NCBI RefSeq assembly: GCF_000422245.1
Contig: NZ_ATHI01000004.1
Span: forward strand, 62,001-126,000
Direction: 5' to 3'
Length of the DNA stretch: 64,000 nt
Source: Alkalidesulfovibrio alkalitolerans DSM 16529
Lineage (GTDB): Bacteria; Desulfobacterota; Desulfovibrionia; Desulfovibrionales; Desulfovibrionaceae
Every line of letters begins with the position of its first letter. The first letter of the stretch is position 1. Position numbers and translations under genes: made by a program. Positions 1 through 64,000 of this stretch are shown piece after piece. Under the pieces are notes generated by a model. It worked only from the letters and a program-made list of their open reading frames with translations, was not told the origin of the DNA and made no database searches.

Positions 1-1
1 C

Positions 2-1903
2 CAGGCCTCGCGGCTCCTCATGCTCTCGCTCTCTTTGGCCGGCCTCCTGGCCGCGTTGCTGCTGGGTCTCTTTCTGGAACGGCGGGTGCTGGCGCGCGTA
101 ACCAGCCTGGGCGACCAGGTGCGCTCCGTGCGAACCCTGCCCGTGGGGCAGCGGGGCGTTTCCTTGCCGGGCGACGACGAACTGGCCCGGCTGGCCCGGG
201 ACATGTCCACGGTCTTCGACGAGCTGCGCGAGTCCGAGGAGCGCTACCGGACCATCTTCATGAACACCGGCGCGGCCTCCATCCTGATCGAAGAGGACAC
301 CTCCATCATCCTGGCCAACCGCGAGTTCGCCAAGTTCGCGGGCGTGAGCGAGGAGCGGCTCGCCGAGCGACCGTCGTGGACGCAGTTCTTCCACGAGGAC
401 GACGTGCCCCGGATGCTCGAATACCACCGGCTGCGCCGCGTCACGCCGGAGGCCGCCCCGCGCGTGTACGAGGCGCGCTTCAAGGACGCGCTGGGCCGGG
501 TGCGGCACGTGAGCATGACCGTGGCCCTGATTCCGGGCACAGGCAAGTCCATCGCCTCGATTCTGGACATCGGGCGCATGAAGGAAGCCGAGGAGCGGTT
601 GGCGCGCCAAGCCTTCACCGACGACCTGACGGGGCAGCCCAACCGCGCCCACTTCCTGATCCGCCTGGAACATGCCGTGGCCATGGCCGAGCGCGCGGGC
701 ACGCGGCTTGGGGTGATGCTTCTGGACCTCGACGAGTTCAAGGGAATCAACGACTCGCTGGGACATCAGGCGGGCGACGAGGTGCTTATCCAGGTCGCCG
801 AGCGGTTGCGCGCCGCGTTGCGCCGTTCCGACACCCTGGCGCGCCTGGGCGGCGACGAGTTCACGATCATCGTCGAGGGCGTGGACGAACCCGAGGATCT
901 CGCCGAGGTGGCGCGCAAGATAATCGCAACCATGGGTGAACCCTTCGCGGCCGCCCAGGCGGAGATATTCCTCGGCGTGAGCATAGGCATCGCCGTTTAT
1001 CCCCAGGACGGCCGGACCCCCGAACGGCTGATGCAGTGCGCGGACATGGCCATGTACCGCTCCAAGACACTGGGCAAGAACACCTTCAGCTTCTTCACCC
1101 CGGACCTGAACTACCAGGCCGTGGTCAGGCTGCGCACCGAGAACCAGTTGCGCGCGGCCGTGTCCGACGACCGCATCACGGCCTATTTTCAACCTGTGGT
1201 CGGCATCGATGACGGTTGTCCGGCGGGCTTTGAGGCCCTGGCCCGTTGGCGCGACGAGAACGGCGTGGTGCCGCCGGACGCCGGGTTCATCGCCGTGGCC
1301 GAGAAGACCGGACTCATCGTGCGCATCGACCGGCTGATCCTGGAGCAGGCCTGTGGCTTCTGCGCCCGGCTCAACGCCACGGGCGGGCGCAGGCTGTTCG
1401 TGGCCGTGAACATCTCCGCGCGCCACTTCCTGCGAGGCACCCTCGTTGACGACGTATCCGGCGCGCTCGCGGCGAGTGGGCTCGATCCAGATTGTCTGGA
1501 GATCGAGATCACCGAGACGACCCTCATGGAGAACTTCGAGGCCGCGCGGCGGGTCATCGATGAACTGTCGTCCCTTGGCGTACGGCTGGCCCTGGACGAC
1601 TTCGGCACGGGCTATTCCTCCCTGGCCTACCTGCGCAACCTGCCCGTGCAGAAGCTGAAGATCGACCGTGCTTTCATCGCGCGCAGCCATACCCCGGACG
1701 GAGGAGCTCTGCTCAAGGCCGTGGTGGATCTGGCCATGAGCCTGGGTATCGAACCGGTGGCCGAGGGCGTGGAGACCCGAGAGCAGGCGGATTACCTGCG
1801 CTCCATCGGCTGCCGCTTGGCCCAGGGTTGGCTCTTCTGCCGGGCGGTCCCGGCCGAACAGGCCGAGCAGATGGCTTTGGCCGTCCCGGACGGCAGTTCC
1901 TGA
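2..1903 (+). CDS. HAMP-PAS-GGDEF-EAL cyclic-di-GMP signalling protein (5' end outside window)
   Basis: Membrane-bound protein that should make and/or break cyclic di-GMP. The reading frame is open from base 2 with no start signal at its first ATG (base 20), so the true N-terminus, probably a periplasmic sensor, lies upstream of the window. Visible in order from that ATG: a transmembrane segment (about residues 1-20), a HAMP linker (to about 70), a PAS domain (about 72-190), a GGDEF domain with intact GGDEF at 277-281 and an RRSD inhibitory-site motif five residues before it, and an EAL domain with intact EAL at 405-407 and a DDFGTGYSS motif. Both catalytic signatures look complete, so either activity is possible. 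The next gene starts 446 bp downstream under its own promoter. Confidence 0.9.
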   Translation, partial: QASRLLMLSLSLAGLLAALLLGLFLERRVLARVTSLGDQVRSVRTLPVGQRGVSLPGDDELARLARDMSTVFDELRESEERYRTIFMNTGAASILIEEDTSIILANREFAKFAGVSEERLAERPSWTQFFHEDDVPRMLEYHRLRRVTPEAAPRVYEARFKDALGRVRHVSMTVALIPGTGKSIASILDIGRMKEAEERLARQAFTDDLTGQPNRAHFLIRLEHAVAMAERAGTRLGVMLLDLDEFKGINDSLGHQAGDEVLIQVAERLRAALRRSDTLARLGGDEFTIIVEGVDEPEDLAEVARKIIATMGEPFAAAQAEIFLGVSIGIAVYPQDGRTPERLMQCADMAMYRSKTLGKNTFSFFTPDLNYQAVVRLRTENQLRAAVSDDRITAYFQPVVGIDDGCPAGFEALARWRDENGVVPPDAGFIAVAEKTGLIVRIDRLILEQACGFCARLNATGGRRLFVAVNISARHFLRGTLVDDVSGALAASGLDPDCLEIEITETTLMENFEAARRVIDELSSLGVRLALDDFGTGYSSLAYLRNLPVQKLKIDRAFIARSHTPDGGALLKAVVDLAMSLGIEPVAEGVETREQADYLRSIGCRLAQGWLFCRAVPAEQAEQMALAVPDGSS

Positions 1904-1950
1904 TCCTTTGAGCGCAGTTTCCGGAAAATCGCCCTAGCGAGTCTGATATT

Positions 1951-1970
1951 CTGGAATTCCGGAATTCCAG
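1951..1970. promoter_or_regulatory. 20-bp perfect palindrome, possible activator/operator site
   Basis: ctggaattccggaattccag reads the same on both strands. It lies about 240 bp upstream of the sigma-54-type promoter, a usual distance for an enhancer bound by a sigma-54 activator. Its central ten bases, attccggaat, recur at 2311-2320 in the leader of por. Its role as a binding site is inferred from position and symmetry only. Confidence 0.45.
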
Positions 1971-2211
1971 CCTCGCCCACTCCAAAATGCAGGAATCCAG
2001 CGATATCAATTGATTGCTCGATCAGTCTGGTCGCCGAGCATGTACAATGCCCGCGCGAAAAGCAGTCGTGGCAAGGGTTTTCGGGGTGCAGTGTGGCAAG
2101 GGAAAATTGCGTCCGATTTTTCAGAAAAATCGTTCGTCGACGATTTTCCACCTTTCGCCGTGACCGTCTTGCTGGCCTGTGGTAGTGGGCTACTGTGAGG
2201 GTGCGTCAAAG

Positions 2212-2226
2212 TGGCATGTTTCTTGT
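2212..2226 (+). promoter_or_regulatory. Sigma-54-type promoter of the lactate oxidation operon
   Basis: TGGCATG, four bases, then TTGT: this matches the -24 element well and the -12 element with GC changed to GT. The predicted start is near 2238, giving a leader of about 110 nt. The equivalent operon of Desulfovibrio vulgaris is reported to use a sigma-54 promoter, which supports the call. The activator gene is not in the window. Confidence 0.65.
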
Positions 2227-2231
2227 TTTAG

Positions 2232-5967
<3,736 letters not shown>

Positions 5968-5976
5968 GGTTCGATC

Positions 5977-6004
5977 GCCGGGGCCCCGAAGGCGGGGCCC
6001 CGGC
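5977..6004 (+). other. Strong GC hairpin between por and lldP
   Basis: An 11-bp perfect stem (gccggggcccc, 5977-5987; ggggccccggc, 5994-6004) with a 6-nt loop begins 9 nt after the por stop codon. There is no T-run after it, so it is more likely an mRNA stabiliser or partial attenuator inside the operon than a terminator. Confidence 0.6.
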
Positions 6005-6165
6005 ATTCCATGCGCATATCGAGGTTCAAGCGGTTTGATGCGGCCCGCGCCGGCTGACGAGGCGGAGCAGACGGAGCGGGCAGGTGTCGGACGGCGGTCC
6101 GAAGAATCGAGGCGGGACCGCGCACCGATGCCAGTATGAACTCACTCTTGTTTGGAGGGCTGTAC

Positions 6166-7884
6166 ATGTCAGTCGGACTTTTGGCGCTCATCGCCGCAAT
6201 CCCCATCGCTCTGGCGCTCGTGCTCATGGTGGGCATGCGCTGGCCCGCGACCAAGGCCATGCCCCTGGCCTGGCTCGTCACCGCTCTCGCGGGCGTGCTC
6301 GTGTGGCAGCTGCCCGCGGGCTACGTGGCCGCGCTGACCATCCAGGGCGTCATCGGCGCAATCGGCATTCTCATCATCGTCTTCGGCGCGATCCTCATTC
6401 TTTACACGCTGCGCGATTCCGGCGGCATGGAAACCATCCAGTGCGGCATGCAGGGCATCTCTCCCGACATGCGCGTGCAGGCCATCATCATCGGTTACCT
6501 GTTCGCGGCCTTCATCGAAGGCGCCGCGGGCTTCGGCACCCCGGCCGCCCTGGCTGCGCCGCTGCTTCTGGCCCTGGGCTTCCCGCCCCTGGCCGCGGCC
6601 GTCATCTGCCTGGTCTTCAACTCCTTCCCGGTCTCCTTCGGCGCGGTGGGCACGCCCATCATCCTGGGCCTGGGCTTCCTGAAGGAACTCGTGAACACCG
6701 CCGCCACCTCGGGTCTGGCGGGCGTGAACTTCACGAACATGGAGTCCTTCAACATGCTCATCGGCCAGTGGGCGACCCTGATGCACCTGCCGATGATCTT
6801 CATCCTGCCCATCTTCATGCTCGGCTTCATCTCCCGCGTCTTCGGCCCCAACCGTTCCTGGAAGGAAGGTCTGGCGGCGTGGAAATTCTGCGTCTTCGCG
6901 GCCGTGGCCTTCACCATCCCCTACCTGGTCTTCGCCTGGCTGGTCGGTCCCGAGTTCCCGTCCCTGATCGGCGGCCTTGTGGGCCTTGGCATCGTGGTCT
7001 GGGGCGCCAAGAAGGGCATCGCCCTGCCCAGCGACGGCGTCTTCACCTTCGGCTCCCAGAAGAACTGGGATCCCGAGTGGACCGGTTCCGTCACGGCGGC
7101 TGCCGAGGGTTGCAAGTTCGAGGCGCGCATGAGCCAGTTCCGCGCCTGGCTGCCCTACGTGCTCATCGGCCTGTTCCTGGTCCTGACCCGCATCAATGAA
7201 CTCGGCCTGAAGGCCCTTCTGGCCGGCCAGAGCATCAGCTTCAAGGGCATCCTTGGCTATGAGTCGGTCAACGCGGCCATCCAGTACCTCTACCTGCCCG
7301 GCACCATTCCCTTCATGCTGGTCGCCATCCTGACCATCTGGATCCACGGCATGCCCGGCGACAAGGTCAAGGCCGCCTGGGTGGATTCCATAAAGCGCAT
7401 GAAGAACCCGGCCATCGCCCTGTTCTTCGCCGTGGCCCTGGTTTCCATCTTCCGTGGCTCGGGCATCGGCGACGTGGCCCTGAACCCCAACGGCTACGCC
7501 TCCATGCCTCTGGTCATGGCCAAGGCCGTGTCCGACATCGTGGGCAACGCCTGGCCTCTGTTCGCCTCCTTCGTGGGCGGCCTGGGCGCGTTCATCACCG
7601 GCTCCAACACCGTGTCGAACCTGCTCTTCGCCGAATTCCAGTGGGGCATGGCGAGCCAGCTCGACCTGCCGCACCAGGTCATCGTCGCGGCGCAGGTCGT
7701 GGGCGGCGCCATGGGCAACATGGTTTGCATCCACAACATCGTGGCCGTGTGCGCCGTGGTGGGCCTTTCCGGCATGGAAGGCCAGATCCTCAAGCGCACC
7801 TTCTGGCCGTTCCTGCTCTACGGCGCCGTGGTCGGCATCGTGGCCAGCCTGATGGCCTTCGTGTTCATGCCGCACCTGTACTAG
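6166..7884 (+). CDS. lldP: L-lactate permease
   Basis: Inner-membrane LctP/GlcA-type lactate:proton symporter of 572 residues, with about a dozen or more hydrophobic helices along its whole length and the Gly/Ala-rich segments typical of the family (EGAAGFGTPAALAAP, SFGAVGTPI, GSNTVSNLLFAEFQ). I chose the ATG at 6166 because tttggaggg stands at the correct distance; an in-frame ATG 30 bp upstream has no ribosome site. It lies between por and the D-lactate dehydrogenase genes, so it brings in the operon's substrate. Confidence 0.95.
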   Translation: MSVGLLALIAAIPIALALVLMVGMRWPATKAMPLAWLVTALAGVLVWQLPAGYVAALTIQGVIGAIGILIIVFGAILILYTLRDSGGMETIQCGMQGISPDMRVQAIIIGYLFAAFIEGAAGFGTPAALAAPLLLALGFPPLAAAVICLVFNSFPVSFGAVGTPIILGLGFLKELVNTAATSGLAGVNFTNMESFNMLIGQWATLMHLPMIFILPIFMLGFISRVFGPNRSWKEGLAAWKFCVFAAVAFTIPYLVFAWLVGPEFPSLIGGLVGLGIVVWGAKKGIALPSDGVFTFGSQKNWDPEWTGSVTAAAEGCKFEARMSQFRAWLPYVLIGLFLVLTRINELGLKALLAGQSISFKGILGYESVNAAIQYLYLPGTIPFMLVAILTIWIHGMPGDKVKAAWVDSIKRMKNPAIALFFAVALVSIFRGSGIGDVALNPNGYASMPLVMAKAVSDIVGNAWPLFASFVGGLGAFITGSNTVSNLLFAEFQWGMASQLDLPHQVIVAAQVVGGAMGNMVCIHNIVAVCAVVGLSGMEGQILKRTFWPFLLYGAVVGIVASLMAFVFMPHLY

Positions 7885-7899
7885 CGGCAATGGGTTCCT

Positions 7900-7975
7900 G
7901 GTCCGGGGGGAAATCCCCCGGACCTCCCCATTCCCCGGTGCCGCCGCCTGCGGCCCCCGGGAATGCGGAGGTCCG
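7900..7975 (+). other. Intra-operon hairpins after lldP
   Basis: A perfect 10-bp stem (7900-7909 with 7915-7924, loop gaaat) starts 16 nt after the lldP stop. A second imperfect pairing of cattccc with gggaatg follows (about 7929-7975). No T-run follows either. With the hairpin after por they suggest differential stability or partial attenuation along the operon mRNA. Confidence 0.5.
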
Positions 7976-8047
7976 GTCCGCCGGTGAGTCTTTCACTGGC
8001 AAAAGGCCCGCACTCGCAAATCCAACTGATCAAAGGAGAGCCACATC

Positions 8048-9439
8048 ATGATTTCCAAGGCGCTCATCACCGAGTTCGAGACGGCTGTCGGCAAGGACAA
8101 CGTCATGACCGAGGCCACCGAACTGCACTCTTACTCCTACGATTCAGCCGTGCTGGACCAGGTCCAGCCCGGCATCGTGGTCCGTCCCACGGAATCCGAG
8201 AACCTGGGCAAGGTCGTCAAGCTGTGCAACGACAACGGCCTGAAGCTGACCGTGCGCGGCGCGGGCACCAACCTTTCGGGCGGCACCATTCCGCATCCCG
8301 GCGGCGTGGTCTGCCTGACCTCGGCCCTGGACAAGATCCTCGAACTCAACGAGGAAGACCTCTACGCCGTGGTCCAGCCCGGCGTGGTCACGGCCAAGTT
8401 CGCGGCCCACGTGGCCTCCAAGGGCCTGCTGTATCCGCCCGATCCGGGCTCGCAGGCCGTCTCCACCCTGGGCGGCAACGTGGCCGAGAACGCGGGCGGC
8501 CTGCGCGCCCTGAAGTACGGCGTGACCAAGGACTACGTCATGGGCATCGACTTCTTCGATGTGAACGGCGAACTGGTCCGCTCCGGCGGCAAGACAGTGA
8601 AGTGCGTCACCGGCTACAACTTGGCCGGCTTGATGATCGCTTCCGAGGGCACGCTCGGCGTGTTCGAGAAGATCACCCTGAAGCTCGTGCCGCCCCCGAC
8701 CGCCTTCAAGGCCATGATGGCCGTGTTCGACGACGTCATGGGCGCCTCGCGCGCTGTGGCAGCGATCATCGCCAACAAGATCCTGCCCGCCACCCTCGAA
8801 ATGATGGACAACTTCACCATCCGTACGGTGGAGAACTTCCGCAAGGCCGGCCTGCCCACGGACGCCGCCGCCATGCTGCTCATCGAGGTGGACGGCCATC
8901 CCGCCCAGGTCGAGGACGACGCGGCCAAGGTCGAGGCCATCTGCAAGGAGCACAAGGCCAGGAGCGTCCGAGTGGCCAAGGACGCGGCCGAGCGCAACGC
9001 CGTCTGGCAGGCCCGCCGCGACGCGCTGCCCGCCCTGGCGCGCGTGCGCCCGACTACCGTGCTCGAAGACGCCACCGTGCCCCGGTCCAAGATTCCGGCC
9101 ATGATGCAGGCGCTGGACCGCATCGCCAAGAAATACGACCTGACCATCGGCACCTTCGGCCACGCCGGCGACGGCAACCTGCACCCGACCATCCTCACGG
9201 ACAAGCGCGACGCCAACGAGTGGCACCGCGTGGAAGAGGCCGTGGACGCCATCTTCGACGAGGCCCTGGCGCTTGGCGGAACGCTCTCGGGCGAGCACGG
9301 CATCGGCCTGGCCAAGTCCAAGTACATGAAGAACGAGTGCGGCATCGCCTCCATCGAGTACTCGCGGCGCATGAAGAGCGTGCTCGACCCCAAGGGCATC
9401 CTGAACCCCGGCAAGATTCTCGGCCCCCTGCTCGGCTAG
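8048..9439 (+). CDS. glcD: FAD-linked D-lactate dehydrogenase (GlcD family)
   Basis: Flavin subunit oxidising D-2-hydroxy acids, here most likely D-lactate to pyruvate. The 463 residues match the GlcD/Dld plan: an FAD-binding PCMH domain in the first half (VVRPTESEN, GAGTNLSGGT, DPGSQAVSTLGGNVAENAGG) and the FAD-oxidase C-terminal domain with GHAGDGNLHP and GEHGIGLAK near the end. A good ribosome site (aaaggagagcc) precedes the ATG. The gene directly downstream encodes its iron-sulfur partner. In D. vulgaris the equivalent pair works as a D-lactate dehydrogenase; glycolate cannot be excluded from sequence. Confidence 0.93.
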   Translation: MISKALITEFETAVGKDNVMTEATELHSYSYDSAVLDQVQPGIVVRPTESENLGKVVKLCNDNGLKLTVRGAGTNLSGGTIPHPGGVVCLTSALDKILELNEEDLYAVVQPGVVTAKFAAHVASKGLLYPPDPGSQAVSTLGGNVAENAGGLRALKYGVTKDYVMGIDFFDVNGELVRSGGKTVKCVTGYNLAGLMIASEGTLGVFEKITLKLVPPPTAFKAMMAVFDDVMGASRAVAAIIANKILPATLEMMDNFTIRTVENFRKAGLPTDAAAMLLIEVDGHPAQVEDDAAKVEAICKEHKARSVRVAKDAAERNAVWQARRDALPALARVRPTTVLEDATVPRSKIPAMMQALDRIAKKYDLTIGTFGHAGDGNLHPTILTDKRDANEWHRVEEAVDAIFDEALALGGTLSGEHGIGLAKSKYMKNECGIASIEYSRRMKSVLDPKGILNPGKILGPLLG

Positions 9440-9455
9440 CCTTTTGGAGGACGAC

Positions 9456-10739
9456 ATGGCTGACATCAAGAAACTCGTGTCCATGCTCAAGGAGCTGGAC
9501 GATCTGCTGACCGGCTGCATGCGTTGCGGCATGTGTCAGGCCCAGTGTCCGGTCTTTGCCCAGACGGGCAGGGAGACGGACGTCACGCGCGGCAAGTTGG
9601 CCCTGCTCTCGGGCCTTGCCGACGAAATGATCAAGGACCCCGAGGGCGTCAACGAAAAGCTCCAGCGCTGCCTTCTGTGCGGCACCTGCGAGGCCAACTG
9701 TCCCTCCGGCGTGAAGGTCACTGACATCTTCCTGCGCGCGCGGGCCATCATGGCCGGATACCTGGGGCTGCCCCCGGCGCAGCGCCTGATCTTCAGGAAG
9801 CTTCTGACCAACCCCAAGCTGATGAACAACCTGCTGTCGCTCGGCGCGACCTTCCAGGGGCTGTTCACCAAGGAGGCCGATGCCATCATCGGCACCTCCT
9901 GCGCCCGCTTCAACGCGCCGGTCATCGCGGACCGCCACTTCAAGGGGCTGGCCAAGAAACCGCTGCACTCCATCGTGCCCAAACTCGACACCCCTCCGGG
10001 CAAATCGGGTCTGCGCGTGGCCTTCTTCCCGGGCTGCGTCACGGACAAGATATTCCCCGAGGTGGGTCAGGCCGTGCTGAAGGTGCTCGAACACCACGGC
10101 GTTGGCGTGTACATGCCCGCCAACCAGGCCTGCTGCGGCATCCCGGCGCTCTCCAGCGGCGAAACCGGCGCCTTCGACAAGATGGTCAGGGCCAACCTCG
10201 ACCTCTTCGCCAAGGCCAAGTGGGACTACATGGTCACGCCCTGCGCCACCTGCACCTCGACCATCGCCAAGCTCTGGCCCAAGTACTACGGCGACTCGCT
10301 CGACCAGGGCCGTCCCCGCATGATCGCGGGCAAGGTCATGGACATCAGCCAGTTCCTCGTGGACGTGCTCAAGGTCCAGCCCGCGACGGCCACGGGCGAC
10401 GCGGCCAAGGCCGCCTACCACGACCCCTGCCACCTGCGGAACTCGCTGGGCATCACCGCCCAGCCCAGGGCCGTGCTCGCGGCCAATCCGGGCTACACCG
10501 TGGCCGAACTGCCCGGCGGGCCCTCGTGCTGCGGCTGCGGCGGCAGCTTCAACCTCAAGCACTACAAGCTGTCCGACATCATCGGCGGCAAGAAGGCCCA
10601 GAGCATCATCGCGACAGGGGCAAAAGTCGCGACCACGAGCTGCCCGGCCTGCATGCTGCAACTGGCGGACATGCTCTCGAAGTCCGGGAAATCCATCCCG
10701 GTCAAACACGTGATCGAGCTCTACGCCGCCTCGCTCTAG
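9456..10739 (+). CDS. Iron-sulfur subunit of D-lactate dehydrogenase (GlcF-like)
   Basis: Electron-transfer partner of the preceding flavoprotein, 427 residues. The N-terminus has two ferredoxin motifs (CMRCGMCQAQCP and CLLCGTCEANCP); the rest holds two cysteine-rich CCG domains (ACCGIPAL, CATCTSTI, then DPCHLRNS and SCCGCGGSF), as in GlcF and heterodisulfide-reductase-type subunits. The ATG at 9456 is chosen because tggagg lies just upstream; a TTG 12 bp earlier falls inside that ribosome site. It follows glcD by 16 nt and is surely co-transcribed. It probably passes electrons to the membrane quinone pool. Confidence 0.92.
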   Translation: MADIKKLVSMLKELDDLLTGCMRCGMCQAQCPVFAQTGRETDVTRGKLALLSGLADEMIKDPEGVNEKLQRCLLCGTCEANCPSGVKVTDIFLRARAIMAGYLGLPPAQRLIFRKLLTNPKLMNNLLSLGATFQGLFTKEADAIIGTSCARFNAPVIADRHFKGLAKKPLHSIVPKLDTPPGKSGLRVAFFPGCVTDKIFPEVGQAVLKVLEHHGVGVYMPANQACCGIPALSSGETGAFDKMVRANLDLFAKAKWDYMVTPCATCTSTIAKLWPKYYGDSLDQGRPRMIAGKVMDISQFLVDVLKVQPATATGDAAKAAYHDPCHLRNSLGITAQPRAVLAANPGYTVAELPGGPSCCGCGGSFNLKHYKLSDIIGGKKAQSIIATGAKVATTSCPACMLQLADMLSKSGKSIPVKHVIELYAASL

Positions 10740-10785
10740 GCGTTGTGCGAGGACGGCGGGGACAGTCAACCGAAAGGTGAAGCCA

Positions 10786-12891
10786 ATGGCCAAGAACCTC
10801 TATGTGATCAACACCGAACCGCGCAGCGGCAAGTCGGCGATCTGCCTCGGGCTCATGCAGATGCTCATGCGCGACATCCGTCGCGTGGGCTTCTTTCGGC
10901 CCATCATCAGCGGCAAGATCGAGGGCAGGCGGGACCACGACACGAACCTCATCCTGTCGCAGTTCTACCTGAACCAGACCTACCAGGACGCCTACGGCTA
11001 CACCCTGGAGGAGGCCCGCGACCTCATGAACCGGGGCGAGCACGCCCTGCTCATGGAGAATATCCTGGCCAAGTACAAGGCGCTCGAGTCCCGCTTCGAT
11101 TTCATCCTGTGCGAAGGCACGGATTTCTCGGGGAGCGACTCGGCCTTCGAGTTCGACATCAACGCCGAAATCGCATCCAACCTGGGCGCGCCCGTGGTCC
11201 TCGTGGCCAACGGGCAGGGCAAGACCTCCAAGCAGATCGTGGCCCAGACCCAGCTCGCCATCGACGTCTTCGCCGAAAAGGGCCTGGACATCCTGGCGAC
11301 CATCGTCAACCGCGTGGAAGTGCCGGACAGGAACGAAATCCTGTCCGGCCTCCGCTGCAAATATCGCCTCAACGAGGAGTGCCTGACCTACGCCATCCCC
11401 GAGGTACCCTCCCTGGGCAAGCCCACTGTGCACGACGTGCAGAAGTGGCTCGGGGCCGAGGTCATCTCCGGCCGCGAGCACCTCGAAGTGCTGGTGGACG
11501 ACTACGTGGTGGCGGCCATGCAGGTGAACAACTTCCTGGAGTACGTCTCCAAGAACTGCCTGGTCATCACACCGGGCGACCGTTCCGACATCCTGCTGGC
11601 CTGCTTCGCCACGCGGCAGTCACACACCTATCCCGAGGTCGCGGGCATCGTGCTTACGGGCGGCATCAAGCCTCCCGCCTCCATCCAGAAGCTCCTGGAA
11701 GGCTGGACCGGCATTCCCATGCCCATCCTCGTGGCCGACGGCCACACCTACAAGACCACGCGCATCCTCATGGACCTCTACGGCCGTATCGACCCCGACG
11801 ATCAGAAAAAGATCGCCACGGCCCTGGGCGTCTTCGAGGAGCACGTGGACACCGGCGAGCTGCGCAAGCGCCTGGAGGCCAAGAAGTCCACCAAGGTCAC
11901 GCCGGTCATGTTTGAGTACAGCCTGATCGAGAAGGCCAAGGCCGACCGTCAGCACATCGTGCTGCCCGAGGGCTCTTCGGACCGCATCCTGCAAGCCGCG
12001 GACATCCTTTTGCGCCGCGGCATCGTGGACCTGACCATCCTCGGCGAGCCCGACACCGTGCTCGCCCGCGCCGGGCAGATGGGCCTCTCCCTGGAGAAGG
12101 CCCAGATTCTCGACCCGGTGAAGTCCGACCTGTACGAGGAGTACTGGAACACGTTCCTCGACCTTCGCAAGTCCAAGGGCATGACCCCCGAGGTGGCCCG
12201 CGACAGCATGGCCGACCCCACCTACTTCGGCACCATGATGGTCTACAAGGATCACGCCGGAGGCATGGTTTCGGGCTCCATCACCACCACGCAGCAGACC
12301 ATCCGGCCCGCGCTGCAATTCGTCAAGACCAGGCCCGGCATCTCGCTCGTGTCCTCGGTTTTCCTGATGTGCATGCCCGACCGCGTTCTGGTCTTCGGCG
12401 ACTGCGCCGTGAACCCGAGCCCCAATGCCCAGCAACTGGCCGAAATCGCCATCGCCTCGGCGGACACGGCGCGGCAGTTCGGCGTGGACCCGCGCGTGGC
12501 CATGCTCTCGTACTCCACGGGCGCCTCGGGCGCGGGCGCCGAGGTCGAGAAAGTGCGCGAAGCCACCCAGATCGCCAAGTCCATGGCCCCGGATCTGCCC
12601 ATCGAGGGCCCGATCCAGTACGACGCGGCCTACGATCCCGACGTGGCGCGCACCAAGATGCCGGACTCGCTCGTGGCGGGCAAGGCCACGGTCTTCATCT
12701 TCCCGGACCTGAACACCGGCAACAACACCTACAAGGCCGTGCAGCGCGCGGCCAACGCCGTGGCCATCGGCCCGGTGCTGCAGGGTCTGAACAAACCGGT
12801 GAACGACCTCTCGCGGGGATGCACCGTGCCCGACATCGTCAACACCGTGGCGATCACCGCCATCCAGGCCCAGTTCGCCAAGAAGGCGTAG
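10786..12891 (+). CDS. pta: Phosphate acetyltransferase, long form
   Basis: Converts acetyl-CoA and phosphate to acetyl phosphate, feeding AckA for substrate-level ATP formation. The 701 residues have the three-part long-Pta layout: an N-terminal BioD-like P-loop domain (NTEPRSGKSA), a DRTGG domain (about 220-330), and a C-terminal PTA/PTB catalytic domain (about 370-700) with HIVLPEGSSDR, SYSTGASGAG and FPDLNTGNNTYKA. The ATG at 10786 follows a gaaaggtga ribosome site; a GTG 9 bp upstream lies within that site. Confidence 0.95.
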   Translation: MAKNLYVINTEPRSGKSAICLGLMQMLMRDIRRVGFFRPIISGKIEGRRDHDTNLILSQFYLNQTYQDAYGYTLEEARDLMNRGEHALLMENILAKYKALESRFDFILCEGTDFSGSDSAFEFDINAEIASNLGAPVVLVANGQGKTSKQIVAQTQLAIDVFAEKGLDILATIVNRVEVPDRNEILSGLRCKYRLNEECLTYAIPEVPSLGKPTVHDVQKWLGAEVISGREHLEVLVDDYVVAAMQVNNFLEYVSKNCLVITPGDRSDILLACFATRQSHTYPEVAGIVLTGGIKPPASIQKLLEGWTGIPMPILVADGHTYKTTRILMDLYGRIDPDDQKKIATALGVFEEHVDTGELRKRLEAKKSTKVTPVMFEYSLIEKAKADRQHIVLPEGSSDRILQAADILLRRGIVDLTILGEPDTVLARAGQMGLSLEKAQILDPVKSDLYEEYWNTFLDLRKSKGMTPEVARDSMADPTYFGTMMVYKDHAGGMVSGSITTTQQTIRPALQFVKTRPGISLVSSVFLMCMPDRVLVFGDCAVNPSPNAQQLAEIAIASADTARQFGVDPRVAMLSYSTGASGAGAEVEKVREATQIAKSMAPDLPIEGPIQYDAAYDPDVARTKMPDSLVAGKATVFIFPDLNTGNNTYKAVQRAANAVAIGPVLQGLNKPVNDLSRGCTVPDIVNTVAITAIQAQFAKKA

Positions 12892-12915
12892 CGGCCCGTC
12901 AAGGAGACATGTTTC

Positions 12916-14130
12916 ATGAAGATACTCGTTTTGAACTCGGGCAGTTCGTCCGTAAAATATCAGCTATTGGACATGGAGGCCAAGAGCGTCCTGGCCTCGG
13001 GCCTCGTGGAGCGCATCGGCGAATCCATGGGCGCGGTGAAGCACAAGCGCTTTCCCGGTTCCTCGCGCGAGGAGACCTTCTCCTACGAGGAGCCCATCGC
13101 CGACCACGCCAAGGGTCTGACCCGCGTGGTGGGTCTGATCACCGCCCCCGAGACCGGCGTCATCGCCGACGTGTCGGAGATCGACGGCATCGGCCATCGC
13201 ATCGTGCACGGTGGCGAGTCGTTCAGCGCGCCCACCCTGGTCGATGCGGCGGTCATCGAGGGCATCAAGGCCCAGATTCCGCTCGCGCCCCTGCACAATC
13301 CCGGTGGGCTGGCGGGCATCGAGACCGCGCTGCGCCTTTTGCCCGGCGTGCCCAACGTGGCCGTGTTCGACACCGCCTTCCATCAGACCATGCCGCCCGA
13401 GGCCTACCGCTACGCCATTCCCAAGGAGCTCTACACGGAGCTGAAGATCAGGCGCTACGGCTTCCACGGCACCTCGCATTTCTACGTGGCCAAGCAGTGC
13501 GCCAAGCTTCTGGGCAAGCCCTTTGAGCAGACCTCGTGCGTCACCGTGCACCTGGGCAACGGCTGTTCCATGGCCGCCGTGAAGAACGGCAAATGCATCG
13601 ACACGAGCATGGGCCTCACGCCCCTGGCCGGGCTGGTCATGGGCACGCGGTCGGGCGACGTCGATCCCGCCCTGCACGCCTTTTTGGCCGACAACAAAGG
13701 CTTGACCATTCGCGAAATCGACAGCATTTTGAACAAACGCAGCGGACTCAAGGGCATGTGCGGCCATAACGATATGCGCGACATCCACGACCGGGTGGCC
13801 GAGGGCGACCATGACGCGGAGCTGGCGCTGAAGGTCTTCTGCCGCCGCGTGACGCAGTACATCGGCCAGTACATGGCCGTGCTCGGCGGCACCGACGCCA
13901 TCTGCTTCACGGCCGGAATCGGCGAGAACGATCCTGTCGTGCGCCAGCTTTCCTGCGCGTCCCTGGCCGCCATCGGGGCGATCATCGACGCCGAGCGCAA
14001 CATGAGCGCGCCGCGTGGGCAGGTCACGGAGATCAGCACACCGAAGAGCCCTGTGAAGATATTCATCCTGCCCACCAACGAGGAACTGGAGATCGCTTCC
14101 CAGACCCTTGAGGTGCTCGCCAACCGGTAG
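12916..14130 (+). CDS. ackA: Acetate kinase
   Basis: Transfers phosphate from acetyl phosphate to ADP, giving acetate and ATP. The 404-residue protein begins with the family signature LNSGSSSVKY and also shows HRIVHGGE, FDTAFHQTMP, the adenosine/phosphate loops HLGNGCS and GLMGTRSGD-like GLVMGTRSGD, and FTAGIGEN. A ggagac ribosome site precedes the ATG. It sits 24 bp after pta, the usual pairing, and its product is the ATP-yielding end of lactate oxidation. Confidence 0.96.
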   Translation: MKILVLNSGSSSVKYQLLDMEAKSVLASGLVERIGESMGAVKHKRFPGSSREETFSYEEPIADHAKGLTRVVGLITAPETGVIADVSEIDGIGHRIVHGGESFSAPTLVDAAVIEGIKAQIPLAPLHNPGGLAGIETALRLLPGVPNVAVFDTAFHQTMPPEAYRYAIPKELYTELKIRRYGFHGTSHFYVAKQCAKLLGKPFEQTSCVTVHLGNGCSMAAVKNGKCIDTSMGLTPLAGLVMGTRSGDVDPALHAFLADNKGLTIREIDSILNKRSGLKGMCGHNDMRDIHDRVAEGDHDAELALKVFCRRVTQYIGQYMAVLGGTDAICFTAGIGENDPVVRQLSCASLAAIGAIIDAERNMSAPRGQVTEISTPKSPVKIFILPTNEELEIASQTLEVLANR

Positions 14131-14197
14131 CCGTACAACCGCCGCGTCGCCCCGTCGGACAAACAGGGGCGACGCGGACTTTCGCGGAGGTGTTATT

Positions 14198-14824
14198 GTG
14201 AATCAAGAACTTGTGTCCCAGTTCACGCAGAAGGCGCAGGCCGTCTCGGCCATAGTCACCGAGGTGAAATCCCTCAAGGACGCCTATGCCTATGCCGTGG
14301 ACGTGTGTTTGAACAAGGAAGCCTGCCAACTGCTGCCCTCGGGCTGTGGTGAGGCCGTCTCGGACGAGGCGGCCGCGCTGTGCGAGACCAAGGCCGGCGA
14401 GCGTGTCATCGCCGCTCCCTCGCTCGACGACAAGCAGTTCAAGGAGCTTTCCGCCGCCGCCAAGAAGGCGGGCATCAAGCTCGTGAAGGACGGCATGCGC
14501 AATCATCTCGCGGGCATCGACATCGGCTTTTGCGTGGCCGACCTGGGCCTCGCCGAGACGGGCTCGCTCGTGCTCGACTCCTCGTCCGAGGATCTGCGCC
14601 TGTCCACCATGGTCAGCGAGATCAACGTCGTGGTCCTGCCGCTCTCCAAGCTGCGCGCCACCTCCTACGCCGCCGAGGACGAACTGCTGACCATGATGCG
14701 CCGGACCCCGAACTACCTGGCCTTCATCACCGGGGCCAGCCGCACCGCCGATATCGAACGCGTGCTCGCCATCGGCGTGCACGGGCCGCTCGAACTGCAT
14801 ATTCTGCTGTGGAGGGACGCCTGA
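14198..14824 (+). CDS. lldG: LUD-domain subunit of L-lactate dehydrogenase (LldG/LutC-like)
   Basis: A 208-residue LUD (DUF162) protein, related to LutC of Bacillus and LldG of Shewanella, a subunit of the flavin-independent L-lactate dehydrogenase. Visible family features are the central GIDIGFCVADLGLAETGSLV and the C-terminal GASRTADIE. The start is a GTG at 14198, with gcggagg ten bases before it. Its stop TGA overlaps the next ATG by one base (TGATG), so the two proteins are translationally coupled. The same pair follows ackA in D. vulgaris, with one conserved unknown gene between that is absent here. Confidence 0.88.
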   Translation: MNQELVSQFTQKAQAVSAIVTEVKSLKDAYAYAVDVCLNKEACQLLPSGCGEAVSDEAAALCETKAGERVIAAPSLDDKQFKELSAAAKKAGIKLVKDGMRNHLAGIDIGFCVADLGLAETGSLVLDSSSEDLRLSTMVSEINVVVLPLSKLRATSYAAEDELLTMMRRTPNYLAFITGASRTADIERVLAIGVHGPLELHILLWRDA

Positions 14825-16977
14825 TGCAGACCGCAACCACCCTTGAACAATATCTCTCCGAACTCGAGGAGTCCCTGGGCAACGACTTCCAGCGTAAGAT
14901 CCTCGACACCTTTGCCGTGGCCTACCGCACCGGCCGCGCCAACGCCTTCGCGGGCATGGACGTCAAGGGCCTGATTCAGGAGATCGCCGACGCCAAGGAC
15001 TACTCCTTGTCCCACATGGACGAGCTCTATCAGGAGTTCAAGCAGAAGGCAGAGGCCATGGGTGTGCACGTGCACCTGGCCAAGACCGCCTTCGAGGCCA
15101 ACGAGATCATCGCCCGCATCGCCCGCGAGAACAACTGCAAGAAGGTCATCAAGTCCAAGTCCATGACCGCCGAGGAGACGCACCTGAACCACCATCTGGA
15201 GGAGCAGGGGCTGACCGTGGTCGAATCGGACCTGGGCGAGTGGATCATCCAACTGCGCAAGGAAGGACCCTCGCACATGGTCATGCCCGCCATCCACCTC
15301 TCGCGTTACCAAGTGGCGGACCTCTTCTCCGACGTGACCAAGAAGAAGCAGGACGCGGACATCCAGAAGCTGGTCAAGGTCGCGCGCCGCGAGCTTCGCA
15401 AGGAGTACGTGACCGCCGACATGGGCATCTCGGGCGGCAACTTCGCCGTGGCCGAGACCGGTACCATCGGGCTCGTGACCAACGAGGGCAACGCCCGTCT
15501 GGCCACGACCCTGCCGCGCGTCCACGTGGCCTTGGTGGGCCTGGAGAAGCTGACCCCGACCCTGCACGACGCCCTGCGCGTGCTGCGCGCCCTGCCGCGC
15601 AACGCCACCGGCCAGCAGATCACCTCCTACGTGACCTGGATCACGGGCCGGAACGAGTGTAAATCCGCACCCGAGGACAAGAAGATCATGCATGTGGTCT
15701 TCCTGGACAATGGACGCCGCGCCCTGGCCAAGGACAAGGACTTCGCCCAGGTGCTGCGCTGCATCCGCTGCGGTGCGTGCGCCAACGTCTGCCCGGTCTA
15801 CCGCCTGGTGGGCGGCCACAAGTACGGCCACGTCTACATCGGCGCCATCGGCCTGATCATGACCTACTTCTTCCACGGCCGCGACAAGGCCAAGTTCCTG
15901 GTCCAGAACTGCGTCAACTGCGGGGCCTGCAAGGAGATTTGCGCCGCGGGCATCGACCTGCCGCGCCTCATCAAGGAGATCCACTCCCGCATCCAGGATG
16001 AGGAAGGGCATCCCGTGCCCTCCAAGATGCTGGGCATGGTGCTCAAGAACCGCACCCTGTTCCACACCCTGCTCAAGAACATGCGCTGGGCGCAAAAGCC
16101 CTTCGTGGAGAAGGAAGGCCAGTTCATCCGCCACCTGCCCAGCGTGTTCATGAAGGGACAGGACTTCCGCAAGCTTCCGGCCATCGCCTCCAAGGCCTTC
16201 CGCGACGAGTGGCCCGACATCAAGCCCAAGGTCGAGCACCCGACACTGAAGGTCGCGCTCTTCTCGGGCTGCGTGCAGGACTTCGTCTATCCCGAGCAGA
16301 TGAAGGCCGCCGTGAAGATCATCTCCAAGCGCGGCGGGGTGGCCATGGAATATCCCATGAAGCAGTCCTGCTGCGGCCTGCCCGTGGTCATGATGGGCGA
16401 GAAAGATGCGGCCAAGGACGTGGCGCGTCAGAACGTCACGGCCATGGACCCGGCCGACTTCGACTACATCATAACCCTGTGCGCCTCGTGCGCTTCGCAC
16501 CTCAAGCACGGCTACCCGAAGCTCCTCGAAGACGACACCGCCCTGGCCGCCAAGGTGGGACAGTTCGCGGACAAGGTCATCGACTTCAGCTCCTTCATTC
16601 ATGACGTGCTGGGCATGAGCGCGGACGAGTTCACCAACTCCGGCCGCAAGGTGGGGTACCATTCCCCCTGCCACCTCTGCCGCGGACTCGAAGTGCGCGA
16701 AGCCCCGCGCAAGGCCCTGGGCATGGCCCACGAGTATGTGCCCACGGACGAGGAAGAAGTCTGCTGCGGTTTCGGCGGCTCCTACTCCATGAAGTTCCCG
16801 GCCATCTCCAAGACGCTTCTGGCCAAGAAGCTGGCCAATCTCGAAGCGGGCGGCGTCACGGCCGTGGTCACGGACTGCCCGGGCTGCGTCATGCAGATCA
16901 GGGGCGGCATGGAATCGGCGGGCAAGCGGATCGAGGTCCGCCACATCGCCGAACTCCTGGCCGAGCGGCTGAAGTAG
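14824..16977 (+). CDS. lldH: Iron-sulfur L-lactate dehydrogenase subunit, LutB-LutA fusion (LldH)
   Basis: Oxidises L-lactate to pyruvate together with LldG. The 717 residues fuse two proteins that are separate in Bacillus. The N-terminal about 290 form a LUD domain (ISGGNFAVAETGT, VGLEKLTPT). A ferredoxin region follows with CIRCGACANVCP and CVNCGACKEIC. The C-terminal part holds two CCG domains (SCCGLPVVM, CASCASHLKHG, SPCHLCRG, VCCGFGGSYS) and ends with DCPGCVMQIRGG. The start is fixed by the one-base overlap with lldG. A terminator follows 12 nt after the stop, marking the end of the operon. Confidence 0.92.
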   Translation: MQTATTLEQYLSELEESLGNDFQRKILDTFAVAYRTGRANAFAGMDVKGLIQEIADAKDYSLSHMDELYQEFKQKAEAMGVHVHLAKTAFEANEIIARIARENNCKKVIKSKSMTAEETHLNHHLEEQGLTVVESDLGEWIIQLRKEGPSHMVMPAIHLSRYQVADLFSDVTKKKQDADIQKLVKVARRELRKEYVTADMGISGGNFAVAETGTIGLVTNEGNARLATTLPRVHVALVGLEKLTPTLHDALRVLRALPRNATGQQITSYVTWITGRNECKSAPEDKKIMHVVFLDNGRRALAKDKDFAQVLRCIRCGACANVCPVYRLVGGHKYGHVYIGAIGLIMTYFFHGRDKAKFLVQNCVNCGACKEICAAGIDLPRLIKEIHSRIQDEEGHPVPSKMLGMVLKNRTLFHTLLKNMRWAQKPFVEKEGQFIRHLPSVFMKGQDFRKLPAIASKAFRDEWPDIKPKVEHPTLKVALFSGCVQDFVYPEQMKAAVKIISKRGGVAMEYPMKQSCCGLPVVMMGEKDAAKDVARQNVTAMDPADFDYIITLCASCASHLKHGYPKLLEDDTALAAKVGQFADKVIDFSSFIHDVLGMSADEFTNSGRKVGYHSPCHLCRGLEVREAPRKALGMAHEYVPTDEEEVCCGFGGSYSMKFPAISKTLLAKKLANLEAGGVTAVVTDCPGCVMQIRGGMESAGKRIEVRHIAELLAERLK

Positions 16978-16989
16978 ACAGCGAACACC

Positions 16990-17020
16990 AACGGCCGGGA
17001 GGTTTTCTCCCGGCCGTTTT
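16990..17020 (+). terminator. Rho-independent terminator of the lactate operon
   Basis: An 11-bp perfect stem (acggccgggag, 16991-17001; ctcccggccgt, 17007-17017) with a gtttt loop is followed by TTTC. It lies between lldH and the next gene, whose ribosome site begins only about 10 nt after, so some read-through into that gene is likely. Confidence 0.85.
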
Positions 17021-17040
17021 CATTTCAAAGGAGAGCGACC

Positions 17041-18057
17041 ATGACCCAAGCTGAAGCGAAGAAGATCGCGCGCGAACGGATGAAAGGCTATTGCCGCGTC
17101 TGTCCGGTGTGCAACGGCAAGGCCTGCGCCGGCGAGGTTCCGGGCATGGGCGGCGTGGGCAGCGGCGCGGCCTTCACGGCCAACGTCGAGGCCCTGGCCC
17201 GCATCCGGCTCAACATGCGCGCCATCCACGACCGCAAGACCGCCGACACCACGGCCGTGCTGCTCGGCACGTCCTACGCCCATCCCATCCAGTGTGCGCC
17301 CATGACCGGCGTGGCCTACAACATGGGCGGGGCCATGAGCGAAGAGGAGTTCGAACTGGCCCTGGCCAAGGGGTCGAGTGCGGCCGGGACGCTCGTCTGG
17401 ACCGGCGACGGAGCCGATCCCGCCATGTTCGAGGCCGGGCTCTCGGCCATCAAGGCCGTGAACGGCCAAGGCATCGCCATCATCAAGCCGCGCGCCCAGG
17501 ACGAGATCCTGGCCCGCATGGCCAGGGCCGAAGAGGCCGGAGTCGTGGCCGTGGGCGTGGACATCGACGGCGCGGGGCTCGTGACCATGGCCCTCAAGAA
17601 CCAGCCAGTGGGCCCCAAGAGTTTTTCCGAACTGAAGGAACTCGTTGCGGCCACCTCGCTGCCGTTCATCGTCAAGGGCATCATGACGCCTGACCAGGCG
17701 TTGCTCGCGGCCGAGGCCGGGGCTGCGGCCATCGTGGTCTCCAACCACGGCGGGCGGGTTCTGGACCACACTCCCGGCGCGGCCGAGGTGCTGCAGGCCG
17801 TGTCGCGGCAGGTCAGGGGCCGCCTGACCGTGTTCGCGGACGGCGGCGTGCGCCATGGCGCGGATGTGTTGAAGCTTTTGTGCCTGGGCGCGGACGGCGT
17901 GCTCGTGGGTCGTCCCATGGCCGTGGCCGCCATGGGCGGCGGCGAGGAGGGCGTGGCCGGGCTGTTCAAGGCCATGCAGGGCGAATTGGTGCAGTCCATG
18001 CTGCTTACGGGCGTTGGTTCGCTCAAGCAGGCGGGGCCGGACATCCTCTTCACCTAG
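17041..18057 (+). CDS. FMN-dependent alpha-hydroxy-acid dehydrogenase with N-terminal cysteine cluster
   Basis: TIM-barrel flavoprotein of the lactate/glycolate oxidase family, 338 residues, likely oxidising a 2-hydroxy acid. The C-terminal half has the FMN and catalytic signatures: SNHGGR with the active-site histidine, FADGGVRHGADVLK and GADGVLVGRP. Unlike classical members it starts with a cysteine cluster, C18, C21, C24 and C29 (CRVCPVCNGKAC), which could hold a metal or Fe-S centre; that is inference. A strong ribosome site (aaaggagag) precedes the ATG. It lies directly behind the operon terminator, suggesting a further route for hydroxy-acid oxidation. Confidence 0.85.
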   Translation: MTQAEAKKIARERMKGYCRVCPVCNGKACAGEVPGMGGVGSGAAFTANVEALARIRLNMRAIHDRKTADTTAVLLGTSYAHPIQCAPMTGVAYNMGGAMSEEEFELALAKGSSAAGTLVWTGDGADPAMFEAGLSAIKAVNGQGIAIIKPRAQDEILARMARAEEAGVVAVGVDIDGAGLVTMALKNQPVGPKSFSELKELVAATSLPFIVKGIMTPDQALLAAEAGAAAIVVSNHGGRVLDHTPGAAEVLQAVSRQVRGRLTVFADGGVRHGADVLKLLCLGADGVLVGRPMAVAAMGGGEEGVAGLFKAMQGELVQSMLLTGVGSLKQAGPDILFT

Positions 18058-18182
18058 CAGACTGTCCCAAAAGCACCGTCTGCTGCGTTGCCGCGAAAGC
18101 GCCGATCCCTCGTGTATATCTTTATACACGTCGGGCCCGGCGCTTTCTTGTGCCTTGCATCCGACACTTTTCGAACAGCCTG
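18058..18182 (+). repeat. Dispersed nested inverted-repeat element, copy 1
   Basis: Starts directly after the stop of the FMN enzyme. The outer arms are agactgt and aacagcct, the middle stem is aagcgccg/cggcgctt, and the tip is cgtgtata/tatacacg. The left part carries the family's tgctgcgttgccgcg and the right part ttgtgccttgcatc, so it is in the forward orientation. Confidence 0.85.
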
Positions 18183-18236
18183 CGGCGGGGTGGGCCTGCG
18201 TTTTGGACTCGCGTTTTTTGGGCGGCCTGCTGGCAG

Positions 18237-18413
18237 CGCCGCACCAAGGTCGGCCCTGTCAGCGATGGTTTCGAAGCGAATCGCGTGCTCCAGGGATGTT
18301 GGGCCTTGCCCAATTATCTACGCAGGCATTTCAAAAATGCCGGAAAGCCTGGGGCAGGGCGTCTCGCCGCCGCACCCAAATCGGCCCTGCCAGCGATGGC
18401 TTCGAAGCGAATC
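18237..18413. repeat. 46-bp direct repeat, two copies 131 bp apart
   Basis: Copies at 18237-18282 and 18368-18413 both read cgccgcac... through cggccctg... to ttcgaagcgaatc, with five mismatches. The segment between them is unlike either. It may be a remnant of an older intergenic repeat; no function is apparent. Confidence 0.6.
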
Positions 18414-18419
18414 CAGGGT

Positions 18420-18475
18420 CCAGGGAACATCGTTCCCTGGCGGTGGAGGTCTGGAGGAGGCAGCGCCTCCTCCAG
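18420..18475 (-). terminator. Tandem hairpins downstream of the first molybdopterin oxidoreductase gene
   Basis: Two perfect stems: ccagggaac/gttccctgg (18420-18440) and ctggaggaggc/gcctcctccag (18451-18475). They lie 10-65 nt beyond the stop of the leftward gene. No long T-run follows, so this is a likely but not certain terminator. Confidence 0.5.
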
Positions 18476-18484
18476 AATCCCTCA

Positions 18485-20437
18485 TCAGCCTTCGCCGGTC
18501 GCGGGCTTCAGGCGGATGCGCGTGGAGTAGTAGGGCGTGCCGCCGCCCACGGTCGAGACTAGGTCGAGCGTCAGGACGTTCACCCCGTGTCCCAGGCAGT
18601 TCCAGCCGCCGCGTGCGAGGAGCGCCGTGTCCGGCCGCAGCCCCGCGTCCGTGGCCACGGCCACGCGCAGTTTGCCCACCGGGCTTTCGGCCATGGCGGT
18701 TTGCCCGTCCGAAAGTCCGAGCCGCGCGGCCTCGTCCGGATGCAGCGCGAGCCGGGGCAGGCCATCCAGGTCGGGCGGCGGCAGTTCCGAGCACAGCCAG
18801 GCCGCGGGCGAGGTCGTGAGCAGCGAGAGGGGATATTCGCGCGGGTCGCAGGCGGGTTCGGGGTCGCTGATCGCGGTCATGAACCGGAAGCGGCCGGAGG
18901 GCGTGGGGAAGACCTTGTCCGCGTAGGGAACCGTGGGCGCGTTTTGGCGCACTGGGCCGCGCATCGCGTCCGCGAGGGAAAGGCCCAGGCCGTCGAGCGT
19001 GGGCTTGAGGATGATCGAGAGCCATTCCTCGTCGCTGTTGCGGAAACCCGCGTCCAGCCCGAGCCGGTCGGCGAGATCGAAATAGACCTCGTGGTTGGGC
19101 CTGGCCTCGCCGCGCGGAGGCATGGCCCGGTTCACCGGGCCGAGCCAGTTGTGGCCGTAGGAGGCCACGACGTCGTTGATTTCCAGGAAGGTGGTCGCGG
19201 GCAGGAAGAGGTCGGCGGCCTGGGCCGTGTCGTCCAGGAAATGGCCCATCACGCACAGGAAATCGAGCTTGCCGAAGGCCTGGGCCACGAGCCCGGAGTT
19301 GGGGGCCATGCACAGGGGGTTGCCCGCGCTGACCACGGCCGTGGTCACGGGCGGGTCGTTTGCGTCGAGCAGGTCGCGGCCGATGCGCGGCATGCGAAGC
19401 CGTCGGCGCGGCGGCGTTTCGTCCTCGCCGGTCACGGCCCAGTCGAAGGGGCTGTATTCCTCGAAGCCTTGCGAGACGCCGCCGCCGGACACGCCCATGT
19501 TGCCGGTCATGGCCGAGAGGGCGTGGATGGCCTGGATGGCTTGGTGCGCGTGCTCGTGGCGGTGCAGCCCCCAGCCCAGGACCACGGCCGCCGGGGTGTT
19601 CTCGGCCATGGCCTCGGCCAGGGCGCGGACCTGGCCCTTGGGCACGTCCGCGCGCACGGTCAGCTCCATGGAGGAGAGGCCGTGCAGCATGGCGCAAAAC
19701 GCCTCGTAGCCCTCGGCGTGGTCGCGGCCGAAATCCACGTCGTCGCGTTTGGCGTCCAGGACGTGCTTGCAGGCCGCAAGGGCGAGCCAGGCGTCGCCGC
19801 CGGGCCTGGGCCGGATGTGCAGATCGGCGGTTTTGGCCGTGGACGTGGGCAGGGGGTCGATGACGATGATCCGGCCGCCCGCCTGCCGGACCTTCTTCAT
19901 GACCGGCACAAGCGCCACACCCGTCACGGCGGGGTTGCGGCCCCATATGACGAGCGTTTTCGCGTTGGCGTGGTCCTCGGGGTCGTGCGAGACGCGCTTG
20001 CCCACGGAAAGCTCCATGGCGGCCTGGCCCGTTCCGCCGCACAGCGTCCCTGAAAGGGCCGTGACCCCGCCGAGCAGGCTGAAGAAGCGCATGTTCAAGA
20101 GCTTCAGCGCCGTGCGTTCGCCGAATCCCTGGTAGTGCAGCACCGAGGCCGGGCCGTGGCGTGAAATGGCTTCGTCCAGGCGTTCGGCCAGTTCGTTCAG
20201 GGCCGTGTCCCAACTGACGCGCGTGAAGCCAGATCCGCTGCGGCGCAGGGGGAATAGCTGGCGCTCGGGGTGCAGGGAGCGTTCGAGAAAGCGCCCGAGC
20301 TTGGCGCAGTGGCCGCCGCGAGTCAACGGGTGATCCGGGTTGCCGCGTAGGCTCACGACGCGTGTTCCGTCGCTCTCGGCGATGAGGCCGCAGGCGCAGG
20401 GACAGTCTCGGGTGCAGGTGGTGACGATGCGGTGCAT
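18485..20437 (-). CDS. Single-subunit molybdopterin oxidoreductase, paralogue A
   Basis: Cytoplasmic molybdenum/tungsten bis-MGD enzyme of the DMSO-reductase superfamily, 650 residues; substrate unknown. The N-terminus has the Fe4S4 motif with C8, C12, C16 and C44. C133 in GTLCGGTG stands where the metal-ligand Cys/SeCys is found in formate dehydrogenases. Further family features are WGRNPAVTG, the domain IV start near residue 535 and NVLTLD near the C-terminus. There is no twin-arginine signal, and no electron-transfer subunit is adjacent. aaggaa lies just upstream of the ATG. It shares length, cysteine spacing and ligand position with the gene at 37044-38981. A formate-dehydrogenase-like or other reductase role cannot be decided. 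Confidence 0.85.
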   Translation of the reverse strand: MHRIVTTCTRDCPCACGLIAESDGTRVVSLRGNPDHPLTRGGHCAKLGRFLERSLHPERQLFPLRRSGSGFTRVSWDTALNELAERLDEAISRHGPASVLHYQGFGERTALKLLNMRFFSLLGGVTALSGTLCGGTGQAAMELSVGKRVSHDPEDHANAKTLVIWGRNPAVTGVALVPVMKKVRQAGGRIIVIDPLPTSTAKTADLHIRPRPGGDAWLALAACKHVLDAKRDDVDFGRDHAEGYEAFCAMLHGLSSMELTVRADVPKGQVRALAEAMAENTPAAVVLGWGLHRHEHAHQAIQAIHALSAMTGNMGVSGGGVSQGFEEYSPFDWAVTGEDETPPRRRLRMPRIGRDLLDANDPPVTTAVVSAGNPLCMAPNSGLVAQAFGKLDFLCVMGHFLDDTAQAADLFLPATTFLEINDVVASYGHNWLGPVNRAMPPRGEARPNHEVYFDLADRLGLDAGFRNSDEEWLSIILKPTLDGLGLSLADAMRGPVRQNAPTVPYADKVFPTPSGRFRFMTAISDPEPACDPREYPLSLLTTSPAAWLCSELPPPDLDGLPRLALHPDEAARLGLSDGQTAMAESPVGKLRVAVATDAGLRPDTALLARGGWNCLGHGVNVLTLDLVSTVGGGTPYYSTRIRLKPATGEG

Positions 20438-20761
20438 GGGATTCCTTGCGGGTTGCCGTGATTGCGTGGATATGCAGCAGAATTCAAATGCACCCTTTTG
20501 TCAAATTTGTCCTGTCCGACATGAAGCCTCGCTCGACAATCGCCGACAGACGTTTGAGTGTGAAGAAAGATCCGTTATTCCGATTGGTTGTTGAGTATTG
20601 TATTGCAATTCGGTCGGGTACCGTGCATTATATGAAAAGTGAGAAAGCGCAGGCTGTTCGTGAGTGGGCCTGCCGTGGCCAAATCACCCGGCCGAGTGTG
20701 AGGGTGAGGCGTGTCGTGACTGCGCGCGTCGCAAAAGTCCGATCTTGGGGAGGAGAGGCAG
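20438..20761. other. Divergent intergenic region, AT-richer than its neighbours
   Basis: Lies between the leftward molybdopterin gene and the rightward receiver gene. It contains a rightward sigma-70-like promoter (20602-20630) and, on the other strand, a ttgaca hexamer (20499-20504) without a convincing -10. No coding sequence is supported. Confidence 0.5.
20602..20630 (+). promoter_or_regulatory. Candidate sigma-70 promoter upstream of the solo receiver
   Basis: TTGCAA and CATTAT separated by 17 bp, in an AT-rich patch. The predicted start is near 20637, leaving a leader of about 125 nt before the GTG of the receiver gene. Confidence 0.4.
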
Positions 20762-21145
20762 GTGCAGCTCCGGGTTTTGGTGGTGGACGACAACCGCATC
20801 AACCTGCTGATGACCCGGCGGATGCTCGAAAATGCCGGGCACGCCGCGATGGTCGCCGAGAACGGCGCTCAGGCGCTCGATATTTTGGCCCAGGAATCCT
20901 TCGATATTGTGCTCATGGACATCTCCATGCCTGTCATGGACGGGGTGGAATGCACGCGGCTCCTTCGTGCGGGCAAAGCGGGAGAAGCCAACAAAACCGT
21001 GCCCATACTGGCCATCACCGCCCACGCCATGGCGGGTGATCGTGAGTTGTTCCTCGCCAAGGGAATGGACAACTACCTGGCCAAGCCGTTCGAGTGGGGC
21101 GAGCTGCACGCGGCCATCGCCACGACCCTCGCCACGTTCGCCTGA
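20762..21145 (+). CDS. Stand-alone response-regulator receiver (CheY-like)
   Basis: 127-residue protein made of one receiver domain and no output domain. Conserved residues are in place: the acidic pair in VVDDN, the phospho-acceptor Asp in VLMDISMPVMDG, Thr in ITAHAM and Lys in YLAKPF. It resembles receiver domains of hybrid kinases, so it may take phosphate from a hybrid kinase such as the one at 30072-32600, or relay to a separate output. The start is a GTG with ggggaggag ideally placed before it. Its cognate kinase is not adjacent. Confidence 0.88.
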   Translation: MQLRVLVVDDNRINLLMTRRMLENAGHAAMVAENGAQALDILAQESFDIVLMDISMPVMDGVECTRLLRAGKAGEANKTVPILAITAHAMAGDRELFLAKGMDNYLAKPFEWGELHAAIATTLATFA

Positions 21146-21152
21146 TCGCGAA

Positions 21153-21176
21153 GGCCACGGCCTGCAGGCCGTGGCC
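21153..21176. terminator. 24-bp perfect palindrome between convergent genes
   Basis: Arms of 12 bp, ggccacggcctg and its exact complement, lie between the stops of the receiver gene and the leftward tail cassette. It is a plausible shared bidirectional terminator, though no T-run follows on either strand. Confidence 0.55.
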
Positions 21177-21183
21177 GGTATGA

Positions 21184-21627
21184 TTACGCGAGCAGGGGCG
21201 CGAGCAGTGTCTCGATGCGTGCCGTAACGTGCTCCGGCGAGGCTGCCGGACCAAAGAACCCTTCCCCGGCCAGGGCGTGCAGCATGTCCGCCGTTTCCGG
21301 CTTGTCCACGTCGATCTCGGTCCAGGCCAGCATCCCGGTCATGATCTGCGAGGCCAGGGAATTGCCGGACGCCAACAGGCTGTAGAACCGCTCCATTTCT
21401 TCGGGCAGAATACGGTCCAGCCAGATTTTCTTGGGGATGCTGTAGTTCGCGCCTTGGGGTTCGGGCGAGGGCGGCTCTTCCCACGTCACGCCCCAATACT
21501 CGCGCTCAACTTCGTCCCATCGGTCGGGATAGTTCGCCTCGTGCCAAACGATTACGCCGGGCATTTCCGGGTGTTCGACTCCGCGCCAGTTACCACCAAT
21601 GATCGTATTTTCAGGCCATTTCCACAT
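21184..21627 (-). CDS. Unknown protein of the phage tail-fibre cassette
   Basis: 147 residues, no recognised domain. The first half is rich in Trp, Tyr and Pro (MWKWPEN, YPDRWDEVEREYWGVTWEEPP) and the second half looks helical. It is the last gene of a three-gene leftward cassette with the tail-fibre protein. By position it could be a tail-fibre assembly or capping protein; that is inference from context only. The ATG at 21627 is chosen because aaggagaatc lies at proper distance; the frame is open 24 bp further upstream. Confidence 0.7.
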   Translation of the reverse strand: MWKWPENTIIGGNWRGVEHPEMPGVIVWHEANYPDRWDEVEREYWGVTWEEPPSPEPQGANYSIPKKIWLDRILPEEMERFYSLLASGNSLASQIMTGMLAWTEIDVDKPETADMLHALAGEGFFGPAASPEHVTARIETLLAPLLA

Positions 21628-21638
21628 GATGATTCTCC

Positions 21639-22247
21639 TTAGATGTAGCAAGTGACTTCAACGTCATCGAAGCGTACCAAAGCACGGCTATTTGCATTGG
21701 CCCCTGTGTCCGCCGCACCACCGACGTAATTGTTACCCCACGTCGCACGCATGAACGGAACGCCGCCAACGTATGGCCAATCCATCGAAGAGGATACTTC
21801 CCCATAAAGCATCCCACAGCGACCAAAGCCCTTTCCTTGAACCGCGTCGATTACCAACTCAATATCTTGCCATGACCCGGCGGGAAATTGCGTCGCGAAC
21901 CCTGGAAGCCAGGGAAGTGTGCCGTTGTTGTTCGAACCTACCCATACGCGGAACCCGTTCCATTGCATGCCAAAAGCCCGCGCACCGTTCTTGACGCCAG
22001 AAGCAGTTAGGTAGTCTTCAATGAACACGCGGGCCTTGACCGAAACCGCCCGCCACGAGCCTGCCGGAATCAATTGCTTACTGGCCGAGGCGTTGTATGT
22101 GCTCGCGTTATAGTTGGCGTTGCATTGAATGTAGCCGCTACTATAAGCACCGTTGGTGCCCCATCCGGCAAAGTTCCAGCCGGACGTGCAGGGATCGAAC
22201 ACGCTGGCGGCGGCACGAAGTCTTCGAGAGGGTGCGGGAAAGAACAT
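21639..22247 (-). CDS. Putative phage tail-fibre tip or receptor-binding protein
   Basis: 202 residues without a recognised family signature, rich in Asn, Gly, Ser and aromatic residues in a beta-strand-like pattern (SGWNFAGWG, GSWRAVSVKARVF, RFDDVEVTCYI), as in carbohydrate-binding beta-sandwich domains of fibre tips. It starts 11 nt after the tail-fibre gene ends, with a taggagg ribosome site overlapping that stop codon, so the two are translationally coupled. A role as the separately encoded distal receptor-binding part of the fibre is inferred from order and composition. Confidence 0.65.
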   Translation of the reverse strand: MFFPAPSRRLRAAASVFDPCTSGWNFAGWGTNGAYSSGYIQCNANYNASTYNASASKQLIPAGSWRAVSVKARVFIEDYLTASGVKNGARAFGMQWNGFRVWVGSNNNGTLPWLPGFATQFPAGSWQDIELVIDAVQGKGFGRCGMLYGEVSSSMDWPYVGGVPFMRATWGNNYVGGAADTGANANSRALVRFDDVEVTCYI

Positions 22248-22258
22248 CGCCCATCCTC

Positions 22259-23224
22259 CTACGATACGTCGTCAATGAACGCGATTGACCGGCCATCAAC
22301 GGCGATGACAGTCACCAGCGCATAGCGTCCGCCAACGGCTCCCACCACCTTATCGAACCCAGAGAGCGAGAGGGTGAAGTTCGATTCCGAGCGGTCCACC
22401 AGATAGACGTGCGTTCCGAAGTTCCCGGCCACGAAGGCCAGGGTGGAGTTGGCGGAAAGGTTGAAGCGGCGCACGTTGCCGTTGTGGTACGTCGGCTGAA
22501 ATGTACCCGATACCTCGATCGCGCCAGTGGTCCCGGCCCTGAAGCCTACCGTGAGGTCGGCGTGAGTGTCCGACTTGAGGATGGCGGGATTCAGCGGTTC
22601 GTAGGCGTCGTCGTGGTCGTGATCGACCGAGGCCAGATTCTCGACATTGACGGACGCGGCGTGGGCCTGAGCTTGATCGCGCGCGGCCTGGGCCTGGGCC
22701 AGGGCGGCCACGGCTCCGTTCTCGGCGTTCTCCGCGTCGTTTCGTGCCGCCTGCGCCGCGCTGGCCGCTCCCTGCGCGGCCGTGCGCTCGGCCACGATGT
22801 CCTCGAAGGTCAGCGCGCCGGGATTCGTGACCGGCGCCTTGATGCAGCGGTCGATCTGTTCCTGCAACTGCTGATCGATCATGCGCGAGCGGTCGAACTG
22901 ACGTTCGATGAGTTCCGCGTCGAACCCGTCCAGGTTCACGAGGTCGAGATCCTGCGTCAGGTTCACCGCACGGGTGACGGTGATGAGTTTCCCCTCGGGA
23001 TGGGGGAAGCCCGAGATGGGGCATACGACCGCGCCGATCTCGCCATCGCCGCCCGTGACGCCGTAGTCGATGCCCTGTTGCAGCGCCTGAGGCGTCGAGC
23101 CGTCGCTGTTCGAGAGATGCACGGCCAGGTCGTCCGGTCCGTGGAAGGCGAACGGCACGGGCCAGATCGTGGCCGCGCCGTTGGCCGCGTATTGCACGCG
23201 GGAAGACGTGGAAGTGATAGTCAT
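22259..23224 (-). CDS. Phage tail-fibre protein with T7 gp17-type N-terminus
   Basis: 321 residues. The first about 150 match the T7-type fibre anchoring domain that attaches to a tail (RVQYAANGAATIWPVPFAF, LITVTRAV, ELIERQFDRSRMIDQQLQEQ). A run of Ala/Gln-rich heptads follows (about 155-205, coiled coil), then a His/Asp turn (DHDHDDAYEPLN) and a C-terminal beta-rich part. The ATG at 23224 has cggagg upstream; the frame is open further but without a start signal. No capsid, tail tube, terminase, lysis or integrase gene lies nearby, so this is an orphan cassette. Confidence 0.82.
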   Translation of the reverse strand: MTITSTSSRVQYAANGAATIWPVPFAFHGPDDLAVHLSNSDGSTPQALQQGIDYGVTGGDGEIGAVVCPISGFPHPEGKLITVTRAVNLTQDLDLVNLDGFDAELIERQFDRSRMIDQQLQEQIDRCIKAPVTNPGALTFEDIVAERTAAQGAASAAQAARNDAENAENGAVAALAQAQAARDQAQAHAASVNVENLASVDHDHDDAYEPLNPAILKSDTHADLTVGFRAGTTGAIEVSGTFQPTYHNGNVRRFNLSANSTLAFVAGNFGTHVYLVDRSESNFTLSLSGFDKVVGAVGGRYALVTVIAVDGRSIAFIDDVS

Positions 23225-23621
23225 GGCGATCCTCCGTGTTGGTCGGTCGTGCCGGGAAAGTGGGGCGGTCCGCGCTCGCTGGGCCGTGCCCCAGCGGAAT
23301 CGGATGGCCGAAGCGGGTCTGCGCGCGCGGACCGTCCCCCCGACGTGCAGCAAGCCTACGCCCGGCTTTTTCGACCGGGCGTGAGCGGGCTCGTCAGGTG
23401 CTTGTGCGGGCGCAAACGGAGTGTTGACAGCAAATGAAGAATGCCGGGTGATGGCCTTTCGCCAGAAATGACGGATGGTTGCCGATGCGGCGCGACTGCT
23501 TTTGCGTGGCGCGGAGAGTCGCCTATATTATGAATAATGTTATGCGGTTACGAAGGTTGCCGAGCGCAAGGACTTACTCTGTGGTCTCCTGGTCGCGCGG
23601 CGAAAGGCGAGGAGCGAGGAA
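23225..23621. other. Gene-free region between the histidine kinase and the tail cassette
   Basis: Holds a 7-bp hairpin (cgcccgg 23359-23365, ccgggcg 23375-23381), a short AT-rich patch around 23520-23545 with attat-ga-ataat, and an isolated ttgaca (23424-23429) lacking a good -10. It should contain the leftward promoter of the tail genes, but none stands out. Confidence 0.5.
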
Positions 23622-25139
23622 TCAGAATCCGGAGCGGGGCAGGGTCAGGCTGAAGGTCGTGTGGCCGTCGGGCGACGGCTCGCACCATATCTCGCCGCCG
23701 AGCGTGGTCACCACGAGGCGCGCGCTGTAAAGGCCGATGCCCGAGCCGCCAGGCTTGTTGGTCTCGTAGCGCTTGAAGAGGCGGGGCAGCATGTCCGGGG
23801 CTATCGATCCGGGATTCGTCACGTCGATGCGCAGTGGCGAGGTGTCGTTAAGCGCGACGCTGATGACCGAACCGTCGACCGAGGCCTCGATGGCGTTTTT
23901 CAGGAGGTTGGCCACGACGCTTTCGAGCAGGGCCTTGGAGCTTTGGATGTTCACCACGCGGTCCACGGGCAGGGGAGCGTCGTCGCACAAAAGGCGGATC
24001 ACCTGGCCGCGCGCCCTGGCCACCCCCTCGAATTCGTGGGCCAGGTCGCGGAGCATGGCAGCGCAATCGACCCGTTGGGCCAGGAGTTTGAACGTACCGC
24101 GCTCCATGGCGTGCAGGGCCAGGGAGTTCTCCACTATGCGCGTCACCCTCCCGCCCGCGAGCACGATGCGCCGAAGGATTTCGAGTTGCGTCGGCGTGAG
24201 CGCCGGATCGTCGAGCAAAAGATCAGCCAGACCCACCAACGCGCCAAGGGGGTTCCGCAAGTCGTGGCGGACCATGCGCTCCACGTCCTCACGCAGCCGT
24301 TCGAGCCGCGCGTATTCCGTGATGTCCAGCCCCACGCCCCACTTGCTCCAGCCGGGCACCGGGCAGCGGTCCGAGATGTTCGACCAGATGATGGTCCGCT
24401 CTCTGCCGTCCTTGGCCCTGAAGGTCCAGCGCCGGTGCTCTTCGCTGCCGGGAATGCCCGGATCGACCACGGGCAGGAGGTTTTCCTCCTTCGGCATGAG
24501 CAGTTCGAGCGCGTCGGGATCCTTCATAATGTCCTCGGCCGAGTAGCCGGTGACGCGTTCAAATTCGGGGTTGAAGAACAGGATGCACCCGTCCTGATCG
24601 GCCGCGAAGACCATGACCGGCATGTTCTTCAGCGCCCGCTTGAGGCGCAGTTCCGATTCTACGAGGCAAAATGGCGCGCTCGAAGCCAGGGGTTGGGCTA
24701 TCTCGCTGGGCGAGGCCGAAGATGCGGCCAGTCGCGAGAGCCTGAAGGCCAACTCGTGCGGGTTCAGGGGCAAGGCGGCCAGATCGCTGGCGCCGCTTTG
24801 CAGGGCCAGGGCGGCCCCGGAATGATCCTCGGCCCGCGCGAGCACGATCACCGGCACGTGGCTCAGCGGTTCGTGGTGGCGCAATTGGGCGCAAAAGGGG
24901 ATGTCGTCCGTGGTCAGCAGCACGCAGTCCGGGGGGGAGCCCTGGATGTCGTTCGCGGCCGTTTCCGGGTCTTGGTGGACGACGCAGGAGAACCCGCACT
25001 GTGCCGCGACGTCGTTGACCGCCCGCGCAAGGACGTCGTCCAGGCGCAAAGCGACCACCCGGCGGCGCGGGGTGGTCTCGCCTGCGTTCAGGTGGGTTTC
25101 GCCCGTTGTCGGGGCCAACGTCTTTGGCGTTTCGTTCAT
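23622..25139 (-). CDS. Sensor histidine kinase with degenerate receiver, PAS, HisKA and HATPase domains
   Basis: 505-residue soluble kinase. The first about 130 residues fold like a receiver, but the phospho-acceptor position reads T (VLLTTDD instead of VLLD), so it is probably a pseudo-receiver. A PAS domain follows (about 165-285), then a HisKA domain with the phospho-histidine in RHDLRNPL, and an ATPase domain with N-box LLKNAIEAS and glycine box GGSGIGLYS. There is no membrane segment. The ATG at 25139 has aagga close by; an upstream in-frame TTG is less likely. It lies 63 bp behind proB in the same direction; no partner regulator is adjacent. Confidence 0.85.
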   Translation of the reverse strand: MNETPKTLAPTTGETHLNAGETTPRRRVVALRLDDVLARAVNDVAAQCGFSCVVHQDPETAANDIQGSPPDCVLLTTDDIPFCAQLRHHEPLSHVPVIVLARAEDHSGAALALQSGASDLAALPLNPHELAFRLSRLAASSASPSEIAQPLASSAPFCLVESELRLKRALKNMPVMVFAADQDGCILFFNPEFERVTGYSAEDIMKDPDALELLMPKEENLLPVVDPGIPGSEEHRRWTFRAKDGRERTIIWSNISDRCPVPGWSKWGVGLDITEYARLERLREDVERMVRHDLRNPLGALVGLADLLLDDPALTPTQLEILRRIVLAGGRVTRIVENSLALHAMERGTFKLLAQRVDCAAMLRDLAHEFEGVARARGQVIRLLCDDAPLPVDRVVNIQSSKALLESVVANLLKNAIEASVDGSVISVALNDTSPLRIDVTNPGSIAPDMLPRLFKRYETNKPGGSGIGLYSARLVVTTLGGEIWCEPSPDGHTTFSLTLPRSGF

Positions 25140-25202
25140 TTTCCTTGTGTCTCTATTCCAGGTTGGGGACAAAGGAAAGCGGCGCCATGTTCAGAATTTC
25201 GG

Positions 25203-26369
25203 CTACAGCGCCGCGTCGAGGAGCATGTTGTCGCGGTGGATGACCTCGGGGTAAAGCCCCGGGCCGAGCACGCGCGCGATATCCTCGGTCTTCAGGCCCA
25301 TGATGCCCTGCAGATCCTTGCTCGCGTAGTTGGAGAGCCCTACGCCCACGGTCTGGCCCTGGAAGTCGAGGATGCGCACGAGGCATCCTTCGGCGAATTC
25401 GCCCTCCACGCGCGTCACGCCCGCGGCCAAAAGGCTCTTGCCGCGCAGGCGAAGCGCCGTGGCCGCTCCCTGGTCCACCCATATCTGGCCGCACGGCTGC
25501 TTGTGATAGGCCATCCAGAATTTGCGGCGCGACACCGAGTGTTCGGCGGGCAGGACCAGCGTGCCCATGTCCACGTCCTCGAAAGCTTTTTTCAGGGCGA
25601 AGGGGGTCAGACCCGAGACGATGAGCGTGGGCACGGCCAGTTGCGCGGCCCTGCGCGCGGCCAAGAGCTTCGAGTACATGCCGCCGGAGCCGACGCACGT
25701 CTTGCCGTCACACATGCCCTCCACATCCAATTCGGCGATGTTTTCGATGACGGGCAGGGGCTTGGCGGCCGGGTTCTTGTCCGGGTTCTCGGTGAACACG
25801 CCCTTGGCGCTGGTCAGGTTGACGAAGAGCTGGGCATCCACCAGCGAGAGGACGAGCGAGGCCAGGGTGTCGTTGTCGCCGAATTTCAGCTCGGCCACGG
25901 CCACGGTGTCGTTCTCGTTGATGATGGGGATGACGCGCCAGTCCAAAAGCGTGCGCAAGGTGTTGCGGGCGTTGAGGAAGCGGGCGCGGTCCTCGAAGTC
26001 GCCGCGCGTGAGCAGCACCTGGGCCGTGGTCTTGCCGTAGCGGAAGAAGGCTTCGTCGTATTCGCGCATCAGGCGCGACTGGCCGATGGCCGAGACGGCC
26101 TGGCGCGAGGGCAGGGAGTCCTCGTCGCGGCAGTCGCGGCAGTGGATGATGGCCCTGCGTCCCGCCGCCACCGCGCCGGAGGTGACGATGACCACCTCCA
26201 TGCCCGCGTCGTGCAGCTCCGCGATCTGGTCGGCCAGGCGGTTGACCACGCGCAGGTCGAGCCCGGCCTCGGAGGTCAGGACCGCGCTGCCGACCTTGAT
26301 GACCACGCGCTTGCAGGTGGAGAGGATGAGGCGCTTGGTCTCGCGCCAGTCGTTTCGGCTATCGCTCAT
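25203..26369 (-). CDS. proB: Glutamate 5-kinase
   Basis: First enzyme of proline synthesis, phosphorylating glutamate. The 388 residues comprise an amino-acid kinase domain (VVIKVGSAVLT, TSGAVAAGR, NENDTVA, KGVFTENPDKN, GTGG-like GSGGMYSKLLAA) and a C-terminal PUA domain (about 280-375), as in full-length bacterial ProB. gaggg lies upstream of the ATG. It follows obgE by 86 bp, an order common in Desulfovibrio and many other bacteria. proA is not in the window. Confidence 0.95.
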   Translation of the reverse strand: MSDSRNDWRETKRLILSTCKRVVIKVGSAVLTSEAGLDLRVVNRLADQIAELHDAGMEVVIVTSGAVAAGRRAIIHCRDCRDEDSLPSRQAVSAIGQSRLMREYDEAFFRYGKTTAQVLLTRGDFEDRARFLNARNTLRTLLDWRVIPIINENDTVAVAELKFGDNDTLASLVLSLVDAQLFVNLTSAKGVFTENPDKNPAAKPLPVIENIAELDVEGMCDGKTCVGSGGMYSKLLAARRAAQLAVPTLIVSGLTPFALKKAFEDVDMGTLVLPAEHSVSRRKFWMAYHKQPCGQIWVDQGAATALRLRGKSLLAAGVTRVEGEFAEGCLVRILDFQGQTVGVGLSNYASKDLQGIMGLKTEDIARVLGPGLYPEVIHRDNMLLDAAL

Positions 26370-26455
26370 TGGGGTACCCTCGTTCGGGCTGCCCGTCCCG
26401 GGCGTCCCGCATCGCCGTCACTTGAAGGAATTCAGGGGCCATGGGGCTGTGCTCG

Positions 26456-27502
26456 TCAGTCCTCTTCCGTCTCGTCCCCGTCGCCGCTCTGGGCCGCAAG
26501 CGGCTTGGCCAGCCGCCAGACCTCGACCATGAGTTCCTCCACCCCGTCGCCGCGCAGGGCCGAGATGAAGCGCACCTCGCGTCCGGCCGCCTCGGCCGCA
26601 TCCTTCAGCCGCTGCAGTTCCTCGGCGTCGAGAGTGTCGATCTTGTTCACGACCTCGATCTGGGGCTTTTGCGCCAGCTCGGGATCGAAGAGGCGAAGCT
26701 CCTCGTTGATCAGGTCGAAGCCCGCGAATGGCTCCTCGCCCGTGGCGTCCTCGGCCGCGAGCAGGTGCACGAGCACGCGCGAGCGCTCCACGTGCCTGAG
26801 GAAGGTGTGCCCAAGCCCATAGCCCTGATGTGCGCCCTCCACGAGGCCGGGGATGTCCGCGATGACGAGCTGGCGGCCGAAATCGTCGTCGATGACGCCG
26901 AGGTTCGGCGTCAGGGTGGTGAAGGGATAGTCGGCGATCTTGGGCTGGGCGCGCGAGACGGACGCGATCAGGGTGGATTTGCCCGCGTTGGGCAGGCCCA
27001 CGAGGCCGACGTCGGCGATGATCTTCAGCGTCAGGCGCAGGCGCTTCTCCTCGCCTTCCTCGCCGGGCTGGGCGAAGCGCGGGGCGCGCATGGTGGAGGA
27101 CTTGAAGTGCTCGTTGCCCTTGCCGCCGCGTCCGCCGCGCGCGATGACGAGCGTTTGCTCGGGGTCGCTCATGTCGGCGACCAGACGCTCATTTCCGTCC
27201 TCATCCACCTCATGGATCAGGGTTCCGGGCGGCACGTCCACAACTAGGTCCACGCCCGCGCGGCCGTACTTTTGGCTGCCTTGTCCGGGGCGGCCGTTCT
27301 CGGCCTCGTAGAGGCGTTTCAGCCGGAGGTCGTAGAGCGTGAGGAGGCGCGGCTCGACGCGCAGGATGACGTCGCCGCCGTCGCCGCCGTCGCCGCCGTC
27401 AGGACCGCCGCGCGGGATGTACTTCTCGCGGCGGAAGGAGACGCAACCGTGTCCGCCCTTGCCGGCGCGCACGGTGATGGTCGCTTCGTCGATGAATCGC
27501 AT
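26456..27502 (-). CDS. obgE: Obg family GTPase
   Basis: Essential ribosome-associated GTPase involved in 50S assembly and stress control. The 348 residues show the Gly-rich Obg fold at the N-terminus (RAGKGGHGCVSFRREK, PDGGDGGDGGDV) and a G domain with GLPNAGKST, DIPGLVEGA and NKID. There is a short acidic tail and no additional C-terminal domain. It belongs to the conserved rplU-rpmA-obgE cluster, but a terminator hairpin separates it from rpmA, so its expression may be lowered relative to the ribosomal genes. Confidence 0.96.
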   Translation of the reverse strand: MRFIDEATITVRAGKGGHGCVSFRREKYIPRGGPDGGDGGDGGDVILRVEPRLLTLYDLRLKRLYEAENGRPGQGSQKYGRAGVDLVVDVPPGTLIHEVDEDGNERLVADMSDPEQTLVIARGGRGGKGNEHFKSSTMRAPRFAQPGEEGEEKRLRLTLKIIADVGLVGLPNAGKSTLIASVSRAQPKIADYPFTTLTPNLGVIDDDFGRQLVIADIPGLVEGAHQGYGLGHTFLRHVERSRVLVHLLAAEDATGEEPFAGFDLINEELRLFDPELAQKPQIEVVNKIDTLDAEELQRLKDAAEAAGREVRFISALRGDGVEELMVEVWRLAKPLAAQSGDGDETEED

Positions 27503-27525
27503 GAAACCTCTTGGGTAAACACGAA

Positions 27526-27555
27526 AAGGGCGGGGAACGCAGGTTCCCCGCCCTT
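27526..27555 (-). terminator. Terminator between rpmA and obgE
   Basis: A perfect 11-bp GC stem (gggcggggaac 27528-27538, gttccccgccc 27543-27553) with a 4-nt loop. On the leftward strand it is followed by TTTT, so it should terminate or attenuate transcription coming from rplU-rpmA. Confidence 0.8.
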
Positions 27556-27599
27556 GTTAATCTTGGGGCCGAGTCTCGTCCAGTGGGAGCCGAGGCGCG

Positions 27600-27869
27600 T
27601 TAGGCCTGGGCCGGCTCGACATGGACGCGAGTCTTGACCTTGTTGTTGCGGCGGTAGGACTCGTAGCGGACCACGCCGTCCAACAGGGCGAAGAGGGTGA
27701 AGTCGCGGCCCATGCCCACGCCGTCGCCGGGATGGACCTTGGTGCCGAGCTGACGCACCAAGATGTTGCCGGCCAGCACCTTCTGGCCGCCGAAGCGCTT
27801 CACGCCGCGCCGTTGTCCGGCGCTGTCGCGGCCGTTGCGCGAACTGCCGCCTGCTTTTTTGTGAGCCAT
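27600..27869 (-). CDS. rpmA: 50S ribosomal protein L27
   Basis: 89-residue ribosomal protein placed near the peptidyl-transferase centre. It begins [16 protein letters not shown] and contains RGVKRFGGQ and [15 protein letters not shown], diagnostic of L27. The N-terminus starts without a cleavable extension. It lies 18 bp behind rplU and shares its promoter. Confidence 0.97.
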
Positions 27870-27887
27870 GGCGTCCTCCTAGAAATA

Positions 27888-28199
27888 TCAGGCGCTGATG
27901 GCCTTGACCTTCAAAGTGGTGAATTCCTGGCGATGTCCGCGCTTCACGGCGGAATCCTTGCGACGGCGCTTTTTGAAGACCACGACCTTCTTGTCGCGCC
28001 CGTGGGCCAGCACCTCGCAGGTGACCTTGCCACCGTCGAGATAGGGAGATCCCACGGCGATCGTGCCGCCGTTGTTCACCAGAAGAACCTTGTCCAGAAC
28101 GAATTCGGACCCCGCAGCCGCGTCGAGGCGCTCCACGTTGAAGCGCCAGCCTTCCTGCACGCGGTACTGCTTGCCGCCCGTCTCGATAATCGCAAACAT
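27888..28199 (-). CDS. rplU: 50S ribosomal protein L21
   Basis: 103-residue ribosomal protein; MFAIIETGGKQYRVQEG and the basic KKRRRKDSAVKRGHRQ near the C-terminus identify it. The ATG at 28199 has tggagga seven bases upstream. It is the first gene of rplU-rpmA with a sigma-70-like promoter just upstream. Confidence 0.97.
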   Translation of the reverse strand: MFAIIETGGKQYRVQEGWRFNVERLDAAAGSEFVLDKVLLVNNGGTIAVGSPYLDGGKVTCEVLAHGRDKKVVVFKKRRRKDSAVKRGHRQEFTTLKVKAISA

Positions 28200-28226
28200 G
28201 ACATCCTCCACGAAAAGAGAAGGAGG

Positions 28227-28255
28227 TCTTTATCTCGTCTGGACACATCCGTCAA
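28227..28255 (-). promoter_or_regulatory. Candidate sigma-70 promoter of rplU-rpmA
   Basis: On the leftward strand TTGACG and TAAAGA are 17 bp apart, with the predicted start about 20 nt before the rplU ATG. Confidence 0.5.
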
Positions 28256-28402
28256 CCCCTGTGCGGGGAAAATCGACGCGGCGGGCGTGCGTCATTCTTA
28301 TCGGACCATGCCCTCGGTGAAATCCGGGTTGGATTGCAGGGGCAGATGCAGATTTCCCCACGGATCGCGGAATCGAACCGGGCTGCGCGTTTCAGGGCCG
28401 CG

Positions 28403-28873
28403 TCAGCCCCCGGATTTTGCGGCGCGTGCGGCCCGGACGCTGGCCAGGGTGTTTTCGCAGGCCGCCTTGATGGCCGGATCCTGAGCCAGGGCCACGGCTT
28501 CCTCGGCCAGTCGCTCTGCCTTGCCTAGGTCGCGGCTCTGGGTGAGCAGCAGCCAGGCCAGGTTGTTGCGCGGCTCGGGGTCGTCGGGCAGGGCGCGCAC
28601 GGCGCGGTCGTATGATTTTTCCGCCTCGCCGAAGCGCTCCTGCCTGAAGAGCAGGTTGGCCAGGGCCAGGTGGGCCAGCGGTTCGCCGGAAAGCGCTCGC
28701 CGGTATTCCTGTTCCGCCAGATCGTCCTTGCCCTCCTGCTCGTAGGCCAGGCCGAGCCTGAGCCTGTCGGCCGGGGTCAGCGGATCCTCGTGGACGATGA
28801 TGCGCGGCACGGCGCAGGCCGAGAGGAGCACGGCGAGCGTTACGAGACATGCGATGCGTGCGGGTGTGTTCAT
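28403..28873 (-). CDS. TPR-repeat lipoprotein
   Basis: 156 residues with a lipoprotein signal (hydrophobic stretch, then LLSAC) and about three tetratricopeptide repeats (AYEQEGKDDLAEQEYRRAL, ANLLFRQERFGEAEKSYDRAV, AWLLLTQSRDLGKAERLAEEA). Its ATG overlaps the stop of the upstream peptidase gene by four bases (ATGA). In the PA2778 family of Pseudomonas a C39-like peptidase and a TPR domain are one polypeptide; here they are two coupled genes. It likely acts at the inner face of the outer membrane or periplasmic side. Confidence 0.82.
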   Translation of the reverse strand: MNTPARIACLVTLAVLLSACAVPRIIVHEDPLTPADRLRLGLAYEQEGKDDLAEQEYRRALSGEPLAHLALANLLFRQERFGEAEKSYDRAVRALPDDPEPRNNLAWLLLTQSRDLGKAERLAEEAVALAQDPAIKAACENTLASVRAARAAKSGG

Positions 28874-29472
28874 GGCTCCGGTTTGTCCGTGGTCTGGGGA
28901 GGCTCGGGCGCGACTGCCAGGGTCCAGCGGTCCGCGGCCTCCCAGGTGGCGTAGAAATCGTCCCAGGCGATGCGCGCGGCCTGCGTGTAGCCGTCGTTGA
29001 CCACGATGCCATCCGGCCCGTAGCCGGTCACGGCCATGAAATGGTTGGCCGCGGCCTGCCTGAATCCGTAGTTGACCATCACCACCTGGATGCGGCCCTC
29101 GTCCACGGCGCGGATCAGATCGTCGAGCGTGCCCGCGAAGAATCGGGACGCAAAACCCCTGGGCCGGGGGTAGAGGGCCAGTTCCAGGTTCAGCGTGCCG
29201 CGAAAATCCGGACGGTGCAGCGTTCGGGCAATCTCGTCCGGACTTACCGGGTCGCCCAGATGGTTGAGGACCGTTGCCAGGGCGGCCGGGCCGCACTGGT
29301 AGTCGTCCTGGGCGTGGAAGGGCGCGTTTGGGACCATGCGGTCGGCAGCGGGCGGCGAAAAATCGTGCGGCAACGGCGCGCGCGACGCGCAGGCCGCAAG
29401 CGCGAGGGCCGCGAAAAGGGCCGCGATCGTCGCCCGGGCGACCGCGCTCGGTCCCCGGGGCGACGACGGCAA
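28870..29472 (-). CDS. PA2778-family C39-like cysteine peptidase lipoprotein
   Basis: About 200-residue envelope lipoprotein with a papain-like C39 fold. With the TTG start at 29472 it has a basic N-terminus, a hydrophobic run and a lipobox ending LALAAC (C28). The catalytic Cys is in YQCGPAALATVL (C60) and the His in NHFMAVTGYG, followed by NDG. The TTG is preferred because agggagg lies just upstream; no ATG fits the signal peptide. That ribosome site can pair with gcctccc near 29503 (7-bp stem), which could hide it. It lies between the PA2779-like and TPR genes, the known family neighbourhood. Confidence 0.78.
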   Translation of the reverse strand: MPSSPRGPSAVARATIAALFAALALAACASRAPLPHDFSPPAADRMVPNAPFHAQDDYQCGPAALATVLNHLGDPVSPDEIARTLHRPDFRGTLNLELALYPRPRGFASRFFAGTLDDLIRAVDEGRIQVVMVNYGFRQAAANHFMAVTGYGPDGIVVNDGYTQAARIAWDDFYATWEAADRWTLAVAPEPPQTTDKPEP

Positions 29473-29507
29473 GCGCCTCCCTGAAATCGTGTTGATGCCG
29501 GGAGGCG

Positions 29508-29906
29508 TCACTGGATGGTGACTGTCTTGCCGCTGAAATGCAGGATGAGGACCACCAGGAGTGCTATGACCAGGATGGCGATGATCACGCCGAGCGCGCC
29601 TTCGCCCGCCTGGACGGCCTGGATGTTGGTCGCGAGTTGGTGGATTTCCTCGGGGCTGGCCAGCTTGAGGGTGTTCTCGACTTCTTCGGCGGTATAGCCG
29701 AAGTCGGCCAGCCTCTGGCCCACGATCTTGTTCTCCAGAGCCTCGCGGACCACGGACATGTCGGCCTCTTGGGCGGCGAGGGAGCGGGATTCTCCGGTGG
29801 GCAGGAAGGATGCCTCGACGCGCGGCACAAGGCCCAAGGTGAACATGATCAGGGCCATGCACATTGTCAGCGGCTTGAACCAGGCGAATGTCGTGAGTTG
29901 TTTCAT
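29508..29906 (-). CDS. PA2779-family membrane protein
   Basis: 132 residues with a signal sequence (LTMCMALIMFTLGLVP, cleavage near VEA-SF), a helical middle (SVVREALENKIVGQRLADFGYTAEEVENTL) and a C-terminal transmembrane helix (GVIIAILVIALLVVLILHF). This matches the PA2779 family, whose genes stand next to PA2778-type peptidases. Function unknown; the fixed pairing suggests it is a partner or substrate of the peptidase. The ATG at 29906 has aaggag upstream. Confidence 0.8.
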   Translation of the reverse strand: MKQLTTFAWFKPLTMCMALIMFTLGLVPRVEASFLPTGESRSLAAQEADMSVVREALENKIVGQRLADFGYTAEEVENTLKLASPEEIHQLATNIQAVQAGEGALGVIIAILVIALLVVLILHFSGKTVTIQ

Positions 29907-29969
29907 GGGCGGTTCGCTCCTTCGGGAATATGGTTTCGGCGCTCCCCTCGCCATTTTTTCCCTGTACTG

Positions 29970-29994
29970 AAAAACGGGGGGCTCGTCACCCCCC
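29970..29994 (-). terminator. Terminator-like hairpin upstream of the PA2779-like gene
   Basis: Six G-C pairs (29976-29981 with 29989-29994) around a 7-nt loop, followed on the leftward strand by TTTTT. It lies about 65 nt upstream of the PA2779-like start with no leftward gene before it, so it may be an attenuator in that gene's leader. Confidence 0.5.
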
Positions 29995-30071
29995 TTGGCT
30001 GGCCCGATCGCATGTTTGTGACGACTCATGTCGTCTGAACGACTGGTCATGAGGTTTGAAATCGAGTAGGG

Positions 30072-32600
30072 ATGATGCGAGAGCATCGGGCCGACATGGA
30101 ACAGGATCGCGATTCCACGGCGGGCGGCGGGCCCGCGTTTTCCGCGTCCGCGCCGTCCTCCTCGGCGGACGAACGTGGGGAGGGCGATATGGCTCGGTTT
30201 TCGTCCGAGAACGAGGTGTTGCGCCTCGAGCGCGCAGAACTGGCCGCGCAACTCGGCGTGCCCGACATCCACAGCTGGGTCGTCGAGAACTCGCCCGACG
30301 CCTTGATCGTGGTCGGCGGCGCTGGCGAGATGCTGTTCGCCAACACGGCCGCCGAGCGCCTGCTCGGCCGCGACCTTGTGGATCTTCGCCACTGGCCTTT
30401 CGGCCTGCCAACGGCAGGGCGCGACGCGGAACTCGAACTGCACGCTCCGGAGAGGGGCGTGGTCGTGGCCGAGATGCGGGCCACTCCGATAAGCCTCCCC
30501 AGCGGCCAGGCAACGCTCATCACCCTGCGCGACATCACCGAGGGCCGCCGCATGGTCCAGGCTTTGCGTGAAGCCCGTGAGGAGTTGGAGACTCGCGTGC
30601 AGGAGCGCACGCGGGAGCTTCGTAAGGCCAATGAACAGCTTCTCGAAGAGATCGCCGAGCGGGTCATGGCCCAGGAGGAGCTCAAGCGAAGCGAGTCGCG
30701 CTACCGGGCCATCCTGGAAGACCAGACCGAACTCATCTGCCGCTATCTTCCCGACGGTCGATTGTCCTACGTCAACGAGGCCTACGCCCGTTATTACGGC
30801 AAGACCCGCGCCGAACTCATCAACCGCAATTTCATTCCCGACATACCAGCCGAGGATCTGCGCTGCATCCTGCAGAAAACCGGAGCCCTTTCTCCACAGT
30901 CGCCCGTTACGGAATTCGAGCACCGCATTCGCATGGAGGACGGCTCCGTGCGCTGGCAGCGCTGGACGCACCGGGCAGTGTTCAGCGCCGCGGGAGAGCT
31001 TGCCGAATATCAGGCCGTGGGCCGCGACGTGACCAAGCGCAAGGAGGTCGAGGTCGAACTGGAGGAGCAGCGCCGCTTCCTGCGCCTGATCATCGACTCG
31101 CTGCCCAACCCCATCTTCGTCAAGGACGACCAGGGGCGCTACGCGCTGGTCAACAAGGCCATGGCCGAGCTTTACGGCAGCACGCCCGAGGAGATGATCG
31201 GCCGCGAGGGAGCGGACTTCAACGCCAATCTCGACGAGTTGGCCCGCTTCCGCAAGGAAGACGAGATGGTGCTCGCCAGTGGCAAGATCCTGCGCGTGCC
31301 GCAAAAGACCATCACCTCGTCCACGGGCGAGAAGCGTTGGTTCACCAAGACCAAGATTCCGCTGCCAGAGCGCAGGCAGGTGCTGGGCGTGGCCGTGGAC
31401 GTGACCGAGCTTTTGGAGGCCGAGATGGAGCGCCTGCGCATGGAGAAGCGCATGCGCCAGACCCAGAAGATGCAGGCCCTGGGCACCCTGGCCGGCGGCA
31501 TCGCCCACGATTTCAACAACATGATCTACGCCATGCTCGGTTTCACCGACCTCTCCCTGCGCAAGGCCCAGGACCCGAAGCTCGTCGAATATTTGGAACA
31601 GATAAAGTCCGCCGGCATCAGGGCTTCGGAACTCGTGCGCCAGATATTGACCTTCTCCCGCCAGACCGAGCAGGGCCGCGCCCGGGTGCGCCTCTCGCTG
31701 CTGTGCAAGGAGGTCGCCAAACTGCTCATGCCCGTTTTGCCCGCCGATATCGAGGTGGAACTGAAGATCGAAACCGAGCGCGACCTCGTGCAGGGGGACC
31801 CGGTGCAGATCCATCAGGTTCTCATGAACCTGTGCACCAACGCGATGCACGCCATGCGCGGCAGGGGCGGCTATCTGGAGATCGTCCTGCGCGACGGGGC
31901 GGAGTGTCCGGCGCAATCTGCCGAGCCCGAGGGGATCGCCGGACATGCGGCGGGCGACTGGCTCGAACTCGTGGTGCGCGACTCGGGCACGGGCATGGAT
32001 CCGGCGACCATGGAGCGCATCTTCGATCCGTTCTTCACCACCAAGCGTATTGGCGAAGGTACGGGCATGGGCCTCTCCGTGGTCCACGGCGTGGTGCAGG
32101 CCCACATGGGCACGGTGCGGGTGGAGAGCGAGCCGGGCAAAGGATCGGCTTTCTACGTCTGCCTGCCACGCCTGACCGATGGCGAGGACGAGTGCGGCGA
32201 CCGCTGCCAGCTTGCGCCACGCGGCATCGAGCGCGTCCTTTTCGTGGACGATGAGAACCTGCTCGCCCAGATGGCCGGAGAAATGCTCTCCAATCTGGGC
32301 TACGCCGTGACCTCCATGACTTCGGCCACGGAGGCCCTGGAGATTTTCAAGGCCACGCCGGACAGCTTCGATCTGGTGATCACGGACCAGGCCATGCCCG
32401 GTATGACCGGCGCGGAACTGGCCGTCGAGCTTTTGCGCATCCGCCCCGCCTTGCCGGTCATCCTCATCACCGGTTTCTCCGAGACCGTCGACGAGGAAGA
32501 GGCGAGGCGGCTTGGGCTTCGGGCCTTCCTCATGAAACCCGTGTCCGAGGCCGAACTGGCCCGGACAATCCGCGAAGCCCTGGACGTCTCCACCCGCTGA
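30072..32600 (+). CDS. Hybrid histidine kinase with three PAS domains and a receiver
   Basis: 842-residue soluble sensor kinase. In order: a PAS domain (about 60-165), a coiled-coil linker ([18 protein letters not shown]), a second PAS (about 215-330), a third PAS (about 340-455), HisKA with [15 protein letters not shown], HATPase with [10 protein letters not shown] and [11 protein letters not shown], and a C-terminal receiver (about 715-840) with VDDE, the phospho-acceptor in [10 protein letters not shown] and LMKPV. No membrane span, so it senses a cytoplasmic signal. The start has only a weak ribosome site; the second Met is equally possible. No partner regulator is adjacent; the solo receiver at 20762 is one candidate. 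Confidence 0.9.
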
Positions 32601-32655
32601 CAGACCGTTCCCAACGCGATCTGCCGCGTTGCCGCGCAAAATCCGAATCCCGCCT
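32601..32655 (+). repeat. Dispersed nested inverted-repeat element, copy 2 (left part only)
   Basis: Directly after the hybrid kinase stop. It has the family's left arm and left stem (cagaccgttc..., atctgccgcgttgccgcg) and then breaks off; the tip and right arm are absent. Forward orientation. Confidence 0.65.
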
Positions 32656-32849
32656 GTCCTGACCGCATGTCCCGCCTATGAGGCATGCGGCCGGGACATG
32701 GCATTGGGGCGTCGATGTCCATCAGGCCGATGTTCGCGACCGGATGCTTACCCATCGGCAAGTGGACGAAGGTGCTGTCCACGTCGTCCATACCCACGAC
32801 GACGTTCTTCCGGATAGGCTTCGGTGGCCGTACGTTTTCCGCGAACGGT
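32656..32849 (-). pseudogene. Possible coding remnant downstream of gap
   Basis: On the leftward strand one frame reads about 35 residues that look like real protein with GC-rich third positions (NVVVGMDDVDSTFVHLPMGK, then HPVANIGLMDIDAP) before becoming low quality near the truncated repeat. I found no start or ribosome site and do not recognise the family. It may be the broken end of a gene disrupted together with repeat copy 2, or chance. Confidence 0.3.
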
Positions 32850-33869
32850 TCACTGCAGTCCGGCGGCCCTGATTTTTTCTGCCAGGTCGGCCACGCGACA
32901 GGAATAGCCCCATTCGTTGTCGTACCAGGCCACGACCTTGGCCAGAATACCATCTTGAACGGCCGTGAATTCGGATTCGACGATGCCCGAGCGGGGGTCG
33001 CCCTTGAAGTCCATGGACACGAGCGGCCGTTCGCTGAAGCCGAGAATACCTTGAAGCGGACCTTCGGCAGCCGCGCGCAGCACGTCGCGCAATTCCTGGG
33101 TTGTGGTCGGCTTTTCCAGCACGCAGGTTAGGTCGACGATGGAAACCGTGGGCGTGGGCACGCGCAGCGAGTAGCCGTCGATGCGCCCCTTGAGTTCGGG
33201 GATCACAAGGGACACGGCCTTGGCCGCGCCGGTTGTGGTCGGGATGATGTTCTGCGCGGCCGCGCGGGCGCGGCGCAGGTCGCGGTGCGGCAGGTCCAGG
33301 ATGCGCTGGTCGTTGGTGTAGGAGTGGATGGTGCACATGAGGCCGGAGCGGATGCCGAAGGCGTCGTGCACGACCTTGGCGGCGGGGGCCAGGCAGTTGG
33401 TGGTGCACGAGGCGTTGGAGATGACGTGATGGCGGGCGGGATCGTACGCGTCGCCGTTCACGCCCAGAACCACTGTCAGGTCCTCTTCCTTGGCGGGTGC
33501 GCTGATGATCACCTTGCGCGCCCCGGCATCGATGTGCGCCCTGGCCTTGGGGCCGCTGGTGAAGATGCCGGTGCACTCGACCACCAAGTCGACGCCCATG
33601 TCCGCCCAGGGGATTTCCCTGGGGTCGCGGCTGGCGAAACTCCTGACCTTCCAGTCGCCGTACTCGATGGTGTTGTCGCGCGCCACGACCGAAAAGGGCG
33701 TGCGTCCGTAGTTGGTGTCGAATTCCAGCAGATGGGCGTTGGTCGTCGTGTCGAAGAGATCGTTGACGGCCACGACCTCAAGCGTGCCGGGATGACGCTC
33801 GTACACCGCCTTGAGCACCTGACGGCCGATGCGGCCGAAGCCGTTGATTCCGATGCGCAGTTTGTTCAT
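32850..33869 (-). CDS. gap: Glyceraldehyde-3-phosphate dehydrogenase
   Basis: Glycolytic/gluconeogenic enzyme, 339 residues. It shows the NAD-binding start [19 protein letters not shown], the catalytic cysteine in [12 protein letters not shown], and [12 protein letters not shown] near the C-terminus. The ATG at 33869 is supported by aggagaaac upstream. It is monocistronic as far as can be seen; a repeat element lies between it and the GAF-protein gene upstream. Confidence 0.96.
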
Positions 33870-33883
33870 GGCGTTTCTCCTAG

Positions 33884-34007
33884 CAGGCCGGTGAAAAAGT
33901 CTCATCTGTCGCGTTGCCGCGAAAAGCTCAAACCCTCGCGTATTTCAAATACGCGTCGGCCTTGAACTTTTCTTGTGCCTTGCATCTGAAACTTTTTGAC
34001 CGTCCTG
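33884..34007 (+). repeat. Dispersed nested inverted-repeat element, copy 3
   Basis: Outer arms aggccggt/accgtcct, middle stem aaaag.tcaa/ttga.ctttt, tip cgcgtatt/aatacgcg. Forward orientation, although both flanking genes run leftward. It is followed by an extra gtttttcaacagcct (34019-34033) that looks like part of another right arm and abuts the stop of the GAF gene. Confidence 0.88.
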
Positions 34008-34033
34008 CAAAAAACGAGTTTTTCAACAGCCTC

Positions 34034-34594
34034 CTAGTCCTCGAAGACCCGGTATTCGAACGAGGCGAGCATTTCGTAATCTTTTTTCAGCGCCTGATGC
34101 AGGCGGGCGTTCTCGATGGCGATGGCGCTCAAGGCTGCGATGGCGCGCAGGAATTCCTCCTCGGACGCGTCGAACTCGCGGGCTGAGGCGGAATAGACGC
34201 GCAGCACTCCGATGGCCGCTCCGTCGACGACGAGAGGAACCGCAAGCACCGACGCGATGCCTTCGACTCGTGCCGCCTCGCCGTACTGAAAGCGCGGGTC
34301 CGTGGCTGCGTCTGCAACCCGGATGGCCTTGCCGGAAAGTATCTCCCGGTCCACCTCGCTGTGGTCCAGGTCGACCGGGCCCTTGCGCATGTAATCTTTG
34401 GAAAGGCCGTAGGCGGCGCTTTGCAGAAGGCGCTTTCCGGTCCGGTCGAGAAGCCGGATGGTGCACCCTTTGGCCTGCATGGCCTTGGCCGTCTGCTCGG
34501 TGATGGTCCCGAGCACGGTTGCGGGTTCAAGGCTCGAATTGACCACCAGGGCCATGGCGTACAGCGATCTGTAGTATGATTCGTAGCGTTCCAT
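34034..34594 (-). CDS. GAF-domain protein
   Basis: 186-residue soluble protein that is essentially one GAF domain (about 15-160; GCTIRLLDRTGKRLLQSAAYG, SVLAVPLVVDGAAIGVLRVYSA) with a short C-terminal helix. GAF domains bind small ligands or cofactors; no output domain is attached. The ATG at 34594 follows an excellent ribosome site (ggaaggagg); the longer frame upstream has none. Divergent from purD. Confidence 0.85.
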   Translation of the reverse strand: MERYESYYRSLYAMALVVNSSLEPATVLGTITEQTAKAMQAKGCTIRLLDRTGKRLLQSAAYGLSKDYMRKGPVDLDHSEVDREILSGKAIRVADAATDPRFQYGEAARVEGIASVLAVPLVVDGAAIGVLRVYSASAREFDASEEEFLRAIAALSAIAIENARLHQALKKDYEMLASFEYRVFED

Positions 34595-34775
34595 GCGTCC
34601 TCCTTCCGGCGACCACTCGCCCAGGTAAAATATGCTGAGGCTGGCATAATAACGGCCCCAGGTCAAAACCCTAATCGTGGATACCACAAGGCGTGGCTGT
34701 TCAACACCCCGCACTGCCGGAAACAGGGTTTATTGAGTTGACAAGCCTTTGGGCTCCGCCATGGGGGTTGCCGCG

Positions 34776-34804
34776 TTGCATCCGGCGCGGAAACAACCTA
34801 TTCT
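34776..34804 (+). promoter_or_regulatory. Candidate sigma-70 promoter of purD
   Basis: TTGCAT and TATTCT with exactly 17 bp between, predicted start near 34811, about 10 nt before the gaggagg ribosome site of purD. Confidence 0.5.
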
Positions 34805-34833
34805 GCCACGACATTTTCGAGGAGGCAGACGGA

Positions 34834-36120
34834 GTGAATGTTCTTCTGGTCGGTTCGGGCGGGCGTGAACACGCCCTGGCGTTCAAGCTCTCGCAAAGCC
34901 CGCTCGTGCAAAAGATATACTGCGCGCCGGGCAACGGCGGAACCGCCCGCCTGGGCGAGAACGTGGCCATCAAGGACGACGACGTGAGCGCCTTGGTCCA
35001 CTTCGCCGTGAAGCACGGCGTGGGGCTGGTGGTGCCCGGCCCCGAACTGCCCCTGACGCTCGGCCTGGCCAACGCCTGCCGCGACGCGGGCATCCCCTGT
35101 TTCGGCCCCACGGAGTTTTGCGCGCGGCTCGAAGGCTCCAAGGCCTTCGCCAAGGAGGTCATGCTCGAAAGCGGCGTGCCCACGGCCCACTTCGCGGTCT
35201 TCGACGACTACGCGCAGGCGCGCGCCTTCATCGAGGAGAAGGGCGCGCCGCTGGTCATCAAGGCCGACGGCCTGGCCGCAGGAAAGGGTGTGGCCGTGTG
35301 CGAGACCAAGGAGAGCGCACTGTTCGCCCTGGAGCAGACCATGCGCGACAAGCGTTTCGGCACGGCCGGCGAGCGGGTGGTCGTCGAGGAGATGCTCACA
35401 GGCGAGGAGGTTTCCTTCCTGGCCTTTTGCGACGGCGAGAACATCGCGGTCATGCCCACCTGCCAGGACCACAAGCCCGTGGGCGAGGGCGACACCGGCC
35501 CCAACACCGGCGGCATGGGGGCTTTTTCCCCGGCCTCGATCCTGCCCAAGGCAGACTACCCGGCCATGGCCGAGGCCACGATCCTGCCCGTGGTGCGGCA
35601 CATGCGCGCCCTGGGACATCCCTTTGTGGGCGTGCTCTACGCCGGGCTGATCATGACCGCGTCCGGCCCCAAGGTGCTCGAATACAACGTCCGCTTCGGC
35701 GATCCCGAGTGCCAGCCGCTCATGATGCGCCTTAACGCCGATCTGGCCGAGATCATGCTGGCCTGCTGCCAGGGGCGGCTGAACGAGGTGGACATCCGCT
35801 GGAAGCCGGAGACGGCCATCTGTGTGGTCATGGCCGCCGAGGGCTATCCCCGCGACTACCCCTCGGGCATGGTCATCAGCGGCCTCGACGAGGCCGAGGC
35901 GGACGAGCGGGTCATGGTCTTTCAGGCGGGCACCAAGGTTTCGGGCGGCGCGACCGTGGCCTCGGGCGGCCGCGTGCTCGGGGTCACGGCCCTGGGCGAG
36001 AACCTGTCCGGGGCGCGCGAACGGGCGTACCGGGCCGTGGACCGGGTGCGCTTCGAGCATAGCTACTGCCGCCGTGACATAGGGAAGAAGGGTCTTAAGT
36101 GGGAGTCCTCTTCGCAATAA
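34834..36120 (+). CDS. purD: Phosphoribosylamine--glycine ligase (GAR synthetase)
   Basis: Second step of purine synthesis: ATP-dependent joining of glycine to phosphoribosylamine. The 428 residues show VLLVGSGGREHAL at the N-terminus, an ATP-grasp domain (KADGLAAGKGV, VVEEMLTGEEVSFLAF, TGGMGAFSPA, EYNVRFGDPE) and the C-terminal hammerhead domain. The start is the GTG at 34834, eight bases after gaggagg and matching the family's N-terminus; upstream in-frame codons do not resemble PurD. purE follows after a repeat element. Confidence 0.95.
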   Translation: MNVLLVGSGGREHALAFKLSQSPLVQKIYCAPGNGGTARLGENVAIKDDDVSALVHFAVKHGVGLVVPGPELPLTLGLANACRDAGIPCFGPTEFCARLEGSKAFAKEVMLESGVPTAHFAVFDDYAQARAFIEEKGAPLVIKADGLAAGKGVAVCETKESALFALEQTMRDKRFGTAGERVVVEEMLTGEEVSFLAFCDGENIAVMPTCQDHKPVGEGDTGPNTGGMGAFSPASILPKADYPAMAEATILPVVRHMRALGHPFVGVLYAGLIMTASGPKVLEYNVRFGDPECQPLMMRLNADLAEIMLACCQGRLNEVDIRWKPETAICVVMAAEGYPRDYPSGMVISGLDEAEADERVMVFQAGTKVSGGATVASGGRVLGVTALGENLSGARERAYRAVDRVRFEHSYCRRDIGKKGLKWESSSQ

Positions 36121-36132
36121 ACAATTTATCGC

Positions 36133-36254
36133 GGGCTGTTCAAAAAGCACCATCTGCCGCGTTGCCGCGAAAAGTCCAAATCCTCGCGTATTGGTAATAC
36201 GCGCCGGCCTTGAACTTTTCTTGCGCCTTGCATCCGGCGCTTTTTGAACAGTCC
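36133..36254 (+). repeat. Dispersed nested inverted-repeat element, copy 4
   Basis: Begins 13 nt after purD. The outer arms gggctgttcaaaaagc and gctttttgaacagtcc pair over 16 positions with one wobble. Middle stem aaaagt.caa/ttg.actttt, tip cgcgtatt/aatacgcg. Forward orientation. This is the best-paired outer stem in the window. Confidence 0.92.
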
Positions 36255-36301
36255 GTGGGCGATGTTCCATAATGGCTTGTTAAAGGATGAGGTAACGACG
36301 C

Positions 36302-36802
36302 ATGACCAAAGTAGCCATCTTCATCGGTTCCATCTCCGACGAGGAGAAGATGCGGCCCTGCGCCGAGACGCTCAAGGAATTGGGCGTGCCCTGCCTGTTC
36401 ACCGTCTCGTCGGCCCACCGCACGCCCGAGCGCACCAAGCGCCTCGTGGCCGAACTCGAAGCCTCGGGCTGCCAAGTCTTCATCTGCGCGGCGGGCATGG
36501 CCGCGCACCTGGCCGGGGCAGTGGCCGCCGCGACCACGCGGCCGGTGCTGGGCGTGCCCATCGACGCCTCGCCGCTTGGCGGCATGGACGCGCTTTTGGC
36601 CACGGTGCAGATGCCTCCGGGCTTCCCCGTGGGCACCCTGGCCCTGGACAAGGCCGGAGCCAAGAACGCCGCCTACCTCGCCGCGCAGATCCTGGCCCTG
36701 TCCGACCCTGAACTGGCCAAAAAGCTTCTGGCCGTGCGCGAGAAGTTCAAAGCCGACGTGGACAAGGCCGCAGCCGATCTCGAGGCGCGCTTCAAAAGCT
36801 GA
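36302..36802 (+). CDS. purE: N5-carboxyaminoimidazole ribonucleotide mutase
   Basis: Purine-pathway mutase, class I PurE, 166 residues. Shows IFIGSISDEEKM, the SSAHRTPER substrate motif, AAGMAAHLAG and GVPIDASPLGGMDALLA. The C-terminus has a helical extension typical of full-length PurE. No purK is adjacent. It is separated from purD by repeat copy 4 and followed 12 nt later by copy 5. Confidence 0.95.
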   Translation: MTKVAIFIGSISDEEKMRPCAETLKELGVPCLFTVSSAHRTPERTKRLVAELEASGCQVFICAAGMAAHLAGAVAAATTRPVLGVPIDASPLGGMDALLATVQMPPGFPVGTLALDKAGAKNAAYLAAQILALSDPELAKKLLAVREKFKADVDKAAADLEARFKS

Positions 36803-36813
36803 TTTTCGTCCGG

Positions 36814-36933
36814 GGCTGCTGAAAAAGCATCATCTGCCGCGGTGCGGCGAAAGCGCCAGGATCGACATGTATTTCGCATACATGAGGGGCCAGCGCTTTC
36901 TTGCGCCTTGCATCTGGGGCTTTTTGAGCAGCC
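36814..36933 (+). repeat. Dispersed nested inverted-repeat element, copy 5
   Basis: Outer arms ggctgctgaaaaagc/gctttttgagcagcc (one mismatch), middle stem aaagcgc/gcgcttt, tip catgtat/atacatg. The tip carries a compensated change (C-A-T-G instead of C-G-C-G) relative to copies 3, 4, 7 and 10. Forward orientation. Confidence 0.9.
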
Positions 36934-36957
36934 AGAAAGAAGGGTTGTCATCAAGCT

Positions 36958-36990
36958 CAGGGCTGCTTCCGTTCATCGGAAGCAGCCCTG
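36958..36990 (+). terminator. Hairpin terminator downstream of purE
   Basis: A perfect 13-bp stem (cagggctgcttcc 36958-36970, ggaagcagccctg 36978-36990) with a 7-nt loop. It lacks a T-run but lies between purE and the next gene. Confidence 0.6.
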
Positions 36991-37043
36991 GGCGTTGACA
37001 AGGCGGCGCGCGCGCAGCATGCTTCTGGCCTTCGGAGGCCACG

Positions 37044-38981
37044 ATGAAGCGCACGCTCACCGCCTGCACGCGGCACTGCAACGACGGCTGCTCCCTGATC
37101 GTGGAGCAGGGGGACGACGGCCGCACGACCATCCGGGGAAATCCCGACCATCCCTTCACCGCAGGGTTCATCTGCGCCAAGACCGCGCGCTTCATGGATC
37201 GCCTGAACGCGCCCGAACGCATCGTCCATCCGCTGGCGCGCGACAAGGCCGGAGGCGGCGAATTTCGCCGCGTCTCCTGGGACGAGGCGTACGACCTGAT
37301 CGCCGCGCGGCTCGACCCTCTGCGCGCTACACCCCAAGATATTTTGCACGCTTACGGCTTTGCCTCCTTCGGCGTGTTGCACAAGGCCTCGCGCCATCTC
37401 TTCGCCCTGCTCGGCAGCGCTCAGGCCACGGGCTCCATGTGCCTCGGAGCGGGCGTGGCCGCCATGAAGGGCATGTTCGGGGCGCTCGTGGAGCCGGACT
37501 ATTTCGAGCTTGTAAACGCGCGCGTCATCGTCAACTGGGGGCGCAACATGGACGCCCACAGCCCGCATGTGGCCCGCATCGTGGACCGGGCGCGGGGCAA
37601 GGGCGCGCGCGTGCTGGCCATCACGCCGGGCGACCCGGGCTACGCGCCGCACACGGACGCGCATGTGCGCATCAGACCCGGCACGGACAGGTTTTTGGCC
37701 GCAGCCACCCTGCGTCTGCTGCACGACCGGGGCGGGCTGGACGATGCGGCGCTTTCGCGCGCGGCCAATGGTCGGGAGTTTCTGGCCATGCTCGTCGGGA
37801 TCGACGTTGCGGCGGCGCTCGACGCCTCGGGAGCGCGCCTTGAGGATGCCTTGGCCCTGGTCGACGCCTACGCCCAAAAGCCCGCGGCCACGCTGCTCGG
37901 CCGAGGGCTACAGCGCTATGCCTTCGGTGGCGAGAACGCGGCCTTCACGGCCGCCCTGGCCGTGGCCACGGGCAACGTCGGCATTCCCGGCGCGGGCGTG
38001 TTTTACGCCACGGGCGACAGGGGCGTCATGGTCCCGGCCTTCAAGCCGCCGCGCGAAAAGCCGCCGCGCACCTTCAGCTTCGTCGATCTGGGCGGGGAAC
38101 TGCGCCGCGCCCGCGAAGCCGGGCAGCCCGTGCGCTTCGTCTGGGTGGAAGGCACCAACGTGGTCACCCAGGGCCAGGACAGCGCGGCCGTGCGCGATGA
38201 GTTGGAGCGTGCCTTCACTGTGGTCGTGGAGCCTTTCATGACCGATACCGCGCGCACGGCGGACGTGATCCTGCCTCCGGCCCTGATGCTCGAATGCCGC
38301 GACGCGGTGTCGGGGTCGCAGCATGAATGGTTGCACTATTCGGCCCAGGTCTTCGCGCCGCGCGGCGAGGCCAAAAGCCCCTTCGCCATCGCGCGCGAAC
38401 TGGCCGGGCGGCTCAATCCGCCCGTGGACTTTCCGAGCGAGGACGAGGCACTGGCCCGGGCCCTCAAGGGCCGCAAGATGAAGACAACCCTTGCGGAGCT
38501 GGAAGCCAGGGGGTGCATTCAGGGGCCGCCGCCGGGCATTCCCTTCATGGACGGAAAGTACGCGCATCCAGACGGCCTGTGCCGCCTGCCCGCGGAACTG
38601 CACGCCGAGCCCGCAGCGCCCGAGGGGCTGCCGCTGCGGCTCGTCAGCTATGTGCAGAAGCGCTATCTGCTCTCCCAGGTGCCCGAAGGCGAGCAGGAAG
38701 GCCCGGCCACGGCTTGGCTGGCACCGGAACTGCTGCGAAGCCTCGGTCTTGCACCGGGCGAGGCCGCGGCCCTTCACGGCGAGCGGGGGAGCATGGACGT
38801 GGTGCTTGCCGCGCAGGAAGGGCTTTCGCCGGACTGCGTGCACGTGCCGCGCGGCGACTGGCTCTCGCGCGGGCGCTGCGTGAATCTTCTGACCGCGGGC
38901 CGCAAGACCGACATGGGCGAACTCGCCGCCTACTACGACCAGTGGTGCCGCATCGAGCGGCAAAGTTTAGCGGGGGAATGA
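37044..38981 (+). CDS. Single-subunit molybdopterin oxidoreductase, paralogue B
   Basis: 645-residue cytoplasmic bis-MGD enzyme of the DMSO-reductase superfamily. The Fe4S4 cysteines are C8, C12, C16 and C44 and the predicted metal ligand is C133 (GSMCLGAG), exactly the positions of paralogue A at 18485-20437. Other features: NWGRNMDAHSP, VWVEGTNVVTQGQD and PRGDWLSRGRCVNLLT. No signal peptide and no partner subunit nearby. ggaggcc precedes the ATG. Substrate unknown; thiosulfate/polysulfide reductase-like, formate dehydrogenase-like or hydratase-like functions all remain open. Confidence 0.85.
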   Translation: MKRTLTACTRHCNDGCSLIVEQGDDGRTTIRGNPDHPFTAGFICAKTARFMDRLNAPERIVHPLARDKAGGGEFRRVSWDEAYDLIAARLDPLRATPQDILHAYGFASFGVLHKASRHLFALLGSAQATGSMCLGAGVAAMKGMFGALVEPDYFELVNARVIVNWGRNMDAHSPHVARIVDRARGKGARVLAITPGDPGYAPHTDAHVRIRPGTDRFLAAATLRLLHDRGGLDDAALSRAANGREFLAMLVGIDVAAALDASGARLEDALALVDAYAQKPAATLLGRGLQRYAFGGENAAFTAALAVATGNVGIPGAGVFYATGDRGVMVPAFKPPREKPPRTFSFVDLGGELRRAREAGQPVRFVWVEGTNVVTQGQDSAAVRDELERAFTVVVEPFMTDTARTADVILPPALMLECRDAVSGSQHEWLHYSAQVFAPRGEAKSPFAIARELAGRLNPPVDFPSEDEALARALKGRKMKTTLAELEARGCIQGPPPGIPFMDGKYAHPDGLCRLPAELHAEPAAPEGLPLRLVSYVQKRYLLSQVPEGEQEGPATAWLAPELLRSLGLAPGEAAALHGERGSMDVVLAAQEGLSPDCVHVPRGDWLSRGRCVNLLTAGRKTDMGELAAYYDQWCRIERQSLAGE

Positions 38982-39109
38982 GGAGGAGACCCATGCGCGT
39001 CGCCAGCCAGCCGCTAGGTGCTGGCTCGCCGGGTATGGCCTTCAAAAAACGCGACTTGTCCCCCATCGTTTTTCTTGGCAGGTACTCTCTTGTGTCGGTC
39101 GTAAAGCTG

Positions 39110-39161
39110 TTCTTTCAGTCGGCGTGACCTGCGGAGCGGTGGCAACCGCTTACTGAAAGAA
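39110..39161. terminator. Nested inverted repeat between convergent genes
   Basis: Outer arms ttctttcagt (39110-39119) and actgaaagaa (39152-39161), inner arms agcggt (39135-39140) and accgct (39145-39150). It lies 3' of the molybdopterin gene and just beyond the stop of the leftward unknown gene, so it probably ends transcription from both sides. It also marks the edge of the AT-rich island. Confidence 0.55.
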
Positions 39162-39167
39162 ATTCAT

Positions 39168-40187
39168 TTATCGTTGTCTCCGGAAATGCACCTCTGAAGA
39201 CAGACGCTGAAGGGCGTCGAGTGATTTGGCGAGCTCGTTCATCTTTATACGCTCAGGCTCTACCGCGAGTATTCTAAATATCCTTTCCGCATGGTAGATG
39301 TGAAGATGGAGTCCACGATCATCTGCCATTCCACGGGCCGGGGCGAGCAACTCTTTTTCGATCTTCTGCTCTGCGTCATCACTTCCGAATATGCCTTTGA
39401 TCAATATAATGTCTTCGACAAGGGCATCGCGATATTCATCGCGCTCCAAGAAGCTTACTTCTGGGGAAGTGATTGACGAAAGCGAACGGTCAGGCCAGTC
39501 TTCGCGTTTTTTGCTATATGTCGATTTTGCGAAAGCATTCCAGTTCCCAAGCAACCCCATGAGGTGTCGGTGTGATTCGAATGTTTTATGCCAAATTATA
39601 TAATCCAAGAGGCGGCGTATGGTTCGGCGCTGGACAAGAACATAGTCATCGCATTGAGAAAGTGGGCCAAAACGTTGGCTGTGTAAATTGACTATTATTT
39701 CGTTGATAGCTGGGATTATGATCTCATGGCCACCTCCGTGGGTGTTGTAGTATATGAAAAGGGCGTTTATATTTTTCTCTGTGTCTTTGAATCTTCCCTC
39801 ATGGGCTAGCTTTATGGCGTCTCTTTTAAGGTCAACGACAGTATCGTTGAATTTCCTGAAACGAAACGACACGCTTCGGCTTTGAATGTTGTGGATACTG
39901 ATAGGATCAAGGACGAATTCACTATTTTCCGTTCTTGCCCATGAAACGGATGCAATTTTTTCTCTATCTATCGGGATGGAAATCTTTAAAAGTCCTGCCG
40001 TGTAATGTCTTTCTGCGCCAGATTCATTTGTGACGGTCAAGGTGAACTTGTTGCACTCGTTGGAATATTCTTGGTTATGCGGATATATATCAATAAATAT
40101 GTCGAGCTCTTGGTTGTCCTGTGCGGCATTTGCGGCGCCAAGTATTATGAATATAAAAGCAAGACTAAGGATAGATAAACGCAACAT
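39168..40187 (-). CDS. Unknown secreted protein in AT-rich island
   Basis: 339 residues. A cleavable signal peptide is clear (LRLSILSLAFIFIILGAANA-A), followed by a beta-rich segment (about 25-115; LDIFIDIYP, FTLTVTNESG) and then mostly helical sequence. No family recognised. Third positions are AT-rich, unlike every gene outside the island, pointing to recent transfer. The ATG at 40187 follows ggggg; the frame also has a TTG two codons earlier. It overlaps the upstream membrane-protein gene by 23 bp, so the two probably act together in the envelope. Confidence 0.75.
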   Translation of the reverse strand: MLRLSILSLAFIFIILGAANAAQDNQELDIFIDIYPHNQEYSNECNKFTLTVTNESGAERHYTAGLLKISIPIDREKIASVSWARTENSEFVLDPISIHNIQSRSVSFRFRKFNDTVVDLKRDAIKLAHEGRFKDTEKNINALFIYYNTHGGGHEIIIPAINEIIVNLHSQRFGPLSQCDDYVLVQRRTIRRLLDYIIWHKTFESHRHLMGLLGNWNAFAKSTYSKKREDWPDRSLSSITSPEVSFLERDEYRDALVEDIILIKGIFGSDDAEQKIEKELLAPARGMADDRGLHLHIYHAERIFRILAVEPERIKMNELAKSLDALQRLSSEVHFRRQR

Positions 40188-40821
40188 GGCCAAGCCCCCT
40201 ATCTTTTATGTCTAATTCATCTCTACTGCGAGCTGCTGTTGATCCGTCTTTGTAATGAATATGTAATGTTGACATTGAGTTGAATTCTTTAGTTGTTATG
40301 ATAGATGCATATTCATGTTTTAATTCAGACTTAAAAAATGGAAGAATATCTTTTGCCCTGAAGTATATTAACTTTCTATCTTTCGACATTGTATCTGTTG
40401 TTTCGATGTATGATTGATATATTTGAGAGTCATTTTTGAGAACAAGAACAACTTTTCCTTTCATAAAAATTGTATTCACAAATCCAAACGCTATAAAGCA
40501 GAGAAGAAAAAGAGATATGAGAAGTGAGCATGTCTCTTTCCCTTTGATTATTGACAGAGAAAGAAGAATTCCTAGTATTATTACAATAATAGACGATATA
40601 ATGGTGAGCGATTGCGGATAGAAATATTCTTCTGCAACGATCTTCGATATGATTGAGCTTGAAAGAAAAATAGGTATGCTACACAGGGCGAAAACGAGGA
40701 GGGTTTTTTTCTCAACGATTCTTTTGAGGTACAATGCGAATAGTGCGGAGGAATATATGGAGACGTTGATGAGCGGTTCGAAAAAGAAAGAGAAATTTAT
40801 CGGGATCGTGAGGTCGTCCAT
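40165..40821 (-). CDS. Unknown membrane protein in AT-rich island
   Basis: 218 residues, no recognised family. Four hydrophobic helices fill the first about 125 residues (LINVSIYSSALFALYL, TLLVFALCSIPIFLS, LTIISSIIVIILGILL, LLISLFLLCFIAFGFV); the rest is a soluble domain of about 90 residues ending near RSRDELDIKDRGLG. Strongly AT-rich codons. First gene of a two-gene leftward unit with the secreted protein. No transposase or integrase borders the island. Confidence 0.72.
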   Translation of the reverse strand: MDDLTIPINFSFFFEPLINVSIYSSALFALYLKRIVEKKTLLVFALCSIPIFLSSSIISKIVAEEYFYPQSLTIISSIIVIILGILLSLSIIKGKETCSLLISLFLLCFIAFGFVNTIFMKGKVVLVLKNDSQIYQSYIETTDTMSKDRKLIYFRAKDILPFFKSELKHEYASIITTKEFNSMSTLHIHYKDGSTAARSRDELDIKDRGLGHVAFIYP

Positions 40822-40957
40822 CGGAGTCTCCGTTTGCTATTTGATATTTTCTTGGCCGAACTGTGTCAATTCAATATTGTATTGCGCATAAATATGATGT
40901 GCCTCAAATTGGATTTGATGCCTTGTTCGTTTAGTCTGGAAACGGAGGTCGGTGCCC

Positions 40958-41524
40958 ATGAGGCTGCATTGTTCTATTGCGCAGGCGCTCATTGATGTGG
41001 ATTTGCGTCGCCAAGGGCATGGTTCGGAAGTTGCTCGCCTGAGTACGCGAATCGTGTTCTCGATGGCGATCGCCATTTTGGCCGTGTCGGTGTGCGCCGG
41101 GTCGGCCCTGGCGCAGACGCGGGTGCTGGAGGCCACGCTCGCGCCGGGCCTGGACCTCGATCCCGACTCGCCGCGTTATCGTGAGCCCGTGGGCGGCGTG
41201 TCCCTTGCGCCGCCGTGTGGAGGCGATGCCGCAACCCTCGCGCCAAGGGTCTTCTCACAGGTCTATTTGTGGCTGCGTCTGGCCTCGAACGAGCCCGTGC
41301 GCCTCACCGCCACCTGGAACCATCTGCCCGAAGGCGAAGACCCCGCCGACATGACGGCCTGGCGCGTCGCCCAGACCACACAGGTCAACATCCCGACAAC
41401 GCAGGGCTTTCGAATCTGGCTGCTCAGGAACATGGACCGCGCGCGCGACACGGGCAGGTTCATCGTGACCATCGCCGCTGACACGGGCGAGGTCGTCTGC
41501 TCCGTGCCCTTCGTCTATCGATGA
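40958..41524 (+). CDS. Secreted protein of unknown function
   Basis: 188 residues with an unusually long N-terminus before a signal-peptide core (MAIAILAVSVCAGSALA-QT). The mature part (about 140 residues) is beta-rich with two conserved-looking segments, VYLWLRLASNEPVRLTATW and GRFIVTIAADTGEVVCSVPFVY; it loosely recalls DUF2914-type domains but I cannot assign it. The ATG at 40958 has acggagg nine bases upstream. A later ATG at the signal core has no ribosome site. Its stop overlaps the next gene's ATG by four bases, indicating an operon with the C-GCAxxG-C-C protein. Confidence 0.7.
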   Translation: MRLHCSIAQALIDVDLRRQGHGSEVARLSTRIVFSMAIAILAVSVCAGSALAQTRVLEATLAPGLDLDPDSPRYREPVGGVSLAPPCGGDAATLAPRVFSQVYLWLRLASNEPVRLTATWNHLPEGEDPADMTAWRVAQTTQVNIPTTQGFRIWLLRNMDRARDTGRFIVTIAADTGEVVCSVPFVYR

Positions 41525-42246
41525 CAGGCAAGGTGCCGAGATTTCCTATGGGTTTCGCCATCGGCATCGGACTTTCCGATTTGACGCCGCACAGCCATAC
41601 GCTTAGCACGAGAGACATGAGTCTCCCTATCTGCCGTCAACGCGCCGCCGAATCTTTTGATTGCGCCGATTCTGACCTTTCCGGCCCGTCTGATGGGCTG
41701 TACTGCCTCCCGAACGCGAACCTTGCACCCGGCGCCGCCGCTGTTCGCGAGCGCGCCAGAAATCTCTATGAAAGCCGCCGCATGCTCTGCGCCGAGGCCG
41801 TGCTTGCGGCCGTGAACGAGGGGTTCGACTGCGGTTTGAGCGAAGAGCAGGCCGTGGCTCTCACGGCCGCGCTGCCCGTGGGACTTGGCGGCAGCGGTTG
41901 CCTGTGCGGTGCGGTCTCTGGCGGGGCGGTGGCGCTTGGCCTTTTGCTCGCGCGCGAACCGCGCTGCCTGTCACGGGCGGAAATCAGAAAGGCCTCGGCC
42001 CGACTGCATGACGATTTCAAAAAGGCCTACGGCTCAACCTGCTGCCGGGTGCTGTGCAAAAAGGTCAAGGACGACCGCAAGGCCCATTTCGCGCAATGCG
42101 CAAATCTTACCGCCGTCGCGGCCGGGGCGGCCGTCTCGCTGGCCATCGAGCTTCGGCCCGAGCTTGGCGAGGCGGCCGTCCAAAGGCCGCTTGCCCGCGA
42201 CAACCGCCTCACGGCGCTCGTCAAGCGCCTACGCGCCCGGTTCTGA
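41521..42246 (+). CDS. C-GCAxxG-C-C family redox protein (DVU_1555-like)
   Basis: 241 residues. The conserved core matches the cysteine-rich C_GCAxxG_C_C family, probably redox-active: RRMLCAEAVLAAVNEGF, then GLGGSGCLCGAVSGG, STCCRVLCKK and HFAQCANLTAVAA. The first about 85 residues look weakly conserved and have lower third-position GC, so the real start may be the ATG at 41617; 41521 is given because its ATG overlaps the upstream stop (ATGA). It is coupled to a membrane rhodanese downstream (TGATG overlap), suggesting a sulfur or thiol relay. Confidence 0.75.
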   Translation: MTGKVPRFPMGFAIGIGLSDLTPHSHTLSTRDMSLPICRQRAAESFDCADSDLSGPSDGLYCLPNANLAPGAAAVRERARNLYESRRMLCAEAVLAAVNEGFDCGLSEEQAVALTAALPVGLGGSGCLCGAVSGGAVALGLLLAREPRCLSRAEIRKASARLHDDFKKAYGSTCCRVLCKKVKDDRKAHFAQCANLTAVAAGAAVSLAIELRPELGEAAVQRPLARDNRLTALVKRLRARF

Positions 42247-42815
42247 TGATGACCATGGCCGTGTCGCGCCGTACCCTGCTGCTGCTTTTGCCCGCCGTGG
42301 TGCTGCTCGCGGTCGCGGCCCTGAAATTGGGCTGGCTGCCGGATCACGGCGCGCTCTCCGACGCCGAGCGCCGGGCCAAGGCTTTGGCGATGTACGATCA
42401 TTATGCCCGCGAATTTCCAGGCGTGGCGGCCATCGAGCCCGAGGAGGCGATCCTTTTGCACGAGCGCGGGCAGGCGGTGTTCGTGGATGTCCGGGAGCCG
42501 CGTGAAATGGCGGTTTCGACCATCCCCGGCGCGCTTTCGGAGGACGGCTTTCTGGCCGCCTTGGCGCACGACCCCGAGGCCTTTTCCGGCAAAATTGTCA
42601 TCGGATACTGCACCATCAGCTACCGCAGCGGCGTTCTGGCCGAACGCCTGGCCGAGCGTCACGGCTTCACCATGCTGAACCTGCGCGCGGGCATCCTGGG
42701 CTGGTTGCATGTGGGCGGTTCCCTGGTCGGGCCGGACGGGAAGCCCTCGAATCGTGTGCACGTCTACGGCGCCTCATGGGATCTGGCGCCGCGCGGCATC
42801 GAAAGCATCTACTGA
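42246..42815 (+). CDS. Membrane-anchored rhodanese-domain protein
   Basis: 189 residues: an N-terminal transmembrane anchor (TLLLLLPAVVLLAVAALKL) and a rhodanese domain (about 60-170) with VFVDVREPREMA and active-site cysteine in the loop YCTISYRSG. Rhodaneses carry sulfur as a persulfide on this cysteine. Orientation of the anchor suggests a periplasmic domain, by inference. The ATG overlaps the upstream stop (TGATG), so it is co-translated with the C-GCAxxG-C-C protein. A terminator follows. Confidence 0.85.
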   Translation: MMTMAVSRRTLLLLLPAVVLLAVAALKLGWLPDHGALSDAERRAKALAMYDHYAREFPGVAAIEPEEAILLHERGQAVFVDVREPREMAVSTIPGALSEDGFLAALAHDPEAFSGKIVIGYCTISYRSGVLAERLAERHGFTMLNLRAGILGWLHVGGSLVGPDGKPSNRVHVYGASWDLAPRGIESIY

Positions 42816-42836
42816 ATGACGTGCAGCGCACGACAA

Positions 42837-42877
42837 AAAGCCCCTTCGCTGCCCGCCACAGGCGCGAAAGGGGCTTT
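42837..42877 (+). terminator. Terminator after the rhodanese gene
   Basis: Arms aaagccccttcgc (42837-42849) and gcgaaaggggcttt (42864-42877) pair with one bulged A. It closes the three-gene unit and also lies beyond the end of the leftward CII-like gene. Confidence 0.75.
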
Positions 42878-42913
42878 CGTGCGTATGCCCTCATCGCCGG
42901 TCGCGAAGCCCGG

Positions 42914-43162
42914 CTAGGCGCGTTTTTCTTTGATAGGGGTCAGCTTGTAGCCGAGATCCTCGGCAATGGCCTTGAGCGCGCTCACGTCGCCGGACGACTT
43001 GAGGATCAGCGACAGGTCGTCCACGCCGATCTTCGCTCCTCTGTCCCACGGGTTGAGTTCGCGCAGCAGGGTGGAATACGGCTTGTTCAGGGCCTTGGCC
43101 ACCTGCTTGGCCAACCCGCGCCGCCTGACGATGGCGTCGTGAAGCATCTGCGTCACATGCAT
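42914..43162 (-). CDS. Phage CII-like small DNA-binding regulator
   Basis: 82 residues. The helical pattern AIVRRRGLAKQVAKALNKPYSTLLRELNPWD followed by IGVDDLSLILKSSGDVSALKAIAEDLG matches the phage regulatory CII/CP76 family, a lambda-repressor-like helix-turn-helix. The ATG at 43162 has gaggagg eight bases upstream; the longer open frame is unlikely to be translated. An 11-bp inverted repeat lies 125 bp upstream (43287-43314) and could be its operator. No other phage gene is adjacent. Confidence 0.72.
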   Translation of the reverse strand: MHVTQMLHDAIVRRRGLAKQVAKALNKPYSTLLRELNPWDRGAKIGVDDLSLILKSSGDVSALKAIAEDLGYKLTPIKEKRA

Positions 43163-43466
43163 GGCGTCCACCTCCTCACGATCAGGCACTCGCCAGTTCA
43201 AGAATCTTGCATCCCCCTGCGCCTTCCTCTGCGCCGGGAACCCAGGGCGGCTGATTCGCCGTGCCGGGGCCGACATCGGCCGCCTCATTGAACTGAATGC
43301 CTGTTCAGTTCAATGCGACGGGCGAGGGGAAAAATCAAGAGGGTTTCCGAAAAATACATAGAAACCCGCAGTCGAAAAAATAAGACTTGCTCGGAAATCG
43401 AATGAAAGCAGGGGGTTTTGTGGGGAGCACGAGTTGCGGGCTGCCCCGTTATGGGGCTGAATGGAT
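43163..43466. other. Upstream region of the CII-like regulator
   Basis: Gene-free. It contains the 43287-43314 inverted repeat, an AT-rich stretch (43330-43390) with a 7-bp stem (43341-43347 and 43361-43367), and a short gcccc/ggggc hairpin (43443-43457) beyond the ZIP gene stop. Confidence 0.5.
43287..43314. promoter_or_regulatory. 11-bp perfect inverted repeat, candidate operator
   Basis: attgaactgaa (43287-43297), a 6-bp centre, and ttcagttcaat (43304-43314). Such spacing and symmetry are typical of a dimeric repressor site; position upstream of the CII-like gene suggests autoregulation. Confidence 0.5.
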
Positions 43467-44276
43467 TTACAAGAAGACGAGGGAGACGCCCATCATGGCC
43501 ATACCCGCGCCCAGGCCATAAATGGAGAGGTGGTGCTCGCCGTACTCGCGTGCGGCAGGCAGCATTTCGTCCAGTGAGATGAAGACCATGATGCCCGCCA
43601 CGGCCGCGAAGACGACGCCGAAAACGATGCCGTTGAAGAACCAGAAGAGCAGCAGGTAGCCCACGAGCGCTCCGGCGGGTTCGGCCAGACCGGAGAGGAA
43701 CGAGAGCCAGAAGGCCTTGCGGCGTTTTCCCGTGGCGTAGAAGATGGGCACGCTCACCGCGATGCCTTCGGGGATGTTATGGATGGCCACGGCCACGGCA
43801 ATGGCCACGCCGAGCGCGGGATCGGTCAGGGCGGCCATGAAAGTCGCTAGACCTTCGGGGAAGTTGTGGATGGCGATGGCCAGGGCGGTGAAGATACCGG
43901 TGCGGTAGAGCTTCCTGAAGCGCGCCATCTGCGCGCAGTCCTCCATGTCCTCCACGCGGTGGGGTTCGTGGGGGTTCTCCTCTGCGGGCACGAGGCGGTC
44001 TATGCCCATGGCCAGGAGGAAGCCGCCGAAAAAGCCCGCGAGCATGGCCCAGGCCCCGTTGTCATTGCCCAGGATTTCGGCCAGGGCCTCGTGGGCCTTG
44101 GGCAGGATCTCCATGAACGAGACGTAGAGCATGACCCCGGCCGAAAAGCCGAGCGCCACGGAGAGGAAGCGGGTGTCCGTGCGTTTGGTGAAGAAGGCCA
44201 GCACCGAGCCGATGCCCGTGCACAGTCCGGCGAACAGCGTGAGTCCGAACGCAGTATAGACATCGCCCTGCAGCAT
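43467..44276 (-). CDS. zupT: ZIP-family metal transporter
   Basis: Inner-membrane importer of Zn and other divalent metals, 269 residues with eight hydrophobic helices. The diagnostic metal-binding motifs HNFPEG and HNIPEG are present in helices IV and V, and the N-terminal [18 protein letters not shown] matches ZupT. A histidine/acid-rich loop ([15 protein letters not shown]) lies between helices III and IV. The ATG at 44276 fits family N-termini but has no clear ribosome site; a TTG 42 bp upstream is possible. Confidence 0.9.
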
Positions 44277-44324
44277 GGCGGGGCATATAACATGTCCAAG
44301 GCGTCGCGCGCCAGTCAAAAGGCG

Positions 44325-45497
44325 TCAGGAGGTCGGGGCGTAGGGTAGGCGGGAGTTCATGTCCGAGATGTGGGCGCGCTCAAGGGCGTTGATCTCGCCG
44401 ATGTGAGCCTTCAAAAGACCGTCCAGACGCGGGTCGATGAAGCGGTGCAGGCTCTCGTTGGCAATGGAGCGAAATCCCCGCAGCGCCTTGTGCAGCCCGC
44501 CCATGCCCGGATCGAACCAGCGGATTCCCTGGGCGATGGCCCATTCCATGGGGGTGTGGTAGCAGACCTCGAAATGCAGGTTGCGCACCTCCTCGAAGGC
44601 ACCCCAGTAGCGGCCCCACAGCCTTTCTCCTTTGCGAGTGAACAGCGCCATGGCCAGCGGATCGGACGAGCCCGCGCGGCGGGCCACGGCCAGGGCCAGC
44701 CGCCTGCCCGCCCGGTCGAGGACCTGCTCGAAGAATTCGCGGGTGAGGAACTTGCAACCCCAGGGGCCGAACTTGGCGTTGGTGCGCACGTAAAGTTGGT
44801 ACATGTGCCGCATGAGCCGGGGGGTGATCTCGTCTCCTACCAACATTTCCACGCCAACGCCTGCAGCACGAAGCGAGTCGCGCTCACGCCGGATGTTGCG
44901 TGCCGGGCCGCGCCTGAGCGTGGCCAGAAAGTCCCCGTATCCGGTGTAGCCCGGATTTTCCCAGACGTAGCCCTGGTGCTCCCAGGCGCTGAAGCCAAGG
45001 CCTCCGAGTTCCACGGCTAAACGCGGAGCCGCAAAGTTCACGTTGACCCCGGAAAGCCCAAGTCCCCAGCACAATTGCAAGGCCTCACGAGCGAAACGAA
45101 AGACCATTTCGGCGCGGTCTTCGCCCGGCGCGAGCAGGATGTCGTAGCCCGAGGCCGGGGTGAAGGGCGCCATACCCACGAGCTTCGGGTAATAGGGCAG
45201 CCCCAGGCGGCTTGCGACCTCGGCCCAGACGTGGTCGAAGACGAATTCGCCGCCGCTGTGGGCCTTGATATAGAAGGGCGCGGCCGCCACCAGCCGCTCG
45301 CCCCGCCAAGCCAAAAGATGGCGCGGCAGCCACCCGGCCAGGGCCGAAGCGCTGTTTGACTCCTCGGTCAGAGCGAGCCAGTCCCATTCCAGGAACGGAA
45401 AGGGGCAGGGCTCGGCCAGGGCATCCCAGGCCTCGCGCGGAACGGTGGCCATGCCGTCGTTCCAGATGAGTGTCGGTTCGGCGCGCGGCTGCGTCAT
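44325..45497 (-). CDS. DUF482 / FemAB-like acyltransferase-fold protein
   Basis: 390-residue cytoplasmic protein of the peptidogalycan-biosynthesis DUF482 family, which has a double GNAT fold. Visible features: PFLEWDWLALTEESNSA near the N-terminus, YYPKLVGMAPFTPASG, KLMR-like RLMRHMYQLYVRTNAKFG, and WFDPGMGGLHKALRGF near the C-terminus. The reaction is unknown. The ATG at 45497 lacks a ribosome site. It ends 48 bp before the ZIP gene in the same direction. Confidence 0.85.
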   Translation of the reverse strand: MTQPRAEPTLIWNDGMATVPREAWDALAEPCPFPFLEWDWLALTEESNSASALAGWLPRHLLAWRGERLVAAAPFYIKAHSGGEFVFDHVWAEVASRLGLPYYPKLVGMAPFTPASGYDILLAPGEDRAEMVFRFAREALQLCWGLGLSGVNVNFAAPRLAVELGGLGFSAWEHQGYVWENPGYTGYGDFLATLRRGPARNIRRERDSLRAAGVGVEMLVGDEITPRLMRHMYQLYVRTNAKFGPWGCKFLTREFFEQVLDRAGRRLALAVARRAGSSDPLAMALFTRKGERLWGRYWGAFEEVRNLHFEVCYHTPMEWAIAQGIRWFDPGMGGLHKALRGFRSIANESLHRFIDPRLDGLLKAHIGEINALERAHISDMNSRLPYAPTS

Positions 45498-45614
45498 ATT
45501 TCATATGATAGCTCGCCTGTCCGGCCATGTCATCAGGTCCAGTGGCAAGGAGACGACGTGTTGCGGCTCGGACCTACGGATGGTCGGGCTGGCGGACGCC
45601 GGGCGCAAAAGAAA

Positions 45615-45643
45615 GCGCGCGGCCGGAACATCCGGCCGCGCGC
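45615..45643 (-). terminator. Terminator of the S1-domain gene
   Basis: A 12-bp perfect GC stem (gcgcgcggccgg 45615-45626, ccggccgcgcgc 45632-45643) with a 5-nt loop is followed on the leftward strand by TTTCTTTT. It begins 24 nt past the stop codon. Confidence 0.88.
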
Positions 45644-45667
45644 TGCATGACGATAGGAAGAGGCGGA

Positions 45668-47143
45668 TTATTCGCCGTTCTTGGCGCGCATGGCCTGGGC
45701 CAGCTTGTCGGCCAGGGAGTTCATGCCGCCGCCCTTGGGGGCTTCGACGCCCGCCGCCTTGGCGTGCTTCTTCCAGTCCTTGGGCTCGGCCTGGGCCTCT
45801 TCGCTCTGTCCCGCGCCGAGGGTGATCTTGCGCTCGGCGGGCTTGATCTCATCCACGAAGACCGTGACCTGATCCCCAGGCTTGGCGCGCTCCAGGGCCT
45901 CGCGCTTCTCCTTGGGGGCCTGGGCCAGCTTGGACTTGGGCAGCAGGCCGGTCACGCCGGGAAGCAGCGTGACGAAAAGACCGAATTTGCCGAAGGACTC
46001 GGCCGTGCCGGTGATCTCCTGGCCCACGCTCAGCGTGGAGGCCAACTCGAGCCAGGGGTCGCCCTCGGCGTCCTTGATGGACAGCGAGATGCGGTGCCGC
46101 TCGAGGTCGATGTCCTTGATGGACACCGTCACTTCCTGACCGGCAGAGACGACTTCGTCGGCCTTCATGACGCGGCGGCCATGGGCCATCTCGGAGAGAT
46201 GCACGAGTCCTTCGAGTCCCGGGGCAATCTCCACGAAAGCGCCGAAGTCGGCCAGCCGGATCACGCGGCCCGTGACCTTGTCGCCGGCCTTGAAACGCTC
46301 GCCCGCGGTCTCCCAGGGGTTTTGCTGGGCCTGTTTCACGGAGAGCGAAATCTTCATGCCGCCCTTTTTGGCAGGGGCGATGTCGAGAACCTTGACCGGC
46401 AGGACTTCGCCCTCGCGCACGGCCTCGGAGGGCTTGTCCACGCGCGACCAGGAGAGTTCAGAGATGTGGGCCAGACCTTCCACACCGGGGATGATCTCGA
46501 TGAATGCGCCGAAGTCGGCCAAGCGCTTGACAGTGCCTTCGACCACATCGCCGACCTTGACCTGCTCCTGGAAGGCGGTCATGGCCTCGGCCTTTTCGCG
46601 GGCCAGTATCTCGCGCCGCGAGACCACCAAGTTGCGGCCGCCCTGCTCCAGCTTGATGATCAGGAACGGCAGCGTCTTGCCGACGTATTCCTCGGGATTC
46701 TCCACGAAGCGGTCGTCGATCTGCGAGACCGGGCAGAAGGCGCGCTTGCCCATGACCTGCACGGAGAAGCCGCCCTTGACCAGGCCCGTGACCTTACCCT
46801 CCACGGGCATGTCGTTGGCCTTGGCCTGCTCGAGCTGCTCGAAGCCGCCCCGGCCGCCCATGGCCTTGGAGAGCTTGATTTCGCCCCCGGACATGCCGAC
46901 CACGTAGAGATCCACGGTGTCGCCCACGGCCACGGTCAACTCGCCGTTCTCGTCAAGCAGTTCCTCGCGGGCCACTACGCCGTCGCGCTTGGCCCCGACG
47001 CCGACGAAGACCCCGGCGCCGTCGATGGAGATGACGGTCCCGGATATCTTGTCGCCCACGCGGACGTTATCCTGCATTTCGGCCTCGTAGGCCTCGAACA
47101 TGGAGGCGAAGTCCTCGCCGTCCTTTTTTGCCTCATCGGACAT
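45668..47143 (-). CDS. S1 RNA-binding protein with five S1 domains
   Basis: 491-residue protein related to ribosomal protein S1. Five S1 beta-barrels follow one another (starts near [45 protein letters not shown]); the third and fourth are the canonical [12 protein letters not shown] type. A canonical S1 has six domains, so this is either a short RpsA or a paralogue acting on mRNA or RNA decay. The C-terminal about 60 residues are charged and probably disordered. Two repeat elements lie upstream. Confidence 0.88.
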
Positions 47144-47220
47144 ATGCCACACACTCCAAAACAGAATAGTTCGCCACGCCATAGCCGAGAACCGGGGCGG
47201 ACACAAGGCCAAAGGCCCCC

Positions 47221-47342
47221 AGGCCGCTGAAAAAGCACCATCTGCCGCGTTGCCGCGAAAGCGCCGGACCCTCGGGTATGCGAAATACACGTCGGCCCCG
47301 GCGCTTTCTTGCGCCTTGCATCTGGCGTTTTTTGAGCGGCCT
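47221..47342 (+). repeat. Dispersed nested inverted-repeat element, copy 6
   Basis: Outer arms aggccgct/agcggcct, middle stem aaagcgccgg/ccggcgcttt, tip cgggtat/atacacg (one mispair). Forward orientation, while both flanking genes run leftward. Confidence 0.9.
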
Positions 47343-47384
47343 GCATGGCGGAGTTCGTCAGCAATCTCAAGGCCAAAGGCCTCC

Positions 47385-47506
47385 AGGCCGCTGAAAAAGC
47401 ACCATCTGCCGCGTTGCGGCGGAAAGTTCAAATCCTCGCGTATTGGTAATACGCGTCGGCCTTGAACTTTCCTTGCGCCTTGCATCCGGCACTTTTTGAG
47501 CGGCCT
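47385..47506 (+). repeat. Dispersed nested inverted-repeat element, copy 7
   Basis: Same outer arms as copy 6 (aggccgct/agcggcct), but the middle stem is of the other type (gttcaa/ttgaac) and the tip is cgcgtatt/aatacgcg. Forward orientation. Confidence 0.9.
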
Positions 47507-47577
47507 GCTGGATAATTCGCCAACAATTTCAACTTGAAAGGTCAGGAAACCAGCTTCCCGGGACAAGGCCGGAACGT

Positions 47578-48897
47578 TCAGCGTACGCTCAGATTTTCGG
47601 CCAGACCGCCGATCTGCTTGGCCATGAGCGTGGCGTACTGGTCGGTCATGCCCGAGACGTAGTCGAGCACGCGCATGTATCCTTCATAGAGCGTGGCGTC
47701 GTCGGGCGGCGCGTGCTCGCCCAGCACCCGCAACAGGCGCTGGCCCCGGCCGCTGACCCTGCCGCGCGCCAGCTTCTCCCACACGGCCGTGCACAGCACC
47801 TGCAACAGCCCGCCGATGGCCGAGAACGAGCCGATCTCCAACTCGATCTTGCGGGTGTTGGTGTAGATCCGGCCGCGCGCAAGCTCCTTGGCCCCGGCGA
47901 TGCCTTGGCGGGTAGCCTCGGAGCAGACGTCGAGCAGCGACTTCTCGAAGGCTCCAGCCAGGATGGCGCGGTGGTGATCGGCGAACGCCCTGGCCGCGTC
48001 CTCCACGGCCCGGCCGATGGCCTGGGAGCGGATGTAGGAGAGGCGGCGGCGCTGATGCAGCGAGGCGTCGCGCGCCGGGCCGCCCAGGGAGTCGGCCAGG
48101 GGGCCGAGCGCGGCCATGATCTCGGCGAAGGAAAGAAGCCCCAGTTCGCGGGCGTCCTCCAGGTCGAGGATGGAGTAGCAGATGTCGTCCGCCGCCTCCA
48201 CGAGGAAGGCCAGGGGGTGGCGGGCGAAGCCGCCTTCTGTGCCCGGCGGCAGGCCCAGGCGCTGTGCGATCTCGTCGAGGGTGGCGCGCTCGGAGAGGTA
48301 GCAGGAGAATTTGCCCTTTTGTCTGGCCACTGGGTGCTCGGAGGTCCACGGGTATTTCAGCAGCGCGCCGAGCGTGGGCAGGGTCAGGCGCATGCCGCCA
48401 GCGTTCAGCGACATTTCGAGCCGGGTGACGATGCGAAAGCCCTGGGCGTTGCCCTCGAAGGTGGCGAGGTCGAGACGCTGGGCGGGCGAAAGATTCTCGA
48501 CCAGATGGTCCGGGGCCTCGGCGAAGAAGGCGCGCACCGCCTCCTCCCCGGCGTGGCCGAAGGGCGGATTGCCGATGTCGTGGGCCAGGCAGGCGGCCTG
48601 CACGATCTCGCCGAGCATGGCCGGGGGCGTGTGCGGCGGCAACTCGTCACGCAAGAGTTCAAAGGCGTGCAGGCCGAGCGAGCGTCCCACGCTGCCCGTT
48701 TCGATGCTGTGCGTCAGGCGCGTGTGCACGTGGTCGTTGATGGTCAGGGGGTGAACCTGGGTCTTGCGGCCCAGGCGGCGGAAGGCCGTGGAGAAGACGA
48801 TGCGGTCGTAGTCACGCAGGAACTCGCTGCGCGGGTCGCCGGGGGCGTTTTCGCGTTCGGGGTGGCGGCGGGGTGAAAGGAGACATGTCCAGTCCAT
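47578..48897 (-). CDS. dgt: dGTPase-like HD-domain deoxynucleotide triphosphohydrolase
   Basis: Hydrolyses dNTPs (typically dGTP) to nucleoside and triphosphate, 439 residues. HD-fold metal ligands are visible in [11 protein letters not shown] and [17 protein letters not shown], and the N-terminal [21 protein letters not shown] is typical of the family. ATG at 48897 fits homologue length although no ribosome site is visible; a TTG 42 bp upstream is possible. Its promoter region backs onto that of the ArsR gene. Confidence 0.9.
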
Positions 48898-48969
48898 GAT
48901 TCGGCAACGATGGCTTGGCCTGCCCGTGCTGTCAAGCAAGGGAAGCTGGCACGGCCGTTATCGGCGGGC

Positions 48970-49009
48970 TTGCGTTCCGGGGGAATGCGACATATGAACA
49001 TGTGGACAT
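48970..49009 (+). promoter_or_regulatory. Promoter and operator of the ArsR-type regulator
   Basis: TTGCGT (48970-48975) and TATGAA (48993-48998) are 17 bp apart. An imperfect inverted repeat atgaacatgtggacat (48994-49009) covers the -10 and the predicted start, and overlaps the ATG, so the mRNA would be nearly leaderless. A matching site stands before the permease gene (49737-49752). This is the expected layout for autorepression by an ArsR/SmtB protein. Confidence 0.6.
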
Positions 49010-49388
49010 GAGCAGCAAGCCAGAAATCATCCCCACCTGCGCCGAGGACTGTGAGGTCCACGAACTGCATTCGGCTTCCATTGCGACCGTGCGCGAGGCC
49101 ATGCCGCCCGACGCGGATCTTTTTTTCCTGGCGGAGCTGTTCCGGGTGCTGGGCGACCACACGCGGGTGCGCGTCTTGGCCGCGCTCTCGCGCACCGAGC
49201 TGTGCGTCTGCGATCTGGCCGAATTGCTGGGCATGTCGCATTCCGCCGTCTCGCACCAGCTCAGGGCGCTTCGCGCTTCCCGCCTCGTGCGCGGCCGCCG
49301 TGACGGCAAAAACGTCTTCTACTCCCTGGACGATGACCACGTGCGCGGCCTCATGGAACAAGGCCTGGATCACGTGCGTCACGGCTGA
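49008..49388 (+). CDS. ArsR/SmtB-family metal-sensing repressor (CadC-like site)
   Basis: 126-residue winged-helix repressor that releases DNA on metal binding. It has two N-terminal cysteines (C11, C15 in TCAEDCEVHELH) and ELCVCDL (C66, C68) at the start of the recognition region, the four-cysteine alpha-3N arrangement used by CadC-type Cd/Pb/Zn sensors. The DNA-reading helix is MSHSAVSHQLRAL. No ribosome site precedes the ATG, which fits a near-leaderless transcript. The efflux permease follows 379 bp downstream, behind two repeat elements. Confidence 0.88.
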   Translation: MSSKPEIIPTCAEDCEVHELHSASIATVREAMPPDADLFFLAELFRVLGDHTRVRVLAALSRTELCVCDLAELLGMSHSAVSHQLRALRASRLVRGRRDGKNVFYSLDDDHVRGLMEQGLDHVRHG

Positions 49389-49396
49389 CTCTCCAT

Positions 49397-49521
49397 CAGG
49401 CCGCTGAAAAAGCACCATCTGCTGCGTTGCCGCGAAAGCGCCGGACCCTCGTGTATTCTTTGATACACGTCGGCCCCGGCGCTTTCTTGCGCCTTGCATC
49501 TGGTGCTTTTTGAGCGGCCTG
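49397..49521 (+). repeat. Dispersed nested inverted-repeat element, copy 8
   Basis: Outer arms caggccgct/agcggcctg, middle stem gaaagcgccgg/ccggcgctttc, tip cgtgtat/atacacg. Forward orientation. Starts 8 nt after the ArsR stop. Confidence 0.92.
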
Positions 49522-49548
49522 ACGACGGAGTTTGCCGACACATTCAGC

Positions 49549-49650
49549 TTCAAAAGCGCCATCTGCTGCGTTGCCGCGAAAGTTCAAACCCTCGCGTATG
49601 TGAACTACGCGTCGGTCTTGAACTTTTTGTGCGGCCTTGGATCTGGCATC
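49549..49650 (+). repeat. Dispersed nested inverted-repeat element, copy 9 (degenerate)
   Basis: Retains the core tctgctgcgttgccgcg, middle stem aaagttcaa/ttgaacttt and tip cgcgta/tacgcg, but the outer arms are largely lost. Forward orientation. Confidence 0.7.
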
Positions 49651-49702
49651 CTCCACTTCGCACGTTGTTCCGTCGAAATTTTTCCGGGCATCGCCTGACC
49701 GC

Positions 49703-49752
49703 TTGACGCCGTGGGGCGATAGGCATATTTCGACGCATGAGCATGTGTTCAT
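49703..49752 (+). promoter_or_regulatory. Promoter and ArsR operator of the permease gene
   Basis: TTGACG (49703-49708), 17 bp, TATTTC (49726-49731). The inverted repeat atgagcatgtgttcat (49737-49752) lies at the predicted transcription start and agrees with the site before the ArsR gene at 13 of 16 positions. Confidence 0.6.
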
Positions 49753-49767
49753 ATTTGGAGGGGTACC

Positions 49768-51036
49768 GTGTCCATGTCCGCAATCGACCCGATCATCGCA
49801 AACCTGCCGTCCCTGACCTTGGAAATACTCGCCGAAACCTGGGGCGTGGTGCTCGACGCCGCGCCCTGGATGCTCCTTGGCGTGATCGTGGCCGGGCTGC
49901 TCAAGGCCTTCCTGCCCGACCGCGTCGTAGCCCGGCACCTGGGCGCGAACAGCCGCTTCGCCGTGCTCAAGGCCGCACTCATCGGCGCGCCGCTGCCGCT
50001 GTGCAGTTGCGGCGTGCTGCCCGCCGCGGCCGGGCTCAGACGCCAGGGCGCGGGCAAGGGGCCCACGGCCGCCTTCATGGTCTCCACTCCCGAGACGGGC
50101 GTGGACTCCATCGCCGTGACCTACGCCCTGCTCGATCCGCTCATGGCCGTGCTGCGGCCCGTGGCCGCCATCGTCACCGCCGTGCTCACCGGGCTCGGCG
50201 TGGGTTGGCTGGACCGGCGCGAGGGCCGTCCAGGCGAGGGGGCGCTGGCTTCAGGGGCCGCGCCCGTGGCCGCCGCCGGGCATGCGTGTACGGACGAAGA
50301 GGCAGGGCCGGGCGGTATGAAGAGCCCGATGCCTGCACGCCCCGAGCCATTCTCGCCCATCCTGCCGTCCATGGATGCCCTGGAGAAAGCCCAGACGCAC
50401 GGCGGCTGCGGCTGCGGCGACACGGGATGCGGCGTGCCCGCGGCCCGGCCCGGCCTGTTCGGCCGGGTGCGCTCGGGCCTTTCCTACGCCTTCCTCGACA
50501 TCCTGGGCGACGTGGGCCCCTGGTTCATGGCCGGGGCGCTGGCTGCCGGAGCCTTCATCGCGCTCGCGCCGCCGCAGCTTCTCTCGGACAACCTGGGCAC
50601 CGGCCTTTGGGCCATGCTCGCGGCCCTGGCTGTGTCCCTGCCGCTGTACGTCTGCGCCACGGCGACCACGCCCCTGGTCGCGGCCCTGGCCATGAAGGGA
50701 CTTTCGCCCGGCGCGGCGCTGGTCTTCCTGCTCGCCGGGCCAGCCACCAACGCGGCCACCGTGGCCGTGGTCGCGGGTATGCTCGGCCGCCGCGCGGCCA
50801 TGGTCTACGTCGCGGCCATCGGCGTATGCGCGCTGCTCATGGGCGCGGCCGCGAACTGGCTCTACTTCCGTCTCGGCATGGACGTGGCGGGATGGGTGGC
50901 GGTTTCCGGCGAGGAGGCGCACGGACCGTTCTCGGTCATTGCGGGCGGGGTCATGCTCGGCTGCATGGCCTACGGCTATGCGCGTAGGAAGATGAACGGC
51001 CATGCGGGAGGGTGCGCGGCCGAGGCCAAGGTCTGA
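49768..51036 (+). CDS. SO_0444-family Cu/Zn-type efflux permease
   Basis: 422-residue inner-membrane permease (DUF318/ArsP-related). Two sets of hydrophobic helices flank a His/Cys-rich loop (about 150-225) containing GGCGCGDTGCG, a likely metal-binding tract. Conserved family segments are PLPLCSCGVLPAAAGLR, STPETGVDSI and AGPATNAATVAVV. The start is a GTG with ttggagggg upstream. Control by the adjacent CadC-like sensor through the shared operator indicates export of a soft metal ion; which one is not decided by sequence. Confidence 0.85.
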   Translation: MSMSAIDPIIANLPSLTLEILAETWGVVLDAAPWMLLGVIVAGLLKAFLPDRVVARHLGANSRFAVLKAALIGAPLPLCSCGVLPAAAGLRRQGAGKGPTAAFMVSTPETGVDSIAVTYALLDPLMAVLRPVAAIVTAVLTGLGVGWLDRREGRPGEGALASGAAPVAAAGHACTDEEAGPGGMKSPMPARPEPFSPILPSMDALEKAQTHGGCGCGDTGCGVPAARPGLFGRVRSGLSYAFLDILGDVGPWFMAGALAAGAFIALAPPQLLSDNLGTGLWAMLAALAVSLPLYVCATATTPLVAALAMKGLSPGAALVFLLAGPATNAATVAVVAGMLGRRAAMVYVAAIGVCALLMGAAANWLYFRLGMDVAGWVAVSGEEAHGPFSVIAGGVMLGCMAYGYARRKMNGHAGGCAAEAKV

Positions 51037-51040
51037 TGGG

Positions 51041-52333
51041 TCAGCGCGCGCTTGGAGCGCGAGGCTTCGGAGCTTCGTCTTCGGGCGTGGAGAGTCCCAG
51101 TATCTCGGCGGCCCAGGCCATGGCTTGGGCGTGCGATTTGGCGGCCGACTCGGGGTCGAGGTGCAGCTTATCCAGAGCCGCGTCGAGTTTCTCCCAGTCG
51201 GCGCGGTCGAACGTCTCCACGAGCTTGAGCCAGTCGAGCACCTTGGAGTTCTTGCCCAGGAGCGCGTCGCGGATGTCGTCGTCGAGCGGCAGGTCGCGCA
51301 TGACCTCCTCCATGGGCTGGCCCAAAATGGCGTCGAGCAGCGAGAAAAGTCCGAGCAGGAACATGGATTCGGACGGCATCCCCGTCTTGGCGGCCATCAA
51401 CTCCAGAAACCGGGCGCGCTTGGCCGAGACGAAGGCCAACTCGCCGGTCTTGCGCGTGTTCGACAGGTCGGACATGACCACTACGCGAAGCCATTGCGCA
51501 AGCTGTTTCTGCCCGAGCAGTACGATGGCCTGGCGCACGGATTCGATCTTGGCCCGTAGCGAGAAGGCGGCCGAGTTGATGTAGCGCAGCAGCCGGTAGG
51601 ACAAGGAGATGTCCACCGCGATGATCTGGGCCAGATCGTTGACGTCGTAGTCCGGGTGGCCAAGTCTTTCCAGCAGTTGTAGTTTGGAAAGCTCGCTGCT
51701 GCTGATCTTCTTGCCCGTGATGACCGTGGGTTTGCAGAAGAAGAAGCCCTGAAAGAACTCGAAGCCGAGTTGTCTGGTGAGTTCGTAGATTTTGACGGTC
51801 TCGATTTTCTCGGCCAAAAGCTTGCAGCCGTAAGGCTTGAGTTGCTTGTACAGGCCGATGACGTCTTTTGGTGAGCGGCCGAGGATGTCCACTTTGACGA
51901 TGTCGGCCATGCCAAGGATGGGCTCGAATCCGGGCTGGCCCACAAAATCGTCCAGGGCCAGGGTGTAGCCAGCGTCCTTGAGGCGTCGCAGGGCCGCGAT
52001 GACCTCGGGCTCGGGCCGCACCGTCTCCAATATCTCTATGACACACATATCCGGAGGCAGGGCGAAGGCCGCGTCCTCCACGAGCATGCGCGCGGGAAAG
52101 TTGATGAGCAGCTTGGAACCGTGGCTCAGGCCGTCGCCAGCAAGCATGAAGCCGTCGGCGATGACCCGGGATGTGGCGTTGTCGTCATCGACGATGCAGG
52201 ACGTGCCGGCCTGCTGGCTGGACCTGAAGAGAAGCTCGTATCCCCAGATGTTCTCGTCGCGGTCGAAAATGGGCTGACGCGCGACGAAGACGGATTCGAG
52301 TTCAAGGCCGTCGGATCGCAAAGTCAGCCCCAT
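51041..52333 (-). CDS. Degenerate EAL plus HDOD signalling protein
   Basis: 430 residues. The N-terminal about 200 form an EAL-type barrel whose signature is changed to ELL (WGYELLFRSS), with LALDDFVG and LAEKIET retained; loss of key acids suggests binding rather than hydrolysis of cyclic di-GMP. The C-terminal part is an HDOD domain (about 215-400; SYRLLRYINSAAF). This YuxH-type architecture is found in regulators of motility and stress. Its ATG lies 1 nt after the argC stop, so it is probably translated from the argC message. Convergent with the permease gene, 4 nt between stops. Confidence 0.85.
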   Translation of the reverse strand: MGLTLRSDGLELESVFVARQPIFDRDENIWGYELLFRSSQQAGTSCIVDDDNATSRVIADGFMLAGDGLSHGSKLLINFPARMLVEDAAFALPPDMCVIEILETVRPEPEVIAALRRLKDAGYTLALDDFVGQPGFEPILGMADIVKVDILGRSPKDVIGLYKQLKPYGCKLLAEKIETVKIYELTRQLGFEFFQGFFFCKPTVITGKKISSSELSKLQLLERLGHPDYDVNDLAQIIAVDISLSYRLLRYINSAAFSLRAKIESVRQAIVLLGQKQLAQWLRVVVMSDLSNTRKTGELAFVSAKRARFLELMAAKTGMPSESMFLLGLFSLLDAILGQPMEEVMRDLPLDDDIRDALLGKNSKVLDWLKLVETFDRADWEKLDAALDKLHLDPESAAKSHAQAMAWAAEILGLSTPEDEAPKPRAPSAR

Positions 52334-52334
52334 C

Positions 52335-53390
52335 TCACGGCATGAACGGAGGCAGGTCGAGTCCTAAGGACTCGTCCAGCCCGAGCATCAGGTTGGCGTT
52401 GGCCAGGGCTTGCCCACTCGCTCCCCGGCAGAGATTGTCGATGGCCGAGAGGACCACGAGCCGTCCGGTGCGCGGATCGGCCACGAGCCCGATGTCGCAG
52501 AACATGGTGCCGCGCACGTTGCGCGTCTGCGGCAGGCCGCCCTCGGGCAGCACCCGTATCCAACGTTCGCCCGCGTAGCGCTCGGCGTAGATCTCGCGGA
52601 CCTCGGCCGTTGTCGCGGGCCGCGTCAGGCGACCGTACATGGTGGCCAGGATGCCCCGGTTCATGGGCAGCAGGTGCGGGTTGAAGGAGACCGTGAGGCC
52701 TTGCCCGGCCGCGCGGGAAAGCTCCTGCTCGATCTCGGGCGTGTGGCGGTGCTTGCCGATGTTGTAGGCCCTGAATGAATCCGCCACCTCGCAGTAGAGC
52801 ATGGCCGTGTTCGCGCCGCGCCCAGCGCCCGTGGCCCCGGACTTGGCGTCCACCACGATGCCGTCGGGCTCGATTAGTCCGGCTTTAAGCGCCGGCGCAA
52901 GGCCCAGGATGGCGGCCGTGGGGTAGCAGCCGGGGTTGGCCACCAGCGAGGCGTTCCTGACCTCCTCGCGGTACAGTTCGACGAGCCCGAAGACGGCGCG
53001 GTCGAGCAGGTCGGTGCGGCGATGCGCCAGGTTGTACCATTGCGCGTAGATGTCCGCGTCGCGCAGCCTGAAGTCGGCCGAGAGGTCCACCACGCGAGCG
53101 CCCGCGTCGAGCAACTCGCCCGCCATGTCCATGGCCGTGCCGTGGGGCACGGCCAGAAAGACCACGTCGCAGGATTTCTTGAGATCCGCCACGTCGGGCA
53201 TGGTGACCACGATCTCGCCCGGAGCGGTGCGCTCCAGGTGCGGAAAGAGGTCGGCCAGGCGCTTGCCCGCCTCGCCGCGCGAGGTGGCGCGCACGAGCTC
53301 CAGGGAGGGGTGGGCGGCCAGGAGCCGGGCCAGTTCCATGCCGGTGTAGCCGGTCACTCCGACCAGTCCGGCGGTGCGTTTCGCGGGCAT
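52335..53390 (-). CDS. argC: N-acetyl-gamma-glutamyl-phosphate reductase
   Basis: Third enzyme of arginine synthesis, NADPH-dependent, 351 residues. Type 1 ArgC: GLVGVTGYTGMELARLL at the N-terminus, FLAVPHGTAM, the catalytic cysteine in VANPGCYPTAA, SGATGAGRGAN, and HRHTPEIEQEL. The ATG at 53390 has aagga upstream. It is 8 nt behind the DUF1844 gene and just ahead of the EAL/HDOD gene. No other arg gene is in the window. Confidence 0.95.
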   Translation of the reverse strand: MPAKRTAGLVGVTGYTGMELARLLAAHPSLELVRATSRGEAGKRLADLFPHLERTAPGEIVVTMPDVADLKKSCDVVFLAVPHGTAMDMAGELLDAGARVVDLSADFRLRDADIYAQWYNLAHRRTDLLDRAVFGLVELYREEVRNASLVANPGCYPTAAILGLAPALKAGLIEPDGIVVDAKSGATGAGRGANTAMLYCEVADSFRAYNIGKHRHTPEIEQELSRAAGQGLTVSFNPHLLPMNRGILATMYGRLTRPATTAEVREIYAERYAGERWIRVLPEGGLPQTRNVRGTMFCDIGLVADPRTGRLVVLSAIDNLCRGASGQALANANLMLGLDESLGLDLPPFMP

Positions 53391-53398
53391 GTTCGTCC

Positions 53399-53701
53399 TT
53401 ACTTGCTTTTGGCCACGTATTTCATGCGCAGTTCGAAGAGCACGTCCTCGAGCAGCTTTCTCTCGTCGGCGTCGAGGCACTTCTCGGTCTTGCACTTGAG
53501 CATGCACAGGATGTCGATGGTGTGCTTGGCCAGGACTAGGTCCTCCTGCATGGCCCCGCTGGAGGGCTCGGGCACCTCGCCCAGGTGGACGAGTGCGGAG
53601 GAGGCCAGGGAGAGCACGAAGGTGGAGAACGTCACCTCGGGCATGATGGGCCCGCCGGGGCCTTCGCAGCAGGGAGAGGCGGGCGTGGTGTCGGCGGTCA
53701 T
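53399..53701 (-). CDS. DUF1844 protein
   Basis: 100-residue protein of the DUF1844 family, function unknown. Conserved core: PEVTFSTFVLSLASSALVHLGEVPEP, then AKHTIDILCMLKCKTE and LLEDVLFELRMKYV. A Cys-Cys pair (SPCCEGPGG) lies near the N-terminus. aaggagatc precedes the ATG. First gene of a unit with argC. Confidence 0.85.
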   Translation of the reverse strand: MTADTTPASPCCEGPGGPIMPEVTFSTFVLSLASSALVHLGEVPEPSSGAMQEDLVLAKHTIDILCMLKCKTEKCLDADERKLLEDVLFELRMKYVAKSK

Positions 53702-53823
53702 GCGGATCTCCTTGAAGGCTTTGTTCGGACCGCGCCGTGGCGCGAGCCGGACCGGGTATCTCGTTTCCCTAGCGCAATAATCCCGCATGCTCAAGATGCA
53801 AGGGGCAAGGGGCAGACGGATCG

Positions 53824-53853
53824 TTGTTGCCAAAAGGCACACAATGGCATAAT
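53824..53853 (+). promoter_or_regulatory. Candidate promoter of the toxin-antitoxin operon
   Basis: TTGTTG and CATAAT with 18 bp between. The predicted start is only a few bases before the toxin ATG, which has no good ribosome site, so the transcript may be nearly leaderless. Confidence 0.4.
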
Positions 53854-53863
53854 AGGTCGATTC

Positions 53864-54142
53864 ATGAAGGAGTTCGTCTGGAGCGAGGAGAAGAACGAGA
53901 TGCTGCGCCGCGAGCGCGGGGTCTGTTTCGAGGACGTTCTCGTCCACATCGCCGAGGGCGGGCTGCTGGACGTCGTGGAACACGGGAACCGGGCGAGATA
54001 TCCGGGCCAGAGAATATTCATCGTGGACATCGAGGGGTATGCGTACCTCGTCCCGTTCGTGGAGAGCGAGCGCGAAATTTTCTTGAAGACGGTAATCCCG
54101 AGCCGCAAGGCGACGCGGGACTATCTTGGGAGGCGTCAATGA
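53864..54142 (+). CDS. BrnT-like toxin of a type II toxin-antitoxin pair
   Basis: 92 residues matching the BrnT/RelE-like toxin pattern: FVWSEEKNEMLRRERGVCFEDV at the N-terminus, HGNRARYPGQRIFIVDIEGYAYLVPFV, and IFLKTVIPSRKATRDYL at the C-terminus. Members act as ribonucleases that inhibit translation. Toxin-first order with a 4-bp overlap to the antitoxin is the BrnTA arrangement. Activity is inferred; catalytic residues cannot be fixed by eye. Confidence 0.78.
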   Translation: MKEFVWSEEKNEMLRRERGVCFEDVLVHIAEGGLLDVVEHGNRARYPGQRIFIVDIEGYAYLVPFVESEREIFLKTVIPSRKATRDYLGRRQ

Positions 54143-54411
54143 GCGCGATCGACCGTGAGGAGCAGGAACTCCTCGAATCATACGAGAAGGGCGAATGGAA
54201 GCCCCTGGACCCAGATGCCCGCGCCCGGTACGAAACGGCCGCGCGCGAGATGTTCCGCAAGGACAGGCGGCTGAACATCCGCATCTCGGGCCGCGACCTC
54301 GACCGCATCAAGCGCCGGGCGCTCATCGAGGGCATCCCCTACCAGACGCTCATCGCCTCGGTGCTCCACAAGTACGCCAGCGGGCGGCTTCGGGAGCGCG
54401 ACGACGCCTGA
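54139..54411 (+). CDS. Ribbon-helix-helix antitoxin
   Basis: 90 residues. The C-terminal half (RRLNIRISGRDLDRIKRRALIEGIPYQTLIASVLHKYASG) is a CopG/BrnA-like ribbon-helix-helix DNA-binding dimerisation domain, and the acidic N-terminal half would bind the toxin. The ATG overlaps the toxin stop (ATGA). It probably represses the operon promoter. Confidence 0.8.
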   Translation: MSAIDREEQELLESYEKGEWKPLDPDARARYETAAREMFRKDRRLNIRISGRDLDRIKRRALIEGIPYQTLIASVLHKYASGRLRERDDA

Positions 54412-54420
54412 CGCCCCAAA

Positions 54421-54545
54421 CAGGCCGGTGAAAAAGTCCCATCTGCCGCGTTGCCGCGAAAAACTCAAACCCTCGCGTATTTGAAATACGCGTCGGCCTT
54501 GAATGTTTCTTGCGCCTTGCATCTGGCGCATTGGGCACGGCCCGC
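54421..54545 (+). repeat. Dispersed nested inverted-repeat element, copy 10
   Basis: Left arm aggccggt as in copy 3, core tctgccgcgttgccgcg, tip cgcgtattt/aaatacgcg. The right arm is altered (cgcattgggcacggcc), so the outer stem is weak. It fills the whole gap between the antitoxin and mscL genes, which converge. Forward orientation. Confidence 0.85.
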
Positions 54546-54952
54546 TACGCGCCCTTCTTGAGCAGGTCCCTGATCTCGGTCAGGAGCTTCTCTTCGGGGC
54601 CGGGCTCGGGAGGCGGCGCGGCGGGCGCGGCCTCCTCCTTGCGGCGCAGCATGTTGATCCCCTTGACCAGCATGAAGATGGCGAAGGCCACGATGGCGAA
54701 GTCCACCACGGTCTGCACGAAGACGCCGTAGCGCAGGACCACGGCCGGGGCGTCCTCGGCCGCGGCCTTCAAGGTCACTGTCAGGTCGCTGAAGTCGATG
54801 CCGCCCACGAGCAGGCCGATGGGCGGCATGATCACGTCCGCGACCATGGAGCTGACGATCTTGCCGAACGCCGCGCCCACGATGATGCCCACGGCCATGT
54901 CCACGGCGTTTCCCTTGACGGCGAATTCCTTGAATTCCTGCAGAAGTTTCAC
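54545..54952 (-). CDS. mscL: Large-conductance mechanosensitive channel
   Basis: 135-residue inner-membrane channel opening under hypo-osmotic stress. The N-terminal [23 protein letters not shown] and the second helix [19 protein letters not shown] identify MscL; a Pro/Glu-rich linker and C-terminal helix ([11 protein letters not shown]) complete it. Its coding region ends in the edge of repeat copy 10. Likely monocistronic. Confidence 0.96.
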
Positions 54953-55186
54953 GGCTGCTCCTCCGGTTTGCGGGGGAACATAACATCAACTCCCGCCCGC
55001 AGGGAGTGGGGAAAAACGGTAGGGGGAAGAATATTCGCTGGCCTGGGAGAAATATTCGCGCCGGAACTTCCAGGGGCGGCACGGGCACGGCCAGGGTAAA
55101 ACGGCTTTTCCGCGTCGCGGCGAGCGAATGGGCCTTTGCGCCAACATCGGGACGCGGCCGCCTGAAGGCGGTCAGGCGCCCGCCCG

Positions 55187-57835
55187 TCAATGCGCCTCGG
55201 CCCAGGTGGGGCCGACGCCCCAGTCCACTGCCAGGGGCACGGAGATATCCACGGCCGAGGTCATGATCCCGGCCAGGCGTTCGCCCGCCTCGCGCGCGGC
55301 GTCCTTGGGGGCCTCGATGACCAGTTCGTCGTGCACCTGGAGGATCAGCCGCGCGCCGAGCGCGCGCAGCCGCTCGTCCTCGTGCGCGCGCAGCATGGCC
55401 AGCTTGATGATGTCCGCGGCCGAGCCCTGCACGCGCGTGTTGATGGCCTGGCGCACGGCCTGGGCCTGCTCGTTGTCGTTGCGCGAGAACAGCCCCGGCA
55501 GAAGCCGCCGCCTGCCGAACATGGTGGTCACGTAGCCGTCGCGCCGCGCGTCGCGCTCCACGCCCTCGAAGAATGCCTTCACCGCTGGCATGCGCTCGAA
55601 ATAGCGGGCGATGAACTCCTTGGCCAGGGTCAGCGTGATCTTCAGCTCGCGAGACAGCCGCTGCGGCCCCATGCCGTAGAGCAGGCCGAAGTTGATGGTC
55701 TTGGCCGCGCGCCGCTCGTCGGGCGTGACCTCGCCCGGCTCCTTGCCGTGCAGGATCGCGGCCGTGCGCGCGTGGATGTCCTCCCCGGCGGCGAAGGCCT
55801 TGGTCAGTTCCGGGTCGCCGCACAGGTGCGCGAGCAGCCGCAACTCGATCTGCGAGTAGTCGGCCGAGGCCAGCAGGCGGCCCGGCCCGGCCGTGAAGCA
55901 GGCGCGCATGCGGCCGCCCATCTCGCCCCGGATGGGGATGTTCTGCAGGTTCGGGTTGGAGCTCGAAAGCCTGCCCGTGGCCGTGGAGAGGTTGTTGAAC
56001 GTGGTGTGGATGCGGCCGTCCGGCCCCACCAGCCTCGGCAGCGGTTCGAGATAGGTGGAGCGCATCTTCTCGTAGCCGCGATAGGTCAGCACCAGGTCGA
56101 TGACCGGGTGCTCCCCGGCCATCTTCTCCAGCACGGCCTGCGAGGTGGAGGGCAGCCCGCCGGGCGTCTTGCCGCGCGGCTTGAGCGAGAGCCGGTTGAA
56201 GAGCAGGTCGGCCAACTGGTGCGAGGAGCGGACGTTGAACTCCTCGCCGGGCGAAAGCCCGGCCGCCTCGCGGATGGCCTCGGTCAGTTCCGCGAGCTTG
56301 TCCGTGACCTCGTCCAGGAAGCTCTCGAAGGCCCCGAGGTCGATGGCCACGCCTGCCTCCTCCATGTCGCGCAGGACCGGCAGCAGCGGCAGTTCGAGCT
56401 CGGCGTAGAGGCGCTCCATGCCGGCCGCCTTGAGGCGCTTGGCGAGCAGCTCGCCCAAGGAGCGCGCGGCAAGGCCCGGCGCGTCGTCGGGCAGGGACGG
56501 CATGTCCGGGTCGGCCTCGTAGGCCGCGAGCAGATGCGTGAGGCCGTACTCGCGTTCCTCGGGGTTCAGGAGATAGGCCATGAGCCCCAGGTCGCGCACC
56601 TTGGCGAAGGGCAGGGCGCGCCAGGCCCCGGCCGCCCTGGGCCGGGCCAGGATATCCTTGAAGGAGGGCGCGGCAAGGCTCGCTGGTCCGGCCTGGGGCG
56701 CGGCCAGGGCCTTGGCCAGGGCGGCTTCGTCGCCCGTGTAGAGCAGTTCGCGGCCGTCAAGGCCGAGCGCCATGCCGTCCGGCAGCGGCGCAAGGCCAAC
56801 GTGCATGCCCGAAAGTTCCGGCAACTCCCCAGGCGTGGCGACGCGCTCGGCCGAACTCTTTGGCTCGGCTTTCGGCCCATTCACGTAATCCAGCAGGCTC
56901 ATGCCCCCGGCCTTGGCGCTTGACGCGGCCACGGACGCGGCTTTTTGCGGCGCGGGCAGGGTGGAAAGCTCGCGCGCCAGGGAGCCGAATTCGTAGCGGG
57001 CCATGAATTCCTTCAGGCCCGCGATGTCCGGCGCGGCGGGCGTGAGCGCGGCCAGGTCGGTGGTGTGGCAGAACGTGGTGCGCAGCCGCGTCAGCTCGCG
57101 CCACCTGAGCGCGTCCTCCAGGCGGCCATCGAGCTTCTTGCGGTACTTCTCGGGCAGTTCATCGAGCCCTTGCCAGATGGCCTCCAGGGTGGGGAAGCGG
57201 GCCATGATTTCGGCCGCGGACTTGGGGCCGATGCCCGGGACGCCCGGGATGTTGTCCGAGGAGTCGCCCGTGAGGGCCTGGAAGTCCGGCCACGACGACG
57301 GCGCAAGGCCGGTCTCGCCCGTGAATTCGGCCAGCCCCGTGAGCTTGTCCTGCTTGCCCGCCGGATCCCACAGCCAGACACGCTCGGCCAGGCACTGCTT
57401 GAGGTCCTTGTCCGCGCCGACGATGATCACAGGGTGGCTTGGCCGCAGGCGTTCGGCCAGCGAGGCGATGCAGTCGTCGGCCTCGCCGCCCTCGGAGACG
57501 ATGACCGGCAGCCCGAAGAGGCGCAACGCCTCCTTGATGGGCTCGATCTGGACGAGGAGGTCTTCCGGCGTGGCTTGGCGCTGGGCCTTGTATTCGGAAT
57601 ATATCTCGTTGCGGAAGGTGGGGCCTTTGCCGTCGAGGAAGAAACCGATGGCCCGTGGCTTTTCTTCGCGCAGGATCTTCATGATCATGCGCAGGACAAC
57701 GAAGAGCGCGTTGGTGGGAAAGCCTTCGCGTGTGCTCATGTCGCGAAAGGCATAGAAACCGCGGTAGACGAAGGCGGAACCGTCCACGAGAAAGACGGGC
57801 TCGGCGGAAAGGTTCAATCGATCCTTGAGGGGCAT
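55187..57835 (-). CDS. polA: DNA polymerase I
   Basis: Repair and Okazaki-fragment polymerase, 882 residues. The N-terminal 5' nuclease is complete (FLVDGSAFVYRGFYA, GGEADDCIASL, GADKDLKQ, GDSSDNIPGVPGIGPKSA). The polymerase has motif A (DYSQIELRLLAHL), motif B (RRAAKTINFGLLYG) and motif C (QVHDELVIEAP). The middle exonuclease region lacks the acidic DxE-type residues where E. coli has them (the segment reads VGLAPLPDGMALGLDG), so proofreading is probably lost. It follows the DHH gene by 4 nt in one leftward unit. Confidence 0.95.
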   Translation of the reverse strand: MPLKDRLNLSAEPVFLVDGSAFVYRGFYAFRDMSTREGFPTNALFVVLRMIMKILREEKPRAIGFFLDGKGPTFRNEIYSEYKAQRQATPEDLLVQIEPIKEALRLFGLPVIVSEGGEADDCIASLAERLRPSHPVIIVGADKDLKQCLAERVWLWDPAGKQDKLTGLAEFTGETGLAPSSWPDFQALTGDSSDNIPGVPGIGPKSAAEIMARFPTLEAIWQGLDELPEKYRKKLDGRLEDALRWRELTRLRTTFCHTTDLAALTPAAPDIAGLKEFMARYEFGSLARELSTLPAPQKAASVAASSAKAGGMSLLDYVNGPKAEPKSSAERVATPGELPELSGMHVGLAPLPDGMALGLDGRELLYTGDEAALAKALAAPQAGPASLAAPSFKDILARPRAAGAWRALPFAKVRDLGLMAYLLNPEEREYGLTHLLAAYEADPDMPSLPDDAPGLAARSLGELLAKRLKAAGMERLYAELELPLLPVLRDMEEAGVAIDLGAFESFLDEVTDKLAELTEAIREAAGLSPGEEFNVRSSHQLADLLFNRLSLKPRGKTPGGLPSTSQAVLEKMAGEHPVIDLVLTYRGYEKMRSTYLEPLPRLVGPDGRIHTTFNNLSTATGRLSSSNPNLQNIPIRGEMGGRMRACFTAGPGRLLASADYSQIELRLLAHLCGDPELTKAFAAGEDIHARTAAILHGKEPGEVTPDERRAAKTINFGLLYGMGPQRLSRELKITLTLAKEFIARYFERMPAVKAFFEGVERDARRDGYVTTMFGRRRLLPGLFSRNDNEQAQAVRQAINTRVQGSAADIIKLAMLRAHEDERLRALGARLILQVHDELVIEAPKDAAREAGERLAGIMTSAVDISVPLAVDWGVGPTWAEAH

Positions 57836-57839
57836 GGCG

Positions 57840-58856
57840 TCAGGCGTCCGGGGTTGCGGTGGGCATGTGCTCGGTGCAGCACTGCAATTTTTTGCCGTCG
57901 AAGCGCGAGCAGAGCAGGATTTCGGGCGACGTCTTCAGGGCCTTCAGGTCGATCTCGGCCCGCGCAGCCTGGCGATGGCCGCCCGCGCTGCCCACGTCGC
58001 CGAACATCTCGCTGGCCATGACGCCCACGTCCTGCTCCAGGCCGTCACCCCGGAAGATGACGACCAGCGTGGGGCCGCACTTACCGGCGATGGCCGTCCA
58101 GTTGATCTCGTGCACACGCAGGAAGAAGTCGGCCAGGATGACCAGAATGTCCGGGTTCTCCACCTCGCCCATGTAGACGTAGGCCCCGTGTTCGCAGATC
58201 TCCAGGCGTTCGAGCGCGGCGCGGAAATAGTGCAGCCAGTGCAGGTGGTATTCGCTGCGCACGATCTTCTTCAGGGCCATCTGGTTGGCGAACTTGGTCA
58301 GATGGCGGAAGGCGCGCACGTCCGTGTCGCAAAAATTACGCTCGAAGCTCTGGGTGTCGGACTTGATGCCGTAGAGCAGGGCCGTGGCCAGGAGCGGGGA
58401 GGGCTTGATGCCCAGGTTGTAGAGGTATTCCGTGAGCAGGGTGGAGCAGGCCCCGTATTCGGTCCTGATCTCCGTGAAGGGAGCGGCGACGGGCGATTCG
58501 GCCTTGAGCGGATGATGGTCGAGGACGATGGAGAATTCAAGGCCCTCGAAGGCTGGATTGTGGTGCGGCTGCGAGTCGACCAGGGCGAGACGGTCGTAGT
58601 GCGAGGGCATGCGCTTGGTGAGCATGTGGGTGGGGATGCGCAGGGTGCGGATCATGGTCAGGTTGTCGGGCCTGCGCACCTCGTTGATGTGGGCCAGGCT
58701 CACCTTGGCCACCCGGCGGCCGATGATGCGCTTGAGCGCCATGGCCGAGGCCATGGAGTCCGGATCGGCGTTCATCAGGATCAGCCAGCGCTGCTTCTTG
58801 TCGAGAAGCCCGATGAGCCGCTTCATCTCCTCGGCCAGCACCCGGAAATAGGCCAT
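57840..58856 (-). CDS. DHH-family phosphoesterase (NrnA-like)
   Basis: 338 residues. The metal-binding motifs of the DHH superfamily are visible: LMNADPDSMASAMAL (DxD), VDSQPHHN and the eponymous DHHPL, with a C-terminal DHHA1-like part containing GSAGGHRQAAR. Related enzymes degrade nano-RNA, pAp or cyclic dinucleotides; which applies here is unclear. An aaggagaaac ribosome site precedes the ATG. It lies 19 bp behind cobU and 4 nt ahead of polA. Confidence 0.87.
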   Translation of the reverse strand: MAYFRVLAEEMKRLIGLLDKKQRWLILMNADPDSMASAMALKRIIGRRVAKVSLAHINEVRRPDNLTMIRTLRIPTHMLTKRMPSHYDRLALVDSQPHHNPAFEGLEFSIVLDHHPLKAESPVAAPFTEIRTEYGACSTLLTEYLYNLGIKPSPLLATALLYGIKSDTQSFERNFCDTDVRAFRHLTKFANQMALKKIVRSEYHLHWLHYFRAALERLEICEHGAYVYMGEVENPDILVILADFFLRVHEINWTAIAGKCGPTLVVIFRGDGLEQDVGVMASEMFGDVGSAGGHRQAARAEIDLKALKTSPEILLCSRFDGKKLQCCTEHMPTATPDA

Positions 58857-58875
58857 GGTTTCTCCTTGTTTCGTC

Positions 58876-59388
58876 TCAGCCCTTGAGCCTGAGCGGCAGC
58901 CCGGCGGCCACGAACCAGGCCTCGTCGGCCAATGTGGCCACGCGCCGGTTCACGGCTCCGAGCTCGCGCACGAAGGCCCTGGTCGCGCCATCCCCGGCCA
59001 CGGGGCAAAGCCCGGCCTCCTGCGAGACCACGACGACCGAGGGCCCCTGGCTCGCAAAAGCCCGGAGCGCCTCGCACAGCGCATCGGCCTGCGCTTGGAG
59101 CGTGTCCGACATGATGCAGGAAAACAGCCAGAAATCAAGGCTGTCCACGAGCACGGAGGTTTGCGCCGCGCCAAGACGTGTAAGCTCTTCCGACAGGTTC
59201 TCGCGCGCTTCGATCACCGGCAGGGCGGCGTCTCGGCCCTGTTTGTGGGCCATGATGCGGCGGGCGAAGTCCGGGTCCTCGGCTCGACCCGTGACCAGGA
59301 GGGCGCGGGGCGCGGGCGCGTTCGCAAGCATGGCCAGGGCGTGGTCGGACTTGCCCGATGACTGCCCGCCGAGCACCAGGGCGATCAT
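58876..59388 (-). CDS. cobU: Adenosylcobinamide kinase / guanylyltransferase
   Basis: Corrinoid salvage enzyme that phosphorylates adenosylcobinamide and transfers GMP to it, 170 residues. P-loop GGQSSGKS at the N-terminus, SVLVDSLDFWL, VSQEAGLCPV and the C-terminal NRRVATLADEAWFVAAGLP match CobU/CobP. The sequence in the position of the usual catalytic histidine region (ARRIMAHKQGRD) carries H as expected. Its ATG comes 1 nt after the cbiR stop, implying coupled translation. Confidence 0.92.
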   Translation of the reverse strand: MIALVLGGQSSGKSDHALAMLANAPAPRALLVTGRAEDPDFARRIMAHKQGRDAALPVIEARENLSEELTRLGAAQTSVLVDSLDFWLFSCIMSDTLQAQADALCEALRAFASQGPSVVVVSQEAGLCPVAGDGATRAFVRELGAVNRRVATLADEAWFVAAGLPLRLKG

Positions 59389-59389
59389 C

Positions 59390-60169
59390 TCAGCCCGCCG
59401 AGGTGGTCATGACGTGATGCAGGACGGCCAGGGACTCGGCCAGCCCCTCGGGTTCGAAGACCTCGGGCATGACCACGGTGTCGGGCCCCATGCGCGAGAG
59501 GATGACGCGGAGCAGGCGGCGTCCCTCGCGGTCGAGCTCGGTCAGCGGCAGATGGCGGTCGCCGTCGCCGGGCGCGCTCAGGTGCAACAGCTTCACGCGC
59601 GGCCACAGCCGGGGCAGGTCCAAAAGCCGCTCCTGGTTGTAGGCGATGAGGTGCCCAAGATCGAGGCAGACGTTCAGGCCCAGGTAGCGGATGTCGCACC
59701 AGAACTCCAGGGGGTTGAATTCCTTGGTGTTCTCCAGGAGGATGCGGTCGGGCTTGATGCCCTGGTGGATGAAACAGAAGGCCACCTCGTCCAGAAGCTT
59801 GGCGTGCGGCGGGGCATGCAGCACAAAGCTCCAGGGATCGAGGAAGGCGGTCTTGTCGAGCAGCCCCTCGATAATGTGGCGCACGGCCAGGATGCCCTGG
59901 CTCCACGGCAGGTCCAGAGGCAGATGCAGGTGGTAACGCAGCGAGAGTTCGGCCATGGTCGGGGGCAGGTCTTCCTCGGTGTAGGCCAAGCTCGCCTGGG
60001 ATTCGAAAAGGACGATGCCGACCTCGTCGAAGACTTCGCCCAGACGACGGCAGTTCTCGCCCACGGTTCCGGGCCAGACCCAGGAGGGCGCGGCCAGGCG
60101 GAAGGGGAAGTCGGTGGGGCCGACGCTGAGTGTGAGCGGGCCTTCAGAAGTCTGTTTTTTCAGGGGCAT
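59390..60169 (-). CDS. cbiR: Cobamide-remodelling phosphodiesterase CbiR
   Basis: 259-residue TIM-barrel protein of the AP-endonuclease-2/xylose-isomerase superfamily. The N-terminal APSWVWPGTVGENCRRL and VGIVLFES and the metal-site segments HLHLPLD, LHAPPH, LLENTKE and VCLDLGHLI agree with CbiR, which hydrolyses the phosphoribosyl bond of cobamides so the lower ligand can be exchanged. Coupling to cobU supports this: the cobinamide product is CobU's route of re-activation. No cobalamin riboswitch is visible upstream. Confidence 0.82.
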   Translation of the reverse strand: MPLKKQTSEGPLTLSVGPTDFPFRLAAPSWVWPGTVGENCRRLGEVFDEVGIVLFESQASLAYTEEDLPPTMAELSLRYHLHLPLDLPWSQGILAVRHIIEGLLDKTAFLDPWSFVLHAPPHAKLLDEVAFCFIHQGIKPDRILLENTKEFNPLEFWCDIRYLGLNVCLDLGHLIAYNQERLLDLPRLWPRVKLLHLSAPGDGDRHLPLTELDREGRRLLRVILSRMGPDTVVMPEVFEPEGLAESLAVLHHVMTTSAG

Positions 60170-60318
60170 AAACTTTTTCCGCCCAGGGCCGATGAGATTG
60201 ACGACAGCATGTGGCCGCGCCGTATGCCGACCCCTTGACTAATCGCAAAAGGCACGCAATTTGCTTGAGTCGAAGTGTGCGTTTCAGGTCGCAGGACCGG
60301 AACGACAGGAGTGGGTTC

Positions 60319-60462
60319 ATGAAAAGGTTCAGGATGTATTTTCAGCACGCGTTCAACCCGTTGCATGTCTATTGCCGTCTCACGGACCTGGGCATGCGCA
60401 GGGGCACGGCCAGGCGCTTATGCCTCGCCTACGAACGTCTCGTGTATTGCCGCGTGGGCTGA
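60319..60462 (+). CDS. Small basic protein of unknown function
   Basis: 47 residues, strongly basic with several Tyr and Cys (KRFRMYFQHAFNPLHVYCRL, then RRLCLAYERLVYCRVG). aggagtggg precedes the ATG at the right distance and third positions are GC-rich, so it is probably translated. I have the impression of similar short proteins in other Desulfovibrio but cannot verify it. Divergent from cbiR and convergent with the EndoQ-UvrD gene. Function unknown; DNA or RNA binding is possible from charge. Confidence 0.55.
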   Translation: MKRFRMYFQHAFNPLHVYCRLTDLGMRRGTARRLCLAYERLVYCRVG

Positions 60463-60547
60463 GAGCCCGCGTCCTTTCTTTCAGGCCGCCCAGGCTCACC
60501 GTATTTTCCACCGCGCCCTGTCCGGTCCTTCGTTCCTTGAGTCTTCT

Positions 60548-63500
60548 TCATATCAGGGAAATCTGGCGCTCCTGGCGCATGGTTCGCGGCACCAGGGCGG
60601 ACGCCTTGAGCAAGCCGTCGGGCAGCACGTCGAGGAAGCGCGAACCCACGAGCTTCAGTTCGCGTCCGTACAATTCTCGCGCCACTGCCCGCGAAAGGTA
60701 CAGCCGCCCCTTGGAGCGCGTGAGGCCAACGTAGAACAGGCGGCGTTCCTCGTCCAGGGGCGGCCTGCCTTCGTCGGATTCTGCCCCGCCTCCTATCTTG
60801 CCAGTGAGCACGCCCGCGCCCGCGTAAGGCACAATGCCGTCCTCCAGGGCAGGCAGGAAGACCGCCTCGAATTCGAGCCCCTTGGCCGCGTGCAGGGTCA
60901 TGATCTGGACTTTCTCGGCCTTTTGCCGCACCTGCTCGATCTCGCTTTGCAAGTCCACCCAGTTGATCAACCCGGCCCAGCCGCCCTGTTCGTCAAAGGA
61001 ACGTGAAAGCTCGCGGAAGGCTCGGCCCTGCCAGAATGCGCGGTCAAAGGGCGCGGCGTCCTGCAAAAAGGCCGCAAGGCCGAGAGGCCCGCGCGCCAGC
61101 ACCTTTTCGGGGATGGTCAGGTTGGTGCCCAGGACGCCTGTTGGCTCCTCCGGGCCGGTCATGCCCAGGAATTCCTTGGCCGTGGTCAGGATCGCCGCGG
61201 CGCGCGGCTCGTTCCAGAAGGCTTCCATCTCCGGCACGGCGCAGGGCACGCCCACGCGTTCGAGCGCCCGCCGGATGGGCGGGGCCAGCGACTTGAGACG
61301 CACCAGCACGGCCACGTCGCCGGGAGAGAGTCCCGCGCCCGCGCCGCCGTCGAGGGTGGACGAGCCACCGCCGAGCAGGTTGCGCACGCGCTCGGCGATC
61401 CAGGCCGCCTCGCGGGCCGCGTCGGGCGCGGTGAAGAAGAGCTGCTCGCCGCGCTCGGGCTTGTGGCCCACGAGCGGCGAGCGTCCAGGCATGAGCGCGG
61501 CTGCGAGCGACAGGATGGGCGCTGCGCTGCGGTAGTTCTCCGAGAGGCGGACCACGGAAAGATCGGGCCACACGGCCGCAAGATCGGCCGAGACGTCGGC
61601 CAGGGCCCCCCGGAAGGAGTAGATGGACTGGTCGGGATCGCCGATGGCGAACAGTCCCCGGCCCTCTGGTCCGGCCAGGGCCTTGACCACGGCCAGTTGC
61701 AGGGCCGAGAGATCCTGGACCTCGTCCACCAGCAGGTGCGTGTGGCGGCGCACGTAGATGCCCGACTCGATCTGCTCGCGCCAGAATTCCAGAAGGTCGG
61801 CGTAATCGACCAGGTTCCAGTATTCCTTTTTCTTGACGTAGGGGCGGAAGGCCTCGGCCATCTCTTCGCTCACGGCCAGACTTTCGCGGGCCAGCATGTA
61901 GCCGTCGTAGGCCGCGCGCAGCCGCTGTCCGGTCAGCTCGGGCAGACATTCGGCGAAGACGCGGCGGCTGGACTCCTCGTCCATGACCGTGGGGGCCTCG
62001 TCGTAGGCCCCGGCCCAGTATTCGAAGGCCAGGGCGTGCAGCGTGTCGGCCTGGGGCAGGCTGTCCGCGTCGCGGCCCGATGCGGCCAGGCGTTCGCGCA
62101 TCTCCTGGGCCGCGCGGCGGGTGAAGGTCAGGCACAGGATCTCGCGTGCGGGCACGCCCTTGGCGAGCAGCGCCTGGACCCGGCCCATGAGCGTCTGGGT
62201 CTTGCCCGTGCCGGGTCCGGCCACCACCAGCACCGGTCCCGGTCCGGCCGCGATGGCCGCTTGCTGCTCGGCGTTGTAGGAAATCTCGCGCGGGCTGGGT
62301 TTGTCGCGGCGCGGGGCGGCAGGCACGTCCGGGGCGGTTTTCCCGCCAAAAACGTCGGAATCGGGCGCAGGCGGTGTAAGGGAATCCGACGGCGCGGCCG
62401 CCTTTTGTCCGCATTTGGCGGAGGGGGAGAAGCCCGGAGCCAGGAAGCGACCCTGGCGCATCTGGCTCTTTTCGGCCTTGGAGAAGACCGAGATGACGCC
62501 GAACTGGCCGTCGAAGCCGGGCTCGCGGATGACCTTGCCCGCGCGCATGCGCGAGAGCGCCTCGCCGAGCAACGGGTGGACGCGGACCAGTTCCTCGGGC
62601 GGCGCGTCGCACAGCACGGCCATTTCCGAGCCGATGCGCGAGACGGCCTTGGTGTAGAGCGCGCGGGCCTTCTTGGTGGCGGGCCCCACGCCCAGGACCT
62701 CGCCGATGACCTCGGAAAGCGGGATGAGCGAGGTGAAACCAGGCTGCCCCGGCGGCGTCACGGGAGTCTCGCGGTCGGCCAGGTCCATGACGCGGTGCAG
62801 GACGCCGAGCGTCAGCGGCTTGCCGCAGACCGGGCAGAGATCGCCGCGCGCCTTGGACTCGCGGGGTTCGAGCACCACGCCGCACTTGCGGTGGCCGTCG
62901 AGGTGGTACTTGCCCTCCTCGGGGAAGAACTCCAGCGTGCCCAGGAACTCGTGGCCCAGCCCCTCGCCCTTGAGCGAGCGGTAGATGGTCTCGTAGGAGA
63001 CCTCGCCCGAAAAGATGTTGGCCTCGCGGCCGAGCTTCTCGCCCGAGTGGGCGTCGGAGTTGGAGATCAGGCGGAAACGGTCGAGCTTGGAGATGAGGCG
63101 GTTCATCTCGGGATCGGAGGACAGGCCCGTCTCCAGGGCGAAAACCTCGTGCGCGAGGTCGCCGAAGCATTCCTCCACGGAGTCGAAGCCGGAGTTGGAG
63201 CCGAAGAGCGAGAACCACGGCGTCCAGATGTGCGCGGGCACGAGAAAGGCCATGCCGCCCAGTTCCAGGACCATCTCCAGCAGGTGCCGCGCGTCCAGGC
63301 CCAGGATCGGGCGGCCGTCGGAGGTCAGGTTGCCTATGGCGGAGAGCTTTTCGTTGAGTTTTTTGGCTTGAGAGAAGCCGGGCACGTAGATCAGGTTGTG
63401 GATTTTGCGCACCCGGCCGCCGCGCTTGTAGATGGAGCTGATCTCGGCCTGGAGCATGAAGCGCACGCGCCCAGGCGGCAGAAATCCGTCGAGGCTTTCG

Positions 63501-63730
63501 ATCTCCGAGGCCAGGCCCTGTTGCGAGCGCAGGGAGAGAAGACCCCGGCCGTCCTCGACGCAGGCCTCCTCCAGTTCTTCGAGCCATTTGGGATGCGTGA
63601 AGTCGCCCGTGCCCACCACGTCCAGACCCTTGACCAGGGCCCAGGCGGCGAGGTTTCGCGGGGTCAGGGCCCTGGAGGTGGCCCGAGAGTGACGCGAGTG
63701 GATGTGCAGGTCGGCCCTGAAGAGTTCCAT
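60548..63730 (-). CDS. Endonuclease-Q-like PHP domain fused to UvrD/Rep helicase
   Basis: 1060-residue fusion. Residues 1 to about 410 are a PHP-type EndoQ domain: FRADLHIHSRHSRATS, DVVGTGDFTHPKW, SNSDAHSGEKLGREAN, and a Zn-binding segment ending CPVCGKPLTLGVLHRV. EndoQ nicks DNA at uracil, hypoxanthine, xanthine and abasic sites. After a Pro-rich linker (about 430-490) comes a full superfamily-1 helicase: GPGTGKTQTLMGR (Walker A), TFTRRAAQEMRERL, LLVDEVQDLS (Walker B), GDPDQSIYSFRGA, and TLHAAKGLEFEAVFLP. The ATG at 63730 matches EndoQ N-termini though its ribosome site is weak. A nick-and-unwind repair enzyme is the natural inference. Confidence 0.88.
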   Translation of the reverse strand: MELFRADLHIHSRHSRATSRALTPRNLAAWALVKGLDVVGTGDFTHPKWLEELEEACVEDGRGLLSLRSQQGLASEIESLDGFLPPGRVRFMLQAEISSIYKRGGRVRKIHNLIYVPGFSQAKKLNEKLSAIGNLTSDGRPILGLDARHLLEMVLELGGMAFLVPAHIWTPWFSLFGSNSGFDSVEECFGDLAHEVFALETGLSSDPEMNRLISKLDRFRLISNSDAHSGEKLGREANIFSGEVSYETIYRSLKGEGLGHEFLGTLEFFPEEGKYHLDGHRKCGVVLEPRESKARGDLCPVCGKPLTLGVLHRVMDLADRETPVTPPGQPGFTSLIPLSEVIGEVLGVGPATKKARALYTKAVSRIGSEMAVLCDAPPEELVRVHPLLGEALSRMRAGKVIREPGFDGQFGVISVFSKAEKSQMRQGRFLAPGFSPSAKCGQKAAAPSDSLTPPAPDSDVFGGKTAPDVPAAPRRDKPSPREISYNAEQQAAIAAGPGPVLVVAGPGTGKTQTLMGRVQALLAKGVPAREILCLTFTRRAAQEMRERLAASGRDADSLPQADTLHALAFEYWAGAYDEAPTVMDEESSRRVFAECLPELTGQRLRAAYDGYMLARESLAVSEEMAEAFRPYVKKKEYWNLVDYADLLEFWREQIESGIYVRRHTHLLVDEVQDLSALQLAVVKALAGPEGRGLFAIGDPDQSIYSFRGALADVSADLAAVWPDLSVVRLSENYRSAAPILSLAAALMPGRSPLVGHKPERGEQLFFTAPDAAREAAWIAERVRNLLGGGSSTLDGGAGAGLSPGDVAVLVRLKSLAPPIRRALERVGVPCAVPEMEAFWNEPRAAAILTTAKEFLGMTGPEEPTGVLGTNLTIPEKVLARGPLGLAAFLQDAAPFDRAFWQGRAFRELSRSFDEQGGWAGLINWVDLQSEIEQVRQKAEKVQIMTLHAAKGLEFEAVFLPALEDGIVPYAGAGVLTGKIGGGAESDEGRPPLDEERRLFYVGLTRSKGRLYLSRAVARELYGRELKLVGSRFLDVLPDGLLKASALVPRTMRQERQISLI

Positions 63731-63864
63731 GGCTGCGGCTGGCGGTCCTTTTGCGTCGCGATCGGCGCGGGTTCGTGGATTGCTGTCGGGTCTTCGTCGG
63801 CCTTGTCAGGCGCGAAAAAAACATACTTCTTTTTGTCTGTGAACACCACTCCCCCGGAGACCGG

Positions 63865-63987
63865 CTGGCCGCCCCCAAAACATCACCTGCTGCGTTGCCG
63901 CGAAAAGTTCAAACCTTCGTGTATTGGTAATGCGCGTCGGACTTGAATTTTTCTTGCGTCTTGCATCTGACGCTTTTGAGCGGTCTG
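63865..63987 (+). repeat. Dispersed nested inverted-repeat element, copy 11
   Basis: Core tgctgcgttgccgcg, middle stem aaaagttcaa/ttgaattttt, tip cgtgtatt/aatgcgcg held by two G-T wobbles. The left outer arm is altered (tggccgccccc) while the right arm gcttttgagcggtct is kept. Forward orientation. Confidence 0.85.
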
Positions 63988-64000
63988 CGAGGCGGTGCCG

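Follow-up and report, generated by a model that had tools for sequence, protein, structure and literature searches.

The window analysed here, a stretch of 64,000 nucleotides from Alkalidesulfovibrio alkalitolerans DSM 16529 (order Desulfovibrionales), contains one uninterrupted open reading frame in which an EndoQ-type nuclease and a UvrD-type helicase, both detected as domains, form a single protein (Table 1), and the observation of this fusion in the initial annotation is confirmed. Based on its predicted anatomy, which also fits the nick-then-unwind idea put forward in that annotation, we regard this protein as probably (probability roughly 0.6) a clamp-tethered nick-and-unwind enzyme that would initiate the repair, by DNA polymerase I (Pol I), of uracil, hypoxanthine and abasic (AP) sites. 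The broader proposal, that a clamp-tethered EndoQ-helicase acting by 5' incision, unwinding and Pol I synthesis has displaced UDG and EndoV in Desulfovibrionales and mainly handles the repair of cytosine and adenine deamination there, and that it constitutes an unrecognised repair enzyme in many phyla, is a tentative one, whose chances we place slightly short of even. The clamp-type tail, the DHH/polA neighbourhood, the split-gene relatives and the scarcity of UDG and EndoV described below are additions of the present analysis.

Table 1. Positions in the window of the fusion gene, its parts and the genes downstream of it
Feature	Position	Strand	Basis or remarks
EndoQ-UvrD fusion gene	60548..63730	-	1060 aa, start ATG; domains by profile and phmmer searches
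EndoQ-type nuclease domain, aa 1-425	62456..63730	-	alignment to PfuEndoQ, residue conservation
Linker, low confidence, aa 431-479	62294..62440	-	pLDDT < 50 (AlphaFold2)
UvrD/Rep-type SF1A helicase domain, aa 482-1050	60581..62287	-	profiles, motifs, Foldseek
C-terminal pentapeptide QISLI, beta-clamp-binding-type	60551..60565	-	sequence motif within low-confidence tail
cbiR, cobamide remodelling phosphodiesterase	59390..60169	-	NF041277 189.7 bits, cut-off 105
cobU	58876..59388	-	PF02283
DHH-domain phosphoesterase gene	57840..58856	-	PF01368
polA, DNA polymerase I	55187..57835	-	NF004397 831 bits, cut-off 720

Domains of the fusion protein

The assignment of the N-terminal part to EndoQ is borne out by a phmmer search of the PDB sequences, in which aa 6-421 match residues 5-388 of PfuEndoQ (5zb8) with 195.7 bits (E 8.9e-57), and by the AlphaFold2 model, which Foldseek aligns with the same structure at a TM score of 0.89 (by target length) and 33% identity. 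The roles of the PfuEndoQ residues are taken from sections of a review (PMC8307549) and were transferred by alignment to PDB sequences. According to these sections, cleavage by PfuEndoQ is abolished by Ala at E76, H84 or H139, and its residues H139, G169 and S171 shut out T and A while letting in U and Hx. In the alignment, the catalytic residues correspond to E96, H111 and H167 of the window protein and those gating the pocket to H167, G202 and S204, and all five of these positions, as well as H9, H11, D43, E200 and H228, are identical in 88/88 aligned rows and in 79/79 fusions from the collection. The PHP metal ligands, for which a check against EndoQ had been suggested, are intact on this alignment. 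For the zinc ligands the expected agreement is found for three cysteines, but the first Cys of EndoQ is replaced by His280, so that the zinc site of the fusion consists of three Cys and one His (viz. H280-C283-C299-C302). The H280 position is occupied by His in 77 and by Cys in 2 of the 79 collection fusions, and within the 88 aligned rows by His in 86, by Cys in one (PfuEndoQ) and by Gln in one. Four zinc-domain cysteines have been proposed as a possible signature of the EndoQ family (in an extract of PMC4357722), and because the HCCC site of the window protein departs from this four-Cys signature, the name EndoQ-type is used here. In two genomes of the order (G095 and G100), Asn is present at D226, and the crystal chain 7k30 of PfuEndoQ likewise has Asn at the equivalent Asp193. 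Since neither of these two genomes has a UDG match (PF03167), either the D226N variant is functional or the activity is dispensable there. Overall, the fusion shares with Endonuclease Q (Pyrococcus, Thermococcus, Methanosarcina and Bacillus; 5zb8, 7k30) the fold, the catalytic and gate residues, a zinc domain and a clamp-type C-terminal tail, but it differs from it in carrying a helicase, with the clamp-type motif at the helicase end, in the His at the first zinc position, and in its TIGR00375 (NCBIfam) score of 176 bits, which lies under the curated cut-off of 326.6.

The remainder of the protein matches PF00580 (aa 486-711, 142 bits) and PF13361 (aa 919-1014, 107 bits), both over their cut-offs, and the best Foldseek match of this part is UvrD (2is6), with 1pjr and 1uaa also found. 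The description of this part as a complete SF1A helicase holds in that motifs I to VI are all there (I at 504, II at 669, III at 697, IV at 732, V at 945 and VI at 995), but the span between motifs IV and V (the 2A/2B region), compared by its length only and not by residue-by-residue mapping, is short, viz. 215 aa as against 254 in the ordinary UvrD of the same genome. All 67 fused rows, the window protein and its own duplicate among them, retain AGPG[AT]GKT in motif I and DE in motif II, and 66 of the 67 also retain the Q of motif II. The helicase thus has the fold and motor motifs of the UvrD/PcrA/Rep helicases, but unlike them it is preceded by an N-terminal nuclease and has the shorter motif IV-V span. 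The two halves are joined by a predicted disordered linker of about 49 residues, and because they share one frame in 109 of the 120 genomes sampled from the order, the fusion should not be interpreted as an assembly join. The pTM of the AlphaFold2 model is 0.56, due to which the relative arrangement of the domains in it is a low-confidence prediction.

C-terminal tail and gene neighbourhood

The fusion ends in the motif QISLI, in place of which a relative from the same genus has QIQLM, and a tail of this type is present in 46 of 65 fusions and in 72 of the 79 collection fusions, where shuffled ends give expectations of 0.85 and 1.2, respectively; the pattern used was single and fixed, but it was defined after the tails had been viewed. 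No such tail was found on the ordinary UvrD of the same genome. Extracts of PMC4858679 describe binding of archaeal EndoQ to PCNA via a C-terminal PIP box and note clamp motifs in bacterial EndoQ homologs, and the fusion tail is a probable, putative beta-clamp-binding motif. However, as a clamp motif QISLI is weaker than QLSLF, which counts against a clamp tether.

The window neighbours of the fusion are cobamide, DHH, polA and MoCF genes. The polA gene begins 4 bases past the DHH gene, and of the 28 loci examined in the order, a DHH gene lies downstream of the fusion (same strand, within 3 kb) in 23 and a PolA gene in 18. Counting against the preferred reading, the linkage is missing for PolA at 10 and for DHH at 5 of these 28 loci. 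In the window itself, a gap of 378 bases separates the fusion from cbiR, and the two cobamide genes, which are probably unrelated to repair, stand between the fusion and the DHH/polA pair, which also counts against this reading.

Repair of deaminated bases and the proposed mechanism

UDG is usually called the most conserved DNA glycosylase across the domains of life (as stated in a part of PMC4858679). However, a UDG-superfamily match, the absence of which here means the lack of a PF03167 match, is absent from 91 of the 120 sampled genomes of the order and from 84 of the 109 that bear the one-frame fusion; 7 of the 29 genomes with a match are among the 60 sampled from the source family. An EndoV match is absent from 117/120 genomes, and in the source genome neither UDG nor EndoV was matched. 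As these two enzymes are mostly undetectable in the order, the fusion is perhaps its main entry to uracil and hypoxanthine repair. Genes for dUTPase, Xth, Nth and MutY are present in the source genome, as is one for a MagIII-like HhH protein that scores below its cut-off. Xth and the MagIII-like protein count against such a main role; for one archaeon, a published account describes an Xth homolog as a uridine endonuclease. Outside the order, of the 42 fusion genomes tested, 41 have UDG, which rules out a general tie between the fusion and loss of UDG; a replacement of UDG would therefore be specific to the order, and elsewhere the fusion would supplement glycosylase repair rather than replace it. 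The earlier idea of an alternative to glycosylase-based repair is thus tenable for the order, but not as a general rule. Within the order, UDG is matched in 3/5 genomes with EndoQ missing or decayed (four of which are drafts, with completeness of 53-94%) versus 25/109 fusion genomes, a difference that is not significant (Fisher p 0.09), and a loss of the fusion tracking the presence of UDG was not retained.

The mechanism that we propose builds on features read from sequences and models, viz. the domains, the catalytic and gate residues, the helicase motifs, the tail motif, the gene linkage and the missing UDG and EndoV matches. From these we infer the nuclease and helicase activities and a role in repair. 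The EndoQ-type domain would flip a deaminated base (uracil or hypoxanthine) or an AP site into its pocket and would nick the lesion strand on the 5' side of the lesion. The linked SF1A motor, for which 3'-5' translocation is carried over by analogy from UvrD (in a portion of PMC7776575), would then travel along the intact strand, past the nick and over the lesion, peeling away the 5' end that bears it, while the C-terminal QxxLF-type tail could tether the enzyme to the beta clamp where the new 3'-OH lies. The gap would be refilled by DNA polymerase I, whose 5' nuclease would trim the flap, and ligase would seal the strand. A glycosylase-independent nick near the deaminated base likewise begins the alternative excision repair initiated by EndoV (extracts of PMC4357722 and PMC7776575); however, EndoV cuts 3' of the lesion and EndoQ 5' of it, and EndoV went unmatched in 117 of the 120 sampled genomes of the order. 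If the proposal is correct, then an order of anaerobes mostly without recognisable UDG or EndoV depends on one cut-and-unwind polypeptide, and at least 14 named phyla of bacteria have related enzymes. The order would then offer a natural UDG-poor background for genetic tests of glycosylase-free uracil repair, and the fusion would be a candidate clamp-tethered nuclease-motor for study.

The same parts could also work in the opposite order, with the motor unwinding the DNA before any cut is made (stalled forks or polymerases being possible sites) and feeding single strands to a scanning EndoQ domain. In keeping with this, PfuEndoQ efficiently cleaves U and Hx in single-stranded DNA (in an extract of PMC11354406), the flexible linker permits either order, and a clamp-type tail suits association with forks. 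Although sequence alone does not separate the two orders, the polA linkage and a 5' incision suit nicking first better, and we regard unwinding first as unlikely. It is also conceivable, but distinctly improbable, that the protein serves more generally as a helicase in repair or recombination, with a nuclease directed to AP sites or another lesion rather than to uracil and hypoxanthine. Its substrate preference is a prediction from sequence, its zinc site is HCCC instead of CCCC, and the fusion genomes elsewhere nearly all have UDG alongside it, which are points in favour of such a reading, but the invariance of the residues matching PfuEndoQ H139, G169 and S171 argues against it.

An anti-phage function, in which the fusion would attack foreign (e.g. 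uracil-containing) DNA with a Gabija-like helicase, is very improbable. The PADLOC models for GajB, with which the fusion has a UvrD-like motor in common, match the helicase (best 198 bits), and a possible involvement of bacterial EndoQ in antiviral defence is mentioned in the review cited above (PMC8307549, in part). However, since the PcrA (211 bits) and UvrD (197 bits) models match the same helicase, the GajB matches need mean only shared SF1 homology. Further, unlike Gabija, the neighbours seen at the fusion locus are not defence genes, the fusion is present in most genomes of the order and frequently upstream of polA, and searches of viral contigs and of plasmid and phage records gave, at the limits applied, no relatives of it. 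The nick-and-unwind enzyme described above is the reading that we prefer.

Distribution and history of the fusion

EndoQ has been described as confined to Euryarchaea and a few bacteria (in an extract of PMC8438529), and the initial annotation likewise spoke of few bacteria and asked how widely the fusion occurs. Besides being common in the source order, it occurs at 79 of the 80 highest-ranking loci retained from the collection, in 14 named phyla, and its interpretation as a rare fusion is ruled out. Searches of open-access papers gave no description of an EndoQ-UvrD fusion, nor anything related on Desulfovibrio UDG absence or UvrD fitness, and in the main text of a Desulfovibrio vulgaris genetic screen (PMC10102598) the words endonuclease, helicase, UvrD and DNA damage are absent.

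The quick trees that were constructed (EndoQ, 93 rows; helicase, 75 rows) sampled 37 of the 79 collection fusions, 33 fusions from the phylum and order, and the window protein. In the EndoQ tree, whose root rests on PfuEndoQ with an end branch of 9.8 that was flagged as unsure, all 71 fused rows, including the window protein, fall in one set (support 99), as do 6 stand-alone proteins, and the 3 split proteins and a further 12 stand-alone ones lie outside it. In the helicase tree, which has a single outgroup, the fused and split rows require one change (support 71). A single origin of the fusion is neither shown nor excluded by either tree. The nearest kin of the source order differ between the two trees, due to which the two domains may have separate histories. 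Of the stand-alone EndoQ loci in the phylum, a UvrD gene adjoins in only 2/20 and the tail pattern is matched in only 10/20. At three loci (L071, L072 and L133), a separate UvrD gene comes after the EndoQ gene, and each of the six split proteins ends, as judged by eye, in a clamp-type motif; these split-gene relatives hint at a route by which such a fusion may have arisen.

Domain organisation and conserved residues

The initial annotation had described this gene (see the table) as an Endonuclease Q (EndoQ) domain fused to a UvrD/Rep helicase, and this domain assignment is correct. Residues 6-421 of the window protein match Pyrococcus EndoQ (PfuEndoQ, 5zb8) with 195.7 bits, the helicase half contains PF00580 (residues 486-711) and PF13361 (919-1014), both above their cut-offs, and in Foldseek searches with an AlphaFold2 model built from a 42-row alignment (mean pLDDT 85.4, pTM 0.56) the nuclease half matched PfuEndoQ 5zb8 and the helicase half UvrD 2is6, with TM-scores by target length of 0.89 and 0.62, respectively. 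The pLDDT falls below 50 at residues 270-274, 431-479, 789-798 and 1051-1060.

Coordinates of the fusion gene and of the neighbouring or minor features
Feature	Coordinates	Strand	Remarks
EndoQ-UvrD fusion ORF	60548-63730	(-)	ATG start, 1060 codons without a stop
cbiR and cobU	58876-60169		cobamide genes
DHH-family protein	57840-58856		only the N-terminal DHH domain recognised
Segment of lower G+C	38001-42000		G+C 0.52-0.58, about 0.65 elsewhere
MoCF_biosynth gene	L206 516-1307		outside the window
2-thiouracil desulfurase-family gene	L206 1304-1846		PF04463; outside the window

According to a review (PMC8307549), the catalytic zinc ligands of PfuEndoQ are Glu76, His84 and His139, replacement of any one of which by Ala abolishes cleavage, and His139, Gly169 and Ser171 exclude T and A from the pocket. 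The counterparts of these residues in the alignment, viz. E96, H111, H167, G202 and S204, are identical in 88/88 rows, which comprise 66 fusions (one being a duplicate of the window protein), 20 stand-alone EndoQs, PfuEndoQ and the window protein itself, and in all 79 one-frame fusions from a genome-collection scan (collection fusions). The zinc site is HCCC instead of the CCCC of PfuEndoQ, its His being common to 77/79 collection fusions. D226 is replaced by Asn in 2/88 rows (L030 from genome G100 and L031 from G095), at the position of PfuEndoQ Asp193, where the 7k30 chain differs from 5zb8 likewise; the PF03167 search of the order sample gave no uracil-DNA glycosylase (UDG) match in either genome, and these two proteins are possibly decaying or altered enzymes.

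In the motor half, all 67 fused rows, two of which stand for the window protein and its second copy, retain motif I (AGPG[AT]GKT) and the motif II residues DE; the motif II Q is found in 66 rows and is His in L031, and the L041 row is cut off before motif VI. The region between motifs IV and V is short in the window protein and variable across the family, since it spans 215 residues here versus 254 in the separate UvrD-type helicase of the same genome, 208-234 in the measured order members and 187-299 in the collection fusions for which both motifs could be located. As this separate UvrD/PcrA-like helicase (721 residues; best NCBIfam match PcrA, 435.6 bits, below the cut-off of that model) is present, the fusion is not the sole UvrD-type helicase of the genome.

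Distribution of fused and split forms

A match was found in 119/120 sampled genomes of the order, probably Desulfovibrionales. When all 120 were sorted by hand, 109 had both halves in one frame (including G067, with an internal TAA), 6 were partial, frame-broken or split over contigs, 4 had no match to the EndoQ part, and one (G119) had a decayed copy with an internal TAG. The EndoQ remnant of the latter (L111) lies in a 2.2 Mb genome with a UDG-superfamily match, and its helicase part was unmatched in the stretch fetched. In the phylum sample (297 genomes), the matches listed show that some genomes carry the fused form, others a stand-alone EndoQ and others neither. The genome-collection scan matched at least 590 relatives, and 79 of the best 80, which were kept, are one-frame fusions, a result biased towards fusions because the queries were fused proteins. 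Among these best 80, 72 fusions belong to 14 named phyla (including Bacillota 19, Thermodesulfobacteriota 12, Actinomycetota 11 and Myxococcota 10) and 7 carry no phylum name, although single assignments may be wrong because most titles are those of MAGs. A pattern scan of viral contigs, a plasmid search with the whole protein (E-value limit 1e-60) and a phage search with the EndoQ part (1e-10) gave no relative.

No description of an EndoQ-helicase fusion was found in the accessible parts of the open-access EndoQ literature (PMC4357722, PMC4858679, PMC8307549, PMC8438529, PMC7776575, PMC11354406), and one may exist elsewhere. In PMC4357722, a Desulfovibrio homolog is named, bacterial homologs are stated to be similar over the entire region of EndoQ, and Figure 9A gives domain structures with lengths; its authors may have seen the longer protein.

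At two of the 20 stand-alone EndoQ loci of the phylum sample (L071 and L072), the gene immediately downstream, in the same orientation, encodes a separate UvrD, and the other 18 showed no match to the window helicase within the fetched stretch. The same split arrangement is seen in L133, a Nitrospirae MAG and the sole locus of the best 80 that is not in one frame.

Clamp-type C-termini

The consensus for beta-clamp binding is QL[SD]LF; the window protein ends in RQERQISLI and the separate UvrD in YLEMEDA. One fixed pattern for a clamp-binding-type pentapeptide in the last 20 residues, chosen after the tails had been seen, is present in 46/65 order and phylum fusions (leaving aside L003, which is the duplicate, and L041, which is truncated), 10/20 stand-alone EndoQs and 72/79 collection fusions, where shuffled ends would give 0.85, 0.07 and 1.2; among internal 20-mers it occurs in 30/3364, 1/395 and 37/4064, respectively. 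Many of the 19/65 tails outside the pattern come close to it (e.g. RISLF, RMDLF and HLSLF). At L071, L072 and L133, clamp-type motifs were seen by eye at the ends of both EndoQ (QGTLF, which the fixed pattern does not cover, QMRLL and QLGLF) and the helicase (QMGLF, QMELFS and QLTLF), and because both partners end in this manner, the sequences suggest that two clamp clients were later joined in the fusion.

In archaea, a C-terminal PIP box of EndoQ binds PCNA with a KD of 55 nM and PCNA stimulates EndoQ (PMC4858679). C-terminal beta-clamp motifs in bacterial homologs had already been pointed out by the authors of that work, and the motif itself is therefore prior art; no mention of it at a helicase C-terminus was found in the available text of PMC4858679 or of other open-access EndoQ literature.

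Repair background, proposed route and gene neighbourhood

PF03167 (UDG superfamily) was matched in 269/297 genomes of the phylum sample, but in 0/13 sampled from the family of the window. In the order sample (control positive in 13/14 genomes) 29/120 genomes had a match, 23 above the family cut-off and only four at 1e-30 or better; 7/60 genomes from the family of the window had a match, the source genome had none, and 84/109 fusion genomes of the order lacked one. In other lineages, however, UDG is present in 41/42 fusion genomes tested (of 79 at hand, the completeness of the 42 not being stated), and therefore it is the order, not the fusion itself, that is characterised by scarce UDG. EndoV was found in 3/120 order genomes and in 0/101 of those of best quality, by a search whose control was positive in 6/14 genomes. 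The source genome encodes dUTPase, Xth, Nth and MutY, together with an HhH protein that resembles MagIII but scores below its cut-off.

EndoQ incision leaves a 3'-OH and a 5' phosphate (PMC4357722), the latter on the lesion-bearing nucleotide because the cut is made 5' of the lesion, and UvrD translocates 3'-5' (PMC7776575). If the motor were loaded on the intact strand it would travel from the nick across the lesion, and hence the damaged end would be displaced before Pol I arrives. Movement along the nicked strand would instead peel the healthy side, and the intact strand would be the favoured one if a clamp sat at the 3'-OH. We infer these steps; for archaea, one of the possible routes already drawn has a helicase acting once EndoQ and EndoV have both cut (Figure 10 legend of PMC4357722).

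The gene order in the window is fusion, cbiR, cobU, DHH and polA, with gaps of 378 bases between the fusion and cbiR and 4 bases between DHH and polA. From 31 order loci picked to span 30 genera, 28 were counted, leaving out L111 (decayed) as well as L116 and L121, where the contig stops short. A DHH gene is encoded downstream in the orientation of the fusion in 23/28 and PolA in 18/28, DHH follows immediately in L094 and L119, and neither is downstream in L088, L089, L092, L108 and L110. The two cobamide genes lie between the fusion and DHH-polA in many genera and are absent in some, where the fusion adjoins DHH. Of the four genes that follow the fusion, the one for the DHH-family protein is the most constant at the examined loci; no solved structure resembles this protein closely, TmPDE being the best match (E 0.0086). 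At locus L206, the 2-thiouracil desulfurase-family and MoCF_biosynth genes lie upstream of the fusion on its strand. The segment of lower G+C in the window is possibly acquired DNA.
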